This document shows positions 1 to 64,000 of a DNA stretch of 64,000 nt, piece after piece. Position 1 is the first letter of the stretch, and each line of letters begins with the position of its first letter. The translations under genes and the position numbers were made by a program. The notes below the pieces were generated by a model. That model was not told the DNA's origin and ran no database searches. It saw nothing but the letters and a program-made list of their open reading frames with translations. Source of the stretch: Brachybacterium halotolerans (lineage in GTDB: Bacteria > Actinomycetota > Actinomycetes > Actinomycetales > Dermabacteraceae); the NCBI RefSeq assembly GCF_016623465.1, contig NZ_JAEDAJ010000005.1, forward strand, positions 132,381 to 196,380, written 5' to 3'.

Positions 1-1486
1 TGACTTCGCCGCGCGTGGGCGCCACCGGTGAGGCGTGCATCGGCCGGGGATCGCGGGCCGAGCCCGTGTTCTCGTGCTGGGAGTTCGGGTAGAGGTTCAG
101 GCGGTAGAGATTGCCGTACAGGGTGCGGCGCTGCGGGGCCGTCGCGCCCTCGACGCCGATCACCCCGAGGCGCTCGGTCCAAGCGGCGTGGGCCGCGCGC
201 TGGATCGTGCGCAGGTCACGGCCGGCGAGCTCGAGGTCGAGGGTGTGGCGGGCCTGCTCGACGCCGATGAAGCTGGTCGCCAGGCGCATCGTCACCGTGC
301 GGGCGTCATCGGCGAAGGTCGCGACGCGCGCGCTCCCGAGGTCCCCGCCGGCGGGGCCGACGTGCTCGGGCAGCGGGTCGAGGGTGCCGGCGACGAACAT
401 CCGCGAGCGCCCCGCGGAGCGCTCCTCGCCGTCGGTGCCGTTGTCCACCCAGCCCGCGAAGGTCCCGTCGAACACCGCGCCCGCGAGATCGAGCCGCGTG
501 TTCTCGTCGGCCCCCTCGAGGAGCAGCGCGCGGCGACGAGCCGCCTCGGGGAAGGTCACCTCGAGCACGGCGCCGTGGTCGCTCGGGGCGAGCTGCAGCT
601 GCGTGTCGTCCTCGAGGGTGACCGCGTAGAGGTCGGGCCGGGCGGTCTCGTCGTCGTGGGTGAAGGCGCGGGAGCGCCCGACGGGAGTCGCATCGGGCTC
701 CGTCAGCGGCATCATGATCAGCTGATTGCGGTCGCCCATCCACGGGCTCGGCTGGTGGGAGACGGCGAGCCCCTGCAGCCGCGGACGGTTCTGCGCGTCG
801 TTCGCGCGCTGGTACTGGTACGGCCAGCGCAGGGAGCGCGCGTCGGTCACCGGCGTGAAGAAGGCGAAGCCGTTCGGCCAGGCCGTGATCGGCAGGTTGT
901 TCCCGCGCGAGAAGTCGCCCGAGGCGTTCGTGCCGCGGCGGGTGTCCACCCAGGCCACGGGATCGTCGACGGGCGGGTCGGCGGGGATCGGCTCGATGCG
1001 CGGCGTGTCGAACCAGGCGGTGAGATCAGGCGCGCCCCCGGCCCCGGCGGGCGGGTCGGCGACCACCAGCACGCCCACGATCGTGCGGCCGACGGCGGGG
1101 GAGAGATCGACCTGCACGTCGTTCCACTGGTCGGCGTACAGGATCTTCGCCGCGCCCTGAGCGGCGGCGTCGATCGCGGTGCCGTACTGGTCGGGCGCGC
1201 CGAGCTCGGAGAGGCGGGTGCCGTCGGAGAGCTCCAGGTCCACCGCCACATGCGTCGCACCCCAGGTGAGGGCGTCGTCGAGCTCCGGATACACGAAGAC
1301 GTGCAGGCGCTCGCCCGGTGCGATCACGTGGAGCACGGGATCGAGATCGCGGTCGGTGAACGGGAAGGCGGCCTCGCTGCGCTCGCCGACGGGGAACTGC
1401 GCACGCACCGCCTCGGGGGCGAGGAGACCTGCGGCATCGCGACTGGTGGGGCCGCCGACGGGCCCGCCTCCGGGGGTGAGGATCAT
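1..1486 (-). CDS. GH92 family glycosidase (alpha-mannosidase type), 3' end cut by window
   Basis: The reading frame runs open from an ATG at 1484-1486 down to base 1, giving about 495 codons with no stop, so the C-terminal part lies outside the window. Residues 179-214 contain the family signature: WVDTRRGT, then SRGNNLPI, then NGFAFFTPVT, as in GH92 exo-acting alpha-1,2-mannosidases. Residues 1-150 look like a beta-sandwich accessory domain; GH92 enzymes are typically 700 residues or more. No signal peptide is visible, so the enzyme may be cytoplasmic and act on imported mannosides, which is unusual for the family. The start is fixed by an upstream in-frame stop, but the ribosome site (GGCGGG) is weak. 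The divergent neighbour is a transporter. The family call is firm; the sugar specificity is inferred from the family. Confidence 0.88.
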   Translation of the reverse strand, partial: MILTPGGGPVGGPTSRDAAGLLAPEAVRAQFPVGERSEAAFPFTDRDLDPVLHVIAPGERLHVFVYPELDDALTWGATHVAVDLELSDGTRLSELGAPDQYGTAIDAAAQGAAKILYADQWNDVQVDLSPAVGRTIVGVLVVADPPAGAGGAPDLTAWFDTPRIEPIPADPPVDDPVAWVDTRRGTNASGDFSRGNNLPITAWPNGFAFFTPVTDARSLRWPYQYQRANDAQNRPRLQGLAVSHQPSPWMGDRNQLIMMPLTEPDATPVGRSRAFTHDDETARPDLYAVTLEDDTQLQLAPSDHGAVLEVTFPEAARRRALLLEGADENTRLDLAGAVFDGTFAGWVDNGTDGEERSAGRSRMFVAGTLDPLPEHVGPAGGDLGSARVATFADDARTVTMRLATSFIGVEQARHTLDLELAGRDLRTIQRAAHAAWTERLGVIGVEGATAPQRRTLYGNLYRLNLYPNSQHENTGSARDPRPMHASPVAPTRGEV

Positions 1487-1567
1487 CCCGCCATGCTACG
1501 CAGGTCACACCCTCCTGCCTGCGTCTTCCCACGCGCTGGTCGGCGCGCCGAGGAGCGGTCCGGTCAT

Positions 1568-1599
1568 GCGGTCAGTCCTTGCGGTCGCGCGGTCAGTCC
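1568..1599. repeat. Direct repeat GCGGTCAGTCC, two copies 21 bp apart
   Basis: The 11-mer GCGGTCAGTCC occurs at 1568-1578 and 1589-1599, with a partial copy (GCGGTCGC) between. The 21 bp period equals two helical turns, so both copies face the same side of the DNA. They sit in the short divergent spacer, just upstream of the transporter start at 1630. This could be a regulator site; no regulator is identified. Confidence 0.45.
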
Positions 1600-1629
1600 G
1601 TGGGCCGCGCACTCGGGGAGTCTCGGGAC

Positions 1630-2844
1630 ATGACCTGTTCCACCCGAGAAGACCGTGGCGTCCAGGACGCCTCCGACGCCTCCGACGCCCCCCGCCCCGA
1701 CACCCGGGTCTCGGGGCGGCGTGCTCTGATCACGGCGCTCGCGCTCTCGACGGGCACCGCCGCGCTCGTGGGCTCCGAGTTCGTCCCCGCGGGCGTGCTC
1801 CCGCAGATGGCGTCGGACCTCCGCGTCACCGAGGGGCGCGCGGGACTCGCCGTGGCAGCGACGGCCCTCGCGGGCGCGTTCACCGCCCCGACGATCGCCG
1901 CGCTCCTTCCCCGCGCCGAGCGCCGCGCCGTGCTGCTCGCCCTGCTCGCCCTCGCGACGATCTCGAACCTCGTGGTGGTCGTCGCACCGGGACTGCCGCT
2001 CGTGCTGCTGGCCCGCGTGCTGCTCGGCGTCGCGATCGCCGGGTACTGGTCCTTCACATTCTCCATCGGCGTGCGGGTGACCGGCCGGCCCGCCCTGGTC
2101 TCGACCGCCCTCGCCCTTGGCACGAGCGCGGCGACCATCGTGGGCGTGCCGCTCGCCTCGGTGCTCGGCGACCTGGTGGGGTGGCGCGCCGTGTTCGCGA
2201 TCATCGCCGCCGTCAGCGTGCTCTCCGCCCTCGTGCTGCGCGCCGTGCTGCCACCGGTGCCGGCGCTGCCCGGGGCGGGGATCGAGATGATGAAGCAGGT
2301 GCTGCGCAGCAGGCTCCTGATGGCCGGGATCGTGGGCGTGGGCCTCGCGGCGCTCGCGAACTTCACGGCCTACCCCTACATCCGCCTCGCGATCGCCGAG
2401 GTCGCGCCCGCGTCGGTCGCGATGATCCTGCTCGCCTGGGGCATCGGCGGACTGGTCGGGAACCTCGCGGGCGGCTACCTCTCCCGCTGGCTGCGCTGGG
2501 CCACGGCGGCGGCCCCGGCCATCCTCGCGGCGTCCCTGTTCACGGTGGCCTCCGCCGAGCATGCGGTGCTGCTCGTGCTCGGCACGGTCGCCTGGGGCGT
2601 CGGCTTCAACATGATCCCCGTGACCACCCAGCTGTGGGTGACGGCGGTCGAGCCGCACCGTGCGGAGGCCGCCGTCTCACTGCAGGTCACGGCCTTCCAG
2701 GCGGCCATCACGGTGGGTGCGGTGCTCGGCGGGGCCCTCGTCGACGGCGCGGGCTATTTGGCGGCGCTGCGGCTCGGCGCCGTCGCGGCCGTGCTCGCCG
2801 CCCTCGTGTTCATCGTGCTCCCGGTGAGGCCCCGGATCGACTGA
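1630..2844 (+). CDS. MFS transporter, DHA1 family (AraJ/NepI-like efflux pump)
   Basis: The protein is about 404 residues and strongly hydrophobic, with the expected twelve membrane segments. The N-terminal half has the DHA1 features: a first helix with GSEFVPAGVLPQM, as in NepI/AraJ/PbuE-type drug, sugar or nucleoside exporters, and a helix 5 segment with AGYWSFTFSIG. ATG at 1630 is chosen because a GGGGAG site lies nine bases upstream; an earlier in-frame ATG at 1579 lacks one. The gene end overlaps the end of the convergent AraC-type gene by 91 bases. That regulator and the direct repeat upstream are candidates for its control. The exported substrate cannot be read from the sequence. Confidence 0.9.
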   Translation: MTCSTREDRGVQDASDASDAPRPDTRVSGRRALITALALSTGTAALVGSEFVPAGVLPQMASDLRVTEGRAGLAVAATALAGAFTAPTIAALLPRAERRAVLLALLALATISNLVVVVAPGLPLVLLARVLLGVAIAGYWSFTFSIGVRVTGRPALVSTALALGTSAATIVGVPLASVLGDLVGWRAVFAIIAAVSVLSALVLRAVLPPVPALPGAGIEMMKQVLRSRLLMAGIVGVGLAALANFTAYPYIRLAIAEVAPASVAMILLAWGIGGLVGNLAGGYLSRWLRWATAAAPAILAASLFTVASAEHAVLLVLGTVAWGVGFNMIPVTTQLWVTAVEPHRAEAAVSLQVTAFQAAITVGAVLGGALVDGAGYLAALRLGAVAAVLAALVFIVLPVRPRID

Positions 2845-3605
2845 CGCCAGCGGCCCGGCGTGCAGCCCGTGTGCGCGCGGAAGGCCCGCACGAAGGCCTC
2901 GACGGACCCGTATCCCGCGGTGCCGGCGACGCGTGCGAGCGGGGCGTCGGTCCGCCCCAGCTCGTCCATGGCCTGCTCGAGGCGCAGTCGCCGCAGGTAC
3001 TGCATCGGGCTGAGGCCCGTTGCGCGCCGGAAGCGCTCCACGAGGACGGTCGTGCCCACGTGCACGTGCCCGGCGATCTCGGAGAGCGTCCAGCCGTGGA
3101 GCGGGTCGCTCTCCATCGCCCCTGCCGCGCGATGGACGATCGGATCCGCCGCGGTCGACGGGGTCGCGCCGCCGGCCTCGGAGAGCATCGCCGAACCGAG
3201 GATCTCGCCGTAGGCGGTGGTCATCCGGGGCCGGTCGACGGCGGTCTCCGGTCGCATCGGGCACAGGTCGAGGAGGGCCACGGCGCCGTTCTGGCGGGCG
3301 GCGAAATCGCGCGCGATCAGCGGCGCGGCCGGCGGGTTCTTCCCGAGGCGCCGGAGGTCGGCGACGGCGAGGGAGGTGACGGACAGGGCGCGGACGGGGT
3401 GCACGCGCGCGCGGTGGATGTAGGCGGCGTCCCCGGGCTCCAGGCGATGGGGGCCGGTGCGCCCTGCGACCTCGACGGTGCCCTCGCGCACGAGCAGCCA
3501 CAGGGAGGTGCGATGGGGAGGCAGGACCTCCCCGGGGGCGAGCCGCACCATGCGCGATACGGCGAGGACCCAGGCTTCCGCCGTCGAACCATCGGAGACG
3601 TCCAT
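2754..3605 (-). CDS. AraC family transcriptional regulator
   Basis: An N-terminal cupin-like sensor (LAPGEVLPPHRTSLWLLVREG, with a PGDAAYIHR turn) is followed by a C-terminal double helix-turn-helix (HGWTLSEIAGHVHVGTTVL, then SPMQYLRRLRLEQAM and a second helix around AGTAGYGSVEAFVRAFRAH). The ATG at 3603-3605 gives about 283 residues, the usual AraC size. A longer frame back to 3752 would overlap cobW and adds a non-conserved, charged extension. The 3' end lies antisense to the last 91 bases of the DHA1 transporter, an uncommon convergent overlap. It may regulate that transporter. It could also be read through from cobW, which ends 83 bases upstream on the same strand. Confidence 0.85.
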   Translation of the reverse strand: MDVSDGSTAEAWVLAVSRMVRLAPGEVLPPHRTSLWLLVREGTVEVAGRTGPHRLEPGDAAYIHRARVHPVRALSVTSLAVADLRRLGKNPPAAPLIARDFAARQNGAVALLDLCPMRPETAVDRPRMTTAYGEILGSAMLSEAGGATPSTAADPIVHRAAGAMESDPLHGWTLSEIAGHVHVGTTVLVERFRRATGLSPMQYLRRLRLEQAMDELGRTDAPLARVAGTAGYGSVEAFVRAFRAHTGCTPGRWRQSIRGLTGSTMNTRAASTAATAPSRSAAK

Positions 3606-3688
3606 GGCAGGACGAACGAGGGGGAGGCGACGAGAATTCCCCGGGGACCCGGCGCTCGTCCCATCCCGGCTCCCGTCGGCCGCGACCT

Positions 3689-4777
3689 TCAGGCGCTGAG
3701 CCGCTTCAGCCGCAGCAGTCGGCGCATGCCCGCGGCGCTGGGATGCTCGCACGGGGCGAGCGCTGCGGCGAGCCGGGCGCGGACCGCCGCCTCGTCGAGG
3801 TGCATGCCGATCGCGACCAGTCCTTCGGGATGCTCGCTCTCCGCCTCTGCCTCCGCCTGCGCCCCCGCGTCCGCCTCCGCTGGCGCTGCCGCCACATGCA
3901 CGCGTCGGCCCACGAGGTTCAGCGCGAAGCGCCGCCGATCACGGGGTCCGGCGACGGCGACGATCCCCTTGAGGCGGAAGACGCCCTCGGGCGGGTCCTC
4001 GAGCAGGTCGGCCAGGGCCGACGGCTCCGCCGGGCCGTGCGCGTGGACCGTGACGGCATCCGCGTGCTCATGGACGTGCCGGGCGTGCTCCTCCCGCGCG
4101 AGCGCCGCGAGCGGCAGCTGGTCGGGCGGATCCTCCGTCCGGGCGACGTCCAGGAGCAGCGCCGGGTCGAGCCCTCCGCGGGGGACGGCCAGGACGTGCG
4201 CGTCCTCGCTGCGCTCGCGGACGCGGGCCGTGATCGCCTCGAGCCGCCGTGCGGCGAGCCGCGCAGGCAGCAGGTCGGTCTTGGTGACGAGCACGAGCGA
4301 GGGAGCCGCGTACCGGGCGGGCGCGGGACGCGGGTGCGGGCCGTCCCCGCCGGGGTCGACGGTCTCGAAGCACGTCTCGGCGTCGACCACCTCGACCACG
4401 CCCGCCAGTCGCGTGCGCTCGGCGGAGGAGAAGCGGATCATGCGCCCCAGCGCGAGCGGCTCGGCGGCTCCGCTCGCCTCGATGACGATGGCGTCGAGGG
4501 CCAGGCGCGGCCGGGACAGGCGCTCCAGCGCATCGTCCAGCGGCGTCGAGTCCGGCAGGCAGCACAGGCAGCCGCCGGCGATCGAGGCGGCATCGTCGAC
4601 CTGGCCGGTGACCATCGCCGCGTCCACGTTGATCTCGCCGACGTCGTTGACGATCACGCCCAGGCGCGCGCCCGGCACCGCCAGCAGCGCGTTGAGCACC
4701 GTCGTCTTCCCCGCCCCGAGGTGCCCGGTCAGGGCGATCACGGGAACGGGCTGCGGGGCCGACGGGCCGACGGGCAC
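3689..4777 (-). CDS. CobW/COG0523 family GTPase, putative zinc metallochaperone
   Basis: G3E-family P-loop GTPase. The Walker A sequence GHLGAGKTT is at residues 18-26. The metal-binding GGCLCC motif is at 68-73 (Cys70, Cys72, Cys73). There is a second metal-rich stretch around 240-260 with clustered histidines (HARHVHEHADAVTVHAH). The C-terminal CobW_C domain follows. COG0523 proteins deliver metals, usually zinc, under starvation, and actinobacterial members are commonly Zur-repressed. The GTG start at 4775-4777 has AGGAGG six bases upstream. Upstream lie a three-copy 14 bp tandem repeat and an AT-rich Zur-like palindrome. Zinc is an inference from the family and that palindrome; cobalt or nickel cannot be excluded. 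Confidence 0.92.
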   Translation of the reverse strand: MPVGPSAPQPVPVIALTGHLGAGKTTVLNALLAVPGARLGVIVNDVGEINVDAAMVTGQVDDAASIAGGCLCCLPDSTPLDDALERLSRPRLALDAIVIEASGAAEPLALGRMIRFSSAERTRLAGVVEVVDAETCFETVDPGGDGPHPRPAPARYAAPSLVLVTKTDLLPARLAARRLEAITARVRERSEDAHVLAVPRGGLDPALLLDVARTEDPPDQLPLAALAREEHARHVHEHADAVTVHAHGPAEPSALADLLEDPPEGVFRLKGIVAVAGPRDRRRFALNLVGRRVHVAAAPAEADAGAQAEAEAESEHPEGLVAIGMHLDEAAVRARLAAALAPCEHPSAAGMRRLLRLKRLSA

Positions 4778-4802
4778 GGGCGTCCTCCTGGTGCGGGGCG
4801 GG

Positions 4803-4844
4803 CGGAGTGGAGCGGGTGGAGTAGAGCAGGCGGAGTGGAGCAGG
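4803..4844. repeat. 14 bp tandem repeat, three copies
   Basis: Three adjacent 14-mers (CGGAGTGGAGCGGG, TGGAGTAGAGCAGG, CGGAGTGGAGCAGG) fill the untranslated leader of cobW, between its start and the Zur-like palindrome. Adjacent units differ at two to four positions. Function unknown; the copy number may be variable between strains. Confidence 0.7.
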
Positions 4845-4871
4845 CGGTGCGGACCGGCGCGACCACCCCGT

Positions 4872-4890
4872 GTTGGGAAAGATTATCAAC
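4872..4890 (-). promoter_or_regulatory. Zur/Fur-like palindromic operator upstream of cobW
   Basis: GTTGGGAAAGATTATCAAC is a 9-1-9 imperfect inverted repeat, and AT-rich in an otherwise GC-rich spacer. On the cobW strand it contains GATAAT, resembling a -10 hexamer, so a bound repressor would block the promoter. It resembles actinobacterial Zur boxes (consensus near TGAAAATCATTTTCA). It lies 95 bases before the cobW start. The regulator assignment is inference. Confidence 0.5.
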
Positions 4891-4914
4891 AAGCGGGGAG
4901 GCGGTGGGACGCGC

Positions 4915-4944
4915 GAGGCCCCGCGGGCGAACCCGCGGGGCCTC
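4915..4944 (-). terminator. Hairpin terminator after bioY
   Basis: A perfect 13 bp GC stem (GAGGCCCCGCGGG and its complement) with a four-base loop CGAA lies 37 bases after the bioY stop on the same strand. There is no T-tract, as is common in actinobacteria. It separates bioY from the cobW promoter. Confidence 0.7.
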
Positions 4945-4981
4945 GGAATCCGGCGCGGCGCAGGGCCGCGGCGGGGAGGGA

Positions 4982-5605
4982 TCAGTCGCGCTGCGAACGG
5001 TCGATCGCGCGCACGCCGCGCCAGGCGAGCGGGATCGCGACCGCGGCGATCGCGGCCTTCACGACGCCGCCCGCGATGAAGGGCGTGACACCCAGGGCCA
5101 GGATCTGGCCGAGGTCGGCGCTCGCGCCCATCACGGCGTTCAGGATCCAGGCCATGTACGGAACGCCCACGAGGAAGGGCACGACGCTCGCGGCGGCGAA
5201 GCCGGCGAAGGCCTTCCAGGAGCGGCGGTCCCACGAGCGCTCGGCGAACCAGCCCGCGAGGTACGCGGCGGGGATGAAGCCCAGGATGAACCCGAAGCTC
5301 GGCGTCATCACCGCGGCGAGGGAGCCGCTGAAGCCCGCGAACACCGGGGCCCCGGCGAGGCCGGCGACCATGTACGCGGTCAGCGCGGCGGCTCCGCGGC
5401 GCGCACCGAGTGCCGCGCCCACGAGGAGCACGCCCAGGGTCTGGCCCGTGATCGGGACGACGGGCAGCGGGATCTCGACCTGGGCCAGCAGGGCGACGAT
5501 CGCGGCTCCGGCGACGACCAGCGCGGCATCGATCCCGAGCGAGCGATGTCGGTTCAGGGCATCGGCGAGGACGGGGTGCCGGGGGGAGAGGGCTGCGGCG
5601 GTCAC
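4982..5605 (-). CDS. bioY: Biotin transporter BioY (ECF S-component)
   Basis: Six-helix membrane protein of about 207 residues. It shows the BioY signatures VPITGQTLGVLLVGAALG, RRGAAALTAYMVAGLAGAP and a FGFILGFIPAAYLAGW segment. BioY binds biotin and imports it, alone or with the EcfAT energising module; no BioM/BioN or EcfAT genes are adjacent. GTG at 5603-5605 is preferred because AAGGAG sits four to five bases upstream; an ATG at 5641 would add twelve residues without a good site. The spacer upstream holds a 10 bp periodic repeat. A BirA or BioR-type operator is not obvious. Length and motifs are normal for the family. Confidence 0.95.
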   Translation of the reverse strand: MTAAALSPRHPVLADALNRHRSLGIDAALVVAGAAIVALLAQVEIPLPVVPITGQTLGVLLVGAALGARRGAAALTAYMVAGLAGAPVFAGFSGSLAAVMTPSFGFILGFIPAAYLAGWFAERSWDRRSWKAFAGFAAASVVPFLVGVPYMAWILNAVMGASADLGQILALGVTPFIAGGVVKAAIAAVAIPLAWRGVRAIDRSQRD

Positions 5606-5696
5606 GGGACTCCTTCTTCCGGGAAACGGACGAGCGGCCATGGTAGTGCGGCCGGCCCCTCGCGCGGGCCGCGCGTTCACGTGGGGTCGCGCGGAC

Positions 5697-5756
5697 GATC
5701 AGACGCGATCGGAGAGATCAGGCGTGGTCAGACGAGGTCAGGCGCGATCCGGCGCG
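5697..5756. repeat. Imperfect 10 bp periodic repeat (six units)
   Basis: Six consecutive 10-mers share a degenerate GATCAGGCGC-like core: GATCAGACGC, GATCGGAGAG, ATCAGGCGTG, GTCAGACGAG, GTCAGGCGCG, ATCCGGCGCG, with a slight phase slip. The array spans the end of the esterase gene and the bioY upstream spacer. A period of one helical turn could allow a cooperatively binding protein. It may equally be a slippage product. Confidence 0.5.
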
Positions 5757-7057
5757 AGCAGGGCGGAGAGCTCCTCGACCATCGCGAGCTGCCACCAGGC
5801 CCAGTCGTGGCCCCCGCGATGCATGCGCACGGGGATCGTGGCCCCGGTCCCGTCGGACACGGCGTCCGCGAGCTCGCGCGCCGCCTCGCCCATGGTCCCC
5901 TCGAAGTGACCGGCGTGCAGACGGATGCGCACGCTTCCGGGGGCCTCGCTGCGCAGCGCCGCGCGCAGGGGTGCTGCGAGCGCGAGATGGGGGTAGCGCC
6001 AGAGCGAGACGGACTGCGCGATCGCGGCACCGATCCTGTGCGGTGCCCGGGCCAGGGTGAAGAGCGAGGTCAGTCCCCCGAAGCTCGATCCGGTGACCAC
6101 GGTGCGCCGCGGATCGGGGGTGGGGCGCAGGCGCGGCACCAGGGTGTCCGCGATCCATGCGGCCTGCCCGCCGGGCACGCCCAGGTCCCGGGCGCGGTCG
6201 GGCCATGCGTCGAGGAACACGGCGAGCAGCGGCGGGAGGTCGCCCGCGCGGACGGCCTCGGCGAGTGCTCCCGGGGTGTCCAGACGGTCGACGTGCGCCT
6301 CCCCGTCGGTGACGACGAGCAGGGGGAGGTCCGACGGCGGGAGCGCGTCGTCCCCTGTGCCCGCTCGGTCCCCGCCGTCCTCGCTGGTCCCGCTGCTCCC
6401 ACGTGTCCCGTCGATCGCGCACCAGCGTGTGCGCGGCTCGCCCGCGGCCGTCGCCAGCTCGTGCACGGGGACGCTGGAGGGTGCGTGCGAGGCGATGACC
6501 CGATCGCGGACCAGGTCCAGGACCAGGGATCCGCCGGGCCGCGCCTGTGGTCGCGCCGGCGCCGCCGGGCGCTTCCCCTTGAGTCCGTCGCTCCACCACG
6601 GGGGGTCTGCCGGGGCCCCGCCGTCACCGTCATCATCATGGTGCTCGAGGAAGGCGATCGTCGCGCAGAGGTCCCCGGGGACGGACAACACGCCCGTGAA
6701 CCACCCGTCGCCCTGGGCGACGAGGTCGAGTCCGTCGGGCGGATCGGGATTCCACCAGCCGTTGATCTGCGCTGCGACGGCGCTCGCGCCGGGGGCGTGG
6801 TGGCGCAGCCGGATGATCGCGCGATCCTCCTCGCGCGCGAGGACCTCGACGGACGCGCCGACGGGGGCGGACGTCGAGGGGTGCTGCTCGGCCCGCACGA
6901 CGCGCACCCGCTGGACGGGTGCGTCCGTCGGCCGGGGGAGCGGCTCCCACCGGGGCCCGGACAGGAGAGCCGCGAGATCGGGGCGCTGGGCGGCCCCGGC
7001 GGCTCCGGTAGCCCCGGCAGCTCCGGGGCGACGGCGCGTCGGCTCCTGCGCGGTCAC
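5738..7057 (-). CDS. Enterochelin esterase-like (Fes/IroD-type) alpha/beta hydrolase
   Basis: The protein is 439 residues. The N-terminal third resembles the Fes early-set domain (QINGWWNP and GDGWFTGVLSVPGDL). The C-terminal esterase-D type hydrolase has the nucleophile elbow TGSSFGGL and ends with HRGGHDWAWWQ, carrying the catalytic histidine; these are typical of Fes/IroD. Such enzymes hydrolyse ester bonds of ferric catechol siderophores in the cytosol to release iron. The GTG start overlaps the ATPase stop (GTGA), so it is the last coupled gene of the hmuTUV-like operon. The centre (about 215-235) has a low-complexity GTSEDGGDRAGTGDD loop. The substrate is inferred from the family and context. 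Confidence 0.85.
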   Translation of the reverse strand: MTAQEPTRRRPGAAGATGAAGAAQRPDLAALLSGPRWEPLPRPTDAPVQRVRVVRAEQHPSTSAPVGASVEVLAREEDRAIIRLRHHAPGASAVAAQINGWWNPDPPDGLDLVAQGDGWFTGVLSVPGDLCATIAFLEHHDDDGDGGAPADPPWWSDGLKGKRPAAPARPQARPGGSLVLDLVRDRVIASHAPSSVPVHELATAAGEPRTRWCAIDGTRGSSGTSEDGGDRAGTGDDALPPSDLPLLVVTDGEAHVDRLDTPGALAEAVRAGDLPPLLAVFLDAWPDRARDLGVPGGQAAWIADTLVPRLRPTPDPRRTVVTGSSFGGLTSLFTLARAPHRIGAAIAQSVSLWRYPHLALAAPLRAALRSEAPGSVRIRLHAGHFEGTMGEAARELADAVSDGTGATIPVRMHRGGHDWAWWQLAMVEELSALLAPDRA

Positions 7058-7911
7058 AGCGGCACCACCAGGGGCCGGCCGGAGGTCGGGTGCTCGAGCA
7101 CGGCGACCTCATGGCGATAGACCTCGCGGATGCGGTCGGGGGTGAGCACGTCCTCGGGCGGTCCGAGCGCGACCAGGCGCCCGCCGTCGAACATCGCGAT
7201 GCGGTCGCTGCAGCGCGCGGCGAGGGTGAGGTCGTGGAGGACCACGAGCACGCAGCGGCCCTCCTGCGCGAGCTCGCGCGCCCGGGCCATGAGCACCTCC
7301 TGGTGATGGAGGTCCAGAGCGGCCGTCGGCTCGTCGAGCAGGACCACCTGGGCGTCCTGGGCGAGGACGCGGGCGAACACGGTCCGCGCGAGCTCGCCGC
7401 CCGAGAGCGTCGTGACGTCCCGCCCGGCGAGGGCGTCGACGTCCGCCTCGCGCAGGCAGCGCTCGATGAGGGCGTCGTCGTCCGGGCCGACGGGGTGCGG
7501 GGCGCGGCCCATCGCCGCCGCCTCGTGCACGGTGAAGGAGAAGGCCTGGCTGTGGTGCTGGGTCATCACCGAGCGCCGCCGGGCCAGAGCCTTCGCCGGC
7601 CAGTCGGCCGTCGGCCTGCCGTCCAGCAGCACGCGACCGCTCGTGGGCCGCTGATCCCCCGAGAGCAGGGAGAGGAGCGTCGACTTCCCGGCCCCGTTGG
7701 GGCCGACGAGCGCCACGAGCTCGCCCCCGCTCGCCGAGAACTCGACATCCTGCAGCAGCACCGCACCGCCGATGGCGAAGCCGGCACGCTCGACGCGGAT
7801 CCACGGCTCGGCCCCGGTGGTGCCGGGCGCGGGCGCGCCTGCCGCCTCGGTGCCTGCCGTGAGGCCATCGGCCGCCGCGGCGCCGACGCGAGCCCCCGTC
7901 TGCGCGCTCAC
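7054..7911 (-). CDS. hmuV: Heme/iron ABC transporter ATP-binding protein (HmuV-like)
   Basis: 285 residues with an unusual 35-residue Gly/Ala-rich N-terminal extension. Then come Walker A GPNGAGKST, the HmuV-type RRRSVMTQ and FSFTVHEAAAMGRAPH, signature LSGGE, Walker B VVLLDEPT and the switch HD in VLHDL. The ATPase energises import by the adjacent permease and lipoprotein. GTG start overlaps the permease stop by GTGA, and its own stop overlaps the esterase start the same way, so translation is coupled. The sequence is closest to hemin ATPases; the downstream Fes-like esterase argues for a siderophore instead, so the ligand is uncertain. Confidence 0.93.
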   Translation of the reverse strand: MSAQTGARVGAAAADGLTAGTEAAGAPAPGTTGAEPWIRVERAGFAIGGAVLLQDVEFSASGGELVALVGPNGAGKSTLLSLLSGDQRPTSGRVLLDGRPTADWPAKALARRRSVMTQHHSQAFSFTVHEAAAMGRAPHPVGPDDDALIERCLREADVDALAGRDVTTLSGGELARTVFARVLAQDAQVVLLDEPTAALDLHHQEVLMARARELAQEGRCVLVVLHDLTLAARCSDRIAMFDGGRLVALGPPEDVLTPDRIREVYRHEVAVLEHPTSGRPLVVPL

Positions 7912-8996
7912 AGCCGCACCGTCCGCGAGCGCAGCACGAGCATGAGGAAGAACGGGGCGCCCATGATCGCCGTGAACAGGCCGATCGGCACCTCCGCCGG
8001 CGGGGCGACGGTGCGCGAGAGCGTGTCCGCGACGACGATCAGCAGTGCTCCGATCACGGCCGACATCGGCAGCACCCCGCGGTGCGCGGGCCCGCAGATG
8101 AGGCGCACGATGTGCGGGACGACGAGCCCGATGAAGCCGATCGTGCCCGCGAAGGCGACGCTCGTGCCCGTCAGCAGCGCGGTGGTCCCGATGACGATCT
8201 TGCGGGTCGTGGACACGTCGAGGCCCAGGTGGTGGGCCTGCCGGTCGCCGAGCGTGAGCAGGTCCAGGCGGCGCGAGAGCAGGATCATGATCACCACGCC
8301 GACGAGGATCACGGGCGTGCCGATCGCGAGCTTCATCCAGTCCAGATCGCCCAGCGAGCCCATCTGCCAGAAGACGACCGTCTGCAGATCGTCGTCGTCG
8401 GCCGCGAAGGTGAGGAACCCGGTGATCGCGGCGAAGGCGGAGCCGATCGCGATGCCCACGAGCAGCAGCCGCGCGGTGCCCGAGTCCATGCCCGGGCGGG
8501 CGAGCGCGTAGATCAGCGTGGTGGCGAGGATGCCGCCCGCGAAGGCCGCGGCGGGCACCACCCAGGCGACCGCCGCACCGGTCAGCGGGGGAAGAAGCAC
8601 GATCGCGGCGACGGCCCCGGTGGAGGCGCCGCCGCTCACGCCGATGATGCCGGGATCGGCCAGCGGGTTGCGGAACAGGCTCTGCAGCGCCGCGCCGGAG
8701 ACCGCGAGTGCCGCCCCGGAGAGTGCCCCGAACAGCACGCGCGGCATCCGCAGGTCCATCACCACGGTGGTCTCGAGCGCCGGGCGCGCGGCGCCCTGCC
8801 CGAGGATCTCGTGCCAGATGACGCCCAGGACCGTGCTCGGACTGAGCTGGATGGGACCCGTGCCGATCGAGACCACGATCGCGACCACCAGCACCGCGCC
8901 GCTGATCGGCAGGCCGATCGCGAGCGGCAGGCGCCGGGTCCGCTCGAGCGCCGCACGGCGCGGGGCGGACCCGGCGGTGTCCTCGGCGGCGGTCAC
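7908..8996 (-). CDS. hmuU: Heme/siderophore ABC transporter permease (FecCD family, HmuU-like)
   Basis: About 362 residues, FecCD-type permease with roughly ten helices. Signatures are RMPRVLFGALSGAALAVSG, QSLFRNPLADPGIIGVSGGA, and FIGLVVPHIVRLICGPAHR with the C-terminal PAEVPIGLFTAIMGAPFF. The GTG at 8994-8996 overlaps the stop of the binding-protein gene (GTGA). An open frame continues far upstream, but that part is a shadow of hmuT in another frame. It forms the membrane channel for the HmuT-delivered ligand. Confidence 0.93.
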   Translation of the reverse strand: MTAAEDTAGSAPRRAALERTRRLPLAIGLPISGAVLVVAIVVSIGTGPIQLSPSTVLGVIWHEILGQGAARPALETTVVMDLRMPRVLFGALSGAALAVSGAALQSLFRNPLADPGIIGVSGGASTGAVAAIVLLPPLTGAAVAWVVPAAAFAGGILATTLIYALARPGMDSGTARLLLVGIAIGSAFAAITGFLTFAADDDDLQTVVFWQMGSLGDLDWMKLAIGTPVILVGVVIMILLSRRLDLLTLGDRQAHHLGLDVSTTRKIVIGTTALLTGTSVAFAGTIGFIGLVVPHIVRLICGPAHRGVLPMSAVIGALLIVVADTLSRTVAPPAEVPIGLFTAIMGAPFFLMLVLRSRTVRL

Positions 8997-10123
8997 TTCG
9001 CGACGGCGGCGAGGGCCTTCACCAGCGCGATCGCACCGGCGCCGACGCCCACGCCGCTGACCTTGATCTGCTCGCTGGGCATGAGGAAGAAGGTGTTCGA
9101 GGTGCCCGCGGGGGTCTGCGCGAGGGTCGGGAAGGCGGAGAGGAAGCCCTCGAGCCCGCCCCACTCCTCGAGGTCGCCGTCGCCGGTGAGGATGACGTCG
9201 GGCTTCGTGTCCAGCAGGCCCTCGTCGCTGTACTTCACGGAGTAGCCGCGCAGGCCCTCCTCGACGCCGACGCTCGTCGCGCCCGCGGCCGCGATGATGT
9301 CGGCGGCGGCCGTGCCGGTTCCGACCACGGCGTTCGCCCCACCCGCGCCGCTCGAGGTCACCGCGAGGATGCGCAGGCCGTCGATGCCGGTGCCCTTGGC
9401 GTCGGACGCGGCCTGGTCGAGCTGGTCCTCGACGGCGCTCGCGAGCTCCTCGCCCGCATCCTTCGCCCCCACGTACTCGGCGACGGCCCGGATCTTGTCG
9501 GCGATGGGCTGCTGGTCGTCGACCACGACGGCGTCCACGCCGGCTTCCCGGAACTGGGCCGCGGGCTTGCCGTGGCGCTTGACGTTGTTGCCGATGAAGA
9601 GCGTGCCCTTGACGCTCAGCAGGCCCTCGACGCCGGTCTTCTGGCTGAACTCGAAGTGCTCGGGCGCATCGAGAGCGGCCTGGGCGACGGAGTTCGTGGG
9701 GGCCGCATAGATGTTCTTCTGCAGCCCCAGCGCCGCGAGGATGTCGGCGACGTCCTCGCCGCCCACGATGATCTTCGAGATGTCCTTGACCTCGACCTTC
9801 TCGCCCGTGCCGTCGGTGACCGTCACCGGCAGCTCCGGGGTCGCCGACGCCGAGGGCAGGTCCGTGCCCTCCACCCAGGTCCAGCCCTCGGGCAGGTCCG
9901 ACGGGGCGCCCTGCGCGCCGCCCGCCGCGGCACCGGAGCCGCCGTCGGAGGAACCCGCGTCCGAGGCGGCGTCGTCGGCCGACTGGCTGCCCGCGCCGCA
10001 CGCGGTGAGCGCGGCGAGGACCGCGGCCGACGGGGCGATCCCGAGCAGGGAGCGCCGCGCGAGCGGGCGACGGACGGAGGGCTCGTGGGAGGAGGTGCGG
10101 GGGAGCGGGCGCGACGAGGTCAC
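8993..10123 (-). CDS. hmuT: Heme/iron ABC transporter substrate-binding lipoprotein (HmuT-like)
   Basis: 376 residues. An N-terminal signal with paired arginines (RRPLARRSLLG) leads to the lipobox LTAC with Cys at about 42, so it is a membrane-anchored lipoprotein. An acidic Ser/Gly-rich spacer follows, then a type III binding fold: DISKIIVGGEDVADILAALG, and a long connecting helix region around AEYVGAKDAGEELASAVEDQL. It captures the iron ligand outside the membrane. GTG at 10121-10123 is the start. A DtxR-like box lies 35 bases upstream, so the operon (binding protein, permease, ATPase, esterase) is probably repressed by iron. Confidence 0.92.
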   Translation of the reverse strand: MTSSRPLPRTSSHEPSVRRPLARRSLLGIAPSAAVLAALTACGAGSQSADDAASDAGSSDGGSGAAAGGAQGAPSDLPEGWTWVEGTDLPSASATPELPVTVTDGTGEKVEVKDISKIIVGGEDVADILAALGLQKNIYAAPTNSVAQAALDAPEHFEFSQKTGVEGLLSVKGTLFIGNNVKRHGKPAAQFREAGVDAVVVDDQQPIADKIRAVAEYVGAKDAGEELASAVEDQLDQAASDAKGTGIDGLRILAVTSSGAGGANAVVGTGTAAADIIAAAGATSVGVEEGLRGYSVKYSDEGLLDTKPDVILTGDGDLEEWGGLEGFLSAFPTLAQTPAGTSNTFFLMPSEQIKVSGVGVGAGAIALVKALAAVAK

Positions 10124-10155
10124 AGAACGGTCCTTCGGGTGAGCTGGGTGAGTAT

Positions 10156-10174
10156 GCAGGTTCGCCTAAGTAGG
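10156..10174 (-). promoter_or_regulatory. DtxR/IdeR-like iron box upstream of hmuT
   Basis: On the gene strand, TACTTAGGCGAACCT matches the core AGGTTAGGCTAACCT at 11 of 15 positions. The 10-mer AGGCGAACCT recurs in the same orientation upstream of the second iron operon at 35239-35248. Iron-bound DtxR/IdeR represses such promoters in actinobacteria. Assignment is inference from the motif and the gene function. Confidence 0.65.
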
Positions 10175-10215
10175 CGTGCAGGGTCTACTAGATCACGATA
10201 TGAGGGGAGCGTCAC

Positions 10216-10253
10216 CCGGCGGCGGCAGGGGTCACACCCCCGGTCGCCGCCGG
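10216..10253 (-). terminator. Hairpin terminator after the DUF1684 gene
   Basis: CCGGCGGC (10216-10223) pairs with GCCGCCGG (10246-10253), and GGGG/CCCC pair inside. It lies downstream of the DUF1684 stop and upstream of the hmuT promoter, so it would separate the two operons. Confidence 0.5.
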
Positions 10254-10288
10254 AGCGACGGCTCGCTCACCCCGGGCTCACGCCATGC

Positions 10289-11191
10289 TCACGCCGCGCT
10301 CGCGCGGGCGGCGGGCACCTTCTCCCCGGCATCCACGCAGAAGGGGAGGGTGTTCTCCCGCGGCGGCACCGGGCAGGTCGAGAAGTCCGTGTAGGCGCAG
10401 GGGAGGTTCACCGCTCGGTTGAAGTCGAGCACCGCGGAGCCGTCGGCGGACGGGGCGGGGGCCGTGAGCGATCTGCTCGCCGCGTAGGTCGTGATCCCGC
10501 TGGTCGCGTCCCGGAACAGGACCGTCAGCGCGCCGTCCGCGCCTGCGAAGGCCGTGAGGCGGTGGGTGCGCCCGTCGCGCTCGAACTCGAGGCGGCCCGG
10601 GCTCGAGAAGCTGTGCTGGATGCCGGGCAGCACGGCATCGACCCGGCGCGTGGTCGGCGCGGAGTCGGCGACGAAGCGGGCGTCGATCGCCCACTGCGGG
10701 TCGGCCGGATACGCCTTCGTCCCCGTGAAGGAGGCGAGGTAGGGGCTGTCCGCGCGGCGGGGCCGCAGCATGACGCCGCTGCCGCGCCGCGAGACCTCCG
10801 CGACTCCGTCGACGCCGTGCTCGGACGTGCCTGGCGCGCCTGGCGCGCCTGACGCGCCTGACGCGCCTGGCGTGCCGGACGTACGGTCCACGAAGTGCAG
10901 CAGCACGGTGCCGTCGTGCATGAACGGTGCGAGCTGGCGGGTGCCGCGCAGCTCCTCGCCGCCTGCCGTGAGGATCTCGCCCTCGGCGAGCTCGACGAGC
11001 GGTCCCTGGGGGCCCACGGACCAGGCGCCAGGGACCCCGGGCGCGCGCAGTCGCGTGCGCCCCAGCCAGTGCAGTCCCGTCGCGGCGAGGATGCCGAGCG
11101 GGTCCGTACGCGAGCGCTCGTGCGCCTCGTGCCAGGCGGTCCACTCCGCGGTGAAGGCGCCGGTGGCGGCCGTCTCGGGTGCGGCGCTCAT
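10289..11191 (-). CDS. DUF1684 domain protein
   Basis: 300 residues of the uncharacterised DUF1684 family. Recognisable parts are TAEWTAWHEAHERSRTDPLG at the start, TGLHWLG, and the conserved C-terminal region with LDFNRAVNLPCAYTDFSTCP and ENTLPF. No signal peptide, so probably cytoplasmic. A collagen-like linker (repeats of GASGAPGAPG) interrupts it at about 105-120. The ATG at 11189-11191 overlaps the stop of the ATP-grasp gene (ATGA), so the two proteins are made together. The biochemical function of the family is not known, and I do not infer one. Confidence 0.88.
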   Translation of the reverse strand: MSAAPETAATGAFTAEWTAWHEAHERSRTDPLGILAATGLHWLGRTRLRAPGVPGAWSVGPQGPLVELAEGEILTAGGEELRGTRQLAPFMHDGTVLLHFVDRTSGTPGASGASGAPGAPGTSEHGVDGVAEVSRRGSGVMLRPRRADSPYLASFTGTKAYPADPQWAIDARFVADSAPTTRRVDAVLPGIQHSFSSPGRLEFERDGRTHRLTAFAGADGALTVLFRDATSGITTYAASRSLTAPAPSADGSAVLDFNRAVNLPCAYTDFSTCPVPPRENTLPFCVDAGEKVPAARASAA

Positions 11192-12231
11192 GCGGCGCCC
11201 CGCACGACGTCCAGCGGCACCGTGCCGCGCTCGGCGTCCAGGAGCTCCCCGAACCATCGCGCGACCTGCCGCACCGCCGGCGTCGGGGCCTCGGCCTCGA
11301 CCGCCGGGTTGTAGTTGGAGTTCGTGTTGAGGTCGTAGGTGACGGTGCGGCCGTCGGTCGTGGTGAGGAACTCGATGCCCGCGATCTCGATCCCGAGGTC
11401 CGCCAGCAGCTCCTCGTACCGCCGGATCAGGGGCGTGCTCGCGGTGATCGAGTCGTCGAGCCGGAAGGCCGGGGGAGTCGGGGTGCCGGGCAGGGCGCAG
11501 GCGTCCGCGGGGCACAGCTCGAAGCCGCCGGAGGTGTCCACGCGCACCGCGTACACGAAGCGGCCGCCCACGAACTCCGCGCGCGTGATCACGGGCTCGG
11601 GGGCCACGAGCAGCTCCTGCAGAAGGGTGATGCCGTCGGCGCTCTCCTCGAAGTCCGCGCCGCGCACGTACTCCTCGAAGGACTCGTGGTCCTCGAAGCG
11701 GCGCACGCCCAGACCCTTGCCGCCCTGGTCGTGCTTGGTGATGAAGGGGGCGGGCAGGGCGCGGGCGGCATCGACGAGCGAGTCGCGGTCGTGCACGGCG
11801 ATCGTGCGCGGCACGTCGAACCCGGCATGGCGCAGCGCCGCGTGCTGCTGGATCTTCGAGACCTCGAGGTCGGCCACGCGGGAGCCTCCCACCACGCGCC
11901 GCCCCCAGGACTCGAGCCAGGTGAGGGTGCCGCGCGCGACGTCCTTCGCGTGCGGGGCGCCGCGCGTGTGGGACGAGGCGCTCAGGCGGGACCAGAACAC
12001 GCCCTGGGGAGGTTCGCTGTCGAGGTCGAGCACGCCGCCGTCGAGCGGCCACTCGATCAGCGGCACGCCGACGGCCTCGAAGGCCGCGGTGAACGGAGCG
12101 ATCCACTCCGGGTTGTCGTGGAGCACGTGGACCGCCGGAGCGGCCGCGACCGCGGGCAGGGACGGGACCACGGGCAGGGCCGAGGTCGCGGGCGGGGCCG
12201 CGAATGCGGTCGGGAATGCGGGGTCGGACAT
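11188..12231 (-). CDS. ATP-grasp domain protein (RimK-like)
   Basis: 347 residues. The ATP-grasp core is visible: KIQQHAALRHAGFDVPRTI in the first subdomain, then FITKHDQGGKGLGVRRF (the phosphate loop with the Lys), then IEFLTTTDGRTVTYDLNTNSNYN with the metal-binding acidic and Asn residues at the end. Such enzymes join a carboxylate to an amine using ATP. The ATG at 12229-12231 has a good AGGAGG five bases upstream; a longer frame to 12399 is not supported. It is coupled to the DUF1684 gene. No small precursor peptide gene is seen nearby, so a peptide-modifying role is only a possibility. Confidence 0.88.
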   Translation of the reverse strand: MSDPAFPTAFAAPPATSALPVVPSLPAVAAAPAVHVLHDNPEWIAPFTAAFEAVGVPLIEWPLDGGVLDLDSEPPQGVFWSRLSASSHTRGAPHAKDVARGTLTWLESWGRRVVGGSRVADLEVSKIQQHAALRHAGFDVPRTIAVHDRDSLVDAARALPAPFITKHDQGGKGLGVRRFEDHESFEEYVRGADFEESADGITLLQELLVAPEPVITRAEFVGGRFVYAVRVDTSGGFELCPADACALPGTPTPPAFRLDDSITASTPLIRRYEELLADLGIEIAGIEFLTTTDGRTVTYDLNTNSNYNPAVEAEAPTPAVRQVARWFGELLDAERGTVPLDVVRGAA

Positions 12232-12579
12232 CGGGCCTCCTGGACATCGAGCTCTGGAGCTGCCGGAGCGGCGGGTGGGCCGACGCCGGCCCTCCCGCGG
12301 GTCGCGCGGTGGATCGCGGACATCCCGCGTCATCTGCGGACTCCCCGTTCCGCGCGACGCACGACCGGTGCAGGGATGCACCCGACTGCGCCCAGACACG
12401 CCGAGGCGGCAGTGATCGTGTTCTCCGAACGTAGCTTATGGGTGCCATAAGCGGAGGGCAGGGGTTGGAGAATGTGGGCCACGTCGCGCGGCGCGCCGCA
12501 CCCCGGAACACGGGGGTCCTGCGCAGCGGCGCCCTGGCCCGCCCGTGACAGGACGGGTGATCCGCGCAACAGTGGAGCC
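12232..12579. other. Divergent intergenic region between ATP-grasp gene and ligD
   Basis: 348 bases without a supported gene. The only clear structure is the palindrome at 12434-12452. The rest is GC-rich sequence with no recognised promoter or RNA. An open frame that extends ligD back to 12472 is rejected because it lacks a ribosome site and family similarity. Confidence 0.7.
12434..12452. promoter_or_regulatory. Operator-like palindrome GCTTATGGgtgCCATAAGC
   Basis: Perfect 8 bp arms around a 3-base centre, AT-rich against the local background. It lies about 130 bases before ligD and 200 bases before the divergent ATP-grasp gene. It looks like a dimeric repressor site rather than a terminator because the stem is short and AT-containing. 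Regulator unknown. Confidence 0.5.
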
Positions 12580-15180
12580 ATGTCCGCACGGGAGCAGAAG
12601 GTGGAGGTCGACGGCCGCTCGCTGCGGCTCACGCACCTCGACAAGGTCATGTATCCCTCGACCGGCACCACGAAGGGCGAGGTCATCGACTACTACCGGC
12701 GCGCCGCCGGTGTGATGGTGCCGCAGGCCGCGCGCCGACCGGCGACGCGGAAGCGATGGGTCGACGGGGTCGGCACCGCCGAGCACCCCGGCAAGGTCTT
12801 CTTCCGCAAGGATCTCGAGGACTCCGCGCCGGACTGGGTGCCGCGAGCGGACCTCGAGCACCACGACGGCATCTCCACCTACCCCCTCGTGGACGAGGCC
12901 GCCGTGCTGGTGTGGCTCGCCCAGCTCGCGGCGCTCGAGATCCACACCCCGCAGTGGCGATTCGACGCCGACGGCGAATCGTCATGCCCTGACCGCCTCG
13001 TGCTCGATCTCGACTCGGGAGAGGGCGCCGGTCTCGACGACTGCGCCCAGGTGGCGCTGTGGTGCCGGGATCTCCTGGCCGAGATGGAACTCGACTCCTA
13101 TCCCGTGACGTCCGGCTCGAAGGGGATCCACCTCTATGCCCCGCTGGACGGGACCTCCGCCGCCGACGAGGTCGCAGAGCTCGCGCACCGCCTCGCGCGA
13201 GCCCTCGAGGACGAGCATCCCGACCATGTGGTCAGCGACATGAAGAGGTCCCTGCGCCGAGGGAAGGTCCTGGTCGACTGGTCGCAGAACAACGGGCACA
13301 AGACCACGGTGTGCCCGTATTCGCTGCGCGGCAGGGAGCGGCCGACGGTCGCCGCGCCCCGCACCTGGGACGAGATCGAGGACTCCTCCCTCGCCCAGCT
13401 CGACTTCGAGGAGGTCCTCGCGCGCATCGAGGGCGGGACCGATCCTCTCGCGGCGCTCGGCCTCGAACAGCATGACTCGTCGGCCGCGGGAGGGGCGTCG
13501 GCCGACGACGAGGCGTCGGCCGGGGCCGCGGACGATCGACTGCGCACATACCGCTCCAAGCGCGACGCGCGCCGCACCCCGGAGCCCGTCCCGGATGCAA
13601 CCCCGGAGCCGACCCCGGAGGCGGCACGGCAGGGATCGCACGAGCGGGCCGATGCGGCGCAGCGAGCGCTCGAGGCGCAGGACCCGATGTTCGTGATCCA
13701 GAAGCACCACGCCTCGAGCCTGCACTGGGACTTCCGGCTCCAGCACGACGGGGTGCTCGTCTCCTGGGCCGTCCCCAAGGGACCGCCGCTCGAGGTGGAC
13801 GTGAACCGGCTGGCGGTGCAGACGGAGGACCACCCGCTCGAGTACGGCACCTTCGAGGGGAGCATCCCCGAGGACGAGTACGGCGGGGGAGAGGTCACCA
13901 TCTGGGACAGCGGCCTCGTCGAGATCGAGAAGTGGCGCGAGGGCCGTGAGGTCATCGCCGTCTGCCGCGGCCGCGAGGGCGGAGGGCTCGGAGGCGTGCC
14001 GCGCCGCTTCGCGTTCATCCACACCGGAGGCATGGGCCGCGGCGCCAGGACTGCGGCCGCGAAGAAGAAGGCGAAGGCCGACTGGCTGCTGCACCTCATG
14101 AAGGACCAGCCCGAGGAGGGATCGGCCGGCGCCCACGAGGAGACCGGTGCCCGCGAGGAGACAGGCGACCGCGAGCAGACCGGTGCCCGCGAAGAGACAG
14201 GCGTCCGCGAGGAGATCAGCCCGATGCTCGCGACGCCCGGCTCACGCGAGGACACCGACGAGGACGACTGGGCCTTCGAGATGAAATGGGACGGTATGCG
14301 CACGATCGCCACGATCACCTCGGCGGGCGTCCGCCTGACCAGCCGCGGCGGCACGGACGTCACCGCGACGTTCCCCGAGCTCGGGGAGCTGGAAGACGCG
14401 GTGGGCGGCACCGGCTCCGGGACGGGACGCATCGTCCTGGACGGTGAGATCGTCGCCCTGGACTCCCACGACCGGCCCGCGTTCTCGCGCCTCCAAGGGC
14501 GTCTGGGACTCACCTCTCGACGCGACGTGGAGCGGGCCCAGAAGGAGACGGAGGTCCACCTGATGGTCTTCGACCTGCTCGAGGCCGACGGCAGGTCGCT
14601 GCTGCGCACGCCGTACAGGCAGCGGCGCGACGCCCTGTTCGCGACCGTCGACCCCACCGAGCACGTGAAGCTCCCGCACGCCGTGCACGGGGACGTGGAC
14701 CACGCGATCGCCCGCTCCCAGGAGCTCCAGCTCGAGGGCGTGATGGCGAAGAAGGAGTCGAGCATCTACCAGCCCGGGCGCCGTGCCCGCACCTGGCTCA
14801 AGATCAAGAACGCCCATCACCAGGAGGTCGTCGTCGTGGGCTGGTGCGAGGGACGGGGAGCGCGCGCAGGCGGCATCGGCTCCCTGCTGCTGGCCGTCCC
14901 GGACGAGGACGGGAATCTTCACTACGTCGGTCGCGTGGGCACCGGGTTCAGCCAGGACGATCTCGAGCACGCACGAGAGCGCCTCCACTCACGCGCGCGG
15001 AGGACACCGCCGGTGAGCGGGGTCCCGAGTGCCGATGCCCGCGACGCCCACTGGGTGCGCGCCGACCTCGTGGGCGAGGTGCGCCATGCCGAGCGCACCC
15101 CCGACGACAGGCTGCGCCGGCCCGTGTGGAGGGGGTGGCGCCCCGACAAGGACGCCGACGAAGTGCGCTGGGAGTCCTGA
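12580..15180 (+). CDS. ligD: Multifunctional NHEJ DNA ligase LigD (POL-PE-LIG)
   Basis: 866 residues in the mycobacterial domain order. Residues 1-290 are the LigD primase-polymerase (early LTHLDKVMYP and RKRWVDGVG; metal-binding Asp143 and Asp145 in LDLDSGEG). Residues 368-510 are the 3'-phosphoesterase (QKHHASSLHWDFRL, then GTFEGSIPEDEYGGG). From about 555 is the ATP-dependent ligase, with Lys569 in KWDGMR as the adenylated residue, followed by the OB domain. It repairs double-strand breaks with Ku; no Ku gene is in this window. A repeated acidic linker (TGAREETGDREQTGAREETG) joins PE and LIG. ATG at 12580 is used, with a modest GGAG site. The usual DLDPG motif reads DLDSG here. Confidence 0.96.
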   Translation: MSAREQKVEVDGRSLRLTHLDKVMYPSTGTTKGEVIDYYRRAAGVMVPQAARRPATRKRWVDGVGTAEHPGKVFFRKDLEDSAPDWVPRADLEHHDGISTYPLVDEAAVLVWLAQLAALEIHTPQWRFDADGESSCPDRLVLDLDSGEGAGLDDCAQVALWCRDLLAEMELDSYPVTSGSKGIHLYAPLDGTSAADEVAELAHRLARALEDEHPDHVVSDMKRSLRRGKVLVDWSQNNGHKTTVCPYSLRGRERPTVAAPRTWDEIEDSSLAQLDFEEVLARIEGGTDPLAALGLEQHDSSAAGGASADDEASAGAADDRLRTYRSKRDARRTPEPVPDATPEPTPEAARQGSHERADAAQRALEAQDPMFVIQKHHASSLHWDFRLQHDGVLVSWAVPKGPPLEVDVNRLAVQTEDHPLEYGTFEGSIPEDEYGGGEVTIWDSGLVEIEKWREGREVIAVCRGREGGGLGGVPRRFAFIHTGGMGRGARTAAAKKKAKADWLLHLMKDQPEEGSAGAHEETGAREETGDREQTGAREETGVREEISPMLATPGSREDTDEDDWAFEMKWDGMRTIATITSAGVRLTSRGGTDVTATFPELGELEDAVGGTGSGTGRIVLDGEIVALDSHDRPAFSRLQGRLGLTSRRDVERAQKETEVHLMVFDLLEADGRSLLRTPYRQRRDALFATVDPTEHVKLPHAVHGDVDHAIARSQELQLEGVMAKKESSIYQPGRRARTWLKIKNAHHQEVVVVGWCEGRGARAGGIGSLLLAVPDEDGNLHYVGRVGTGFSQDDLEHARERLHSRARRTPPVSGVPSADARDAHWVRADLVGEVRHAERTPDDRLRRPVWRGWRPDKDADEVRWES

Positions 15181-15230
15181 CCCCTCCGAGGGATCCTGCG
15201 AACGGGGTCCGGCGCCCGTCTTGCTATGGT

Positions 15231-15270
15231 GCACGTGCTGTACGACACGTCACGACAACATCGCACGTGC
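15231..15270 (+). promoter_or_regulatory. Twin palindromes GCACGTGC, 32 bp apart
   Basis: The self-complementary 8-mer GCACGTGC occurs at 15231-15238 and 15263-15270, a spacing of three helical turns. The first sits just after a possible -10 (TATGGT at 15225-15230). The pair lies about 80-120 bases before the amino-acid transporter start. The arrangement suggests two operator sites for one dimeric regulator. Confidence 0.4.
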
Positions 15271-15350
15271 CGCCTTCGTCGGGCTCGCAGCCGTGCGGAT
15301 CCCCTCGGGGCACCGATGCCCGGGCGGCCGCGAGGTCCGAGGAGGAACCG

Positions 15351-16916
15351 GTGTCGCCCCTTTCCCCGCCCACACCAGGCATCCCGCCTGCGTCACCCAA
15401 CGCGGCCCCGCCGCGCACCGCGTCGGCCGCCCTCGCGCCCGCGCCCGCCGGATCCCGGCCACCTGCCCTGCGCTGGATCGCGCTGCTCGCGGTCCTGCTC
15501 ATGGCCGCACTCACCGCCGCGGTGAGCGCGCAGCCCGCGCACGCGGAGCCGAAGGAGAAGTACGTCGTCGGCACCGACACGACGTACGCGCCCTTCGAGT
15601 ACACGGGCTCCGACGGCGACCTCGAGGGCATCGACATCGACCTGCTCAACGCGATCGCGAAGGACCAGGGCTTCGAGGTCGAGATCCGTCCGCTCGGCTT
15701 CGACGCGGCGGTGCAGGCGCTGTCCTCGAACCAGGTCGACGCCGTGATGGCGGGCATGACCATCACGGACGAGCGCAAGGAGTCCTTCGACTTCACCGAC
15801 ACCTACTTCGTGGGCGGCGTGCAGTTCGCCGTGCCCGAGAGCAGCGACATCTCCTCCCTCGACCAGCTGAAGGGCGAGACGGTCGCCGTCAAGAACGGCA
15901 CCACCGGCAAGGACTTCGCCGAGGAGAACAAGGACAAGTGCGGCTACACGGTCGACACCTACCAGGAGACCACCGACGTGGTCGACGCGGTGAAGTCCGG
16001 GCACGCCGTCGGCTACTTCGACGACTACCCGGTGATCGCCTACGGCATCACCCAGGGGTCCGGCTTCAAGCAGGTCGGCGACCCGCAGGGCGGCGGTGAC
16101 TTCGGCGCCGCCGTGAACAAGGGCAAGAACGCGGAGTTCCGCGAGAAGTTCAACGCGGGTCTGAAGAACCTCAAGAAGAGCGGCGAGTACGACACGATCG
16201 TCGAGAAGTACGTGGGCGCCCAGGGCAGCGACGGCGGCGGCGAGCAGGCGCAGAAGCCCGACCGCTCCGTGCTCACGGTGATCACGGACTACTGGCCGCA
16301 GCTGCTGCACGGCGTATGGCTCACGTTCCTGTCCACCGTGGTCGCTCTCGTGCTGGCCTTCGTCCTCGGCATCATCTTCGGCTTCGCCCGGCTCGCGCGC
16401 TTCGCGCCCTTCCGCTGGATCGCGACCGCCTACGTGTACGTGTTCCGCGGGACACCGATCCTGGTGCAGGCGTTCTTCATCTTCTTCGCGATCCCGCAGA
16501 TGTTCCCCGACCTCAAGATGGGGCCGTTCGTCGCCGGTGCGATCACGCTGACGCTGAACACCGGCGCCTACATGACCGAGATCATCCGCGGCGGCATCCA
16601 GGCCGTCGACTCCGGGCAGACGGAGGCCGCGCGATCGCTGGGCCTGGGCCACCGCAAGACCATGCAGAAGGTCGTGCTCCCGCAGGCCTTCCGCATCATG
16701 ATCCCGACCTTCGTGAACCAGGGCATCATCACGCTGAAGGACACCTCGCTACTGAGCGTCATCGGACTTGCCGAGCTCACCTACCAGTCCCGGCAGATCA
16801 TCGCGACGACCTACATGTCCTCGCAGGTGCTGGTCGTGGTGGCGTTCCTGTACTTCGCGGTGATCACGGTGCTCACCCTGCTGTCGCAGCGACTCGAGAG
16901 GAAGTACGCGGTATGA
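15351..16916 (+). CDS. Amino-acid ABC transporter, fused substrate-binding and permease protein
   Basis: 521 residues. After a Pro/Ala-rich N-terminal stretch and a signal-anchor around 43-66 (ending AQPAHAEP), residues 70-300 form a family 3 solute-binding domain ([41 protein letters not shown]). A short Gly/Gln linker leads to a HisM/GlnP-type permease with [28 protein letters not shown] and the EAA loop [20 protein letters not shown]. The fusion tethers the receptor outside to its own channel, as in GlnP of firmicutes. GTG at 15351 has AGGAGG six bases upstream. Polar amino acids such as glutamine or glutamate are likely substrates, from the family only. Confidence 0.94.
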
Positions 16917-17728
16917 GCGAGCAGACGAGTCCGAGCGGGCAGACGAGCGCCCCCGGCGGCGCGGGTGCCGGCGGTGCGACGAAGGGTGCGGGCGAGCGTC
17001 CCGAGAAGATCGTCGTCGAGGGCCTGCGCAAGAGCTTCGGCGACAACGAGGTGCTCACCGGCATCGACCTCACGGTGAAGGAGCGCGAGGTGGTCGCGAT
17101 CATCGGCCCCTCGGGGTCGGGCAAGTCCACCTTCCTGCGCTGCCTGAACCGTCTGGAGGACCCCACCGGCGGGTCGATCGTCATCGACGGCGCCGACCTC
17201 TCGGGGCGGAAGGTGAAGATCGACGAGGTGCGCCAGAGGATCGGCATGGTCTTCCAGCACTTCAACCTCTTCCCGCACATGACCGTCCTCGAGAACATCA
17301 TGCTCGCGCCGACCCAGCTGGGCAAGTGCTCCGCGAACGAGGCCGAGCAGCGCGCCCGCACCCTCCTGGACCGGGTGGGGCTCGCCGAGAAGGCCGACGC
17401 CAAGCCGGCCTCGCTCTCCGGCGGTCAGAAGCAGCGCGTCGCGATCGCGCGTGCGCTCGCGATGGAGCCCGAGGTGATGCTCTTCGACGAGGCCACGAGC
17501 GCGCTCGACCCCGAGATGGTGGGCGAGGTGCTCCAGGTGATCCGCGACCTCGCCGAGAACGGCATGACGATGATCCTGGTGACCCACGAGATGGGCTTCG
17601 CCCGCGAGGTCTCCAACCGCACGATCTTCATGGACGGCGGCGTCATCGTCGAGGCGGGAACGCCCGAGGAGATCTTCGGCGATCCGCAGAGCGAGAGGCT
17701 CAAGGACTTCCTGGCCAAGGTGCTCTGA
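16913..17728 (+). CDS. glnQ: Amino-acid ABC transporter ATP-binding protein (GlnQ-like)
   Basis: 271 residues with a 30-residue Ser/Gly-rich lead before the ATPase core. Walker A is GPSGSGKST, the Q-loop is [18 protein letters not shown], the signature is LSGGQKQR, Walker B is [15 protein letters not shown], and the switch is VTHEMGFA; this is the polar amino-acid (PAAT) subfamily. ATG at 16913-16915 overlaps the stop of the fused permease (ATGA), so the two proteins are coupled. A strong hairpin follows the gene, making a two-gene operon. Confidence 0.95.
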
Positions 17729-17770
17729 GCGCTCGGAGATCTGCGCGTCGAGCACTGGCCCTGCGCGAGG

Positions 17771-17806
17771 CGGCTGCCCCGCACCCGCTCGGGTGCGGGG
17801 CAGCCG
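17771..17806 (+). terminator. Hairpin terminator after glnQ
   Basis: A perfect 16 bp stem (CGGCTGCCCCGCACCC and its complement) with loop GCTC, 43 bases after the glnQ stop. No T-tract follows, which is usual for this genome. Confidence 0.75.
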
Positions 17807-17943
17807 TGCGTCCGCGGCCCCGGCCCGACGCCGGTCCGGGTTCGACGTCGACCCCGGCCCGACGTCTGCCCTCGATGTGAGCGCGGCAATGCGCGCCGGG
17901 TGTCCGAGCCGATGTCGGGGGACACTGACAGGGTCCTGTTCCT

Positions 17944-17969
17944 CCGACGGGCAGGCGTCTGCCCGTCGG
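17944..17969 (+). other. Leader hairpin before the HAD hydrolase gene
   Basis: CCGACGGGCAG pairs with CTGCCCGTCGG around loop GCGT, ending 34 bases before the GTG start. It could be a terminator for upstream read-through or a leader structure. No riboswitch family is recognised. Confidence 0.35.
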
Positions 17970-18003
17970 TCCGTCCCGCCGTCGGCCGATCGGAGCTGCC
18001 ACC

Positions 18004-18891
18004 GTGACCGAGTCCCTCACCAGCGCCTCTGCAAGCGCTCCATCCGCCGAGCCCTGGTCCGAGATCCCGGCCGGCCCGCACGACGTCCGCCTCGTCGTCG
18101 CCGACATGGACGGCACGCTGCTGACGCCCGAGGGCGAGGTGCCCGGCGACTTCTGGGCGCTGCAGGAGCGCATGCGCGCCCAGGGGATCGAGTTCGTGCC
18201 CGCGAGCGGGCGCCAGCTCGCGACCCTGCGCGCGACCTTCGGGGCGGAGAACGGCAGTGCGCCGGGCATCGAGACCTACGTGGCCGAGAACGGGACGCTC
18301 GTCGTCCACGACGGAGAGGTCGTCGCGACCACGACCGTCGACGCGCCGACGGCCGCGCGGGTGATCGCCCGGGTGCGGGACCTCGTCTCGGGCGGCCTGG
18401 ACCTCGGCCTCGTGGTCTGCGGCGTCGAGACCGCGTACGTCGAGCGGGACGACGAGGCCTTCCTCGCCGAGGCCCGGAAGTACTACCACCGGCTCGAGAT
18501 CGTCCCCGACCTCGATGCCGTGCAGGGGGAGGTCCTCAAGCTCGCGGTCCACGACTTCGCGGACGCCGAGGCGACCTCCGCCGAGTTCGCTGACCTGGCC
18601 GAGACCCATCAGGTGGTCGTCTCGGGCGCGCACTGGATCGATGTCATGCACCCCGAGGCGGACAAGGGCCGGGGGATCCTCGCGCTCCAGGCGGCTCTCG
18701 GGATCACGCCTGCGCAGACCGCCGTGTTCGGCGACTACCTCAACGATCTTGCGATGTACGACGTGGCCGAGTGGTCGTTCGCGATGGCCAACGCCCACCC
18801 GCGGATCACTGCCGCCGCGAGGTATGCCGCGCCCAGCAACGCCGAGCACGGCGTGGTGCGCGTGCTCGAGCGTCTGCTGGGAACGGCGTAA
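18004..18891 (+). CDS. Cof-type HAD-IIB family hydrolase
   Basis: 295 residues. HAD motif I is VADMDGTLLTPEG (nucleophile Asp and acid/base Asp in DMD). Motif II is FVPASGR, with the IIB cap between about 95 and 205. Motif III Lys is in HPEADKGRG, and motif IV is VFGDYLNDLAMY. Such cytosolic enzymes dephosphorylate sugar phosphates, FMN or similar small molecules; the substrate cannot be read here. GTG at 18004 has GGAG eight bases upstream. The gene stands alone between two hairpins and a convergent transporter. Confidence 0.92.
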   Translation: MTESLTSASASAPSAEPWSEIPAGPHDVRLVVADMDGTLLTPEGEVPGDFWALQERMRAQGIEFVPASGRQLATLRATFGAENGSAPGIETYVAENGTLVVHDGEVVATTTVDAPTAARVIARVRDLVSGGLDLGLVVCGVETAYVERDDEAFLAEARKYYHRLEIVPDLDAVQGEVLKLAVHDFADAEATSAEFADLAETHQVVVSGAHWIDVMHPEADKGRGILALQAALGITPAQTAVFGDYLNDLAMYDVAEWSFAMANAHPRITAAARYAAPSNAEHGVVRVLERLLGTA

Positions 18892-18927
18892 GCCAGGCCG
18901 GGCCAGCCCGGGCGGGCCCGCCGTGCC

Positions 18928-20565
18928 TCAGCGCAGCGCGGCCGGGGCCACCGACGGCTGCGAGGGATCCTCGCGGTTGACGGGGCCCTCGAACAGGAGG
19001 ATCGACTCGTCGGCCCCCTTGCCGTTGGTCTCCGGCAGGAAGCGGTGCACGAACAGCACGCCCAGCAGGCACAGCACCGCGAAGATGATCATCACCCAGC
19101 TGAGGCCCAGGCCGTCGCGCAGCGGCGGGAATGCCAGGACCAGGGCGAAGTTCGCGAGCCAGTTGACGGCGGCCGCGATCGCGGCGGCGCGCCCGCGCAC
19201 GGCGGTCGGGAAGATCTCGCCCTGCAGCAGCCAGCCGGTGCCGCCCACGCCGATCGCGAAGCTCGAGATGAACAGCGCGAAGGTGATCATGAGGACCACG
19301 AGCTGCGCGGTGCCCGTGAGGGTCGCGTTGCCGATCGCGCCGATGACGAGGAAAACGATCATGAATCCGAAGCCGCCGATGGAGAGCTTGCGCCGGCCCC
19401 GCTTGTCGATCCAGCGGAACGCGAAGTAGGTCGCCAGCACGTTGACGATCGCGAGCACGCCCGCGGCCATCACGCCGGCGATCTCGGCGTCCACGGGGTT
19501 CCCGGCGTCGGTGCCGAAGTACGGGCCCAGCAGCTCGGGGCCGTAGTAGAACGCGACGTTGATGCCGGTGATCTGCTGGAAGACGAAGAACACGCAGACC
19601 ACGACCAGGGCGCGCCGCACGGCGGGCGTCCACAGGGTCGTCTTCGCCAGGCGGCGCACGCGCTCCTGGACGGCGAGGGCCTCCGCGTGGACCTGCTCGG
19701 CGGTGGCCTCGATGTCGAGCTTGCGCATCGCGGTCAGCACGTCGGACTCGCGTCCGCGCTCGAGCAGCCAGCGCGGGGACTCGGGCATCCGCGCGCGCAG
19801 CAGCAGCGAGAGGATCGCGGGGATGAAGCCGACGCCCAGCATGATCCGCCAGTCCACGGTGACCGCGGAGTCGGGGAACGCCTTGAGCAGCAGCACAGCG
19901 ATGACATACGCGCCCAGGATGCCGATCGTGATCATCCACTGCTGGATGACGGCGAGGGAGCCGCGGCGCTTCTTGGGCGCGAACTCGGCGATGTAGGCGG
20001 TCGCGATCGCGGAGTCCGCGCCGATCGCGAGGCCGATGATGATGCGGCCGATGATCAGGGTGGTGGCCTCGGGGGCGAGCGCCGAGATGATCGAGCCCAG
20101 CGCGAACAGCGCCGAGTCTACGAGCAGCAGGGACTTGCGGCCGAAGCGGTCCGTCAGCGGACCGGCGAGAAGCGCGCCCACGAAGGAGCCGAGCGAGGCG
20201 CCGGCGACGGTGATGCCGGTGCCCCAGGAGCCCAGGTCGAAGGGCAGGAACACCAGCGCCGAGCCGATGTTCGAGGAGTCGAAGCCGAAGAGGAAGCCGC
20301 CGATCGTCGCGAGCACCGCGAGGTACAGGTACAGACCTTTGACGTCCCGCGCGTCGAGCGCGGCGAGCACTCCGCCTCCCGGCGGAGCGGCATCGGGGGT
20401 CGAGGCATGGTCGGGGCGTCCGGTGGGATCCGGGACGGGGCCGCTGGCATTCTCCGGTGAATTCGACACGGCCGGGACTGTACTCCTCGACCGGAGGGAC
20501 TGCGTCACGTGAGGGTCCGACGCGGGGTCCGACGGGGGCGAGATGTCCGGAATCCTGCGATACAT
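18928..20565 (-). CDS. Sugar porter family MFS transporter
   Basis: Up to 545 residues, twelve helices. Sugar-porter motifs are GGFLFGFDSSNIG in helix 1, DRFGRKSLLLVDS after helix 2, PESPRWLLERGRE before the central loop, QQITGINVAFYYGPELL in helix 7, DKRGRRKLSIGG after helix 8, and PETNGKG at the end. It probably takes up a sugar or polyol with protons. The first 70 residues are disordered and poorly conserved, so the start is uncertain: ATG at 20565, or GTG codons at 20508 or 20469, none with a strong ribosome site. A three-unit 10 bp repeat sits right before the ATG. Confidence 0.92.
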   Translation of the reverse strand: MYRRIPDISPPSDPASDPHVTQSLRSRSTVPAVSNSPENASGPVPDPTGRPDHASTPDAAPPGGGVLAALDARDVKGLYLYLAVLATIGGFLFGFDSSNIGSALVFLPFDLGSWGTGITVAGASLGSFVGALLAGPLTDRFGRKSLLLVDSALFALGSIISALAPEATTLIIGRIIIGLAIGADSAIATAYIAEFAPKKRRGSLAVIQQWMITIGILGAYVIAVLLLKAFPDSAVTVDWRIMLGVGFIPAILSLLLRARMPESPRWLLERGRESDVLTAMRKLDIEATAEQVHAEALAVQERVRRLAKTTLWTPAVRRALVVVCVFFVFQQITGINVAFYYGPELLGPYFGTDAGNPVDAEIAGVMAAGVLAIVNVLATYFAFRWIDKRGRRKLSIGGFGFMIVFLVIGAIGNATLTGTAQLVVLMITFALFISSFAIGVGGTGWLLQGEIFPTAVRGRAAAIAAAVNWLANFALVLAFPPLRDGLGLSWVMIIFAVLCLLGVLFVHRFLPETNGKGADESILLFEGPVNREDPSQPSVAPAALR

Positions 20566-20567
20566 GG

Positions 20568-20597
20568 GGGTCCGCCAGGGTCCGCGAGGGTCCGCGC
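20568..20597. repeat. 10 bp tandem repeat, three copies
   Basis: Three 10-mers GGGTCCGCCA, GGGTCCGCGA and GGGTCCGCGC are adjacent, two bases upstream of the sugar-porter start codon. They differ only in the last three bases. Confidence 0.65.
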
Positions 20598-20635
20598 GCT
20601 CGCGCGGCGTGACGCAGCAGTCACCCGGGCCCAGA

Positions 20636-23341
<2,706 letters not shown>

Positions 23342-23422
23342 CGCCCCACGCTATCGGCCGCACCGGTCGCGCCGGCAGCAGTGGACGCGTTCACGCTCCC
23401 GCCCTCACGCTCACGCGCCCGC

Positions 23423-24967
23423 TCACGCGCCTGCGTTCTCCGCTCGACGCACGTAGGCGGACTTCGTGCCGTGGATGGTGAGCGGCCGGATGTCGTGCCC
23501 GTCGCCGCCGCCGGGACGGATCGCGCTCCAGGCGAGAGAGACCAGGTAGCCCACGACCACGGTGCCCACGAAGGCGAAGCACGCGACCATGAACGGGGTC
23601 GAGCCCGAGTCCTGGACGATCCAGGCCGCGATCGAGCCGACGACGAGCCCCGCGATCACTCCCACGGCGTTCGCGCGCCGGGTGAAGATGCCCAGGGCGA
23701 AGACCGCGGCGATCGGGGTGCCGAACAGCCCCAGGATCGAGAGGAACAGGTTCCAGGTCTCCGCCTGATCGGTGCTCGCGAGGTAGAGCGCCGCGCCCGT
23801 GCCGATGATCCCGGCGACGACGATGATCGCGCGGGCGAGGCCGACGGAAGAGCTCTTCGCACCGCGGCGCACCAGGAAGCAGTCCCACACGTCGACCGTG
23901 AGGCAGGCCGAGATCGAGTTGAGCGAGGACGACAGCGTCGACTGGGCGGCGGCGAAGATCGCCGCGAGCACCACACCCGAGACGCCGGCGGGCAGCACGT
24001 GCACCACGAAGTAGGGGACGATCGCGGAGGTGTTCACCGAGTCCGGCAGCGGGCTCGTGTGCTTGAAGTAGCTGTACAGCAGGGTGCCCATGCCGTAGAA
24101 CAGCGGGATTGTGATGAGGGACAGCACGCCGTTGGTCAGCAGCGAACGGGCCGTCTCCCGGCTGCTCGCGGTGGTCTGATAGCGCTGGACCACGTCCTGG
24201 CTGCCCGTGTACTGGTAGAGGTTCGTGAACACCGAGCCGATGAAGATGATCGGGATCGAGGCGCCGAGCATCCCGCCCAGGTCCCAGTCCTTGCCGGAGA
24301 TCAGCTTGTCGTCGGCGATCGCGTCGCTCGCAACGGTCCCGAGGCCCCCGTCGATCGAGAGCAGGCCGCTGCCGATGATCACGACCGCGCCCAGCAGCAG
24401 GATGATGCCCTGGATGACGTCGGCCCAGATCACGCCCTCGATGCCGCCCAGGAACGTGTTGATGATCGAGAGCAGGCCGACGATGGCCGCCACCAGCACG
24501 GGGTTGATCTCGGTGACCGAGGAGATCGCGAGCGTGGGCAGGTAGATGACGACCGCGATCCGGCCGATGTGGAAGAGCACGAACATCAGCGAGCCGATCA
24601 GTCGCATCGCCGGGCTGAAGCGCTCCTCGAGGTAGTCGTAGGCCGTGACCACGTTGAGCTTGCGGAAGAACGGCACGTAGAACGCGATGAGGACGGGCAC
24701 GATCGCGAAGATCGCGAGGCTGCCGGCGGCGTACGACCAGTCGCTGAGGTACGCCTGCTCGGGCGTGGACATGTACGTGATCGCCGAGAGCGTGGTCGCG
24801 TAGATGCTGAAGCCCGCGGCCCACGCGGGGATCCGCCCTTGGGCGCGGAAGTAGGAGTCGGTGCTCTTCGACGCGCGGCGCGTGAAGTACACGCCCACGC
24901 CCAGCATCGCGAGCAGATAGATGACGATGACCGCCCAGTTCAGGGCGCCCAGTCCGGTGGTCTCCAC
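23423..24967 (-). CDS. Sodium:solute symporter (SSS family)
   Basis: 514 residues with about thirteen helices. Characteristic parts are DSYFRAQGRIPAWAAGFSIYATTLSAITYMSTP in the first two helices, GGIEGVIWADVIQ in helix 5, GSQDVVQRYQT and AAIFAAAQSTLSSSLNS around the helix 8 sodium site. This subgroup imports sugars, sialic acid or monocarboxylates with sodium; the substrate is not readable. ATG at 24965-24967 has GGAGGG upstream (CTGGAGGGATTCC). A perfect palindrome typical of GntR-type operators lies 78 bases upstream. No catabolic gene is adjacent to name the substrate. Confidence 0.92.
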   Translation of the reverse strand: METTGLGALNWAVIVIYLLAMLGVGVYFTRRASKSTDSYFRAQGRIPAWAAGFSIYATTLSAITYMSTPEQAYLSDWSYAAGSLAIFAIVPVLIAFYVPFFRKLNVVTAYDYLEERFSPAMRLIGSLMFVLFHIGRIAVVIYLPTLAISSVTEINPVLVAAIVGLLSIINTFLGGIEGVIWADVIQGIILLLGAVVIIGSGLLSIDGGLGTVASDAIADDKLISGKDWDLGGMLGASIPIIFIGSVFTNLYQYTGSQDVVQRYQTTASSRETARSLLTNGVLSLITIPLFYGMGTLLYSYFKHTSPLPDSVNTSAIVPYFVVHVLPAGVSGVVLAAIFAAAQSTLSSSLNSISACLTVDVWDCFLVRRGAKSSSVGLARAIIVVAGIIGTGAALYLASTDQAETWNLFLSILGLFGTPIAAVFALGIFTRRANAVGVIAGLVVGSIAAWIVQDSGSTPFMVACFAFVGTVVVGYLVSLAWSAIRPGGGDGHDIRPLTIHGTKSAYVRRAENAGA

Positions 24968-25044
24968 GGAATCCCTCCAGGGTCTCGGGCCCCGTGCCGG
25001 ACGGGGCGATCGACGCTGATCGTGCGCGACGGGAGCACCCTTGT

Positions 25045-25060
25045 CATCAGACGTCTGATG
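25045..25060 (-). promoter_or_regulatory. Perfect 16 bp palindrome CATCAGACGTCTGATG
   Basis: A perfect inverted repeat in the symporter upstream region. The size and TCAGAC-GTCTGA core resemble operators of GntR/FadR-type regulators, which often control sugar-acid or sialic-acid uptake. No such regulator is encoded in the window, so assignment is inference. Confidence 0.5.
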
Positions 25061-25125
25061 TCCTGCCGCGCTGGCGACGATAGCGTGCCCACGGCATGTG
25101 CGCGAGAGCTGTCCTGCGGGCGTGA

Positions 25126-25190
25126 CCCGTCTCTCGTCGGCCCGCCGGCCCGTCGCCGGTCTCCCTCCGGCCCGTCTCTCGTCGGCCCGC
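25126..25190. repeat. Exact 20 bp direct repeat, 45 bp apart
   Basis: CCCGTCTCTCGTCGGCCCGC occurs at 25126-25145 and again at 25171-25190, in the spacer before the M50-like gene. Both contain the octamer GTCGGCCC that also recurs in other spacers of this window. Confidence 0.8.
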
Positions 25191-25230
25191 GCGCCCTACG
25201 CGCCACGGCCCGGTCCCAGCTGCGCCTGGG

Positions 25231-25965
25231 ATGCTGGCGGGCGTGGACATCGGCACCTCTCTCACCGACGCCCTCTCCGGGGCGTGGCAGCGCAGCCTGC
25301 CCGCGACCCCGCCCGACCAGGGCTGGTGGTCGCTCGCCGCGATCGCTGTGGCCCTCGCCGCCGTCGTGGTCCCGATCGTCTGGCGATTCGCCCGCCTCGC
25401 GGTCACGGTCGTGCACGAGCTCGGGCACGCGGGCGTCGGCATCCTCGTGGGCAGGCGCTTCACCGGCTTCGTGGTCAGCGGGGACATGTCCGGCCACGCG
25501 GTGACGGTGGGGCGGCCGACGGGACCTGGCCGGGTGCTCTCCGCCTGGGCCGGATACCCGATGCCCGCGCTGGTGGGGGCGCTGCTCATCCAGATCGCCT
25601 TCGGCGGCTGGGCCCGCACCGCGCTCGCCGTCGCGCTCGTGCTGCTGATGCTCTCCCTGGTCTTCTCCCGTTCCCTGCACACTGTCGCGACCGTGCTGGT
25701 GAGCGCTCTCATCGTGGGCGCCGTGTGGTGGTGGGGCGGGGCGCTCGGCCCGGGCGCCCTGGTGCTCGCGCTCGGCGTGCTGCTCCTGCTCGGCGCCTGG
25801 CGGCACCTCGGGACCGTGATGACCGGCGGCCGCCGCCAGGACGATCCCCAGCAGCTCGCCCAGCTCACCGGAGTGCCCGCATGGGCATGGAACGCCGGCT
25901 ACGCGCTGGTCCTCGCCCTGTGCTCGTGGTGGGCCGGGGCCGTGCTGCTGCGCGCGCTGGGCTGA
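25231..25965 (+). CDS. M50B-like membrane metalloprotease homologue
   Basis: 244 residues with about six helices. The zinc-protease motif HELGH is at 62-66, at the end of the second hydrophobic segment, followed by GRRFTGFVVSGDMSGHAVT, which matches the peptidase M50B-like family. A second metal ligand, an NPDG-type Asp motif as in classical S2P enzymes, is not seen, as is common in this subfamily. Membrane-embedded proteolysis is possible but unproven. ATG at 25231 is used; a GTG at 25243 is an alternative. The lipase-maturation-factor gene follows after 93 bases. Confidence 0.85.
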   Translation: MLAGVDIGTSLTDALSGAWQRSLPATPPDQGWWSLAAIAVALAAVVVPIVWRFARLAVTVVHELGHAGVGILVGRRFTGFVVSGDMSGHAVTVGRPTGPGRVLSAWAGYPMPALVGALLIQIAFGGWARTALAVALVLLMLSLVFSRSLHTVATVLVSALIVGAVWWWGGALGPGALVLALGVLLLLGAWRHLGTVMTGGRRQDDPQQLAQLTGVPAWAWNAGYALVLALCSWWAGAVLLRALG

Positions 25966-26058
25966 GGCGTCGGCCCGTCGGCCCATCGGCTTGCGGCCCG
26001 TCGGCCCGCCCTCGACGCCCGCTCCTGACGGGCGGATGATGGCACCGAGGTGACCGAG

Positions 26059-27564
26059 ATGGAACTGCACGCCTGGCTCTCGCTGCTCGACGCCCGCGAG
26101 TACACGATCGCCCGCGAGGTGATCATGCGCGGCGTCGCCCTCGTGTTCGTGATCGCCTTCGCCTCGACATGGAGGCAGTTCCCGGCGCTGCTGGGGGAGC
26201 GCGGACTGCTGCCCGCTCCGCGGTTCCTCGCCCGGCTCGAGGAGCGCGGCATACGCGGCGGCCCCACGCTCTTCCGCTTCTCGCGCACCCCCTACAGCGA
26301 CCGGCTGCTGCGGGTCATGTGCGCGATCGGGATGCTGCTGGGTACGGCGTGCGTGCTCGGCCTCCCGCAGCTCGGGCCCGCGTGGACCACGATCCCCGTC
26401 TTCCTCGTGATGTGGGGGCTCTACCTGTCCATCCACTCCGTGGGCCAGATCTTCTACGGCTTCGGCTGGGAGTCGATGCTGCTGGAGTGCGGCGCGGTCG
26501 TCGGCTTCCTCGGGTCCGACGCGGTCGCGCCGCCCCTGCTGATCCTGCTGTTCCTGCGCTGGATGCTGCTGCGCCTGGAGTTCGGTGCCGGGATGATCAA
26601 GATGCGGGGCGATCCCGCCTGGCGCGACCTCACCGCGATGGAGCACCACCACCTCACCCAGCCCATGCCGGGCCCGCTGAGCAGGCGGGCGCACCTCATG
26701 CCGCGCTGGTGGCACCGGCTCGAGACCCTCGGCAGCCACGTGGTGCAGCTGGGCGCGATCTGGCTGATCCTGCTCCCTCAGCCCCTCGCCTCGATCGGCG
26801 CGAGCCTGGTGATCCTCACCCAGCTCTTCCTCATGCTCACCGGCAACTTCGCCTGGCTGAACCTGCTCACGATCCTCGTCGCCTTCAGTGCGATCAGCGA
26901 CCCGTTCCTGCGCTGGATCACGGGCGGGCCCTGGCCCGGATGGGGCCTGCCGCACGGTCCCGGGGAAGGGCGCGGAGCGGCCGACGGCGGCGTCCTCGCC
27001 TCCTCGCCCCTGTGGTGGCACGTGCTGGTGATCGCGGTCGTCGCGGGACTCGTCGCCCTCAGCGGGAAGCCGCTGAGGAACCTCTTCTCCTCGCACCAGC
27101 TCATGAACGCGAGCTTCAACAGGTGGCACCTCGTGAACGCCTACGGCGCCTTCGGATCGATGACGAAGCAGCGCCACGAGGTCGAGATCGAAGGGACTCT
27201 CGCCGAGGACCCGGGCGCGGCGAGCGAGGAGGAGTGGCACCCCTATCTCTTCCACGGCAAGCCTGGGCCCCTCGCGCGGCGTCCACGACAGTTCGCGCCC
27301 TACCACCTGCGACTGGACTGGCTGATGTGGTTCCTCGCCCTGCGGCCGAACGCCGACCCCTGGTTCGCCGCGCTGTTGACGAAGCTGCTCGAGGGCGATC
27401 CGCAGATCCGACGTCTGCTGCGGGCGGATCCCTTCGACGGGAGGGCGCCGACGGGCCTGCGGGTGCGGCTGTTCGACTACCGCTACGCGAGCCGCGCGGA
27501 GCACCGTGCGAGCGGCGACCAGTGGGTCCGCGCGGACCTCGGGATCATCGCCCGGCTGGGTTGA
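26059..27564 (+). CDS. Lipase maturation factor family membrane protein
   Basis: About 501 residues. N-terminal membrane segments are followed by family signatures YSDRLLRVMCAIGML, VGQIFYGFGWESMLLECG, LRWMLLRLEFGAGMIKMRGDPAWRDLTAMEHHHLTQP-type region, and the conserved ending FNRWHLVNAYGAFGSMT and PYHLRLDWLMWFLAL. In animals LMF1 folds lipases in the ER; the bacterial role is not established. ATG at 26059 has GAGG eight bases upstream; a GTG at 26050 is in frame. Its last 20 bases overlap the convergent antiporter gene. Confidence 0.9.
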   Translation: MELHAWLSLLDAREYTIAREVIMRGVALVFVIAFASTWRQFPALLGERGLLPAPRFLARLEERGIRGGPTLFRFSRTPYSDRLLRVMCAIGMLLGTACVLGLPQLGPAWTTIPVFLVMWGLYLSIHSVGQIFYGFGWESMLLECGAVVGFLGSDAVAPPLLILLFLRWMLLRLEFGAGMIKMRGDPAWRDLTAMEHHHLTQPMPGPLSRRAHLMPRWWHRLETLGSHVVQLGAIWLILLPQPLASIGASLVILTQLFLMLTGNFAWLNLLTILVAFSAISDPFLRWITGGPWPGWGLPHGPGEGRGAADGGVLASSPLWWHVLVIAVVAGLVALSGKPLRNLFSSHQLMNASFNRWHLVNAYGAFGSMTKQRHEVEIEGTLAEDPGAASEEEWHPYLFHGKPGPLARRPRQFAPYHLRLDWLMWFLALRPNADPWFAALLTKLLEGDPQIRRLLRADPFDGRAPTGLRVRLFDYRYASRAEHRASGDQWVRADLGIIARLG

Positions 27565-28879
27565 GGCGGTCGGCTCGGGGGTGCGTCCCCCCGTCGGGCG
27601 CGGTCCTGTCGGGCCTGGTCCCGTCGGGCGCGGTCCCCTCAGACGGGCCTCCGTCGGACGGACCCCCGTCGGGCCCCTCGGGCTCCCGGCGGAACGGGGC
27701 GGTGAGGGCGGGCAGGATCCCGCGACGATGCAGGACGAACAGCGCGAGCGCGATCACGAGATAGGCCGCGGAGAGGATGAGGCGGCCGTGGGTCCCGGGC
27801 ACCGCGAACTGCACGGCGAACAGGGCGAGCAGCGCGATCGCGCCCCAGCGGGGGAAGCGCAGGCCCAGCAGCAGGGCGACGCCCATCATGGTCTGCGCGG
27901 CGGTCAGCAGGATCTCCTCCACCTGGCGCGGGTCCAGGGCCAGGGTGCCGCTGCCGCCGCCCAGCGCGTAGGCGATGGGCAGGCTGCCCACGAGCATCGT
28001 CCACTGGTTGACCTTGGCGGAGATCAGCATGCCCAGCGCGGCCGCGGCCTTCCCGCGGGTCGCGAAGATGATGGCGACGATGAACTCGGGAGCCTCGGAG
28101 GCGAGCGGCGCGAGCCACTGCACGAGCAGGAACTGGTCGATCCCGAGGGTGCTGCCGGAGGCGACGAGGGCCTCGGCGAACGGCTCCGCGCAGGCGAGGA
28201 TGATCAGCGCGGAGACCACGAAGAGGGCGATCACCACGGGGCGTCGGGTGCGCTGGGGCAGCGCGCCGATGCGCGCCGCGGTGCCCACCAGGTCGGGCTC
28301 CTCCTCGGCCCCGCCGCGCGCGATCCGCACCAGGTAGAACACGAACCAGGCCAGCAGGATTACACCGAGGATCCAGCTGATGGTCGCGGTCAGCGGCATC
28401 ACGAAGGCGAGCAGGGAGGCGATGAGCAGGAAGCCCAGCTCGAGGCGGTGCGCGGGATCCAGGACGACCTCGCGCACGGTGCGTCCCGAGCGGCGCGAGG
28501 CGATCGCGACGCTGACCAGCACCACCACGGGCCAGCCGAGCCCCAGCAGCAGACGGTTGGAACCGGTCATGTTCGCGGCGGCGAACTGCACGTAGTCCGG
28601 CTCGGAGCCCGCGCGGAAGGCGAAATAGAGGTCGACGGCGTACTCGGGGAGCACGGCGATGATCGCGAGGATCGCGACGGCGAGACCGCCGCTGATGTCG
28701 ACCTCTGCGGCCTCGGCCGCCCACGCGAGCACGAACGCCGCGGCGACCACGGCTGCGCCGAAGACGAGCAGTCCCACGAGCGAGGGGGCCTCGATCCCGC
28801 CCAGGCGGAGCACGAGCGCGGGCACGGCGACGAGGAAGCACAGCAGCGCGGGGCGGATCGATCTCAGCACGTCGGACAC
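27545..28879 (-). CDS. Sodium/calcium exchanger-family (CaCA) cation antiporter
   Basis: 444 residues with ten to eleven helices. The two inverted alpha repeats are visible: EVDISGGLAVAILAIIAVLPEY with AANMTGSN, and APLASEAPEFIVAII with LISAKVNQ; the acidic and polar residues form the cation site. The C-terminal 45 residues are a hydrophilic PDGGPSDGGPSEG-like repeat. GTG at 28877-28879 starts it. The divergent ArsR-type gene is 76 bases away, so ion-responsive control is likely. Calcium, sodium or another divalent ion cannot be distinguished by sequence. Confidence 0.9.
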   Translation of the reverse strand: MSDVLRSIRPALLCFLVAVPALVLRLGGIEAPSLVGLLVFGAAVVAAAFVLAWAAEAAEVDISGGLAVAILAIIAVLPEYAVDLYFAFRAGSEPDYVQFAAANMTGSNRLLLGLGWPVVVLVSVAIASRRSGRTVREVVLDPAHRLELGFLLIASLLAFVMPLTATISWILGVILLAWFVFYLVRIARGGAEEEPDLVGTAARIGALPQRTRRPVVIALFVVSALIILACAEPFAEALVASGSTLGIDQFLLVQWLAPLASEAPEFIVAIIFATRGKAAAALGMLISAKVNQWTMLVGSLPIAYALGGGSGTLALDPRQVEEILLTAAQTMMGVALLLGLRFPRWGAIALLALFAVQFAVPGTHGRLILSAAYLVIALALFVLHRRGILPALTAPFRREPEGPDGGPSDGGPSEGTAPDGTRPDRTAPDGGTHPRADRLNPAGR

Positions 28880-28901
28880 ACTGTCAGACGTTTAGGCAGG
28901 T

Positions 28902-28923
28902 ATGCAAGTGTCGAAGCGTGCAT
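28902..28923. promoter_or_regulatory. Candidate ArsR-family operator between antiporter and regulator
   Basis: ATGCA (28902-28906) and TGCAT (28919-28923) form an inverted repeat with a 12-base centre, in the 76-base divergent spacer. ArsR/SmtB regulators usually bind imperfect palindromes in such spacers. The match is weak beyond the arms. Confidence 0.3.
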
Positions 28924-28955
28924 GGTGAGACGCAAGACGGTGACACAATGAATTA

Positions 28956-29282
28956 ATGGGCATTGAACCGACGAGGCAACAACTGGAGACCGTGGCGCGC
29001 ACCTTCGCGCTGCTCAGCTCTCCCACGCGTCTGCACCTCGTCGCCCTCGCCGTCGCCGGCGAGCTGGACGTCAGCGCCCTCGCCCACGAGGCGGGCATCA
29101 CCGTCGCCACCGCCAGCCAGCACCTCAGCAAGATGCGCCTGGCCGGCCTGGTCTCCGCGCGGCGCGACGGCCGCCGCCTCTTCTACACGGTCGACGACCC
29201 CCACGTGGTGATGGTCGTGCAGCAGATGTTCGAGCACATCGCCCCCGACGGCACCCTGGCGCCGGATCCGGTCGACGAGTAG
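28956..29282 (+). CDS. ArsR/SmtB family transcriptional regulator
   Basis: 108 residues, a winged helix: LLSSPTRLHLVALAVAGELDVSALAHEAGITVATASQHLSK recognition region and the wing around RRDGRRLFYTVDDPHV. The SmtB-type metal-binding motif ELCVCDL is replaced by ELDVSAL, with no cysteines, so it is not a classical arsenic or cadmium sensor; His and Asp residues in the last helix (DDPHVVMVVQ) could form an alpha-5 metal site. It faces the cation antiporter and probably represses it. The start has no clear ribosome site and may be leaderless. Confidence 0.9.
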   Translation: MGIEPTRQQLETVARTFALLSSPTRLHLVALAVAGELDVSALAHEAGITVATASQHLSKMRLAGLVSARRDGRRLFYTVDDPHVVMVVQQMFEHIAPDGTLAPDPVDE

Positions 29283-29361
29283 ACGGGTCGGGTCGGGTCG
29301 TCGGTCGTCGGTCGGTCAGGCCAGGGCGGCGCGGCAGGGGGCAGCGGGGCCGACGGGGTCG

Positions 29362-30129
29362 TCAGCCCTCGAGCCCGGTCTCCCGCAGCGTGATGTTCAG
29401 CCGTCCCTCCGTGATCCCGCAGCCCTCTGGCGCCGTGCCCGGCTGGATCCTGGTGACGCCGTGGAAGGCGAGACGGGCGGGGCCGCCGAAGACGAACAGG
29501 TCCCCGGACTCGAGCGTGATGTCCTCGTGCGGCTTCGTGCGCGCCTGGGTGTTGCCGAAGCGGAACGTGCACGCGTCGCCGATCGAGAGCGAGACCACGG
29601 GGGCGAGCGAGCGCTCGTCCTTGTCCTGGTGCATGCCCATCTTCGCCGCGGCGGAGTAGTGGTTCACCAAGGCCGTGTCGGGGGAGTAGAGGCGGCTGGG
29701 AGCGGAGGAGGAGTCGCTGCTGCCTCTGCCGCCGGGGGCGCCGGAGGTGTCGGGCCGTGCGGACATGTCGGCGAGCTCGGGATCGTGCTCCGCGGCCGCC
29801 GCGATCGCCGAACGGCCCAGGCGGGTCATCCAGTCCGGGAACGGCAGCACACGGTTGCCGTTCACGTCGACCGCCTCCCGCGAATAGGCGTAGGGGCGCC
29901 AGTGCCAGCCCAGGCACACCGTCCGCACGCTCATCTCGTGCCCACGCACCTTCGGGGAGCGCGGCGGCACGGGCCCGTCGGCCCATTCCTCGAAGCGCGC
30001 GGAGATCCAGGCCTGCTGGTCCAGGCGCAGGAATCCCGGAACCCAGACCGCCCCCGGTCCGAGCGCCCGCGCGGGGCGGGGGAGCAGATCATCGCCGAAG
30101 AGGGAGCCGTCCTCGTGCTGCGCATCCAT
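29362..30129 (-). CDS. alkB: AlkB-type alpha-ketoglutarate-dependent dioxygenase
   Basis: 255 residues. Iron ligands are His167 and Asp169 in MGMHQDKDE and His223 in AFHGVTR; Arg243/Arg249 in the end region RLNITLRE bind 2-oxoglutarate. The nucleotide-recognition lid includes WHWRPYAYSR. It repairs N-alkylated bases by oxidative demethylation. The ATG at 30127-30129 is chosen over a frame reaching 30351, whose extra 74 residues are not AlkB-like; GAGG lies nine bases upstream. A Ser/Gly-rich insert (about 125-147) precedes the core and is unusual. Divergent to the peroxiredoxin. Confidence 0.93.
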   Translation of the reverse strand: MDAQHEDGSLFGDDLLPRPARALGPGAVWVPGFLRLDQQAWISARFEEWADGPVPPRSPKVRGHEMSVRTVCLGWHWRPYAYSREAVDVNGNRVLPFPDWMTRLGRSAIAAAAEHDPELADMSARPDTSGAPGGRGSSDSSSAPSRLYSPDTALVNHYSAAAKMGMHQDKDERSLAPVVSLSIGDACTFRFGNTQARTKPHEDITLESGDLFVFGGPARLAFHGVTRIQPGTAPEGCGITEGRLNITLRETGLEG

Positions 30130-30353
30130 GGAGCCGATCCTCGCAGACCGGGCCGACGGAACCGATGGGGCCGCCGTGCACTCGCGGACCCGCCGACGGC
30201 GCACCGATGAACCGGCCGCGCCTCCCTGTCTCTCGAGCCCTTCGCGCGTCGGCCCGTGTCCGTACAGTGGCGGGAGCACAGCGACCCGCCGACCCCGGCC
30301 GCCCGCGAGGGCTGCGCCGCTCATCGGCCCGACCACCCAGGAGAGACGCACCC

Positions 30354-30845
30354 ATGCCGACGACCCCCGCCGCAGGCGGCCCCGTGAAGCTCGCCGTGGG
30401 CGACATGGCCCCCGACTTCGAACTGCCCACCGCCGACGGCGGCCGCGTGAGCCTCACCGACCTCCGCGGCGCCCCGGCGCTGATCTGGTTCTACCCGGCG
30501 GCGAACACGTCCCTGTGCACGAAGGAGGCCTGCGACCTGCGCGATCACCACGACATGTTCACCGCGCAGGGGTACCGGGTGGTCGGCATCTCCCCGGACG
30601 CCATCGAGGACCTGAAGACCTTCGCGGCGAAGCAGGACCTGCCGTACACGCTCGCGAGCGACGAGTCGAAGGACGTGCTGCGCTCCTATGGCGCCTTCGG
30701 TGAGAAGAACATGTACGGCAAGATCGTCGAGGGCGTCATCCGCTCCACGTTCGCCGTGGATGCCGAGGGGCGCCTGACCTACGTGAAGTACCGCGTGGGC
30801 ACGCCCAAGCAGATCGCCGACCTGCAGGCGAAGCTCGGGCTCTGA
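30354..30845 (+). CDS. bcp: Peroxiredoxin, BCP/AhpE type thiol peroxidase
   Basis: 163 residues with the thioredoxin-fold peroxidase pattern APDFELPTADG, FYPAANTSLCTKEACDLRD and late ADVEG-like Arg region. The peroxidatic cysteine is Cys55, and Cys60 five residues on would be the resolving cysteine as in BCP. The usual TPGC motif reads TSLC, keeping the Thr and Cys but losing Pro and Gly. It reduces hydrogen peroxide and organic peroxides in the cytosol. ATG at 30354 with AGGAG upstream. Confidence 0.92.
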   Translation: MPTTPAAGGPVKLAVGDMAPDFELPTADGGRVSLTDLRGAPALIWFYPAANTSLCTKEACDLRDHHDMFTAQGYRVVGISPDAIEDLKTFAAKQDLPYTLASDESKDVLRSYGAFGEKNMYGKIVEGVIRSTFAVDAEGRLTYVKYRVGTPKQIADLQAKLGL

Positions 30846-30894
30846 GGTCGGCCGCCTGTTGACGTGACATGCGCCCGATCCGCCGTCGGCCCTT

Positions 30895-30923
30895 TTGCTG
30901 GCCCGTACGCCCTCCGCTACGAT
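30895..30923 (+). promoter_or_regulatory. Sigma70-type promoter of tRNA-Ser
   Basis: -35 TTGCTG (30895-30900), 17-base spacer, -10 TACGAT (30918-30923). Transcription would begin near 30930, about 78 bases before the tRNA. Confidence 0.6.
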
Positions 30924-31007
30924 GAACGGCGTTGCGTGCACGCAGCGCTGATCCGGATCCGCTCCTGATCAACGCCGCAGGTCGCGCACCGCGCACCCGA
31001 TGCGCGA

Positions 31008-31096
31008 GGAGACGTGGCAGAGCGGCCGAATGCGCTCCCCTGCTAAGGGAGTAGGCGGCAAAAACCGCCTCGGAGGTTCAAATCCTCTCGTCTCCG
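31008..31096 (+). tRNA. tRNA-Ser (anticodon GCU)
   Basis: 89 bases. Acceptor arm GGAGACG pairs with CGTCTCC; the anticodon loop CTGCTAA in stem CTCCC/GGGAG gives GCU; the long variable arm (GGCGG..CCGCC) marks a class II serine tRNA; the T arm has TTCAAAT. Discriminator G, and CCA is not encoded. It reads AGC/AGU codons. Confidence 0.97.
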
Positions 31097-31103
31097 CCCG
31101 TGA

Positions 31104-31151
31104 GAGAGGGCCACCCCGCAGGAGCTGGAGCTTCCTGGGGGTGGCCCTCTC
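31104..31151 (+). terminator. Hairpin terminator after tRNA-Ser
   Basis: GAGAGGGCCACCCC (31104-31117) pairs perfectly with GGGGTGGCCCTCTC (31138-31151), starting seven bases after the tRNA. A smaller AGGA/TCCT helix may form within the loop. Confidence 0.75.
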
Positions 31152-31313
31152 GTCGTCCCGGGGCATGTGCCGGACGCTCCTGCTCACCCCCGCCGGATGA
31201 GACGCCTGCTCGCCTGTCGGGACGCGCCTGTACTCTTACCCAGACCGTTCAGAGCCGACACGGCCGTCGGCTGCTGTCGTCGGCCGTGCGCCGAGGCAGG
31301 AGCAGGAGGCCTA

Positions 31314-34142
31314 GTGTCCGACACAGGTGGCATCCACATCCCCACGCTGACCAGCGAGTTCCCCGTGGTCAGCGATGATCCGCACATCGACGCGCCACTG
31401 CGCGCGACCGTCCGCAGGCTGTCCACGCTGCTGGGTCGCACGCTCGCCGACCAGCATGGCCAGGGCCTGCTGGACCTCGTCGAGGACGTGCGCCGACAGA
31501 CCAAGGAGGCCAAGCGCTCCGGCGACGCCGCGGAGGCGCAGGCCATCCAGAAGCGCCTGGCCGAGCTGCCGCACGCGCAGGCGACCGAGCTGACCCGCGC
31601 CTTCACCGAGTACTTCCTGCTCGCGAACGCCGCCGAGCAGCTCTACCGCGTCCGCGCGATCGACGAGAACCCGACCAGCGAGTCCTGGATCCCGCGCACC
31701 GTCGCGGAGATCCACGAGACCCTGGGCTCCGAGGCGCTGCAGCAGGCCGTCGACTCGCTCGACATCGAGCTCGTCTTCACCGCGCACCCCACCGAGGCCT
31801 CGCGCCGTGCGGTGCTCACCAAGCTGCGCAACGTCTCCGACCTGCTGGCCGAGGAGACGGAAGAGGGCACGCCCGAGCGCCGCCGCCAGGACCGTCACCT
31901 CGCCGAGCTCATCGAGATGCTCTGGCAGACCGACGAGCTGCGCAGCACCCAGCCCACTCCGCAGGACGAGTCCCGCAACGCGCTGTACTACCTGCGCGGC
32001 ATCTACCGCCACACCATGCCGGGTCTCATCGACGACCTGCGCGAGGAGCTGCGCGCCCACGGCGCCGACCTGCCCGAACGCGCCGTCCCGCTGCGCTTCG
32101 GCACCTGGATGGGCGGCGACCGCGACGGCAACCCGTACGTCACGGCCGACGTCACCCGCGAGGTGCTCGGTCTGCAGGCCGAGGCCGCGATCGACGTGTC
32201 GGTGCAGATCGTCTCCGACCTCATCGGCGATCTCTCCGAGTCCTCGACCCTGGTCGGCGAGGACGACGCCCTGCAGGCCTCGATCGATGCCGACGTCGAA
32301 GCCGGCGGCTCCGTCGACGAGGAGCAGCAGCGGATGTACGCCGCCGAGCCCTTCCGTCTCAAGCTCGGCGCCATCCGCACGAAGCTCGAGCACACCCGCG
32401 AGCGCATGCGTGAGGGCTCGGCCCATGTGCACGGTCGCGACTACCTCTCGGCCGACGAGCTCCTGGACGACGTCCAGGTGGTGCGCGACGCCCTGGCCCG
32501 CCACAAGGGCCGCCGCGCGGCCGACGGGGCGATCGCCGTCGCCCTGAACCTGCTGGCCGGCATCCGCCTCACCCTCGCCACGCTCGACGTGCGCGAGCAC
32601 TCCGAGAAGCACCACGACGTGCTCGCCGCGATGTTCGACCGCCTCGGCGAGCTCGACCGCCCCTACGGCGAGCTCAGCCGCGCCGAGCGCGGCGAGGTGC
32701 TGGGCTCCGAGCTCACGAGCCGTCGGCCGATGTACGGGGCCTCCCTCGCCGAGGAGGACTCGATCCTCGACGACTCGACCGCCGGCACCTACCGGGTGTT
32801 CACCGAGATCCGCAACGCCCACAAGCGCTACGGGACCGACGTCATCCAGACCTACATCGTCTCGATGACCCACGGGGCCGACGACATCTTCGGCGTCGCT
32901 CTGCTGGCCCGCGAGGCGGGCATCGTCGACCTCTCGAGCGCCGACGACAAGCGCGCGGACCTCGACTTCGCACCGCTGCTGGAGACCGTCGAGGAGCTCC
33001 GCCACGCCGGCGAGATCCTCGAGGAGCTCCTGAGCAACCCCGCGTACCGCGAGCTCGTGCGGCTGCGCGGCGACCAGCAGGAGATCATGCTGGGCTACTC
33101 GGACTCCAACAAGGAGTCCGGCGTGGTCACCTCGCAGTGGGAGATCCACCAGGCCCAGCGCACCCTGCGCGACGTCGCAGCCCGCCACGGCGTCACCCTG
33201 CGGCTGTTCCACGGCCGCGGAGGATCCGTCGGGCGCGGCGGCGGTCCGACGTACGACGCGATCCTCGCCCAGCCCTACGGCGTGCTCGACGGAACGATCA
33301 AGTTCACCGAGCAGGGCGAGGTCATCTCCGACAAGTACACGCTGCCGGTGCTCGCGCGGGAGAACCTCGACCTCACGATCGCGGCGGTCCTGCAGGCCAC
33401 GGCGCTGCACACCGAGCCGCGCACCACGCCCGAGCAGCTCGAGCGCTTCGGCTCGGTGATGGAGAAGGTCTCCGACGCCGCTTTCGCGCGCTACCGCACC
33501 CTCGCCGACGATCCGGACCTGCCCGAGTACTTCGTGACCTCCACCCCCGTGGAGCAGCTGGGCGACCTGAAGATCGGCTCGCGGCCCTCGAAGCGCACCA
33601 CCTCGGAGAAGGGCCTCGACGGCCTGCGCGCGATCCCGTGGGTGTTCGGCTGGACGCAATCGCGCCAGATCGTCCCCGGCTGGTTCGGCGTCGGCTCGGG
33701 CCTCAAGGCGGCCCGCGAGGCCGGCTACGAGGACGACCTGCACGAGATGCTGGGCAACTGGCACTTCTTCCGCACCGTCATCAGCAACATCGAGATGACG
33801 CTCGCGAAGACCGACATGGACATCGCCGCCCACTACGTGCACTCCCTCGTGCCGGAGAACCTGTGGCCGCTCTTCGAGCGGATCCGCGAGGAGTACGAGC
33901 TGTCCGTCGCCGAGGTCGAGCGCCTCACCGGCGTGCTCGACCTCCTGGACGGCCAGCCGATCCTCAAGCGGACCCTCGCCGTGCGGGACCGCTACCTCGA
34001 CCCGATCAACTACATGCAGGTCGCGATGCTGCAGCGCTTCCGTGCGGTCGCCGAGAGCGGCGAGGAGCCCTCCGAGGAGCTCCAGCGCGCCCTGCTCACC
34101 ACGATCAACGGCATCGCCGCGGGGATGAAGAACACGGGCTGA
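31314..34142 (+). CDS. ppc: Phosphoenolpyruvate carboxylase
   Basis: 942 residues, full family length. The catalytic His158 lies in VFTAHPTEASRR; the substrate-binding region WMGGDRDGNPYVT follows. The second essential region FHGRGGSVGRGGGP is at about 632-646, with the LGYSDSNKESG segment before it; IPWVFGWTQSR and the C-terminal RDRYLDPINYMQ...NGIAAGMKNTG complete it. It fixes bicarbonate onto PEP to give oxaloacetate, replenishing the TCA cycle. GTG at 31314 has AGGAGG four to five bases upstream. A perfect hairpin follows the stop. Confidence 0.98.
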   Translation: MSDTGGIHIPTLTSEFPVVSDDPHIDAPLRATVRRLSTLLGRTLADQHGQGLLDLVEDVRRQTKEAKRSGDAAEAQAIQKRLAELPHAQATELTRAFTEYFLLANAAEQLYRVRAIDENPTSESWIPRTVAEIHETLGSEALQQAVDSLDIELVFTAHPTEASRRAVLTKLRNVSDLLAEETEEGTPERRRQDRHLAELIEMLWQTDELRSTQPTPQDESRNALYYLRGIYRHTMPGLIDDLREELRAHGADLPERAVPLRFGTWMGGDRDGNPYVTADVTREVLGLQAEAAIDVSVQIVSDLIGDLSESSTLVGEDDALQASIDADVEAGGSVDEEQQRMYAAEPFRLKLGAIRTKLEHTRERMREGSAHVHGRDYLSADELLDDVQVVRDALARHKGRRAADGAIAVALNLLAGIRLTLATLDVREHSEKHHDVLAAMFDRLGELDRPYGELSRAERGEVLGSELTSRRPMYGASLAEEDSILDDSTAGTYRVFTEIRNAHKRYGTDVIQTYIVSMTHGADDIFGVALLAREAGIVDLSSADDKRADLDFAPLLETVEELRHAGEILEELLSNPAYRELVRLRGDQQEIMLGYSDSNKESGVVTSQWEIHQAQRTLRDVAARHGVTLRLFHGRGGSVGRGGGPTYDAILAQPYGVLDGTIKFTEQGEVISDKYTLPVLARENLDLTIAAVLQATALHTEPRTTPEQLERFGSVMEKVSDAAFARYRTLADDPDLPEYFVTSTPVEQLGDLKIGSRPSKRTTSEKGLDGLRAIPWVFGWTQSRQIVPGWFGVGSGLKAAREAGYEDDLHEMLGNWHFFRTVISNIEMTLAKTDMDIAAHYVHSLVPENLWPLFERIREEYELSVAEVERLTGVLDLLDGQPILKRTLAVRDRYLDPINYMQVAMLQRFRAVAESGEEPSEELQRALLTTINGIAAGMKNTG

Positions 34143-34173
34143 GCCCGAGACGGGCCGGAGTTGACGGCGACGT

Positions 34174-34216
34174 GAGGGCGGCGGACCGCGATCGATGATC
34201 GTGATCCGCCGCCCTC
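34174..34216 (+). terminator. Hairpin terminator after ppc
   Basis: GAGGGCGGCGGA (34174-34185) pairs perfectly with TCCGCCGCCCTC (34205-34216), and CGATC/GATCG can pair inside the loop. It starts 32 bases after the ppc stop. Confidence 0.75.
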
Positions 34217-34298
34217 GCGCCGTCCGGTGCGCGAGCACGTGCGGCGCGGCCGCGGTCCGAGGTGCAGGGGCGTGAAGGCCGGCGATATCCTCCGTCCC

Positions 34299-35084
34299 AT
34301 GACCGGGGCCCGCGAGGATCGTGATGTGCGCACTCTGCCGCGCCTCACCGCGGGTGCGGTCGACATCCCGCGCGAGATCCTCCACGCGGGCGAGGACCTG
34401 GGCCGGGACACCTCGTGGGAGCAGCACTCGCACCCCACCCACGAGCTCCTGTGGAACGCGCGCGGCGCATCGACCGCGACCATCGGCACGCGGACGTGGA
34501 CCATCACGCCGCACCTGGGCCTGTGGATCCCGGCGGGCGTGCCGCACACGGGGTGGGCGCCGCGCGGCACCTGGCACCGCGCCGCCCAGTTCAGCCTGCG
34601 CACCCGGGCCCTGGCCGATCGGGCCGTGAGCATCGCGGTGACCCCGCTGCTGCTGCTCGTGCTCGACAGACTCGGCGAGGAGGACCTCGCGGAGTCGTCG
34701 CGGCTGATCACCGAGTCGATGGTCCTGGACCTCCTGCGTCCCGCGGAGCAGGACCTGATGGTGCAGATGCCCGAGCACCCTCAGCTGCGCCCGATCGTCG
34801 AGGCTCTCCGACGCGACCCCGCCGACGGGACGACCCTCGAGCAGTGGGCGTGCCGGCTCGGCGTCAGCAGCCGCACCCTGACCCGCGCCTTTCTCGCGCA
34901 CACAGGGCATGCCTTCCGGCCGTGGGCCACGCGCGTGCGGGCCCAGCACGCGGTGGCACTCCTCGCCGACGGCGCGCGCCTGGACGATGTGAGCGAGCGG
35001 GTCGGCTATCGCTCCCCGAGCGCGTTCATCGCGGCCTTCCGCCGCCTGACGGGGACCACGCCCTCCCGCTTCCACGAACCCTGA
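34299..35084 (+). CDS. AraC family regulator with N-terminal cupin, probable control of the siderophore operon
   Basis: About 261 residues. The cupin sensor has SWEQHSHPTHELLWNARG and PHLGLWIPAGVPHTG; the C-terminal double helix-turn-helix has LEQWACRLGVSSRTLTRAFL and a second helix ending with DVSERVGYRSPSAFIAAFRRLTG. AraC proteins beside siderophore uptake genes usually activate them when the siderophore is present, so control of the operon from 35400 is likely. The start is uncertain: ATG at 34299 lacks a good site, while GTG at 34326 has GAGG eight bases upstream and GTG at 34272 is possible. Confidence 0.88.
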   Translation: MTGAREDRDVRTLPRLTAGAVDIPREILHAGEDLGRDTSWEQHSHPTHELLWNARGASTATIGTRTWTITPHLGLWIPAGVPHTGWAPRGTWHRAAQFSLRTRALADRAVSIAVTPLLLLVLDRLGEEDLAESSRLITESMVLDLLRPAEQDLMVQMPEHPQLRPIVEALRRDPADGTTLEQWACRLGVSSRTLTRAFLAHTGHAFRPWATRVRAQHAVALLADGARLDDVSERVGYRSPSAFIAAFRRLTGTTPSRFHEP

Positions 35085-35179
35085 GCCGCGGCCGCGGCCG
35101 CGGAAGCAGTCGCATCCGAAGCAGCGGTCGCGGTGCGGGAAGCAGCGCGTGACCAGGGCCATCTTCGTGTCCGTGACGC

Positions 35180-35191
35180 GACATCGATGTC
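35180..35191. promoter_or_regulatory. Perfect palindrome GACATCGATGTC upstream of the siderophore promoter
   Basis: A 12-base perfect inverted repeat ending 12 bases before the -35 element. The position suits an activator such as the adjacent AraC protein, although AraC sites are usually direct repeats. Confidence 0.35.
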
Positions 35192-35203
35192 CCGATGGCG
35201 CGA

Positions 35204-35233
35204 TTGCGGACGGGGTAGTCGAACCTCTACGCT
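35204..35233 (+). promoter_or_regulatory. Candidate promoter of the siderophore operon
   Basis: -35 TTGCGG (35204-35209), 18-base spacer, -10 TACGCT (35228-35233). Start of transcription would fall in the DtxR-like site. The octamer CGAACCTC at 35220-35227 repeats at 35242-35249, 22 bases apart. Confidence 0.45.
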
Positions 35234-35250
35234 GACCAAGGCGAACCTCA
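35232..35250 (+). promoter_or_regulatory. DtxR/IdeR-like iron box
   Basis: GACCAAGGCGAACCT matches the core AGGTTAGGCTAACCT at 9 of 15 positions, with a strong right half AGGCGAACCT identical to the one upstream of hmuT and in the same orientation to the gene. It overlaps the predicted transcription start, a repressing position. Confidence 0.55.
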
Positions 35251-35399
35251 CTCCGCCTTCGTGACCGGGGATGGTGCGCCTCGTGCCCACCCCGCCGTGC
35301 GTGCCGCGCGCCGCACTCCGCCGTTCCGCTCGCCGTGCGTCGCACGCGCGCCCCGGAGCGCGCCCCCGGTGGCGTCTCGTCACCCCTCGAAAGGAAACC

Positions 35400-36461
35400 A
35401 TGTCCCATTCCCCGCGCCGTTCGATCATCGGCCGTCGTGCTCTCCTCGGCTCCGGTCTCGCGCTGCCCGCGCTCGCCCTGGCCGCCTGCTCCGGAACTGA
35501 CGCCGCCTCGGAAGCGGCGGGGGGAGGATCCGAGGCCTCGGACGCCGGCGGCGATTTCCCGCTGAGCGTCGAGCATGCCCTCGGCACCGCGGAGATCCCG
35601 ACCAAGCCCAGCAGCATCGCGTGCGTGAACTGGGGCAATCACGAGGTGCCGCTCGCCCTCGGCGTGGTGCCTGTCGGCATGGCCGCGGCGAACTTCGGCG
35701 ACGACGACGGCGACGGCGTGCTGCCCTGGGTGAGCGACAGGCTCGAGGAGCTGGGCGCCGAGACGCCGGTCCTGTTCGACGAGACCGACGGCATCGATTT
35801 CGAGGCGGTCGCGAACACCGAGCCCGACCTGATCCTGGCGACCTACTCGGGGCTCACCCAGGAGGACTACGACACGCTCAGCGAGATCGCACCGACCATC
35901 GCCTACCCGGAGGTCGCATGGGGCACTCCGTGGCGCGAGATGATCGAGTACAGCGCCAAGGGCATGGGCATGCAGACCGAGGGCGAGAAGCTCATCGCCG
36001 ACCTCGAGAAGGAGATCTCCGACGCGGTGGAGAAGCACTCCGGCGTCACGGGGAAGTCGGCCATGTTCCTCACGCATGTGGACACCTCGGACCTCAGCGT
36101 CGTGAACTTCTACACCGCCCATGACACGCGGCCGATGTTCTTCGAGGACCTGGGGATGTCCACGCCGAAGTCCATCGCCGGGGTCTCGGCGAAGACCGAC
36201 GAGTTCTCGGGCAGCGTGAGCGCGGAGAAGGCGGACGTGTTCGACGACGTCGACATCATCGTCACCTACGGCGACGAGAAGCTCGTGAAGACCCTGCAGG
36301 GCGATCCGGTGCTCTCGCAGATCCCCGCCGTGAAGAACGACGCGATCGTGGCCCTGCCCTCGGACGATCCGTTCGGCACCGCCGCGAACCCGACCCCGCT
36401 GTCGATCTCGTACGTGCTCGACCGGTACCTCGACGAGCTCGAGCAGGCCGCCGGGAAGTGA
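35400..36461 (+). CDS. Iron-siderophore ABC transporter substrate-binding lipoprotein
   Basis: 353 residues. The signal has a twin-arginine start (SIIGRRALLG) and lipobox LAAC with Cys at 31, so it is a membrane-anchored lipoprotein. An acidic Ser/Gly spacer precedes the FecB/FepB-type fold: ALGTAEIPTKPSSIACVNWG, PDLILATYSGLTQEDYDTLSEIAPT, and DVDIIVTYGDE. It binds a ferric siderophore outside the cell. ATG at 35400 has AAGGA upstream. First gene of a four-gene operon with overlapping junctions. Confidence 0.94.
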   Translation: MSHSPRRSIIGRRALLGSGLALPALALAACSGTDAASEAAGGGSEASDAGGDFPLSVEHALGTAEIPTKPSSIACVNWGNHEVPLALGVVPVGMAAANFGDDDGDGVLPWVSDRLEELGAETPVLFDETDGIDFEAVANTEPDLILATYSGLTQEDYDTLSEIAPTIAYPEVAWGTPWREMIEYSAKGMGMQTEGEKLIADLEKEISDAVEKHSGVTGKSAMFLTHVDTSDLSVVNFYTAHDTRPMFFEDLGMSTPKSIAGVSAKTDEFSGSVSAEKADVFDDVDIIVTYGDEKLVKTLQGDPVLSQIPAVKNDAIVALPSDDPFGTAANPTPLSISYVLDRYLDELEQAAGK

Positions 36462-37498
36462 CGGCGTCCTCGACGCTCGCCCCGCTCCGCCGGGGCCGGC
36501 GCACGCGCCTGCTGTGGCTGCTCGGGTGCCTGGCGCTGCTGGCCGCCCTCGCCCTGGCCTCCGTCGCCCTCGGGTCCAGGCAGGTCGGCCTCGAGGACAT
36601 CCTCTCGCCCCTGAGGGGGATGCCTGAGGGGTTCGACCAGGCCGCTGTCGCCAAGCGCATGCCGCGCACCGTGCTCGCGCTCGTCGGCGGGGCGGGGCTC
36701 GGCATCTCGGGGTGCATCATGCAGGGCGTCACCCGCAATCCGCTCGCCGACCCGGGCATCCTCGGCGTGAACACCGGCGCGACCCTCGCCGTGGTGATCG
36801 CCATGGCGGTCCTCGGACTCGGCAACGGCTCGGGGGATGCCCGCACCATGGTGTGGGTCGCGATCGCCGGGGCGGGCGCCACCGCCGTCGGGGTCTACGT
36901 CATCGGCTCCCTCGGGCAGGGCGGTGCCACGCCGCTCAAGCTCGCGCTCGCGGGCGCCGCGACCTCCGCCGCCCTCGGATCGCTGGTCACCGCGGTCGTC
37001 CTGCCCCGCGGGGACATCGCCGAATCCGCTCGGTCGTGGCAGATCGGCGGGGTGGGCGGCGCGACCTGGGCGACCCTCCATCAGATCTGGCCCTTCCTGC
37101 TCGTCGGGCTCGTGCTCGCACTCGTCACCGCGCGCGGACTGGACTCCCTCGCCCTCGGGGACGAGGTCGCGGCCGGCCTGGGCGAGCACGTGCTGGCGAC
37201 CCGACTGCTCGCCGCCCTGGGCGCGGTCCTCCTGTGCGGGGCCGTGACCGCCGCCTGCGGACCGATCGGGTTCGTCGGGCTGGTGGTCCCGCACGCGTGC
37301 CGCCTGCTCGTCGGTGTCGGGCATCGTCCCCTGATGGTGTTCAGCGGTGTCGTGGGTGCGTGTCTGCTGCTCGCCTCGGACGTGCTGGGGCGGCTGATCG
37401 CACGCCCCGAGGAACTCGACGTCGGCATCGTCACGGCGCTGCTGGGAGCCCCCTTCTTCATCGCCATCGTGCGGCGTCAGAAGGTGAAGGCACTGTGA
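36458..37498 (+). CDS. Iron-siderophore ABC transporter permease (FepD-like)
   Basis: 346 residues, FecCD family with about ten helices. Signatures are RMPRTVLALVGGAGLGISG, MQGVTRNPLADPGILGVNTGA and FVGLVVPHACRLLVGVGHR, ending EELDVGIVTALLGAPFF. It forms one half of the heterodimeric channel with the following gene. GTG at 36458 overlaps the stop of the lipoprotein gene (GTGA), so translation is coupled. Confidence 0.94.
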   Translation: MTASSTLAPLRRGRRTRLLWLLGCLALLAALALASVALGSRQVGLEDILSPLRGMPEGFDQAAVAKRMPRTVLALVGGAGLGISGCIMQGVTRNPLADPGILGVNTGATLAVVIAMAVLGLGNGSGDARTMVWVAIAGAGATAVGVYVIGSLGQGGATPLKLALAGAATSAALGSLVTAVVLPRGDIAESARSWQIGGVGGATWATLHQIWPFLLVGLVLALVTARGLDSLALGDEVAAGLGEHVLATRLLAALGAVLLCGAVTAACGPIGFVGLVVPHACRLLVGVGHRPLMVFSGVVGACLLLASDVLGRLIARPEELDVGIVTALLGAPFFIAIVRRQKVKAL

Positions 37499-38553
37499 GC
37501 GCACAGCCCTCCTCGGCAACTCCGCCCTCGACGCTCGAGAGGGTGCGCACCGAGCGCCGCCGTCGCCGCGTGCGCCGCACAGTGACCGTGCTCGTGCTGG
37601 TCGTGCTGATCGCCGCCGGGTTCTACGCCTCCTTGGCGATCGGTCACCGCGTCTACTCGGCGGGGGAGATCTGGCGCGTGGTCCGCGGCCAGCAGGTCCC
37701 CGGCGCCTCCTTCACCGTCGGGACGCTGCGCCTGCCGCGCGCCGTTCTCGCGGTGCTCGTGGGCTGCTGCTTCGGACTCGGCGGCGTCACATTCCAGACG
37801 ATGCTCCGCAACCCGCTCGCGAGCCCGGACATCATCGGCATCAGCGCGGGCGCGTCCGCCGCGGCGGTCGTCGCCATCGTGCTGCTGGGACTCTCGGGCC
37901 CCGCGGTGTCCGTGATCGCGATCCTCGCAGGGCTCGCCGTGGCCCTCGCGATCTATCTGCTCTCGTATCGCAAGGGCGTGGCGGGCACGCGCCTGATCCT
38001 CGTCGGGATCGGCGTGGCCGCCATGCTCGACTCGGTGACCAGCTACGTGCTCTCCCGCGCGGCGCAGTGGGACCTTCAGGAGGCGATGCGCTGGCTCACG
38101 GGGAGCCTGAACGGCGCCGCCTGGGGCGATGTGCGTCCCGTCCTGGTCGCACTCCTCGTCGGTGGGCCTCTGCTCCTCGCCGCCTCCCGGGACCTGACCG
38201 TCTCCCAGCTCGGCGACGACTCCGCCGCGGCCCTCGGCGTGCGCGTCCAGCGGCTGCGGCTCGTGGTCGTGATCGCCGCGGTCGGCCTGGTCGCCTTCGC
38301 GACCGCCGCCACCGGTCCGATCGCCTTCGTGGCGTTCCTCGCCGGGCCGATCGCCGCCAGGATCGTCGGCCCCGGGGCCTCGCTCCTCGTGCCCTCCGCA
38401 CTGGTCGGCGCGCTGCTGGTCGTCGTCTCCGACCTCGTGGGGCAGTGGGCGATCGGCACCCGCTTCCCCGTCGGCGTGGTCACGGGCGTGCTCGGTGCTC
38501 CCTACCTCATCTATCTCGTCGTCCGCACCCAGCGCTCGGGCGGATCCCTATGA
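37495..38553 (+). CDS. Iron-siderophore ABC transporter permease (FepG-like)
   Basis: 352 residues, second FecCD permease. An Arg-rich N-terminal segment (RVRTERRRRRVRR) precedes the helices. Signatures are LRLPRAVLAVLVGCCFGLGG, QTMLRNPLASPDIIGISAGAS and AFVAFLAGPIAARIVGPG, ending FPVGVVTGVLGAPY. The GTG at 37495 overlaps the stop of the first permease (GTGA). An open frame reaching 36712 is a shadow of that gene. Confidence 0.93.
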   Translation: MSAQPSSATPPSTLERVRTERRRRRVRRTVTVLVLVVLIAAGFYASLAIGHRVYSAGEIWRVVRGQQVPGASFTVGTLRLPRAVLAVLVGCCFGLGGVTFQTMLRNPLASPDIIGISAGASAAAVVAIVLLGLSGPAVSVIAILAGLAVALAIYLLSYRKGVAGTRLILVGIGVAAMLDSVTSYVLSRAAQWDLQEAMRWLTGSLNGAAWGDVRPVLVALLVGGPLLLAASRDLTVSQLGDDSAAALGVRVQRLRLVVVIAAVGLVAFATAATGPIAFVAFLAGPIAARIVGPGASLLVPSALVGALLVVVSDLVGQWAIGTRFPVGVVTGVLGAPYLIYLVVRTQRSGGSL

Positions 38554-38611
38554 CGCCCGGTGCCGCCCCTCATCCCCGGCCCGCGCCCGTCCCGCCAGGA
38601 GGCATTCCACG

Positions 38612-39421
38612 ATGACCACGGACCACACCCTGGCCGCGAGCGGCCTCAGCGCCGGTTACGGGGACCGCAGTGTGATCGAGGGCCTCGACCTCGAGCTGGT
38701 GCCCGCGCGGATCACGGCGATCATCGGCGCCAACGCGTGCGGGAAGTCGACGCTGCTGCGCGTGCTCTCGCGTCTGCTGGCGCCGACGTCGGGCCAGGTG
38801 CTGCTCGACGGCACCCGGATCCACCGTCTGCCGGCCAAGCAGGTCGCGCGCACCCTGGGCCTGCTGCCTCAGTCGCCGATCGCGCCCGAGGGCATCACCG
38901 TCGCGGAGCTGGTCTCCCGGGGGCGGCACCCGCATCAGGGCCTGGTGGCGCGATGGTCCGCCGCTGATGACGAGGCCGTCGCGGAGGCGCTCGACGCGAC
39001 CGGGACCGCGGCCCTCGCCGAGCGTCCCGTGGACGAGCTCTCCGGCGGTCAGCGTCAGCGCGTGTGGATCGCGATGGCCCTGGCCCAGCGCACCGATCTG
39101 CTCCTGCTCGACGAGCCCACGACGTTCCTGGACGTGAACCATCAGGTCGAGGTGCTCGATCTGCTCACCGACCTCAACGCCCGCCGGGGCACCACGATCG
39201 TCATGGTCCTGCACGACCTGAACCTCGCCGCGAGGTACGCCGACCACCTGGTGCTGATGGAGCACGGGCGGATCCACGGCGCAGGCGCTCCCGGGGAGGT
39301 GTTCACCGCCGAGGCGGTGAGGACCGTGTTCGGCCTCGAGAACCGCGTGATCCGGGACCCCGTCTCCGGGAGCCCGATGATGCTGCCGATCGGCCGGCAT
39401 CATGGGGTCGCCGAGGACTGA
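38612..39421 (+). CDS. Iron-siderophore ABC transporter ATP-binding protein (FepC-like)
   Basis: 269 residues. Walker A is GANACGKST (family norm GPNACGKST), Q-loop LPQSPIAPEGITVAELVSRGRHPHQ, signature LSGGQRQRVWIAMAL, Walker B LLLLDEPTTFLDVNHQ and switch VLHDLNLAARY. It powers siderophore import by the two permeases. ATG at 38612 has AGGAGG nine bases upstream; the 58-base gap from the permease is the only non-overlapping junction in the operon. Confidence 0.94.
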   Translation: MTTDHTLAASGLSAGYGDRSVIEGLDLELVPARITAIIGANACGKSTLLRVLSRLLAPTSGQVLLDGTRIHRLPAKQVARTLGLLPQSPIAPEGITVAELVSRGRHPHQGLVARWSAADDEAVAEALDATGTAALAERPVDELSGGQRQRVWIAMALAQRTDLLLLDEPTTFLDVNHQVEVLDLLTDLNARRGTTIVMVLHDLNLAARYADHLVLMEHGRIHGAGAPGEVFTAEAVRTVFGLENRVIRDPVSGSPMMLPIGRHHGVAED

Positions 39422-39436
39422 GCGCGGCACCGGACC

Positions 39437-39468
39437 GGCCCCCTCGGCGGCGGCCCGCTCGAGGGGCC
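39437..39468. terminator. Possible bidirectional terminator between convergent genes
   Basis: GGCCCCCTCG pairs with CGAGGGGCC with one bulged base, in the 57-base gap between the convergent siderophore ATPase and acyl-CoA reductase genes. Confidence 0.4.
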
Positions 39469-39478
39469 GCACCCCGCC

Positions 39479-41722
39479 TCACCATTCGAGGATGGACCAG
39501 CGCTTCTTCTTGGCGACCGAGTAGAGGCCCAGGTCCGGCGAGACGGCCGAGGGCGTGCCCACGAGCTCGAGCCAGGAGGCGTCGGCGTGGGAGTCGCCGT
39601 AGCCGTAGGACTTCTTGAGGTCGGCGCCGTGCTCGTCGGCGTACTTGCGCAGCCAGTTGGCGCGGGCCTCGTCGACCACCGGGGGAGTGGCGAGGTAGCC
39701 GCTCATCACGCCGTCGGAGGTGACATCCATGCGGGTGGCGACGATGTCGTCGAACAGACCGGCGAGCGGCTCGACGAGCACGTCGAGGGCGCCGGTGACC
39801 AGCACGGTACGGTGGCCCGCGCGGCGGTGCTGCTCGATGAGCTCAAGCGCCTCGGGGCGGATCGAGGAGCGGATCGAGCGGCCCAGGCTGCCGGAGAGCA
39901 GGTGCTCGAGCTCCTCGCGGCGGTAGCCCTTGTAGCGGCGGTTGACCAGGCGGATCAGCTCGGAGCGGTCGCGCTTCTCGGCCCGCAGGTAGGAGGGCAC
40001 CGAGCGCAGCAGGGAGCCGATCTCCCCGGGCCACGAGGTGGCCGGCCTGGTCGCGCGCACCACCGAGAGGTACTGCTGGATGATGTTCGCGCCCACCACT
40101 GTGCCGTCGAGGTCGAAGACGGCGAGGGCGTCGCTCGCCTCCTTCATCTCCGGCGCGGGACGGTTCTGGCGGGCGCGCACCGCGGCGCGGCCGCGCGAGT
40201 ACGCCTTGGTGAGCTCCGTGACGGCGGGCAGGTGGAGGTTGCGGAAGTAGTCGACCCAGTCCACCTTCGTGATGTCGAAGTCGTGGGTCGAGAGGAACTC
40301 CGCCGGCAGCTCCTCGCGCAGCGCGCGGGTGTTCGCATCGTCGAAGACCATCTCGGTCTTCGTGTACTGGCGGTAGAGCTCGATGTACTTGCGCAGCGTG
40401 GTCAGGCCCGAGGCGTTGCGGTGCAGGGTCGTCGTCCACTCGCGGGTGCGCCGGGTCGCGGGCAGGCGGGAGACGACGGTCTGACCGGCCTTGGTGGCGA
40501 TCTCCTTCATCCGGAAGCGCTGCTCGACGAGGTCGACGGACGGGAACGTCCAGTCGGGCACGACGATGTCCTTGCCGTCGTCGTCCTGCAGCGGGTGCTC
40601 GACGAAGTAGCCGCGCACGGCGTCGACCATCTCGTGGAAGGGCAGCGGGTTCGAGCCGCCCGAGGCGACCTGGAAGTAGGCGTCGTCGCCGCGGCGGGAG
40701 ACGTCCTGGGTCGCGAGCGCCACGATCACGTTGACCACGAAGTCGACGGGGATGATGTCGAGGATGGAGTCCGCGAGGCCCGGGAACTCGGGCAGCAGAC
40801 CGCGGCCGAAGGCCATGATCAGCGGGTCGGCGACCTTGTAGCCGTCGATCCAGCCGGGGTAGGGGCGCTGCAGCGCGGACTCGATGATCGAGGGGCGCAC
40901 GAAGGAGACGCGGTGGCCGGCGTCGGCCCACATCTCCTCGGCGACGCGTTCGGCCATCGCCTTGGTGAAGGTGTAGATGTCGGTCCAGCCGACGGACTGG
41001 GCGCGGGTGCGGCCGAAGTCGACGAGGCGCTCGTCGACCCACTGCTTGCGCGCCTCCTCGGCGGCGGCGGCGACGGCCTTGGGGCCCATGCGGCCGTCGC
41101 GCAGGCGGGCGATGCGCATCTGGGTGCGCAGGTTCTCGGGCCGACGGGACTCGGCCTCCACGCGCTGGCGGGCCGCCTGGGAGGCCTCGAACTCGGCCTT
41201 CCAGTCGACGCCGTGCTCGAGGCGGCCCTCGCGGCGCAGACCCTTGGAGATGCCGCCCACGTACGCGGTGGACACGTGGATGACGTGGGGGTCCTGGCCG
41301 GAGTCCAGGAGCGCCTGGTAGAGGTTGCGCGCGCCGCCGACGTTGGTGCGGAACGCATCGTCGATCGGCGGGTCGAAGGACACCGAGGACGCGGAGTGGA
41401 TGACCGTGTCGTAGCTCTTGTCGAGCGCCGGCATCGCGGTGAGGTCGCCCTCGAGCACGTCGACGCGCGAGTCGAAGGCCGCGCGCACGGTGTCCTTGCC
41501 CACGCGGTCGGCCCACGAGGAGAACACGGGCTTGCGCAGCAGGCCCTCGAGGCGCTTGCGGCCGGTCAGCGTCCCCTTCGCGCGCACGACGGCGGTCACG
41601 CGGACGTCGTCGGTGTACTCGAGGAGCGACTGCAGGACGGCCTGGCCGAGGAAGCCGGTGACACCGGTCAGCAGGATCTCGCTCGGGCCGGAGCGCTCGG
41701 GGGACGGGGTGGGGTTGGACAT
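39479..41722 (-). CDS. Fatty acyl-CoA reductase fused to a HAD-IB phosphatase
   Basis: 747 residues. Residues 15-380 are an extended SDR reductase of the fatty acyl-CoA reductase (FAR, Male_sterile/NAD_binding_4) type: cofactor loop TGVTGFLG at 19-26, IHSASSVSFDPPI, HVSTAYVGG, catalytic Tyr250-x3-Lys254 (YTFTK), VRPSIIESALQRPYPGWID and IIPVDFVVNVIVA. The middle is FAR_C-like. From about 530, DLDGTVVG begins a HAD-IB phosphatase with the later motif GYGDSHADASWLEL. FAR makes fatty alcohols from acyl-CoA; the HAD-IB part might dephosphorylate a lipid phosphate. The ATG at 41720-41722 has GAGGGA upstream. It diverges from SDR, PlsC and AGPS genes, suggesting alkyl-ether lipid synthesis. The reductase family call is firm; the pathway is inference. 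Confidence 0.9.
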   Translation of the reverse strand: MSNPTPSPERSGPSEILLTGVTGFLGQAVLQSLLEYTDDVRVTAVVRAKGTLTGRKRLEGLLRKPVFSSWADRVGKDTVRAAFDSRVDVLEGDLTAMPALDKSYDTVIHSASSVSFDPPIDDAFRTNVGGARNLYQALLDSGQDPHVIHVSTAYVGGISKGLRREGRLEHGVDWKAEFEASQAARQRVEAESRRPENLRTQMRIARLRDGRMGPKAVAAAAEEARKQWVDERLVDFGRTRAQSVGWTDIYTFTKAMAERVAEEMWADAGHRVSFVRPSIIESALQRPYPGWIDGYKVADPLIMAFGRGLLPEFPGLADSILDIIPVDFVVNVIVALATQDVSRRGDDAYFQVASGGSNPLPFHEMVDAVRGYFVEHPLQDDDGKDIVVPDWTFPSVDLVEQRFRMKEIATKAGQTVVSRLPATRRTREWTTTLHRNASGLTTLRKYIELYRQYTKTEMVFDDANTRALREELPAEFLSTHDFDITKVDWVDYFRNLHLPAVTELTKAYSRGRAAVRARQNRPAPEMKEASDALAVFDLDGTVVGANIIQQYLSVVRATRPATSWPGEIGSLLRSVPSYLRAEKRDRSELIRLVNRRYKGYRREELEHLLSGSLGRSIRSSIRPEALELIEQHRRAGHRTVLVTGALDVLVEPLAGLFDDIVATRMDVTSDGVMSGYLATPPVVDEARANWLRKYADEHGADLKKSYGYGDSHADASWLELVGTPSAVSPDLGLYSVAKKKRWSILEW

Positions 41723-41950
41723 GCGGTGTTCCCTCAGGTGCAGGTGGGCGGCCGACGTCCCGGCCGGGTGGGTCTCCCGGCCTCCGCCCGCCGGCGCGGC
41801 GGGCGTGCCCTACCGCGCAGGGGCGCGGGCGGACGTCGTGCACGGTCTCGTCCGACGGTAGCGCATGGGGCCTTCGACCACAGTTCGTCCGCGCTGGTGC
41901 GTGACGCGCACGACGGCCCGGACCCCCTCGGTGGGAGCACCTCGCCCATG

Positions 41951-41963
41951 TATCGTGGCCCGC
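41951..41963 (+). promoter_or_regulatory. Possible leaderless promoter of the SDR-PlsC-AGPS operon
   Basis: -10-like TATCGT (41951-41956) ends seven bases before the ATG at 41964, the spacing expected if transcription starts at the ATG. No ribosome site is visible, which fits a leaderless mRNA. The -35 is poor. Confidence 0.35.
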
Positions 41964-42743
41964 ATGCACAGGGCCCTTATCACCGGTGGGACCGCAGGCA
42001 TCGGAGCGGCGTTCGCCAGGGCCTTCGCCCGGCGCGGCGTGGCCCTGGTGCTCGTGGCCCGTGACGACGCGCGCCTCCAGCAGGCCGCCGCCGAGCTGCG
42101 CACGAGCCACGGCGTCGAGGTCGAGACCCTCGTCGCCGATCTGGCCGATCGGGACGACCAGCAGAAGGTCGCCGACAGGCTCGAATCGACCGACGCCCCC
42201 GCCATCGACGTGCTCGTGAACAACGCCGGGTTCTCCGTGCGCGCCTCGCTGCTCGATCCCGACCTGAGCGAGCACGACCGCGGCTTCGAGGTCATGCAGA
42301 GGGCCGTCCTCAAGCTCGGCGGCGCCGCCGGTCGCGCGATGAGCGCGCGCGGCGAGGGCTGGATCATCAACATCGCGTCCGTGAGCGCCTTCATCACGCA
42401 GAACAACTACACGGCCATCAAGGCCTGGGTGACCAACTACTCCGAGTCGCTGAGCGTGCAGCTCGAGGGCACGGGCGTGCAGTCCACGGCAGTCACCCCG
42501 GGCTGGGTGCGCACGGAGTTCCACCAGCGCGCCGGCATCCGCGGCTCCTCGATCCCCGGGTTCCTCTGGCTGGACGCCGACGACCTCGCCGAGCAGGGCC
42601 TGAAGGACGTCGCCAAGGGGAAGGCCGTGAGCATCCCCGGCGGCCGCTGGAAGCTCATCACCGCGCTGCTGCGCTCGCTGCCCCGCCCGCTCGTGCACCG
42701 CCTCAGCTCCCTGCTCAGCTCGCGGCGCAGCAAGGAGCGCTGA
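41964..42743 (+). CDS. Short-chain dehydrogenase/reductase, candidate acyl/alkyl-DHAP reductase
   Basis: 259 residues. Classical SDR: TGGTAGIG at 7-14 for NADP(H), NNAG at 86-89, catalytic Ser around 139-141, Tyr149-x3-Lys153 (YTAIK), then TPGWVRTEF. The C-terminal RSLPRPLVHRLSSLLSSRRSKER is basic and amphipathic, suiting membrane association. In animals the ether-lipid reductase (DHRS7B) is also an SDR; position before PlsC and AGPS suggests the same ketone reduction here. ATG at 41964 is used; GTG at 41955 is in frame. It begins a three-gene operon with junctions of 2 and -1 bases. Confidence 0.92.
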   Translation: MHRALITGGTAGIGAAFARAFARRGVALVLVARDDARLQQAAAELRTSHGVEVETLVADLADRDDQQKVADRLESTDAPAIDVLVNNAGFSVRASLLDPDLSEHDRGFEVMQRAVLKLGGAAGRAMSARGEGWIINIASVSAFITQNNYTAIKAWVTNYSESLSVQLEGTGVQSTAVTPGWVRTEFHQRAGIRGSSIPGFLWLDADDLAEQGLKDVAKGKAVSIPGGRWKLITALLRSLPRPLVHRLSSLLSSRRSKER

Positions 42744-42745
42744 GC

Positions 42746-43603
42746 ATGGCAGGCAACCAGCCGGAGAAGGCGGACGAGCCGACGAGGGCGGAGAAGCCCG
42801 CGAAGGCGGACAAGCACGCCAAGGCCGACAGGTCGGCGCAGAATCCGCGCCACGACCAGTCCGTCTCCTCGCGCCTGCGCAGCCTCGGCTGGGATCCTCT
42901 GGACGAGGACACCCGCAAGTACCGCTCGCGCGCCCGCGCGGCCCTGCGCTTCGTGCTCCAGCGCGGGCTGTTCCGCGGCCTGGTGCGAGCCAACGTCACC
43001 CAGACCGTGACGACCGCGCGCCGCGTGAAGGCGGTGCGCGGGCCGTTCGTCCTGGTCGCGAACCACACGAGTCACCTCGATGCTCCGATGCTCGCCGAGG
43101 GGCTGCCCTGGGCGCAGGCCCGCTACCTCTCCACGGGCGTGGCCGCGGACTACTTCTTCCACGTCTGGTACAAGCGTCTGTTCGTGCGCCTCCTGTTCAA
43201 CGCGTACCCGATCGATCGCGACGGCTCGCGCAAGAACTCCGGCTTCTCCCGGCGTCTGCTGCGCAGCGGCGTCCCGATCCTCGTGTTCCCCGAGGGCGGG
43301 CGGCAGAAGACCGGCACCATGGGGGAGTTCAAGCCGGGCGCCGCGGCGCTCGCCTCGAGCGTCGGCGTCCCGATCATCCCGGCCGCCCTCGTCGGCGGCT
43401 ACGAGGCGATGCCCAAGGGCCGCAGCTGGCCCAAGCCCGGTCGCCCGCCGGTCGGCGTCGTCTTCGGCGACCCGATGATGGCCCGCGACGGCGAATCCGT
43501 CGTCGACTACATGGAGCGTGTGCGCGCGGCCGTGGTCGACCTCTACGACACCAACTACGAGCAGATCCTGGGCCCCCGCACGGGACCCCGGGAGGAGCAC
43601 TGA
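42746..43603 (+). CDS. 1-acyl-glycerol-3-phosphate acyltransferase-like (PlsC family)
   Basis: 285 residues. A lysine/glutamate-rich N-terminal tail (about 1-40) precedes the LPLAT core: motif I NHTSHLD at 106-112 (His107-x4-Asp112), motif III FPEGG at 171-175, and VPIIPAALVGGYEAMPKG. It transfers a fatty acyl chain to a glycerol phosphate or, in this setting, perhaps to dihydroxyacetone phosphate, the GNPAT step of ether-lipid synthesis. ATG at 42746 follows the SDR stop by two bases, and its stop overlaps the AGPS start by one base. Confidence 0.92.
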   Translation: MAGNQPEKADEPTRAEKPAKADKHAKADRSAQNPRHDQSVSSRLRSLGWDPLDEDTRKYRSRARAALRFVLQRGLFRGLVRANVTQTVTTARRVKAVRGPFVLVANHTSHLDAPMLAEGLPWAQARYLSTGVAADYFFHVWYKRLFVRLLFNAYPIDRDGSRKNSGFSRRLLRSGVPILVFPEGGRQKTGTMGEFKPGAAALASSVGVPIIPAALVGGYEAMPKGRSWPKPGRPPVGVVFGDPMMARDGESVVDYMERVRAAVVDLYDTNYEQILGPRTGPREEH

Positions 43604-45327
43604 TGACCGCATCGCATTCCGCAGCCGATCTCACGGCGGCCGACGTCACCCGGCACAAGTGGTGGGGGTGGGGCATGGACGACGTCCGCTTCCGCTTCGA
43701 CAACAAGCCCGCGTTCGCGCCGCTCGCGAAGAACAAGATCGGCGTGGATCTCGAGGCGATCACCCAGTTCGACGATCCCGAGCTCGCCGATCACGAGGTG
43801 CCCGCGGGGCGTCTGGGCGACGCCGAGCGCGCAGCGATCGTGGGCCTCGTGGGCGAGGCGAACGTGCGCACGGACGACGAGTACCGGGTGCTGCACTCCT
43901 TCGGCCGCTCCCTGCCGGACCTGTTCCACGTGCGCTCGGGCGATTTCGACCGCCTCGTCGATGCCGTGGTCTATCCCGGTGGCGAGGAGGAGGTCGCGGG
44001 CCTTCTGCGCCTGGCGATCGAGAAGGACCTCGTGCTGATCCCCTACGGCGGCGGCTCCTGCATCTCCGGCTCGGTCACCCCCGACCCGGCCGAGCAGCGC
44101 CCCGTGATCACCGTGAACCTGGGCCGCATGCGCCAGGTGCTCTCGATCGACGACACTGCGGGACTCGCGACCGTGCAGGCCGGCGTCTACGGCCCCGACC
44201 TCGAGGAGCAGCTCGCCGCCGAGGGCTGGACGATGGGCCACTTCCCGGACTCCTTCACCTACTCGACGCTGGGCGGATGGGCCGCGACCCGCTCCTCGGG
44301 CATGCAGTCCGACAAGTACGGCGACATCGAGGACATCGTGCGCGGCATGCGCGTCGTGCACCCCGAGGGGACCGTCGTCACCAACCCGATCCCCGGCCGC
44401 GACTCCGGTCCGAGCGTCCACGAGATGATCCTGGGCTCCGAGGGCCGGATGGGCATCATCACCGAGCTCACCGTGCAGGTGCACCGCCTGCCGCAGGTGC
44501 GCCAGGTCATCGCCTACATGTACCCCGACTGGGAGCACGGCATCCGCGGCATGCATGCGATCGCCCGCTCGACCGACGTCTCGCCCACCTTCACCCGCCT
44601 CTCCGACGGCCCCGAGACCGAGTTCAGCCTCGCCATGGTCAAGGAGCCCACCTCGACCAAGGGCAGGGTCGCCGCGAAGGTGCAGGACGGCCTCTTCGCC
44701 TACCTGCGCTCCAAGGGCTGGGACACGAGCGAGGAGATGAGCATCTCCTACGTGTGCTTCGAGGGCACCAAGGAGACCGTCGAGCACCAGAAGTCCGTCG
44801 TGAAGAAGCTGGTCAAGGGCGCGGGCGGCATCACGCTGGGCGCCGGACCGGGTGCGATCTACGACCAGAAGAAGTTCGACACCCCCTACCTGCGCGACTT
44901 CCTGCTCAGCTACCAGGTGTTCGGCGACGTCTGCGACACCGGTGCGACGTGGTCGAACATCAACGAGGTCCACGCGAAGGTCTACGAGGCGTTCTACGAG
45001 GCGCAGCGGAAGCAGGGACTGCCCGGCTTCATGTTCTGCCACATGTCCCACAGCTACCACTCGGGCGCCTGCCTCTACTTCACCTTCGCCCTGAAGTACA
45101 CGAGCCCGGACAAGGCGCTCGAGCAGTACTACAACGCCAAGCGCGCCGTGCAGCAGGCCTTCGTGGACCTGGGCTCCACGGTCTCCCACCACCACGCCGT
45201 GGGCACCGAGCACCAGCCCTGGCTCACCGAGGACATCGGCGAGCTCGGCGAGCACATCATCGAGGGACTCTTCGCGCAGAACGATCCCGGCCGGAACCTC
45301 AACCCCGGCAAGGTCGTCACGCCCTGA
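43603..45327 (+). CDS. Alkyl-dihydroxyacetonephosphate synthase-like FAD enzyme (AGPS family)
   Basis: 574 residues, similar in length and motifs to the mature eukaryotic AGPS. The N terminus has the AGPS mark KWWGWGMDD. The FAD domain contains PYGGGSCISG at about 147-157 and ILGSEGRMGIITE at about 278. The C-terminal part carries HSGACLYFTFALKY, aligned with the AGPS DAGACIYFYFAF region holding the catalytic Tyr, and SHHHAVGTEHQPWL at about 529, the triple-His motif typical of AGPS. AGPS swaps the acyl chain of acyl-DHAP for a fatty alcohol, forming the ether bond; FAD makes a covalent intermediate rather than a net oxidation. Other FAD-linked oxidases (GlpD-like, D-lactate dehydrogenase) lack the HHH motif. 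The ATG overlaps the PlsC stop by one base. Enzyme family is strong; the pathway is inferred. Confidence 0.93.
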   Translation: MTASHSAADLTAADVTRHKWWGWGMDDVRFRFDNKPAFAPLAKNKIGVDLEAITQFDDPELADHEVPAGRLGDAERAAIVGLVGEANVRTDDEYRVLHSFGRSLPDLFHVRSGDFDRLVDAVVYPGGEEEVAGLLRLAIEKDLVLIPYGGGSCISGSVTPDPAEQRPVITVNLGRMRQVLSIDDTAGLATVQAGVYGPDLEEQLAAEGWTMGHFPDSFTYSTLGGWAATRSSGMQSDKYGDIEDIVRGMRVVHPEGTVVTNPIPGRDSGPSVHEMILGSEGRMGIITELTVQVHRLPQVRQVIAYMYPDWEHGIRGMHAIARSTDVSPTFTRLSDGPETEFSLAMVKEPTSTKGRVAAKVQDGLFAYLRSKGWDTSEEMSISYVCFEGTKETVEHQKSVVKKLVKGAGGITLGAGPGAIYDQKKFDTPYLRDFLLSYQVFGDVCDTGATWSNINEVHAKVYEAFYEAQRKQGLPGFMFCHMSHSYHSGACLYFTFALKYTSPDKALEQYYNAKRAVQQAFVDLGSTVSHHHAVGTEHQPWLTEDIGELGEHIIEGLFAQNDPGRNLNPGKVVTP

Positions 45328-45400
45328 GGGCGGGCGGGACACGCCGTCCCTCCGGTGACGCGCCCGTCGGCCCACGCCCGCGTCGAGCGGAAGGGTCGGC

Positions 45401-45790
45401 ATGAGTGACGTGCGCCTTGCGCTCTCGTGCGGGCCCTCGCGAGCGCGCGACCTCCTGCTCTCGCAGCTGGTGGCCGACGGATGGCGCGTGCGCGACGGGT
45501 GGCGCGTGCGCGCCCGGCCCGACGACGACGTGCGGGCGCTCCTCCTCGAGCGCGGGTCCATCCGGCGCAACGTCCTGCTGGGAGGCCTCGCGGGACGCGG
45601 CCAGCACCTCGAGATGCGGATCGACGTGCGCTCTGACGAGCCGGGGAGCCTCGCCGTCTGCTCGTGGTCCGATGCGAGCCCGCGAGCGCTCGGCGGCGTC
45701 CTCGGTCAGCGCCGTGCCGAGCGCACCATGCGACGAACGGTGGCCGCCCTGCGCGGGTTCCTGGCCGACGAGGGGCTGTTGCGCACGTAG
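45401..45790 (+). CDS. Hypothetical protein
   Basis: 129 residues with normal codon use and a GGAAGGG site before ATG at 45401. No family recognised. Near residues 27-39 there is an internal repeat (DGWRVRDGWRVRAR), visible in the DNA as a tandem GGATGGCGCGTGCGCGAC-like duplication. No signal or membrane helix. Rich in Arg and Leu; it may be a small cytosolic protein. The 73-base gap after AGPS allows it to be the last gene of that operon, but nothing links it functionally. Confidence 0.6.
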   Translation: MSDVRLALSCGPSRARDLLLSQLVADGWRVRDGWRVRARPDDDVRALLLERGSIRRNVLLGGLAGRGQHLEMRIDVRSDEPGSLAVCSWSDASPRALGGVLGQRRAERTMRRTVAALRGFLADEGLLRT

Positions 45791-45822
45791 CCCTGCGCGC
45801 AGCGGCGCCCGTCGTCGACCGA

Positions 45823-46932
45823 TCAGGCCCGGAGCGCGGCCATGATCCCGGGCAGGTCCTCCGCGAACGCCCGGTTCCAGGTGTCCCAATCGTGCTCATG
45901 GCCCGGCCAGACGGCGAAGTCGTGCTCGATCCCGGCAGCGTCCAGGGCGTCGTGGAAGTCCACGTTCGTCGGCTTCACACCGATCTCGGTGACGTCGGCC
46001 TGGATCTTCGCGATGGACAGCCCCAGCTGTGCGGCGATGTCGGGCGCCGCCTCGATGATCTTGTGGAGATCCGGGTTCAGGCCGTCGCCGCAGCGCAGGA
46101 ACAGTCGCTTGCCCCGGTACCGCTCGACGTTCGAGAGCGGGTCGTACTGGAAGCGCACGTCGGACGCGGGCCAGCCCCACACCGCACCGGGAAGGTTCGT
46201 GGTCTGCCAGTAGCCGTTCTGCGCATCGGCGAGAGGGGCGAGCGCGATCGTCGCGTCGACGCCCGGTGCGGTGACGTCGGCCGGTCCGGAGTAGGCGCTC
46301 ACGGAGAGGAAGCTGCTGTCGTACTTCTGGCCCAGGGCGAGCGAGCCGAACCCTCCCATCGACAGTCCCGCGATCGCCATCCGCGAGGGATCCGTGCGGA
46401 AGCTGTCATGGACGAAGGGCAGCACCTGCTCGATGATGAAGGTCTCCCAGTTCGCCTCGAGGCCCGGTCGGGGGAAGTTCGCGTTCGAGTAGAAGGATCC
46501 GCCTCCGCCGTCGGGCATGACGACGATGACGTCCTGGCCGGCGGTGGCCCCGACCGCGTTCCCTCCGCGCTCCGTCCAGTCCAGGAACATGCCCCAGCCC
46601 CCATGCAGGAGCAGCAGCACGGGGTAGGTCCGCTCCGTGTCGGCGTACCCCTCGGGAAGCATCACGCGGAACGAGGGCGGGAAGGTCTTGACCTGGTCGG
46701 TGCTGACGCGGAAGTCGATCGAGCGCTTGGACGGCACCGGGGCGGGGAAGCCGCTCTCGAAGCGCAGACCGTGCGAGGCGGTGTAGGCCCCGGGGTCGAA
46801 CGGGTCGGTTCCGGTCGCCTGCGCGGCGGGGGCGGCGGCCATGCTTCCCGCCGTCGTCATCGCGGCGGCCGCGGCGGTTCCCGCGAGCATCGTGCGGCGC
46901 GAGGGGCGGTGGGCGTGGGTCTGGTGGGTCAT
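45823..46932 (-). CDS. Secreted alpha/beta-hydrolase esterase (esterase D/antigen 85-like fold), copy 1
   Basis: 369 residues. A Tat-type signal (SRRTMLAG, then an Ala-rich core, cleavage near AAQATG) exports it. The hydrolase domain has DYPVLLLLHG-like YPVLLLLHGGWG, the nucleophile elbow GLSMGG, and a C-terminal HEHDWDTW with the likely catalytic His. The PF00756 family includes mycolyltransferases, feruloyl esterases and carbohydrate esterases; the substrate is unknown. ATG at 46930-46932 has AGGAG five bases upstream. It is one of two tandem paralogues, sharing YTASHG, IDFRV, TFPPSFRV, SFYSNAN and AGLSMGG. Confidence 0.9.
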   Translation of the reverse strand: MTHQTHAHRPSRRTMLAGTAAAAAMTTAGSMAAAPAAQATGTDPFDPGAYTASHGLRFESGFPAPVPSKRSIDFRVSTDQVKTFPPSFRVMLPEGYADTERTYPVLLLLHGGWGMFLDWTERGGNAVGATAGQDVIVVMPDGGGGSFYSNANFPRPGLEANWETFIIEQVLPFVHDSFRTDPSRMAIAGLSMGGFGSLALGQKYDSSFLSVSAYSGPADVTAPGVDATIALAPLADAQNGYWQTTNLPGAVWGWPASDVRFQYDPLSNVERYRGKRLFLRCGDGLNPDLHKIIEAAPDIAAQLGLSIAKIQADVTEIGVKPTNVDFHDALDAAGIEHDFAVWPGHEHDWDTWNRAFAEDLPGIMAALRA

Positions 46933-47030
46933 CGTCTCTCCTGAGGAGTGTGAAGTCTGGAGGGTGGAGTGTGGAGCGTGGCGTGCGGCCGTGCGGGCGC
47001 CGTCGGCGCCGCTGGGCGCGGGGGCCCCGC

Positions 47031-48185
47031 TCAGGCCTCGAGCGCCTGCATGATCCCGGGGAGGTCCTCGGCGAAGTTCTCGCGCCAGAGGGTCCAGTCG
47101 TGGGTGCGGCCCTTGTCCATGCGGTAGTCGTTCTCGATGCCCGCTGCGCTCAGCGCGCCCGCGAACCGCTCCATGTTCGGGTGCACGGGTCCCTCGATCA
47201 CGTCCCCGCCGATCGTGTCCGCCTTCCGACGGATCTGGTCGAGCAGATCGCCGTGGCCCTGGAGGGCGGCGACGAAATCGATCCAGTTGCCGTCGCCGCT
47301 GCGGAGGAACATGCGCTTGCCGCGGTAGCGCTCGATGTTCTCGATCGGGTCGTAGGTCGAGGCGATCGGCGGAGCGAGGGACGGGCCCCAGGTCGCGCCG
47401 GGGCCGTTCGCGGTGGCGGGGTACTTGCAGGCGTCGAAGATCGGGCAGGCGAGGATCGTGAAGGCGACGAGCCTGCCGTCGTCCGTGTCCAGGCGGCAGT
47501 CGCCGGGGCCCGAGTAGGAGCTGATCGAGGTGAAGAGGTCCTTGTACTTCTGCCCGAGCGCGAGCGCGCCCCAGCCGCCCATCGAGAGCCCGGCGATCGC
47601 CATGCGCGTCGGGTCGGTGCGGAAGCTGTCGTGCACGAAGCCCAGGACCTGCTCGATGATGAAGGTCTCCCACGCGGCCTCGCGGCCGGGCAGCGGTGCA
47701 TTGGCGTTGGAGTAGAACGAGCCGGCGCCGCCGTCGGGCATGACGACGATGACGTCCTGGTCCTCCGTGCGGGAGATCGCCTGGCCGCCTCCGCCGCCGT
47801 CGCCGCCGGACTCGCCGGTGTCGTCGGCGGACCACTGCGTGAAGTCCCCTCGGCGCCCGTGCAGCAGCAGGAGCACGGGATAGTCGCGGTCCGGCTCGTC
47901 GGCGTACCCGGCGGGGAGCGCCACGCGGAACGACGGCGGGAAGGTGCGGATCTTGGGGGCATGCACCCGGAAGTCGATCGAGCGCCATTCGGGGATGGCG
48001 ACCGGGAAGCCGTCGACGAACGTGAAGCCGTGGGACGCCGTGTACGCCGAGGGGTCGTAGGGGTCGCTCACGGCGGCCCGTGCGGTGGACGGTGCGGCCA
48101 GCGGCGCCGCCATCAGGCCCGTGGCGGCGGCGGTGCCTGCGAAGAGGGCACGACGGGAGGGGCGAGCAGCGGACGAGTGGGTCAT
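47031..48185 (-). CDS. Secreted alpha/beta-hydrolase esterase, copy 2
   Basis: 384 residues, paralogue of the preceding gene. Tat-type signal SRRALFAG with cleavage near ARAAVSD. Hydrolase markers: YPVLLLLHGRRGDFTQW, elbow GLSMGG, and GRTHDWTLW with the likely catalytic His. A glycine-rich loop (ESGGDGGGGGQ) at about 125-135 and three extra cysteines in FTILACPIFDACKY distinguish it from copy 1. ATG at 48183-48185 with AGGAG upstream. The 98-base gap to copy 1 holds short TGGAG-rich repeats but no hairpin, so the two may be co-transcribed. Confidence 0.9.
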   Translation of the reverse strand: MTHSSAARPSRRALFAGTAAATGLMAAPLAAPSTARAAVSDPYDPSAYTASHGFTFVDGFPVAIPEWRSIDFRVHAPKIRTFPPSFRVALPAGYADEPDRDYPVLLLLHGRRGDFTQWSADDTGESGGDGGGGGQAISRTEDQDVIVVMPDGGAGSFYSNANAPLPGREAAWETFIIEQVLGFVHDSFRTDPTRMAIAGLSMGGWGALALGQKYKDLFTSISSYSGPGDCRLDTDDGRLVAFTILACPIFDACKYPATANGPGATWGPSLAPPIASTYDPIENIERYRGKRMFLRSGDGNWIDFVAALQGHGDLLDQIRRKADTIGGDVIEGPVHPNMERFAGALSAAGIENDYRMDKGRTHDWTLWRENFAEDLPGIMQALEA

Positions 48186-48607
48186 CGGATCTCCTGTGAT
48201 CGGTGCACGAGAAGCCGTGGCCGGGCCGGAGACCGCCGCGCGAGCGCACCGACGCCGTGCGCCCGTCCGCTGCGGCCCGAAGAGCTCGCCGGGGGCACCG
48301 TCAGCCTGCACGTGCCCTGGACAGGGGCGCAAGGGTCGCTGGTTGCCGCGGCATGTCGGGATGGGCGGGCCGGGATCGGGGTCTCCGGGCGGGGACCGGG
48401 GTCAGGATCGGGGCCGGAACCGGCGGGCCGCGTCCCACCCAGGGGACGGCCCGTGCACCGAGGGGGCCGCGCGACCCTACGATGGTGACCACGTGGGAAC
48501 GGAGCTGTGACGCAGACGCGCTGCCGCAGTCCCCGGCGGGAACGACGCCCGTACTCCACCCTGCAGATCGACTGCACCCCACCACCATGAGACGAAGGAG
48601 TCGCGCG
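48186..48607. other. Divergent spacer with a G-rich tract and promoter for the ThuA-like operon
   Basis: 422 bases without a supported gene. Between 48363 and 48413 at least eight runs of three or more G occur within 51 bases on the plus strand, a potential quadruplex. Further on are a -10 hexamer (48478-48483) and a CCACGTGG palindrome (48489-48496). Large open frames here are compositional. Confidence 0.65.
48478..48496 (+). promoter_or_regulatory. -10 element and CCACGTGG palindrome before the ThuA-like gene
   Basis: TACGAT (48478-48483) is a good -10; the palindrome CCACGTGG (48489-48496) lies where transcription would start, suggesting a repressor site. No convincing -35 is seen. Leader length would be about 118 bases. 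Confidence 0.4.
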
Positions 48608-49396
48608 ATGACCCTGCGCATCACCGTGTTCGGCGAGAACCGGCACGAGAAGGTCGACGAGAGAGTCCAGGAACTCTACCCCGAGGGCATGCACACCACG
48701 ATCGCGGGTGCGCTGACCAGCACGCTCGGGGCGCTCGGCGAGGACGTCGACGTGCGCGTCGCCCTGCTCGACGACATCGAGGAGTCCCTCAGCGAGGAGG
48801 TCCTCGCGAGCACCGACGTCCTCACCTGGTGGGGCCACATGGCCCACGACGACGTGCCCGACGAGGTCGCCGAGCGCGTGGTCCGCCACGTGCGCGAGGG
48901 CATGGGCTTCCTGCCTCTCCACTCCGCGCACTATTCCAAGCCGTTCCGCCTGCTCATGGGCACCACCTGCAACCTGCTGTGGCGCAACGACAACGACGAG
49001 GAGCGGGTGTGGACCGTGAGCGGCTCCCACCCGATCGCCCGCGGCGTGCCGCACCCGATCGTGATCCCCGGCCAGGAGATGTACGGCGAGATGTTCGACA
49101 TCCCCGCGCCCGACGAGCAGGTCTTCATCTCCTCCTTCAGCGGGGGAGAGGTGTTCCGCTCGGGCTGCTGCTTCTACCGCGGCAAGGGACGCATCTTCTA
49201 CTTCAGCCCCGGCGACCAGGAGTACCCCGTCTACCACCAGGCGGAGATCCAGCGCGTGCTCGCCAACGCCGCTCTCTGGGCCCGTCCCCAGGAGGACCGC
49301 GAGCGCGCCGCGATCAAGATCGCCAACGCTCCGCGGGACTGGTTCCGCGAGGGCACCCGCACCGCCGAGGGCGAGGAGATCACCCGTGTCATCTGA
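48608..49396 (+). CDS. ThuA domain protein (trehalose utilisation family)
   Basis: 262 residues, glutamine-amidotransferase-like ThuA fold with TWWGHMAHDDVPDEV, GMGFLPLHSAHYSKPFRLLMGT, and CGRIFYFSPGDQEYPVYHQ-like KGRIFYFSPGDQEYPVY region. ThuA in Sinorhizobium works with ThuB (next gene type) to oxidise trehalose or sucrose derivatives. ATG at 48608 has AAGGAG upstream. Its stop region overlaps the next start, so it forms a pair with the dehydrogenase. No transporter is adjacent, so the sugar is uncertain. Confidence 0.92.
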   Translation: MTLRITVFGENRHEKVDERVQELYPEGMHTTIAGALTSTLGALGEDVDVRVALLDDIEESLSEEVLASTDVLTWWGHMAHDDVPDEVAERVVRHVREGMGFLPLHSAHYSKPFRLLMGTTCNLLWRNDNDEERVWTVSGSHPIARGVPHPIVIPGQEMYGEMFDIPAPDEQVFISSFSGGEVFRSGCCFYRGKGRIFYFSPGDQEYPVYHQAEIQRVLANAALWARPQEDRERAAIKIANAPRDWFREGTRTAEGEEITRVI

Positions 49397-50618
49397 TCTG
49401 CGCGAGAGCACGGCGGCCGACGGGACGCGCGCGGAGGCGAGCACCTCGGACGCCGTCGCCGATCCCAACGCCGCGATCGCGAACTCCGCGGGGCAGCGGC
49501 CCCTGCGGGCCGTCGTCGTCGGCGCGGGCGGGATGGGGAAGTGGTGGGCTCGAGTGATCGCCTCGAGCCCGGTGACCGAGCTCGTGGGCGTCGCCGACCT
49601 CGTCGAGGGCATGCCCGCGCAGTCCATCGCCCAGTCGGGCGTCGAGGACCCCTCGGCCGTGGCCGTCGGCACCGACGGCGTGGACCTCGCCCTCGAGGTG
49701 GGCGCCGACATCCTCATCGACCCGACGGTCCCCGTCGCCCACCACCCGGTCACCCGCAAGGCCCTGCACGCGGGCATCCCGGTGCTCGGCGAGAAGCCGG
49801 TGACCGAGACGCTGCCGGAGGCGCTGAGCCTCATGGCCCACTCGGAGCTCACGGGAGTGCCGTTCATGGTCTCCCAGTCGCGTCGGTTCTTCCCGCAGGT
49901 GCGGGAGCTGCGGCGCTTCGTCGCCGAGCACGGGCCGACAATCCTGACCAGCGCCTTCTTCAGCCTGTTCACCGAGCACGAGGGCTTCCGCGCCACTCAG
50001 CAGCACCCGCTGCTGCGGGACATGGGCATCCACGCCTTCGACACCGCCCGCTACATCACCGGAACGGACCCGCTCGCGGTGACCGCGCACGGCACCAATC
50101 CGCAGTGGAGCGTGTACGCGGGCGATGCGACCGTGAGCTGCACCTTCGAGATGAGCGGCGGCTCGCTGTTCGTCTACAACGGCACCTGGAACGCGCGCGG
50201 CCTGCCGACCTACTGGAACAGCGAGTGGCGCATCGGGGCCGAGCAGGGGACGGCCACCTGGGACGGGAAGGGTGTGCCGCAGCTCGGCACCGAGGACGAG
50301 GAGCGCACCCGCACTCTGCAGTCGGCCCTCGAGCAGGCGCTCGCCGAGCCCGAGCCCGACCAGATCGACGCCTCGATCATCGAGTTCGTGACCGCGCTGC
50401 GCGAGGGCCGCACCCCCATGTGCGAGGTGCACGAGAACATCCTCAGCTTCGCGATGGTCGAGGCCGCCGTCGCCTCCGTGGACCGCGGCACGCGCGTGGT
50501 CATCGATGAGCTCCTCGAGGAGGCGCGCACCGAGGCGATCGCCGCGGAGGACGATCCCGAGGCCCGCGACATCCTCCGGTCCTGGCCCAGCGTGCGCGAG
50601 GCGATCGCGCGCGGCTGA
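49386..50618 (+). CDS. Gfo/Idh/MocA family oxidoreductase (ThuB-like partner)
   Basis: 410 residues. N-terminal Rossmann fold with VVVGAGGMGKWWARVI (NAD(P) loop) after a 35-residue hydrophilic lead. The substrate part has LGEKPVTETLPEAL (the EKP motif with catalytic Lys) and MGIHAFDTARYITG, with the catalytic His. Such enzymes oxidise or reduce sugar hydroxyls. GTG at 49386 lies inside the ThuA gene end, an 11-base overlap, which couples them. A hairpin terminator follows. Confidence 0.93.
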   Translation: MSSDLRESTAADGTRAEASTSDAVADPNAAIANSAGQRPLRAVVVGAGGMGKWWARVIASSPVTELVGVADLVEGMPAQSIAQSGVEDPSAVAVGTDGVDLALEVGADILIDPTVPVAHHPVTRKALHAGIPVLGEKPVTETLPEALSLMAHSELTGVPFMVSQSRRFFPQVRELRRFVAEHGPTILTSAFFSLFTEHEGFRATQQHPLLRDMGIHAFDTARYITGTDPLAVTAHGTNPQWSVYAGDATVSCTFEMSGGSLFVYNGTWNARGLPTYWNSEWRIGAEQGTATWDGKGVPQLGTEDEERTRTLQSALEQALAEPEPDQIDASIIEFVTALREGRTPMCEVHENILSFAMVEAAVASVDRGTRVVIDELLEEARTEAIAAEDDPEARDILRSWPSVREAIARG

Positions 50619-50645
50619 GCGCGAAGGAACCGTGCCCGGACATGC

Positions 50646-50680
50646 GAAAGGCCCCGTCACCGCAGGTGGCGGGGCCTTTC
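50646..50680 (+). terminator. Hairpin terminator after the dehydrogenase gene
   Basis: GAAAGGCCCCGTCACC pairs with GGTGGCGGGGCCTTTC (one G-T pair) around a three-base loop. With CTTTCC after the stem it works for the plus strand, and the mirrored GAAAG side may also end the tRNA-Arg transcript. Confidence 0.75.
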
Positions 50681-50683
50681 CGC

Positions 50684-50759
50684 TGGTGCGCCTGGAGGGA
50701 TTCGAACCCCCAACCTTCTGATCCGTAGTCAGATGCTCTATCCGTTAAGCTACAGGCGC
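50684..50759 (-). tRNA. tRNA-Arg (anticodon ACG)
   Basis: 76 bases including encoded CCA. Acceptor GCGCCTG pairs with CAGGCGC; anticodon stem TCTGA/TCAGA encloses loop CTACGGA, giving ACG (A34 becomes inosine); the T arm has GGTTCGAATCC. Discriminator A followed by CCA. It reads CGU, CGC and CGA. Confidence 0.97.
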
Positions 50760-50783
50760 TCGTCGGCGTGACCGACCTCAGTA

Positions 50784-50813
50784 ATACTAGTCGGCCCCGG
50801 TTCGCCGCGCCAA
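50784..50813 (-). promoter_or_regulatory. Promoter of tRNA-Arg
   Basis: On the minus strand, -35 TTGGCG (50813-50808), 18-base spacer, -10 TAGTAT (50789-50784), with transcription starting near 50777 and the tRNA at 50759. The -35 lies within the stem of the neighbouring terminator. Confidence 0.55.
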
Positions 50814-50852
50814 TCGAGAGGCCGTGAGCCGCCTCACGGCCTTTCGATTGGC
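50809..50852 (-). terminator. Strong hairpin terminator after the LppM-like gene
   Basis: A 20 bp stem (arms 50809-50828 and 50833-50852, one G-T pair) around loop CCGC; arms begin GCCAATCGA. It follows the LppM-like stop by 34 bases and shields tRNA-Arg from read-through. Confidence 0.8.
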
Positions 50853-50885
50853 GTCGCGGGTGACCGCGCACCCGCGCGCCGAGCC

Positions 50886-51941
50886 TCAGCTCTGCGGCGG
50901 ACGGCTCCACGGCTGCTCGCCGTCGGGCCCCTGCCCCGGCTGCTGTCCCCAGGGCTGCTGGCCCTGCTGGTTCTGCTCGCCCTGCTGGCCCTGCGGGGCC
51001 GGAGGCTGGTTCCACGGCTGCTGCTCCGAGGGTGCCTGGGGTGCCGACGGGGCCGACGGTCCGGGCTGACCCTGCTGGCCCTGCTGGCCGGGGGCCTGGT
51101 TCCACTGCTCACCCTGGCCGCCCTGCTGCGGGTTCTGGCCCTGGCTCGGGCCCTGGCCGCCGCCCGGGTAGCCGGAGCCGCCGGGGTAGCCGCCGTTGCC
51201 GCTGGTCCCGCCGAAGTCACCGCCGTTGCCGAAGCCGCCCGCCGGTCCGCCGAAGCCGCCGGGGCCCGCGCTGTTCTGGGCGTTGTTCCTACGGCGCGAG
51301 CGCACCACGAAGAACACGATCAGCGCGATGATGATCAGCACGATCAGCAGCACGACGACCACCGCGACGATGAGGATGATCAGGCCCGCACCGATGCCGC
51401 CGGCCTTCGCGGTGATGTCCACGCCCTTGCTCATGTCACCGGCGTCGGTGATCGTGACCGTCTTGCCGTCGACCGTGCCGACGTTGGACTCGATGACCTT
51501 GCCCGGGAAGGAGAAGGTGACCGTAAGGTCGAGGTCGCTCGCGGTGAATCCGCTGCTCGAGGGGTCGAAGGAGGAGTCTGGCGAGATCTTCAGGTGCAGC
51601 TCTCCATCGCTCTCGTCGATCGCGAAGCCCGACCCGAAGTCCTTCTTCTCGACGGTGCCGGAGATCTTGCAGCCCCACATGTCGTCCTCGGTGTAGGGCT
51701 TCCACGTCGCCTGGCCGAACTCGCCGGAGTCCTCGTCCTCGAGGCCCTTGCACAGCTCGTCGGCGGAGCTGAACTCGCTCTCGACGTAGGACTTCTCGAC
51801 GGCCATGTCGAAGTCGAGGTCGTAGCTGTCCGCGCTGGTGATGTCGAAATCCGCGGTCACCCGTGCGCAGCCGGCCACGAGCAGGAGGAGAGGAAGGAGG
51901 AGGAGCGCGGCGAGCCGTCGCCGCAGGGAGAGGGAGTGCAT
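50886..51941 (-). CDS. LppM-like lipoprotein with membrane helix and Gln/Gly/Pro-rich tail
   Basis: 351 residues. Signal with Arg-rich start and lipobox LVAGC (Cys at about 25), then a mostly beta domain (about 25-175) beginning ARVTADFDITSADSYD, as in actinobacterial LppM-type proteins. A strong membrane helix follows (about 185-215, very Ile/Val-rich), then RSRRRNN and about 135 residues of Gly/Gln/Pro-rich repeats (GGFGNGGDFGG, QQGQQGQPG) predicted inside the cell. The ATG at 51939-51941 is chosen over a frame to 52031, which lacks a signal. Mycobacterial LppM affects host interaction; the role here is unknown. Confidence 0.85.
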   Translation of the reverse strand: MHSLSLRRRLAALLLLPLLLLVAGCARVTADFDITSADSYDLDFDMAVEKSYVESEFSSADELCKGLEDEDSGEFGQATWKPYTEDDMWGCKISGTVEKKDFGSGFAIDESDGELHLKISPDSSFDPSSSGFTASDLDLTVTFSFPGKVIESNVGTVDGKTVTITDAGDMSKGVDITAKAGGIGAGLIILIVAVVVVLLIVLIIIALIVFFVVRSRRRNNAQNSAGPGGFGGPAGGFGNGGDFGGTSGNGGYPGGSGYPGGGQGPSQGQNPQQGGQGEQWNQAPGQQGQQGQPGPSAPSAPQAPSEQQPWNQPPAPQGQQGEQNQQGQQPWGQQPGQGPDGEQPWSRPPQS

Positions 51942-52158
51942 GGTGGCCCCGTTGTCGAAGGAGGTGTGCGGCGCGGAGACCCCGCGCCTGCGGGCCGCCG
52001 ACCAGTGCGCTCGGTGCAGCCCGTTGCCCATACCCTAGATGCCCTCGTGCGGGAGCGCAGTGGGGAGAAGTACCCATCGGGCGGCGGAGCGGCGGAACCT
52101 CGTCGCGACCCGCCTGCGCAGGACGGCGACGTCCGTCGGCCCGCCGTGTCTCCCGGAC

Positions 52159-53001
52159 CTACCGGTCGGAGGCGGAGGTGCCGGGAGGCATGGGGCGGCC
52201 GAAGACCGGTGCGGCCGACGGCCTCTTCGGCCGCACCGCATCGCCCGATGACTGCCGGCGCAGACGGCGCACCACCCACGGCCCGAAGTGGACCCGTGCC
52301 CAGTGCAGGTCCTGCTGGCGGGCTTCGCGCCACGGGAGCGCGGTGGGGTCGCCCAGGTCATGGGGCTGCAGCGTGTGCTCGACGCCCAGGGTGTCCAGCA
52401 CGTGCGCGGCGATCGTCAGATGCCCCTCGGGGGAGAAGTGCAGGCGGTCCTCGGCCCACATCCCCTCGTGCGTGAGCGATCGCAGCGACCACAGGTCCAC
52501 GACCGCGGCGCCGTGGCGCTGCGCGATCGCGCGCATGTTCTCGTTGTAGATCGCGGTGCGCCCGCGGATCAGGTGGAACACGGGCGTGGAGCCGACATCG
52601 GGACCGGTCCACAGGACGATGGTCGCGCCGGTCTCGGCGAGGCGGCCGACGGCCGTGTCCATCGCGGCGGCGATCTCGTCGGGGTCGCGCCCGCGGATCA
52701 CGTCGTTGCCGCCGGCGAAGATGCTCACCAGGTCCGGCTCGAGCGCGACCGCGGGCTCGATCTGCTCGTCGATGATCTCCTGGTAGAGGCGCCCGCGGAT
52801 CGCGAGGTTCGCGTACTCGAAGCCCGGGACCGAGCGGCCCAGCTCCTCGGCGACGCGATCGGCCCAGCCGCGATGGCCGCCCGGAGCATCCGGGTCGGGA
52901 TCGCCGATGCCCTCCGTGAAGGAGTCGCCGAGGGCGACGAAGCGGTGCCAGGGCTGAGCGGGTCCGGTGCCGTGGTCCGGGAGCGGCCGGGGAGTGCTCA
53001 C
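52159..53001 (-). CDS. SGNH/GDSL hydrolase family esterase
   Basis: 280 residues. SGNH blocks: GDSFTEG (nucleophile Ser) near 27, later Gly in ANLAIRGR, FAGGNDVI (Asn), and a C-terminal DRLHFSPEGH (Asp and His). No signal peptide, so a cytosolic esterase, lipase or deacetylase of unknown substrate. The GTG at 52999-53001 overlaps the crgA stop (GTGA), so the pair is coupled. The C-terminal 60 residues are extra to the fold, rich in Arg and Pro. Confidence 0.92.
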   Translation of the reverse strand: MSTPRPLPDHGTGPAQPWHRFVALGDSFTEGIGDPDPDAPGGHRGWADRVAEELGRSVPGFEYANLAIRGRLYQEIIDEQIEPAVALEPDLVSIFAGGNDVIRGRDPDEIAAAMDTAVGRLAETGATIVLWTGPDVGSTPVFHLIRGRTAIYNENMRAIAQRHGAAVVDLWSLRSLTHEGMWAEDRLHFSPEGHLTIAAHVLDTLGVEHTLQPHDLGDPTALPWREARQQDLHWARVHFGPWVVRRLRRQSSGDAVRPKRPSAAPVFGRPMPPGTSASDR

Positions 53002-53387
53002 TTCCAGAACATGAGCGTGACGCCGCCCATGGCGAGCGCGCCGAAGCCCACGAGCAGGTTCCAGTCGCCGATCGGGAGCGGCAGCGTCGCGCTCGAGAGG
53101 TAGTAGGTGACCAGGTAGATCAGGCCCACGATCAGCAGGACCACCGCGACCGGGGCGATCCAGTTCGGGGTGACCGCGGGCGCGGCGACGCGGCGGCCGC
53201 GGCCCGTGCTCTCGGCGGCCGGCCGACGGCGCTCGGAGATCGCGTCCTTCGCCTTCTCATGGGTCTCGTCGGTCGAGGGCTTCTCGGCCCTGCTGCGCTT
53301 CAGGGGCTCGGATCCCGCGTCGCCCGCGGCGCGCTTCGCGGGATCCGCGTTCTTCCGGTCGCGATTGCTGCGCTGGGTTGCCGCCAT
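52998..53387 (-). CDS. crgA: Cell division protein CrgA
   Basis: 129 residues. A long basic cytosolic N-terminal tail (to about 70) precedes two membrane helices, WIAPVAVVLLIVGLIYLVTYYL and WNLLVGFGALAMGGVTLMFW, the CrgA (UPF0233) pattern ending TLMFWK. CrgA is an actinobacterial divisome protein that helps place FtsZ and recruit PBPs and FtsI. It lies next to the kinase and cell-wall cluster, as in other actinobacteria. ATG at 53387; an AT-rich TATACC about 70 bases upstream might be its -10. Confidence 0.95.
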   Translation of the reverse strand: MAATQRSNRDRKNADPAKRAAGDAGSEPLKRSRAEKPSTDETHEKAKDAISERRRPAAESTGRGRRVAAPAVTPNWIAPVAVVLLIVGLIYLVTYYLSSATLPLPIGDWNLLVGFGALAMGGVTLMFWK

Positions 53388-53547
53388 GCGATGCTGCTCC
53401 GTTTCCGACGGGGGACGAGGTCAGGGGAAGTGATCAGAGGGGGGATGCCGACTCCAGGGTATAAGGCCCGCCTGGACGGCGCGACCGCGGACGTGCGGCC
53501 CGAACCGTGCCCGGCTCCGCAGGACCCGGGGTCCGCGCCCGCTCGTC

Positions 53548-54201
53548 TCAGGACGGCGCGAGCAGCGGGGCGAGCCCTCGGGAGCGCTCGCGTGCGTCGA
53601 CGCCGTCGCACAGCTCGAGGAACCGCGCGAGGATCAGATGGCCGTGCTCGGTGAGCACCGACTCGGGGTGGAACTGCACGCCGTGCAGCGGGAGCTCACG
53701 ATGGGCGAGGCCCTGCACGACCCCGTCGGCCGTGCGGGCGGTGACCTCGAGGACGTCGGGCACCGTCTCCGGGACCACCGTGAGCGAGTGGTAGCGGGTG
53801 GCGGTGAAGGGGCTGGGCACGCCCGCGAAGACGCTCCTGCCCTCGTGCTCGACCACGCTCGTGCGCCCGTGCATGAGCTGCGGGGCGTGGGTCACCGTGC
53901 CGCCGAAGTACTGGCCGAGCGCCTGATGGCCCAGGCACACCCCGAGCATCGGCACCGCGCCGTCCGCGCAGGCGCCGATCACGTCGAGGATGCGCCCCGC
54001 GGTCGACGGCGTCCCCGGGCCCGGGGAGACCAGCACGCCGTCGAACCCGCTCAGGTCGATCGCGTCGTCGGCCCCCTGCGGCACCTCGTCGTTGCGCACG
54101 ACGGTCGTCGCCGCGCCCATCTGCTGGAGGTAGCCGACGATCGTGAAGACGAAGCTGTCGTAGTTGTCGACCACCAGGATCCGCGCGGTGGGCTCAGCCA
54201 T
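53548..54201 (-). CDS. trpG: Anthranilate/aminodeoxychorismate synthase glutamine amidotransferase
   Basis: 217 residues, class I glutaminase: VVDNYDSFVFTI at the start, oxyanion region SPGPGTP, nucleophile Cys89 in GVCLGHQALG, and the His/Glu pair in QFHPES. It supplies ammonia for making anthranilate (tryptophan) or 4-aminobenzoate (folate); the large subunit is not in this window. The ATG at 54199-54201 overlaps the pknB end by eight bases, the gene order seen in other actinobacteria. Confidence 0.95.
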   Translation of the reverse strand: MAEPTARILVVDNYDSFVFTIVGYLQQMGAATTVVRNDEVPQGADDAIDLSGFDGVLVSPGPGTPSTAGRILDVIGACADGAVPMLGVCLGHQALGQYFGGTVTHAPQLMHGRTSVVEHEGRSVFAGVPSPFTATRYHSLTVVPETVPDVLEVTARTADGVVQGLAHRELPLHGVQFHPESVLTEHGHLILARFLELCDGVDARERSRGLAPLLAPS

Positions 54202-56377
54202 TGTCGTCGCCCTGGTCGTCGCCCTTGTCGCCGTCATCGCCGTCCGACGGCGTCGGGCTGTCGCTGTCCGAGGGGGTGTCGGAGTCGCTCGGGGTGTCCG
54301 AGGGAGTGTCCGAGGGGGTGTCCGACGGCGTCTCGGAGGTGGGGGTCTCCGAGGGCTCCTCCGTCTTCTCCGGTCCGGTCGAGACGTACACGGTCACGGT
54401 CGTCCCCGGCTCCACGGAGTCGTTCGGGTTGGGATCGGTCTTGATGACCGTGTCCTTGGCGACGGAGTCGTCGGACTGGTAGGTGACCTTCACGCCGAGG
54501 TTCTTGGCGCCGAGGGTCTTGCGGGCCTCGGACTCCGTCTGGCCCACGACGTTGGGCATCGTGATGTTCCCGGGGGCCTTCGCGACCACGATCTGCACCG
54601 TGGAGCCGACCTCCGCGGTCTTCCCGTCGCCGCCCGTGGGCGTCTGGCCGGTGACTGTGCCCGGGTCCTCGTCGTCGGTCTCCTTGGTCGTCGCGTCGAC
54701 CTCGAAGCCCTGGTCCTCGAGGGTCTTCGTCGCGGTGTCCTGGTCGAGGCCGGTGACGTCCGGCAGCTCCGCATCGCCCGAGGCGAGGTTCACGGTGACC
54801 GTGTCCCCGGCCTCCGCGTTCGAGCCGGAGCCCGGATCCTGCCCGACGACCGTCCCGGCCTTCTTGCCCGCGACGTCCTTGGGATCGCCGATCTCGATGC
54901 CGAGCCCCAGGTCGTCGAGCTTCTTCGTCGCCTCATCGCGGTCCATGCCGGCGAGGTCGGGGACCTCGACCTGCTCGGGTCCGCTGGAGACGGCGACCTT
55001 CACGGCCGTGTGCTCGTCCACCTCCGTGCCGCCCTCGGGATCGGTCGAGATCACGTCGCCCTCGTCGACGTCGGAGCTCGCCTTCTTCTCGAACGTGCCG
55101 GTGAGGCCCTCGCTCTCCAGCTCGGACTTCGCCTGGGCCTCGGTCATGCCGACGACCTGCGGGACCGCGACCTGCTTGGGGCCCGTGTTCCACGGCTGCC
55201 AGAGGGCCAGCGCCGCCGCGATCACGGCGAGCACCGCGACGATGATCAGCACGATCAGCCAGACGGGGCGCTTGGGCTTCTGTTCGAGCTCCTCGCCCGT
55301 CTCGTCGGCCGATCCGGCGCCCTGCACGCCTGCGCCCGCTGCACCGGCCGCGCCGGCCCCGAGGGCTCCGGCTCCGGCGGCGGCCGCGACCGGCGCGCGA
55401 TGGGTCTGCGTCGCTCCCGCGGACGCGGGCAGCGCCTCGGTGCGGTCGTCGACGGGACTGAGCACCGTCGTCGCCTCCGCGTCGGAGGTGGGCTGGGGGT
55501 CCCCGGCCACGAGCTGCGGACGACGCCCGGCGATCACCGAGGCGATGTCGCGCGCGAAGGCGGTGGCCGAGGGGTAGCGGGTCTCGCGGTCCTTGGCCAG
55601 ACCGGTGAGGATCACCCGGTCCACGTCGGGCGTGATCGCGGGGTTGTACCGCGAGGGCGGGACCGGGGTCTCGCGCACGTGCTGGTACGCGATCGAGACG
55701 GGGCTGTCGCCGGTGAACGGCGGGCGCCCCGTGACCAGCTCGTAGAACACGCACGCGGCGGAGTAGATGTCGCTGCGCGCGTCCACGAGCTGCCCGCGGG
55801 CCTGCTCGGGGGAGAGGTACTGGGCGGTGCCCATGACCGCCTGGGTCTGGGTCATCCCGGTCGCATCGGCCACCGCGCGGGCGATGCCGAAGTCCATGAC
55901 CTTCACGTCGCCGTCGTCGGTGATCATGATGTTGCCGGGCTTGATGTCGCGGTGGACGATGCCCTGCTGGTGGGAGTACTCGAGCGCGGAGAGCAGCGCC
56001 TGCATGATCGTGGCCGCCTGGCCCACGTCCATCGGGTGCTCGGGGTCCACGTACTCGCGCAGGGTCTTGCCCCGCACGTACTCCATCACGATGTAGGGGA
56101 TCGTGATCTCGTGCCCGGTGAAGTCCTTCGCGTGCTCCTCGCCGGTGTCGTACACGGCGACGATCGAGGGATGGTTCAGCCCGGCGGCGCTCTGCGCCTC
56201 GCGGCGGAAGCGCTCCTGGAAGTTCGTGTCGCGCGCGAGGTCGGTGCGCAGGATCTTCACCGCGACGGTGCGGTGCAGACGGCGGTCCTCCGCCAGGTGC
56301 ACGTCGGCCATGCCGCCGTGCCCGAGAGCCTTGCCCAGGGCGTAGCGCCCGGACAGAATCAGGTTCTCTTCGCTCAC
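54194..56377 (-). CDS. pknB: Serine/threonine protein kinase PknB with four PASTA domains
   Basis: 727 residues. Kinase 11-275: Gly loop GHGGMADV, Lys41, HRDIKPGN (His142-Asp144), DFG 162-164, activation-loop threonines around TGMTQTQAVMGT (173-183), then APE-type region SPEQARG. A Pro/Ala linker leads to a membrane helix (about 375-395), then four extracellular PASTA domains that bind muropeptides. An acidic tail of repeated TPSDTPSD closes it. PknB senses peptidoglycan and controls cell-wall synthesis through PstP, FhaA and the flippase MviN. GTG start overlaps pknA stop (GTGA). Confidence 0.97.
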   Translation of the reverse strand: MSEENLILSGRYALGKALGHGGMADVHLAEDRRLHRTVAVKILRTDLARDTNFQERFRREAQSAAGLNHPSIVAVYDTGEEHAKDFTGHEITIPYIVMEYVRGKTLREYVDPEHPMDVGQAATIMQALLSALEYSHQQGIVHRDIKPGNIMITDDGDVKVMDFGIARAVADATGMTQTQAVMGTAQYLSPEQARGQLVDARSDIYSAACVFYELVTGRPPFTGDSPVSIAYQHVRETPVPPSRYNPAITPDVDRVILTGLAKDRETRYPSATAFARDIASVIAGRRPQLVAGDPQPTSDAEATTVLSPVDDRTEALPASAGATQTHRAPVAAAAGAGALGAGAAGAAGAGVQGAGSADETGEELEQKPKRPVWLIVLIIVAVLAVIAAALALWQPWNTGPKQVAVPQVVGMTEAQAKSELESEGLTGTFEKKASSDVDEGDVISTDPEGGTEVDEHTAVKVAVSSGPEQVEVPDLAGMDRDEATKKLDDLGLGIEIGDPKDVAGKKAGTVVGQDPGSGSNAEAGDTVTVNLASGDAELPDVTGLDQDTATKTLEDQGFEVDATTKETDDEDPGTVTGQTPTGGDGKTAEVGSTVQIVVAKAPGNITMPNVVGQTESEARKTLGAKNLGVKVTYQSDDSVAKDTVIKTDPNPNDSVEPGTTVTVYVSTGPEKTEEPSETPTSETPSDTPSDTPSDTPSDSDTPSDSDSPTPSDGDDGDKGDDQGDDNG

Positions 56378-57933
56378 TGTCCTACCGTCCTCGTCAAGTC
56401 GCCGATCCGGGGCGACGCGAACATCGTACGTGCATGTGCCGCGTGAGCGGCCTCGCCGCTCAGGAAGCCGCTGGGGATGATGCCCACACCCATCCCGATC
56501 GCGACGGCCGCCACCACGATCACGATCAGCAGCAGCACGAAGCCGGGCACCGTGAACGGGCCGATCCGCGAACCGGTGCTCGTGGACCGCGAGGTGCGGC
56601 CCGAGGTCGCCGTGGAGATCCCGGGATCCGCTCCGCCCGCCGGCGCCGATCCCGAGGACGCCGCGTTCCCGCTCCCCGCGCTCGCGCCGGGGGCCGCCGG
56701 GGAGCCCGGGGCGGCGGGGGAGCCGACGGACGCGGAGCCGACGGGCGAGCCGGGTCCCGAGAGCCGGGAGGCGCTCGGCGTGCGCGAGGAGCCCGAGGCG
56801 GGCATCACCGCGCGGGCGCCCGCCCCGCGAGAGACCGCGCCTCCGGACTCGGAGGCCGAAGGCGCCGAGGCGCCCGAGAGCGCCGAGGGGCCCGAGGTCC
56901 CCGAGCGGTGGCGGATCCCGCGCCGGCGGTGCGTGCGCGGCAGCGGCATCGCCGCGGTGCGCGTGCCCACGGGAGAGGCCGACGGCTTCCCGGTGCCCGC
57001 GCGGTTCTCCCCGGTCGACCCGGAGGACGCGGAGCCGCCCGAGGCCGCCGAGGCCCCGGAGGCGGCCGCGCCCGCAGGGATCGCTCCGGTCGTGAAGCGC
57101 GGCTCCTCGCCGCGCTGGATCGACTCGAGGATGCGGGCGACCGCCGCCGCCGAGCGGGGACGGTTCGCCGGTGCCTTCGCGAGCAGCATCATCACCAGGT
57201 GGCGCAGGTCGGGGTTCACCGACTCCGGCAGGGCCGGCGGCTGCTTCTTCACCTGCGCCATCGCGATCTCGACCTGGCTGGCGCCGGTGAAGGGGCGATG
57301 CCCCACGAGCATCTCGTAGGCGACGATCCCGAGCGCGTAGAGATCCGAGAGCGACGTGGCCTGCTTGCCCATCGCCTGCTCGGGGGAGAGGTACTGGGCG
57401 GTGCCCATGACGAGCCCGGTCTTGGTCAGCCGCGCCTGGTCCTGGCTGCGGGCGATCCCGAAGTCCGTGATCTTCATGTGCCAGTCGTCGGCATCGTCCA
57501 CGAGGATGTTCTCGGGCTTCACGTCACGATGGACGACGCCCTTGGCGTGGGCGGCGTCGAGCGCGCGGGCGAGGTCGATGAGCACCGAGACCACGCGGTC
57601 CTCGGGGAGGCCGTCGGGGTGCTCCTCGATGATCTCCGAGAGCGGCCGCCCCTTGCACAGCTCCATGACGATGTAGGCGCGGCCGTCGATCTCGCCGTAG
57701 TCGTAGAGCGCGGCGATCGTGTCGTGGCTGAGCGAGGCGGTGTGGCGCGCCTCCGCGCGGAAGCGCTTGAGGAAGCCCTCGTCGAAGGCGTACTCCTCGC
57801 GCAGCACCTTGACCGCCGTCTCGCGGTCCAGGTCCTGGTCCCAGCCCTTCCACACCTCGCCCATGCCGCCCGTGGCGATCAGGGAGTCCAGGCGGTAGCG
57901 CCCCTCCAGCACCAGTCCCTTGCCGGTCCTCAC
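56374..57933 (-). CDS. pknA: Serine/threonine protein kinase PknA
   Basis: 519 residues. The kinase has Gly loop ATGGMGEVWKG, Lys42, HRDVKPEN (His135-Asp137), DFG 157-159 and the PknA-like SPEQAMGKQATSLSDLY. The C-terminal half is a Ser/Pro/Ala-rich juxtamembrane region with little conservation, then a membrane helix near the end (VPGFVLLLIVIVVAAVAIGMGVG), and no PASTA. PknA phosphorylates division and elongation proteins. The GTG at 57931-57933 overlaps the pbpA stop; frames extending further upstream are pbpA shadows. The Ser-rich linker is unusually long. Confidence 0.95.
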   Translation of the reverse strand: MRTGKGLVLEGRYRLDSLIATGGMGEVWKGWDQDLDRETAVKVLREEYAFDEGFLKRFRAEARHTASLSHDTIAALYDYGEIDGRAYIVMELCKGRPLSEIIEEHPDGLPEDRVVSVLIDLARALDAAHAKGVVHRDVKPENILVDDADDWHMKITDFGIARSQDQARLTKTGLVMGTAQYLSPEQAMGKQATSLSDLYALGIVAYEMLVGHRPFTGASQVEIAMAQVKKQPPALPESVNPDLRHLVMMLLAKAPANRPRSAAAVARILESIQRGEEPRFTTGAIPAGAAASGASAASGGSASSGSTGENRAGTGKPSASPVGTRTAAMPLPRTHRRRGIRHRSGTSGPSALSGASAPSASESGGAVSRGAGARAVMPASGSSRTPSASRLSGPGSPVGSASVGSPAAPGSPAAPGASAGSGNAASSGSAPAGGADPGISTATSGRTSRSTSTGSRIGPFTVPGFVLLLIVIVVAAVAIGMGVGIIPSGFLSGEAAHAAHARTMFASPRIGDLTRTVGQ

Positions 57934-59375
57934 TGCGAGACCACCGCCTTCATCACATCGCGCGCGATCGGTGCCGCGACATCCGCTCCGTAGCCGCCCT
58001 CCTCGACGACCACGGCCACGGCGACCTTCTTGTCGCCGCTGTCGGCGTAGCCGACGAACCACGAGTGCGGGGTGCGGCCGTCGCCCCACTCGGCCGTGCC
58101 CGTCTTGCCGCCGACCTCGACGCCGTCGATCTTCGCGGCGGTGCCGGTGCCGTCCTCGACGGTGGAGACCATCATCTCGCGCATCTGCGCGGCGTTCGAG
58201 GCGCTCAGCGGCTGCGAGTACTGCTCGGCGGAGAACGACGAGATCACCGACTGGTCGCGGGTGCGGACCTCGTCGACGAGCTGCGGGGTCATCACCTTGC
58301 CGTCGTTGTCCATCGCCGAGGCCACCATGGCCATCTGCAGCGGCGTCACGCGGTCCTCGTACTGGCCGATCGAGCTCGTGGCCAGCTGCGCGTCGTTGAG
58401 GTCGTCGCCCATGCTCGAGGGCGTGACCGACAGCGGGATCTCCAGGCGGTCGCCGAAGCCGAACTCCTGCGCCTTCTTGCGCACCGCGTCCTGGCCCAGC
58501 TCGATGCCGAGCTTCGCGAACGAGGTGTTGCAGGACTGCTGCAGGGCCTCGGACAGGGTCGAGGAGTCGTCCGCCCCGCAGGCCGTGTTCCCCTGGTTGG
58601 GGTGGTTGTACAGGGTGCTCTGGGTGTCCGGCAGCGTGAAGGAGCCGGGGCCGGGGATCTTGGTGTCCTTGGTGTAGTCGCCGCTGTCCAGGGCGGCCGA
58701 CGCGACGATGAGCTTGAAGGTCGAGCCGGGCGGGTAGAGGTCGCCGGCGATCGCGCGGTTGGACAGGGGCCGGTCCGGATCGTCGTTCAGCTCGCTCCAG
58801 GCGGCCTCGGCCTTCTTGGCGGAATGTGTCGCGAGCGTGTTGGGGTCGTAGCTCGGGGCCGAGACCATCGCGAGCACCTTGCCGGTCTCGGGGTCGAGCG
58901 CGACGGCGGCGCCGCGGCGACCCTGGAGGGCCTTCGCGGCCGCCTCCTGGGCGTCCGGGTCGATCGTCAGCGCGACGGTCGCGCCCTGCGGGTCGCGCCC
59001 GGAGATGGTGTCGGTCAGGCGCTGGTAGAAGAGCGCGTCGGACTCCCCGGAGAGCGTGTCGTTGAGCGACTTCTCGAGCCCGCTGAAGCCGTACTGGACC
59101 GAGTAGTAGCCCGTGATCGGGGCGTACAGCGAACCGGGATCGTAGGTGCGCTGGTAGCCGTAGGCGTCGTCGGTCGCATGGGACTCGGCGATCGGCTCGC
59201 CGCCCACCACGATCGGCCCGCGGTGGCGGTCGTACTGGGCGTAGACCGTGCGGTAGTTGTGACTGTTGGCGTTGAGCGACTTCGCGTCGATCACCTGGAA
59301 GTAGGTGGTCGAGCCGAAGAGCAGCACGAAGAGCACGCCGACCACCAGCCAGACATGGCGCAGGGGCTTGTTCAC
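57930..59375 (-). CDS. pbpA: Penicillin-binding protein PbpA (class B transpeptidase)
   Basis: 481 residues. An N-terminal membrane anchor (VWLVVGVLFVLLFG) and a PBP dimerisation domain lead to the transpeptidase: Ser218-x2-Lys221 in PPGSTFK, Ser281-x-Asn283 in SCN, and Lys424-Thr-Gly in KTGTAEW. It cross-links septal peptidoglycan with the RodA/FtsW neighbour. The GTG at 59373-59375 overlaps the rodA stop. It is the third enzyme of the kinase-regulated cell-wall operon. Confidence 0.96.
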   Translation of the reverse strand: MNKPLRHVWLVVGVLFVLLFGSTTYFQVIDAKSLNANSHNYRTVYAQYDRHRGPIVVGGEPIAESHATDDAYGYQRTYDPGSLYAPITGYYSVQYGFSGLEKSLNDTLSGESDALFYQRLTDTISGRDPQGATVALTIDPDAQEAAAKALQGRRGAAVALDPETGKVLAMVSAPSYDPNTLATHSAKKAEAAWSELNDDPDRPLSNRAIAGDLYPPGSTFKLIVASAALDSGDYTKDTKIPGPGSFTLPDTQSTLYNHPNQGNTACGADDSSTLSEALQQSCNTSFAKLGIELGQDAVRKKAQEFGFGDRLEIPLSVTPSSMGDDLNDAQLATSSIGQYEDRVTPLQMAMVASAMDNDGKVMTPQLVDEVRTRDQSVISSFSAEQYSQPLSASNAAQMREMMVSTVEDGTGTAAKIDGVEVGGKTGTAEWGDGRTPHSWFVGYADSGDKKVAVAVVVEEGGYGADVAAPIARDVMKAVVSQ

Positions 59376-60793
59376 GACATCGCCTCCTGTGCGCGCTGGG
59401 GATCCTCGGCGTCCTTCGAGAGCTTCTGCCGGCGCGCCGGGGAGCCCTCGCCGTCGAGGCGACGGGCAGCGGGCCGACGGGCGGCGTCGGACATCCTCAC
59501 CAGCAGCGCCACGATGATCCAGTTGCACACGAGCGAGCTGCCGCCCGAGGCGAGGAAGGGGAGTGTGAGGCCGGTCAGGGGGATCACGCGGGTGATGCCG
59601 CCGACGACCACGAACACCTGGAGGGCGAGCACGAAGCCCAGCCCCGCGGCGAGCAGCGTGCCGAAGCCGTCGGAGATCCCGACCGCCGCGCGCATCGCCC
59701 GCTGGACCAGCAGGATGTAGAGCAGGAGCACCGCGAAGGCGCCCACCATGCCGAGCTCCTCGGCGAGGGTCGAGTAGATGAAGTCGCTGTGCCCGAAGGG
59801 CACCATGTCGGGCCGTCCGCCGCCGGGGCCCTTGCCCACGAGACCGCCCGAGGCCATGCCGAACAGGCCGCGCGCGATCTGCTCGCAGGCGCCGTAGTTC
59901 TCGCTGCTCAGCGGGTCCAGCCAGCACGTGAAGCGGGTGCGCACGTGCCCCAGCAGGGTCGCGGCGAAGATCGCGGGCGGCACGAACATCACCGCGCCGA
60001 TCACCAGCCAGCTCAGGCGGTCGGTCGCGACGTAGAGCATGGCCACGAACAGTCCGAAGAACATCAGCGCCGTGCCCAGATCGGTCTCGAACACGAGGAT
60101 CGCGATGCAGAAGGCCCAGGCCGCGAGGATCGGCCCGAAGTCCGACCAGCGCGGCAGGTGGATGCCCAGCACCTTGGGGCCGGCGAGGGCCAGGGTGTCG
60201 CGGCGGGAGACCAGATAGCCGGCGAAGAAGATCGCGATGCAGATCTTCGCGAGCTCCGCGGGCTGGAAGGAGTAGCCGGCGATCCTGATCCAGATCTTCG
60301 AGCCGTACTGCTCGTCGGTGAGGAACGGGACCAGGGGCAGCAGGAGGAGCACCGCCCCGCTGACCGCGAAGATCCACATGTAGCGGCGCAGGATCCGGTG
60401 GTCGCGGATGACCAGGAGCACGACTACGGCGAGGATCGCGCCGATCACCGTCCACAGCTGCTGGCGCGAGGCGTAGGACGCGGTGGTGCCGATGTACTTC
60501 GTGACCGCCGTGTCGTAGCTGAAGATCATGGCGACGCCGATGCCGTTCAGCAGCACCGCGATCGGCAGGATCACGGGATCCGCGTACGGCGCGCGCCACA
60601 TCACGGCGATCTGCAGGACCAGCACGATCACGCCGGCGCCGATCGCGACCGCGGGCAGGGCGTCGGGGATCTCGCCGTGGCGGCCCAGGCCCACGAGCGC
60701 GTAGGTGAGCACGCCGAGGCCTGCGGCGATCAGCAGCAGCAGCGCCTGCAGGACGCGGCGCGGGCGGGCGGTGTAGGAGACGACGGTGACCAT
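59372..60793 (-). CDS. rodA: RodA/FtsW family peptidoglycan glycosyltransferase
   Basis: 473 residues, SEDS family. About ten helices with the SEDS blocks: YSFQPAELAKICIAIFFAGY, FETDLGTALMFFGLFVAM, the long extracytoplasmic loop holding SDFIYSTLAEELGMVGAF, and PLTGLTLPFLASGGSS. The glycosyltransferase Asp is in that loop (PFGHSDFIY). It polymerises glycan strands from lipid II and pairs with PbpA. The ATG at 60791-60793 overlaps the pstP stop by one base. A basic cytosolic tail follows the last helix. Confidence 0.96.
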   Translation of the reverse strand: MVTVVSYTARPRRVLQALLLLIAAGLGVLTYALVGLGRHGEIPDALPAVAIGAGVIVLVLQIAVMWRAPYADPVILPIAVLLNGIGVAMIFSYDTAVTKYIGTTASYASRQQLWTVIGAILAVVVLLVIRDHRILRRYMWIFAVSGAVLLLLPLVPFLTDEQYGSKIWIRIAGYSFQPAELAKICIAIFFAGYLVSRRDTLALAGPKVLGIHLPRWSDFGPILAAWAFCIAILVFETDLGTALMFFGLFVAMLYVATDRLSWLVIGAVMFVPPAIFAATLLGHVRTRFTCWLDPLSSENYGACEQIARGLFGMASGGLVGKGPGGGRPDMVPFGHSDFIYSTLAEELGMVGAFAVLLLYILLVQRAMRAAVGISDGFGTLLAAGLGFVLALQVFVVVGGITRVIPLTGLTLPFLASGGSSLVCNWIIVALLVRMSDAARRPAARRLDGEGSPARRQKLSKDAEDPQRAQEAMS

Positions 60794-62100
60794 CAGTCCC
60801 CCTCGTCGGCCGTGGAGGACGAGGACGCGCTGCTCGCGTCGTCCGCCGGCGGGGTCGGGCCCTCGGTCGGCGTCGTGGGCAGGGTGGTCGCGGTCTGCGA
60901 CTCCAGGCGGTCCACGATCTCCTGGGCGTCGGCGAGGTCGTCGGCCGGGATCGTCGAGGTGACCTGCTGCTGGGTGATCGAGGGCAGGGAGTCCACGGGC
61001 ACGTCGGTGACCTCGACCGGGTCCGAGAGCGAGACCGGGCCCAGGTCCTGGGAGATGCCGCGGTAGATGACGACGCTGTCGCCGTCGGTCCCCACGTAGT
61101 ACTGCTTCTGCGACCAGGTGTACCCGGCCCACAGGGCGCCCGCGAGCACCGCGACCACGAGCACGAGCGTCACCAGCGCCGGCCAGGGGCCGCGACGCGG
61201 CGGCTCCTCCTCGAAGTCCTCGTCGGAGTAGGGCGGCTCGGGGCTCTCGACGCGGGTCAGCGCGGCGGCGCGCGCGGCCGGCCCCGAGGCGCTCGTGGGC
61301 TGGTTGCGGGTGCGCGCGGCCGACCCTACGATCAGCGGGCTCGTGGAGGGCGCCTCGGCGCTGCGGGGGAGGTCGTCGAGATCCACGACGTCGGCGATGA
61401 TGCAGGTGATGTTGTCCGGCCCGCCGCCCTTGAGGGCGAGCTGGATGAGGGCCTCGGCACACTCGTCGGGATCCTCGATGCCGTCCATCGTGGCGTGGAT
61501 CGTCTCGAGGGACACCAGGCCCGAGAGGCCGTCGGAGCACAGCATCCAGCGGTCGCCCACGCGGGCCGAGCGCATCGAGAGGTCGAGCTCGGGATCCGCG
61601 TCCACGTCGCCGAGCACGCGCATGAGCACCGAGCGCTGCGGGTGGCGCTCGGCCTCCTCGCTGGTCAGGCGACCCTCGTCCATGAGGCGCTGGACGAACG
61701 TGTGGTCCTTCGTGACCTGCACGGTCTCGTCGTCGCGCAGCAGGTAGGCGCGCGAGTCGCCGATGTGGGCGAGCGCGAAGCGGCCCTCCGCGCGCAGCAG
61801 CGCGGTGACCGTCGTGCCCATGCCCGCGAGCTGCGGCTCCTCGCGCGCACGGCGCAGGATCAGCTGATTGGCCTCGAGGATCGTCTCCTCGAGGCTCGCC
61901 ACGAGGTCCGAGGCGGGGGTGTCCGTGTCCAGCTGGGCGAGACGGCCCACGGCGATCGACGAGGCGACGTCGCCGCCCGCGTGGCCGCCCATGCCGTCGG
62001 CCACCATCAGCAGGTGGCTGCCCGCGTACCCGGAGTCCTGGTTGTTCGAGCGCACCAGGCCGACGTCGGAGCGGGCCGCGTAGCGCAGGGCGATGGTCAT
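60793..62100 (-). CDS. pstP: PP2C-family serine/threonine phosphatase PstP
   Basis: 435 residues. PP2C catalytic domain 1-240 with metal-binding Asp35-Gly36 in VADGMGGHAGG, GMGTTVTALL, HIGDSRAYLL, and DGLSGLV and GGPDNITCI near the end. A membrane helix (about 305-330) separates it from an extracellular domain of about 100 residues. It removes phosphates from PknA/PknB and their targets, resetting the cell-wall signal. ATG at 62098-62100 overlaps the fhaB stop (ATGA). Frames to 62304 are upstream shadows. Confidence 0.96.
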   Translation of the reverse strand: MTIALRYAARSDVGLVRSNNQDSGYAGSHLLMVADGMGGHAGGDVASSIAVGRLAQLDTDTPASDLVASLEETILEANQLILRRAREEPQLAGMGTTVTALLRAEGRFALAHIGDSRAYLLRDDETVQVTKDHTFVQRLMDEGRLTSEEAERHPQRSVLMRVLGDVDADPELDLSMRSARVGDRWMLCSDGLSGLVSLETIHATMDGIEDPDECAEALIQLALKGGGPDNITCIIADVVDLDDLPRSAEAPSTSPLIVGSAARTRNQPTSASGPAARAAALTRVESPEPPYSDEDFEEEPPRRGPWPALVTLVLVVAVLAGALWAGYTWSQKQYYVGTDGDSVVIYRGISQDLGPVSLSDPVEVTDVPVDSLPSITQQQVTSTIPADDLADAQEIVDRLESQTATTLPTTPTEGPTPPADDASSASSSSTADEGD

Positions 62101-62600
62101 CGGGGGCCTCGCCTCAGCTCGATCTCGGTGCGGCCGATGCGCACCTGCGCGCCGGGGCGGAAGGGCACGGCGCCCTCGATCTTCTTCCCCGACAGCAGGG
62201 TGCCGTTGGTCGAGCCGAGATCCTCGACCATCCACTCGTCGTCCTGCGGGAAGACGCGCGCATGGCGGTTGGAGGCGTAGTCGTCGTCGAGCACGAGGGT
62301 GCACTCGGGCGCGCGCCCGATGAGCACGGGCGTGCGGCCGAGGGTGAGGGTGGTCCCGCGCAGCGGGCCGGCCGTGACCACGAGCGCGGTCGAGATCACC
62401 GAGGGGTCGGTGCGCAGCGAGGCGGCCTGGGCGGGATCGGCCGACGGGCGCTGCTCGCGCCGCGGGTCCGGCTTCGTGCCGCGGTTCACGACCGTGGTGC
62501 CGAAGAGGTCGTTGCGCAGGATCAGCAGCACCGCGACGACGAAGAGCCAGAGCCCCAGCACCAGCGCGACGCGCAGGACGAGGATCGTCAGTTCGCTCAT
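62097..62600 (-). CDS. fhaB: FHA domain protein FhaB
   Basis: 167 residues. An N-terminal membrane helix (VLRVALVLGLWLFVVAVLLIL) is followed by a disordered linker, and an FHA domain with LIGRAPECTLVLDDDYASNRHARV and EDLGSTNGTLL, the phosphothreonine-binding signature. It tethers phosphorylated partners to the membrane (known in mycobacteria as FipA, linked to FtsZ and FtsQ). Ends in the pstP start overlap. ATG at 62598-62600. Confidence 0.95.
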   Translation of the reverse strand: MSELTILVLRVALVLGLWLFVVAVLLILRNDLFGTTVVNRGTKPDPRREQRPSADPAQAASLRTDPSVISTALVVTAGPLRGTTLTLGRTPVLIGRAPECTLVLDDDYASNRHARVFPQDDEWMVEDLGSTNGTLLSGKKIEGAVPFRPGAQVRIGRTEIELRRGPR

Positions 62601-62607
62601 GCGGCGC

Positions 62608-63324
62608 TCACCAGGTCGCCGACGTCGGCGCGGGCGCGGGCAGGATCACGGTGAGCCGGGTGCGGCCGATCCGGATCGACGAGCGGTCCTGCAGGGTCAC
62701 GGGCGTGCGGATGCGCTCGCCGTCGACGAAGGTGCCGTTGGTCGACCCCAGGTCGGTGGCCATGAGGGAGGCGCCGTCGGCCCGCAGCTCGAGGTGGTGG
62801 CGGGAGACGCCGGTGTCGTCGAGGATGATGTCCGCGTCGCCGCCGCGGCCGATCACCGTGACCGGGCCCGTCAGCAGGTACTGCTGGTCGTCGATCTCCA
62901 CGATCGGGTGGCCGGGGCCGGCGGCCTGCTCGGCGCCCGTGGCCGGCGCCACCGTGCCGCGCTCCGTGCGCGACTCGGTCTCGAAGCGCCCGGGCCGCAC
63001 CTCGTCGTCCACCTCGAGGGAGACGCTCACGCCGCCCACGAACACGTAGCGGTTCTTCTCCGCGTGCTCGAGGATCACGCGCTCCATCTCCTCGAGCAGC
63101 GTCTCCTCCCACGAGGAGAAGCGCTCATGATCCGCCGAGTTCAGGTAGATCGTGAAGACGTTCGGGGCGATGGTGCGCGTGCGGTCGAGGACCTGGATCT
63201 GGTCGTCGCACTCGCGCTTGAGCCCCTGGGCGAGGTCGAGCGGCTTGAGCTGCCCGCGGCCGGACGTGAAGACGCTCGTGACGCCGCGGTCCAGTCCGCG
63301 CTCGATCCGATCCAAGATCCCCAC
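62608..63324 (-). CDS. fhaA: FHA domain protein FhaA (DUF3662 and FHA)
   Basis: 238 residues. The N-terminal DUF3662 domain begins GILDRIERGLDR and contains KPLDLAQGLKREC; a linker precedes the FHA domain with VIGRGGDADIILDDTGVSRHH and DLGSTNGTFVDG. FhaA binds phosphorylated MviN/Fhaa partners to curb lipid II flipping. The GTG at 63322-63324 is chosen for the GGAGG seven bases upstream; a longer frame to 63381 lacks one. A -10-like TACGAT sits 40 bases upstream. Confidence 0.95.
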   Translation of the reverse strand: MGILDRIERGLDRGVTSVFTSGRGQLKPLDLAQGLKRECDDQIQVLDRTRTIAPNVFTIYLNSADHERFSSWEETLLEEMERVILEHAEKNRYVFVGGVSVSLEVDDEVRPGRFETESRTERGTVAPATGAEQAAGPGHPIVEIDDQQYLLTGPVTVIGRGGDADIILDDTGVSRHHLELRADGASLMATDLGSTNGTFVDGERIRTPVTLQDRSSIRIGRTRLTVILPAPAPTSATW

Positions 63325-63363
63325 GGTCGATCCTCCGCTGTCGAGACGGTGTGGTGCTGGTCG

Positions 63364-63369
63364 ATCGTA
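63364..63369 (-). promoter_or_regulatory. -10 hexamer of the fhaA-pknB operon
   Basis: TACGAT on the minus strand, 40 bases before the fhaA start. The same hexamer appears in the tRNA-Ser and thuA promoters of this window. No good -35 is seen. Confidence 0.35.
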
Positions 63370-63412
63370 TCGTGCCGTCACCGTGCGACTGCGGTCAGGC
63401 GGAGGGGAGGTC

Positions 63413-63455
63413 GGGGACGAGGTGTGCAGGTCGTGTGGAGGCGCACCTCGTCCCC
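63413..63455 (-). terminator. Hairpin terminator after the L,D-transpeptidase gene
   Basis: GGGGACGAGGTGTGC (63413-63427) pairs with GCGCACCTCGTCCCC (63441-63455), 15 bp with one G-T pair. It lies 40 bases after the L,D-transpeptidase stop and before the fhaA promoter. Confidence 0.7.
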
Positions 63456-63495
63456 GCCCTCCGCCCCCGTTCTCCGAGGGGCGGCCGGGGGCGTC

Positions 63496-64000
63496 TCAGT
63501 GCACGAGCACCCGGCGCCCCTTCTTCATCCAGCCGCCCTTCCAGAGCATGTCGGTCGCGGCCACCGAGAGGCGGCTGCAGCCGTGGGAGGCGGGGTAGGG
63601 CGGGATCGAGGTGGCGCCGTGGATGGCCCAGCCGCGGTCGTAGTAGCCCGGCCGGTACAGCCTGCCCAGCGGGGCCGTCTGCCAGCCGCTCGTGGGGAAG
63701 CTGTACATCGTGAAGTCCCCGCTCGGCGTGGTCGCGGTCTTCCAGCGCCCGCCCGAGTAGTACTTCTTCCCCGAGGCGGTTGAGGTGTTGAGGATGTACT
63801 TCAGCCTGCCGCCGCTGATGCAGTAGAGCAGCTGCTTCTTCTTGTCGACCTCGAAGGCGGTGCCCGAGGTGATGCGCGGCGTCGGGCGGGTGCCCTTCTT
63901 CAGCGCGGCGCGGGACTTCGCCCCGAAGACGCCGTCCTTGGCGAGGCCCGCGGCCTTCTGCAGCGCGTACACCGCCTGGGTGGTGGTGGCGCCGAAGCTG
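63496..64000 (-). CDS. L,D-transpeptidase (YkuD domain), 5' end cut by window
   Basis: The reading frame runs to the right edge, so the N terminus is missing. At least 168 codons are present. A peptidoglycan-binding type segment (FGATTTQAVYALQKAAG and DGVFGAKSRAALK) precedes the YkuD catalytic domain: IHGATSIP and the Cys motif SHGCSRLS, whose Cys forms the acyl-enzyme. It makes 3-3 cross-links or attaches proteins to peptidoglycan. It fits beside the cell-wall cluster but is a separate transcript. Confidence 0.93.
   Translation of the reverse strand, partial: SFGATTTQAVYALQKAAGLAKDGVFGAKSRAALKKGTRPTPRITSGTAFEVDKKKQLLYCISGGRLKYILNTSTASGKKYYSGGRWKTATTPSGDFTMYSFPTSGWQTAPLGRLYRPGYYDRGWAIHGATSIPPYPASHGCSRLSVAATDMLWKGGWMKKGRRVLVH

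Follow-up and report, generated by a model that had tools for sequence, protein, structure and literature searches.

A conserved four-gene locus in Brachybacterium halotolerans with the predicted activities of an oxygen-compatible alkyl-ether glycerolipid pathway

The operon MXAN_1676-1674 of Myxococcus xanthus is described as encoding an AGPS together with a fusion of FAR1-like and GNPAT-like acyltransferase domains; disruption of MXAN_1676 lowers ether lipids only slightly, and the account presents the AGPS gene as a minor contributor beside the elb genes, with most steps of the pathway uncharacterised (PMC9131029). The operon elbA-E is described in the same source as including ElbD, with FAR, ACS, ACP and AGPAT-like domains, and the HAD protein ElbB, and none of the five elb genes is described as encoding an AGPS (PMC9131029). 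Anaerobic ester-to-ether reduction depends on plsA/plsR and Ger, and plsA/plsR are reported in some actinobacterial orders (PMC9702350, PMC11868695). Additionally, AGPS homologues from actinobacterial MAGs have already been published (PMC11868695), and AGPS and FcrA are described as associated, nine genes apart, in Candidatus Promineifilum breve (PMC11948995).

Here we examine a stretch of 64,000 nt from Brachybacterium halotolerans (the window; contig NZ_JAEDAJ010000005.1, positions 132,381–196,380). The original prediction placed in it four genes for ether-lipid synthesis, with a reductase gene separated by 241 bases from divergent SDR, PlsC and AGPS genes; the ORF coordinates (Table 1) agree in every particular, including a gap of 2 bases between the SDR and PlsC genes and an overlap of 1 base between the PlsC and AGPS genes.

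Table 1. Features of the four-gene locus, with positions in the window.
Feature	Position	Strand	Details
Reductase gene (FAR + HAD-IB)	39479..41722	-	ORF list, 747 aa
HAD-IB domain of reductase (aa 534-719)	39566..40123	-	motifs FDLDGT, VTGA, GDSHAD
Divergent spacer, reductase-SDR, 241 bases	41723..41963	.	
Classical SDR gene	41964..42743	+	259 aa, PF00106 5e-36
PlsC-type acyltransferase gene	42746..43603	+	285 aa, PF01553 7e-21
AGPS homologue gene	43603..45327	+	574 aa

By description, MXAN_1676-1674 likewise encodes an acyltransferase, an NAD(P)-dependent reductase and a fatty acyl-CoA reductase next to an AGPS, within one operon of an aerobic bacterium. However, the myxobacterial reductase is fused to an acyltransferase, whereas that of Brachybacterium, from the phylum Actinomycetota, is fused to a HAD domain, with a separate PlsC, a classical SDR as the candidate ketone reductase and a FAR gene that is often divergent. 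Alkyl ethers, present in M. xanthus, are also the predicted products in Brachybacterium; no ether lipid of this genus was on record in the literature that we found. The elb operon, as described, also brings FAR and acyltransferase functions together with those of a HAD protein and an NAD-dependent reductase, but ElbD has an acyl-CoA synthetase and an ACP, whereas the Brachybacterium reductase contains only FAR, Sterile and HAD domains by Pfam. Candidatus Promineifilum breve similarly has a fatty acyl-CoA reductase gene in the vicinity of AGPS, although FcrA is another type of reductase, which a heading in the source points to as of the HMG-CoA-reductase class (PMC11948995). The plsA/plsR and Ger systems are likewise bacterial and lead to alkyl or alkenyl ether end products, but with other enzymes and another chemistry (PMC9702350, PMC11868695). 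With the pathway of animals and slime moulds (FAR1, GNPAT, AGPS and acyl/alkyl-DHAP reductase) the locus shares the AGPS residues and fold, the FAR domain pair and an SDR; it differs in the PlsC-type acyltransferase, the HAD fusion, the clustering of the genes and the lack of a peroxisome.

The FAD enzyme of the window is an AGPS homologue. It contains the Pfam domains FAD_binding_4 (4e-35) and FAD-oxidase_C (2e-28), and its matches among solved structures are slime-mould AGPS (2uuu, 6.4e-102) and guinea-pig AGPS (4bby, 1.5e-81), with the next family appearing at 1.2e-18. Residues R332, R431, Y492 and H529-H531 align with guinea-pig R419, R515, Y578 and H615-617, which we take to have catalytic roles, and RRYHHH is read in the window enzyme and in both eukaryotic rows; a glycolate-oxidase-like paralogue from the same genome reads E E H G E H at these six places. 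A Foldseek search with the predicted model (mean pLDDT 76) retrieved AGPS chains as its first 37 matches, followed by D-lactate dehydrogenase, and the AGPS mutants Tyr578Phe and Arg419His are named among the matches. The residue and structure comparisons suggested with the original prediction thus both came out in its favour: by sequence and by fold the enzyme is much closer to the solved AGPS structures than to the dehydrogenases of D-lactate, glycolate or 2-hydroxyglutarate, and E-values, catalytic residues and fold lead us to reject a glycolate or D-lactate dehydrogenase identity. The motifs KWWGWG, GACLYFTFAL and SHHH, named in the original prediction, are all present, the last two within the segment aligned to solved AGPS and KWWGWG preceding it; however, KWWGWG is not specific, since it or a near variant occurs in 37 of 49 rows of distant AGPS-like proteins. 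Likewise, these distant proteins, which are encoded without the cassette, retain RRYHHH in 46/49 rows, so the residues alone do not prove the AGPS reaction. We propose the window enzyme as the putative former of the ether bond.

The protein encoded divergently fits a fatty acyl-CoA reductase, with matches to PF07993 (NAD_binding_4, 1.6e-44), to PF03015 (Sterile, 2.4e-9, 37.7 bits against a cut-off of 35.4) and to PF12710 (4e-33). Its best solved relative is 7eoz, 'Fatty acyl-CoA reductase' (5.5e-42 over aa 12-503), and S151, Y250 and K254 are present in 65/65 aligned rows; it therefore combines the NAD_binding_4 and Sterile domains with the Ser/Tyr/Lys site by which we recognise the FAR1 type, and is proposed to produce fatty alcohol. 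The domain identity given in the original prediction stands, which nevertheless overlooked the C-terminal HAD-IB fusion, where TIGR01490 scores above its cut-off. The three HAD-IB motifs are intact in the window protein, but D at the second Asp position of motif I is kept in 49/65 rows and replaced by E, H, Q or A in 16, and for this reason a single fixed HAD phosphatase step is not supported.

The two remaining enzymes fall below the cut-offs of every specific model displayed. The nearest NCBIfam model of the SDR is the mycolate reductase NF040690 (158 bits, cut-off 380), and its Ser and the Tyr and Lys of YxxxK are present in 56/56 rows; we propose it as a candidate alkyl/acyl-DHAP reductase. 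For the PlsC-type enzyme, the nearest named model is TIGR00530 (1-acylglycerol-3-phosphate acyltransferase; 64 bits, cut-off 103) and the sole PDB match is a 1-acyl-G3P acyltransferase, with no GNPAT structure seen among its PDB matches; the N, H and D of NHxxxxD and the F, P and E of FPEG are invariant in 55 rows. It may acylate DHAP, or else alkyl-G3P at sn-2. The second option belongs to a different division of labour within the same ether chemistry, overlapping with our main explanation, in which another enzyme would acylate DHAP, the cassette PlsC would act on 1-alkyl-G3P and the HAD domain would remove the phosphate of ether phosphatidic acid, leaving ether diacylglycerol to enter neutral lipids or glycolipids. 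The model and structure matches of PlsC point this way, as do the presence of four PF01553 proteins in the genome, the cassette PlsC included, the intact HAD motifs in the window and the description of ElbB in the myxobacterial elb operon as a HAD protein (PMC9131029). Conversely, the altered motif I in 16/65 rows argues against it, and PlsC accompanies AGPS in one family and the reductase in another, which singles out neither acylation step; we regard this division as possible but somewhat doubtful.

Comparison of neighbourhoods, suggested at the outset as a check, was favourable to the prediction. The same four genes occur in the same order and on the same strands, with the divergent reductase-SDR order retained, in 34 of 35 named loci, and the 35th locus begins inside AGPS. 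This type of AGPS is present in 44/47 genomes of the family. Across 396 genomes of the order, 74 have both AGPS and reductase, none has AGPS only, 10 have the reductase only and 312 have neither (outside the family: 42, 0, 10 and 310, respectively); the reductase is thus found in 74/74 genomes with this AGPS type versus 10/322 of the remaining ones, with P values that ignore the kinship of the genomes. The cassette is rearranged in other families of the order: among the 20 neighbourhoods fetched from the 42 outside genomes with this AGPS type, 12 keep all four genes together, in 7 cases co-directional and in 5 divergent; one has three genes at a contig end, and AGPS is accompanied by SDR in 4 and by PlsC in 3. 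AGPS is apart from the reductase in two families, and in the family with the AGPS and SDR pair the reductase is elsewhere, beside a PlsC, in the 4/4 genomes examined. The reductase occurs without this AGPS type in 10 of the 84 genomes that carry it, and a PlsC gene lies within ~3.5 kb of it in four of the seven such neighbourhoods fetched (of 10). Conversely, a reductase or PlsC gene was found nearby in 0/49 control loci with distant AGPS-like proteins, several of them cut by contig ends; a weak SDR match (41–77 bits) was nearby in 4/49, and 2/27 genomes of the order with a distant AGPS-like protein contain the reductase anywhere.

The linkage of the four genes is therefore real. All four belong to large superfamilies, which would suit a fortuitous meeting of a generic FAD oxidase, an SDR, a PlsC and a reductase; nevertheless, the Pfam E-values together with an arrangement recurring in 34/35 loci, the reshuffled order in other families and the co-occurrence in 74/74 genomes lead us to reject chance neighbours, whose probability we consider negligible. 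The same data bear on whether the AGPS-like enzyme could be an oxidoreductase acting on some keto- or hydroxy-lipid, with an SDR working as a keto-lipid reductase like mycolate reductase and a product that is no glycerol ether. In Actinomycetota it is common to find an AGPS-like protein that has the same residues but not these partners (in a phylum sample, 57 of the 60 genomes with a match were at 39% identity or less), and mycolate reductase is indeed the nearest model of the SDR; however, the recurrent fatty acyl-CoA reductase and PlsC partners match alkyl-DHAP synthesis step by step. Additionally, the cassette AGPS is nearest to the eukaryotic enzymes in two trees, both with 4/5 paralogue rows left out: the grouping received 97 SH-aLRT in a quick tree but only 84/34 and 88/65 in a careful one with a very long outgroup, built after removing two long rows and thinning the others to 39. 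We consider this other substrate unlikely.

Our preferred reading, to which we assign a probability of about 0.8, is that the locus is a dedicated, oxygen-compatible cassette for alkyl-ether glycerolipids following the acyl-DHAP route. The reductase would convert long acyl-CoA to fatty alcohol and the PlsC-type enzyme would form acyl-DHAP from dihydroxyacetone phosphate; using FAD, the AGPS homologue would then exchange the acyl group for the fatty alcohol, yielding 1-O-alkyl-DHAP, whose ketone the SDR would reduce. The most likely product is 1-O-alkyl-glycerol-3-phosphate, derived from acyl-DHAP and fatty alcohol, which could be acylated at sn-2 by the cassette PlsC or another PlsC of the genome, and the resulting ether phosphatidic acid would enter phospho- or glycolipids. 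The original prediction called this set complete: the four gene identities hold at family level, but completeness is conjectural, as PlsC might act on DHAP or as the second acyltransferase.

Acyl-DHAP might instead supply ordinary ester phospholipids after its reduction to lysophosphatidate, with the AGPS homologue and the reductase serving another, minor end. PlsY (PF02660) was found in 0/5 genomes searched, including that of B. halotolerans, with 8/14 control genomes positive, which leaves room for a different first acylation, and reduction of acyl-DHAP would be a possible role of the SDR. However, this AGPS type is present in just 74/396 genomes of the order and missing from most, so the cassette cannot be a general phospholipid route, and the strict pairing of AGPS and reductase (74/74) would be left unexplained; we hold this proposal to be very improbable. 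Outlets and routes of other kinds were also searched. We reject the idea that the alcohol passes into wax esters through WS/DGAT, which had 0 matches in this genome and three others while three comparison genomes had 11, 10 and 4. We also reject an anaerobe-type plsA/Ger route in this genome, because PF09989, which we take to be the Pfam family marking PlsA, was found in 0/4 genomes (this one and three relatives) and in 4/14 controls. PF10520 (CarF/PEDS1, aerobic plasmalogen synthesis) had no match in 7 genomes, but all the controls were also without a match.

The conserved four-gene set, which resembles the animal peroxisomal pathway, points to putative ether lipids in these oxygen-respiring bacteria. 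The earlier view that such a route is not a standard feature of actinobacteria is too strong, given the frequency of this AGPS in the family (44/47) and of AGPS with the reductase in the order (74/396), and the published AGPS homologues (PMC11868695). A myxobacterial AGPS operon of comparable make-up (PMC9131029) and the AGPS homologues of actinobacterial MAGs (PMC11868695) show that this type of system is already known; the cassette is widespread rather than exceptional. As a broader proposition, which we find plausible but hold tentatively, Dermabacteraceae, together with lineages scattered across their order, would make 1-O-alkyl glycerolipids constitutively in aerobic membranes by an animal-type acyl-DHAP route; the fusion of reductase and HAD would be a lineage-specific coupling, with HAD a phosphatase leading to diacylglycerol in some families and a non-phosphatase in others. 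Such lipids could have escaped notice, since ether chains are not seen in routine fatty-acid methyl ester analysis.

The cassette predicts alkyl-ether lipids in 44 of the 47 genomes of the family and in scattered relatives, and this compact gene set in cultivable, oxygen-respiring bacteria makes a DHAP ether-lipid route testable gene by gene. It bears on lipid biomarkers and on chemotaxonomy based on ester-linked fatty acids, as well as on the origin of the eukaryotic AGPS pathway, which the trees presented here do not settle. Downstream of the AGPS gene, positions 45401–45790 encode a small protein, which matched no Pfam family in the profile search and which we keep apart from the cassette; a relative of it occurs in the flanks of 12/35 named loci, and six relatives have ORFs between the AGPS gene and the small downstream gene.

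Comparisons of sequence and gene content show that the grouping of the reductase, SDR, PlsC and AGPS genes is genuine and strongly conserved; it is an actinobacterial version of the AGPS-type set of ether-lipid genes, with a predicted lipid product. In the own genome (3.85 Mb, 24 contigs), the four ORFs of the original prediction, its 241-base spacer and its junctions of 2 and -1 bases were all recovered at the same coordinates.

Features of the predicted ether-lipid cassette and of its surroundings (window coordinates)
Feature	Position	Strand	Domains or content
Siderophore-type ABC uptake genes	35400-39421	+	Binding protein, two FecCD permeases, ATPase
Reductase	39479-41722	-	NAD_binding_4, Sterile, C-terminal HAD domain (domain search)
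HAD-IB domain fused to reductase	39566-40123	-	Domain searches
SDR	41964-42743	+	adh_short (domain search)
PlsC-type acyltransferase	42746-43603	+	Acyltransferase (domain search)
AGPS homologue (FAD enzyme)	43603-45327	+	FAD_binding_4, FAD-oxidase_C (domain search)
Small protein	45401-45790	+	
Esterase	45823-46944	-	PF00756
Esterase	47031-48332	-	PF00756

By sequence and by predicted fold, the FAD enzyme is a homologue of AGPS; it is 97% identical to its counterpart in Brachybacterium subflavum, which places the genome in Brachybacterium. In a search of all PDB sequences its top matches were Dictyostelium ADPS (2uuu, 6.4e-102) and AGPS (4bby, 1.5e-81; a chain that we take to be the guinea-pig enzyme), with the further AGPS entries 4bca and 4bc7 among the best; beyond AGPS followed a putative oxidoreductase (1.2e-18) and D-lactate dehydrogenase (5e-18). 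Counting positions along the PDB alignment, R332, R431, Y492 and H529-531 of the window protein align with guinea-pig R419, R515, Y578 and H615-617, presumably the catalytic residues of AGPS, and all six were invariant in the 13 aligned sequences. In a wider alignment these sites are R R Y H H H in both eukaryotic AGPS sequences and E E H G E H in a glycolate-oxidase-like paralogue from the own genome (L001). The first 37 Foldseek matches of the AlphaFold model (mean pLDDT 76, pTM 0.78) were AGPS chains, with query TM of 0.64-0.83, followed by D-lactate dehydrogenase; the matches included structures of the Tyr578Phe and Arg419His AGPS mutants, in line with the catalytic roles assumed for these residues. 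The original prediction had named loss of the catalytic residues and kinship with D-lactate or glycolate dehydrogenases as an opposing outcome; such an identity is ruled out by the six retained residues and by the PDB and Foldseek rankings, AGPS being nearest by both sequence and fold.

Among NCBIfam models, TIGR01490 (HAD-IB) matched the HAD part of the reductase above its cut-off; for the SDR the best 25 of 216 models all scored below their cut-offs; the closest among these, far below its cut-off, was mycolate reductase, an enzyme that also reduces a keto-lipid. For PlsC and the FAD enzyme all models shown were likewise below their cut-offs, the closest named model for PlsC being an sn-2 acyltransferase. 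The own genome encodes four PF01553 proteins, cassette PlsC included, and a single clear FAR-type match (154.7 bits; runner-up, 53.3).

The genomic-neighbourhood survey suggested in the original prediction showed that the four-gene set recurs both in named loci and outside the own family. We compared 35 named loci from Brachybacterium, Dermabacter, Helcobacillus and Brevibacterium, one labelled Kocuria, and MAGs labelled Streptomyces (1) and Actinomycetales (1). The order reductase (-), SDR (+), PlsC (+), AGPS (+) was found in 34 of them, with B. alimentarium (L011) and B. squillarum (L014) among the Brachybacterium carriers of the cassette; the remaining one, L039 from the Actinomycetales MAG, begins inside AGPS. 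The lowest AGPS identity among these loci was 53% (L043). An even sample of 396 genomes from the order gave 101 with an AGPS-like match (threshold 1e-70). These fall cleanly into two sets, 74 with at least 49% identity and 27 with no more than 38%. Cassette-type AGPS occurred in 42 genomes of the order outside the own family, and 12 of 20 neighbourhoods fetched from these contained all four genes, seven co-directional and five with the reductase divergent, like that of the window. The other eight comprised three genes at a contig end (one), AGPS plus SDR (four) and AGPS plus PlsC (three); the last pair also occurred in two phylum-sample loci (L074 and L075). In family f87, with AGPS plus SDR, the reductase lies elsewhere, adjoining a PlsC, in all four genomes examined (L199, L200, L201 and L212), two of which are the genomes of neighbourhoods L150 and L159; in the three genomes from family f81 with AGPS plus PlsC, the reductase is also at a separate site, with no PlsC adjoining it (L202-L204).

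A reductase search of the same 396 genomes (threshold 1e-60) gave 84 matches: both window-type AGPS and reductase were present in 74 genomes, AGPS only in none, reductase only in 10 and neither in 312 (Fisher P 8e-70), with corresponding figures outside the own family of 42, 0, 10 and 310 (P 9e-46), although both P values are inflated by kinship of the genomes. Despite this kinship, the pattern varies even among members of one genus or family. G615 of genus g246 has both genes, and 12 listed genomes of that genus have neither; 11 of the 12 carry the distant AGPS type alone. Of family f5, G482 and G524 have both, and G225, G268, G645, G712, G756 and G774 have no window-type AGPS and no reductase match. 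Within the own family, window-type AGPS was found in 44 of 47 genomes, including 38/38 of the own genus.

A distant AGPS-like family (L076-L113 and L165-L175; e.g., L095 and L099) is common in Actinomycetota: any AGPS-like match was found in 60 of 396 phylum-sample genomes, 57 of these with the distant type and three (own, G338 and G381) with the window's type. The distant proteins, no more than 39% identical to the window protein, retain all six residues in 46 of 49 aligned rows; L108 departs at the second R, and L172 and L174 depart at the middle H. The residues alone therefore do not prove membership of an ether-lipid route. KWWGWG or a close variant of it also aligns in 37 of the 49 rows; the others are gapped at this site, in part through trimming of the rows to the profile match. 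The window enzyme is instead set apart by its neighbour genes: in the stretches fetched, none of the 49 distant-type neighbourhoods had a reductase or PlsC match and four had a weak SDR match. In the order sample, 2/27 genomes with only the distant type contained a reductase. Cassette AGPS formed a single group in a quick tree (99 SH-aLRT) and in a careful one (100/100). Eukaryotic AGPS adjoined this group in both, at a starred node in the quick tree and with weak support (84/34 and 88/65) in the careful tree, with a very long outgroup.

The family identities, catalytic residues, fold and linkage of the four genes are supported directly; we infer the substrates, step order and final lipid. Most likely, the four genes specify a pathway to 1-O-alkyl-G3P, in which the reductase would convert fatty acyl-CoA to fatty alcohol, the PlsC-type enzyme would convert DHAP to acyl-DHAP, AGPS would form alkyl-DHAP from acyl-DHAP and the alcohol, and the SDR would reduce alkyl-DHAP to 1-O-alkyl-G3P; the cassette PlsC or another PlsC would then acylate sn-2. 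The PlsC step is the weakest assignment. PlsY (PF02660) was found in none of five genomes (own, G640, G450, G464 and G417), with 8/14 controls positive, and entry through acyl-DHAP is therefore at least plausible; an enzyme other than PlsY probably catalyses the initial acylation of glycerol. A WS/DGAT search revealed no competing use of the fatty alcohol: neither the own genome nor three others with window-type AGPS had a match, and three comparison genomes had 11, 10 and 4.

The HAD domain of the reductase, overlooked in the original prediction, was present in the four reductases scanned for domains (window, L206, L199 and L148). In an alignment through this domain of 65 rows (window, 50 beside a cassette and 14 elsewhere), the nucleophile Asp was present in all. 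The second Asp of motif I, the general acid in HAD phosphatases, was conserved in 49 and replaced in 16 (E 5, H 6, Q 1, A 4), varying from family to family; a phosphatase step is therefore unlikely as a fixed part of the pathway. The pattern would fit a phosphatase activity that some lineages retain and others have lost, and it may persist in Dermabacteraceae. The myxobacterial elb operon, as described in PMC9131029, also includes a HAD protein, ElbB.

As far as our searches show, the architecture and taxonomic setting are new, although the kind of system is already known. In M. xanthus, the MXAN_1676-1674 operon combines an AGPS gene with a fusion of FAR1-like and GNPAT-like acyltransferase parts (PMC9131029). 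The sections consulted of published works report Agps homologues in many bacterial Black Sea MAGs, with Actinobacteria one of the most abundant groups in suboxic water (PMC11868695), FcrA together with AGPS (PMC11948995), and plsA/plsR in several actinobacterial orders (PMC9702350); they also describe alkyl-ether PG in Cutibacterium (PMC11237483) and ether lipid classes in a Paenarthrobacter lipidome (PMC11719660), in those sections with no tie to the four-gene cassette. Work on Brachybacterium equifaecis shows that the genus respires oxygen, and its main text has no words beginning "ether" or "alkyl" (PMC10581053). Literature with both "Brachybacterium" and "ether lipids" appeared off topic, going by titles, and a full-text search, outside which most subscription journals fall, retrieved no description of the four-gene set.

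The small protein encoded directly 3' of AGPS had no Pfam family found. Of the 35 named loci, 12 have a downstream relative of this protein (35-56% identical). All 12 are labelled Brachybacterium; the loci from Dermabacter, Helcobacillus and Brevibacterium have no such relative. Siderophore-type uptake genes adjoin the cassette on the reductase side, and the two esterase genes are a tandem duplication, with products 54% identical.
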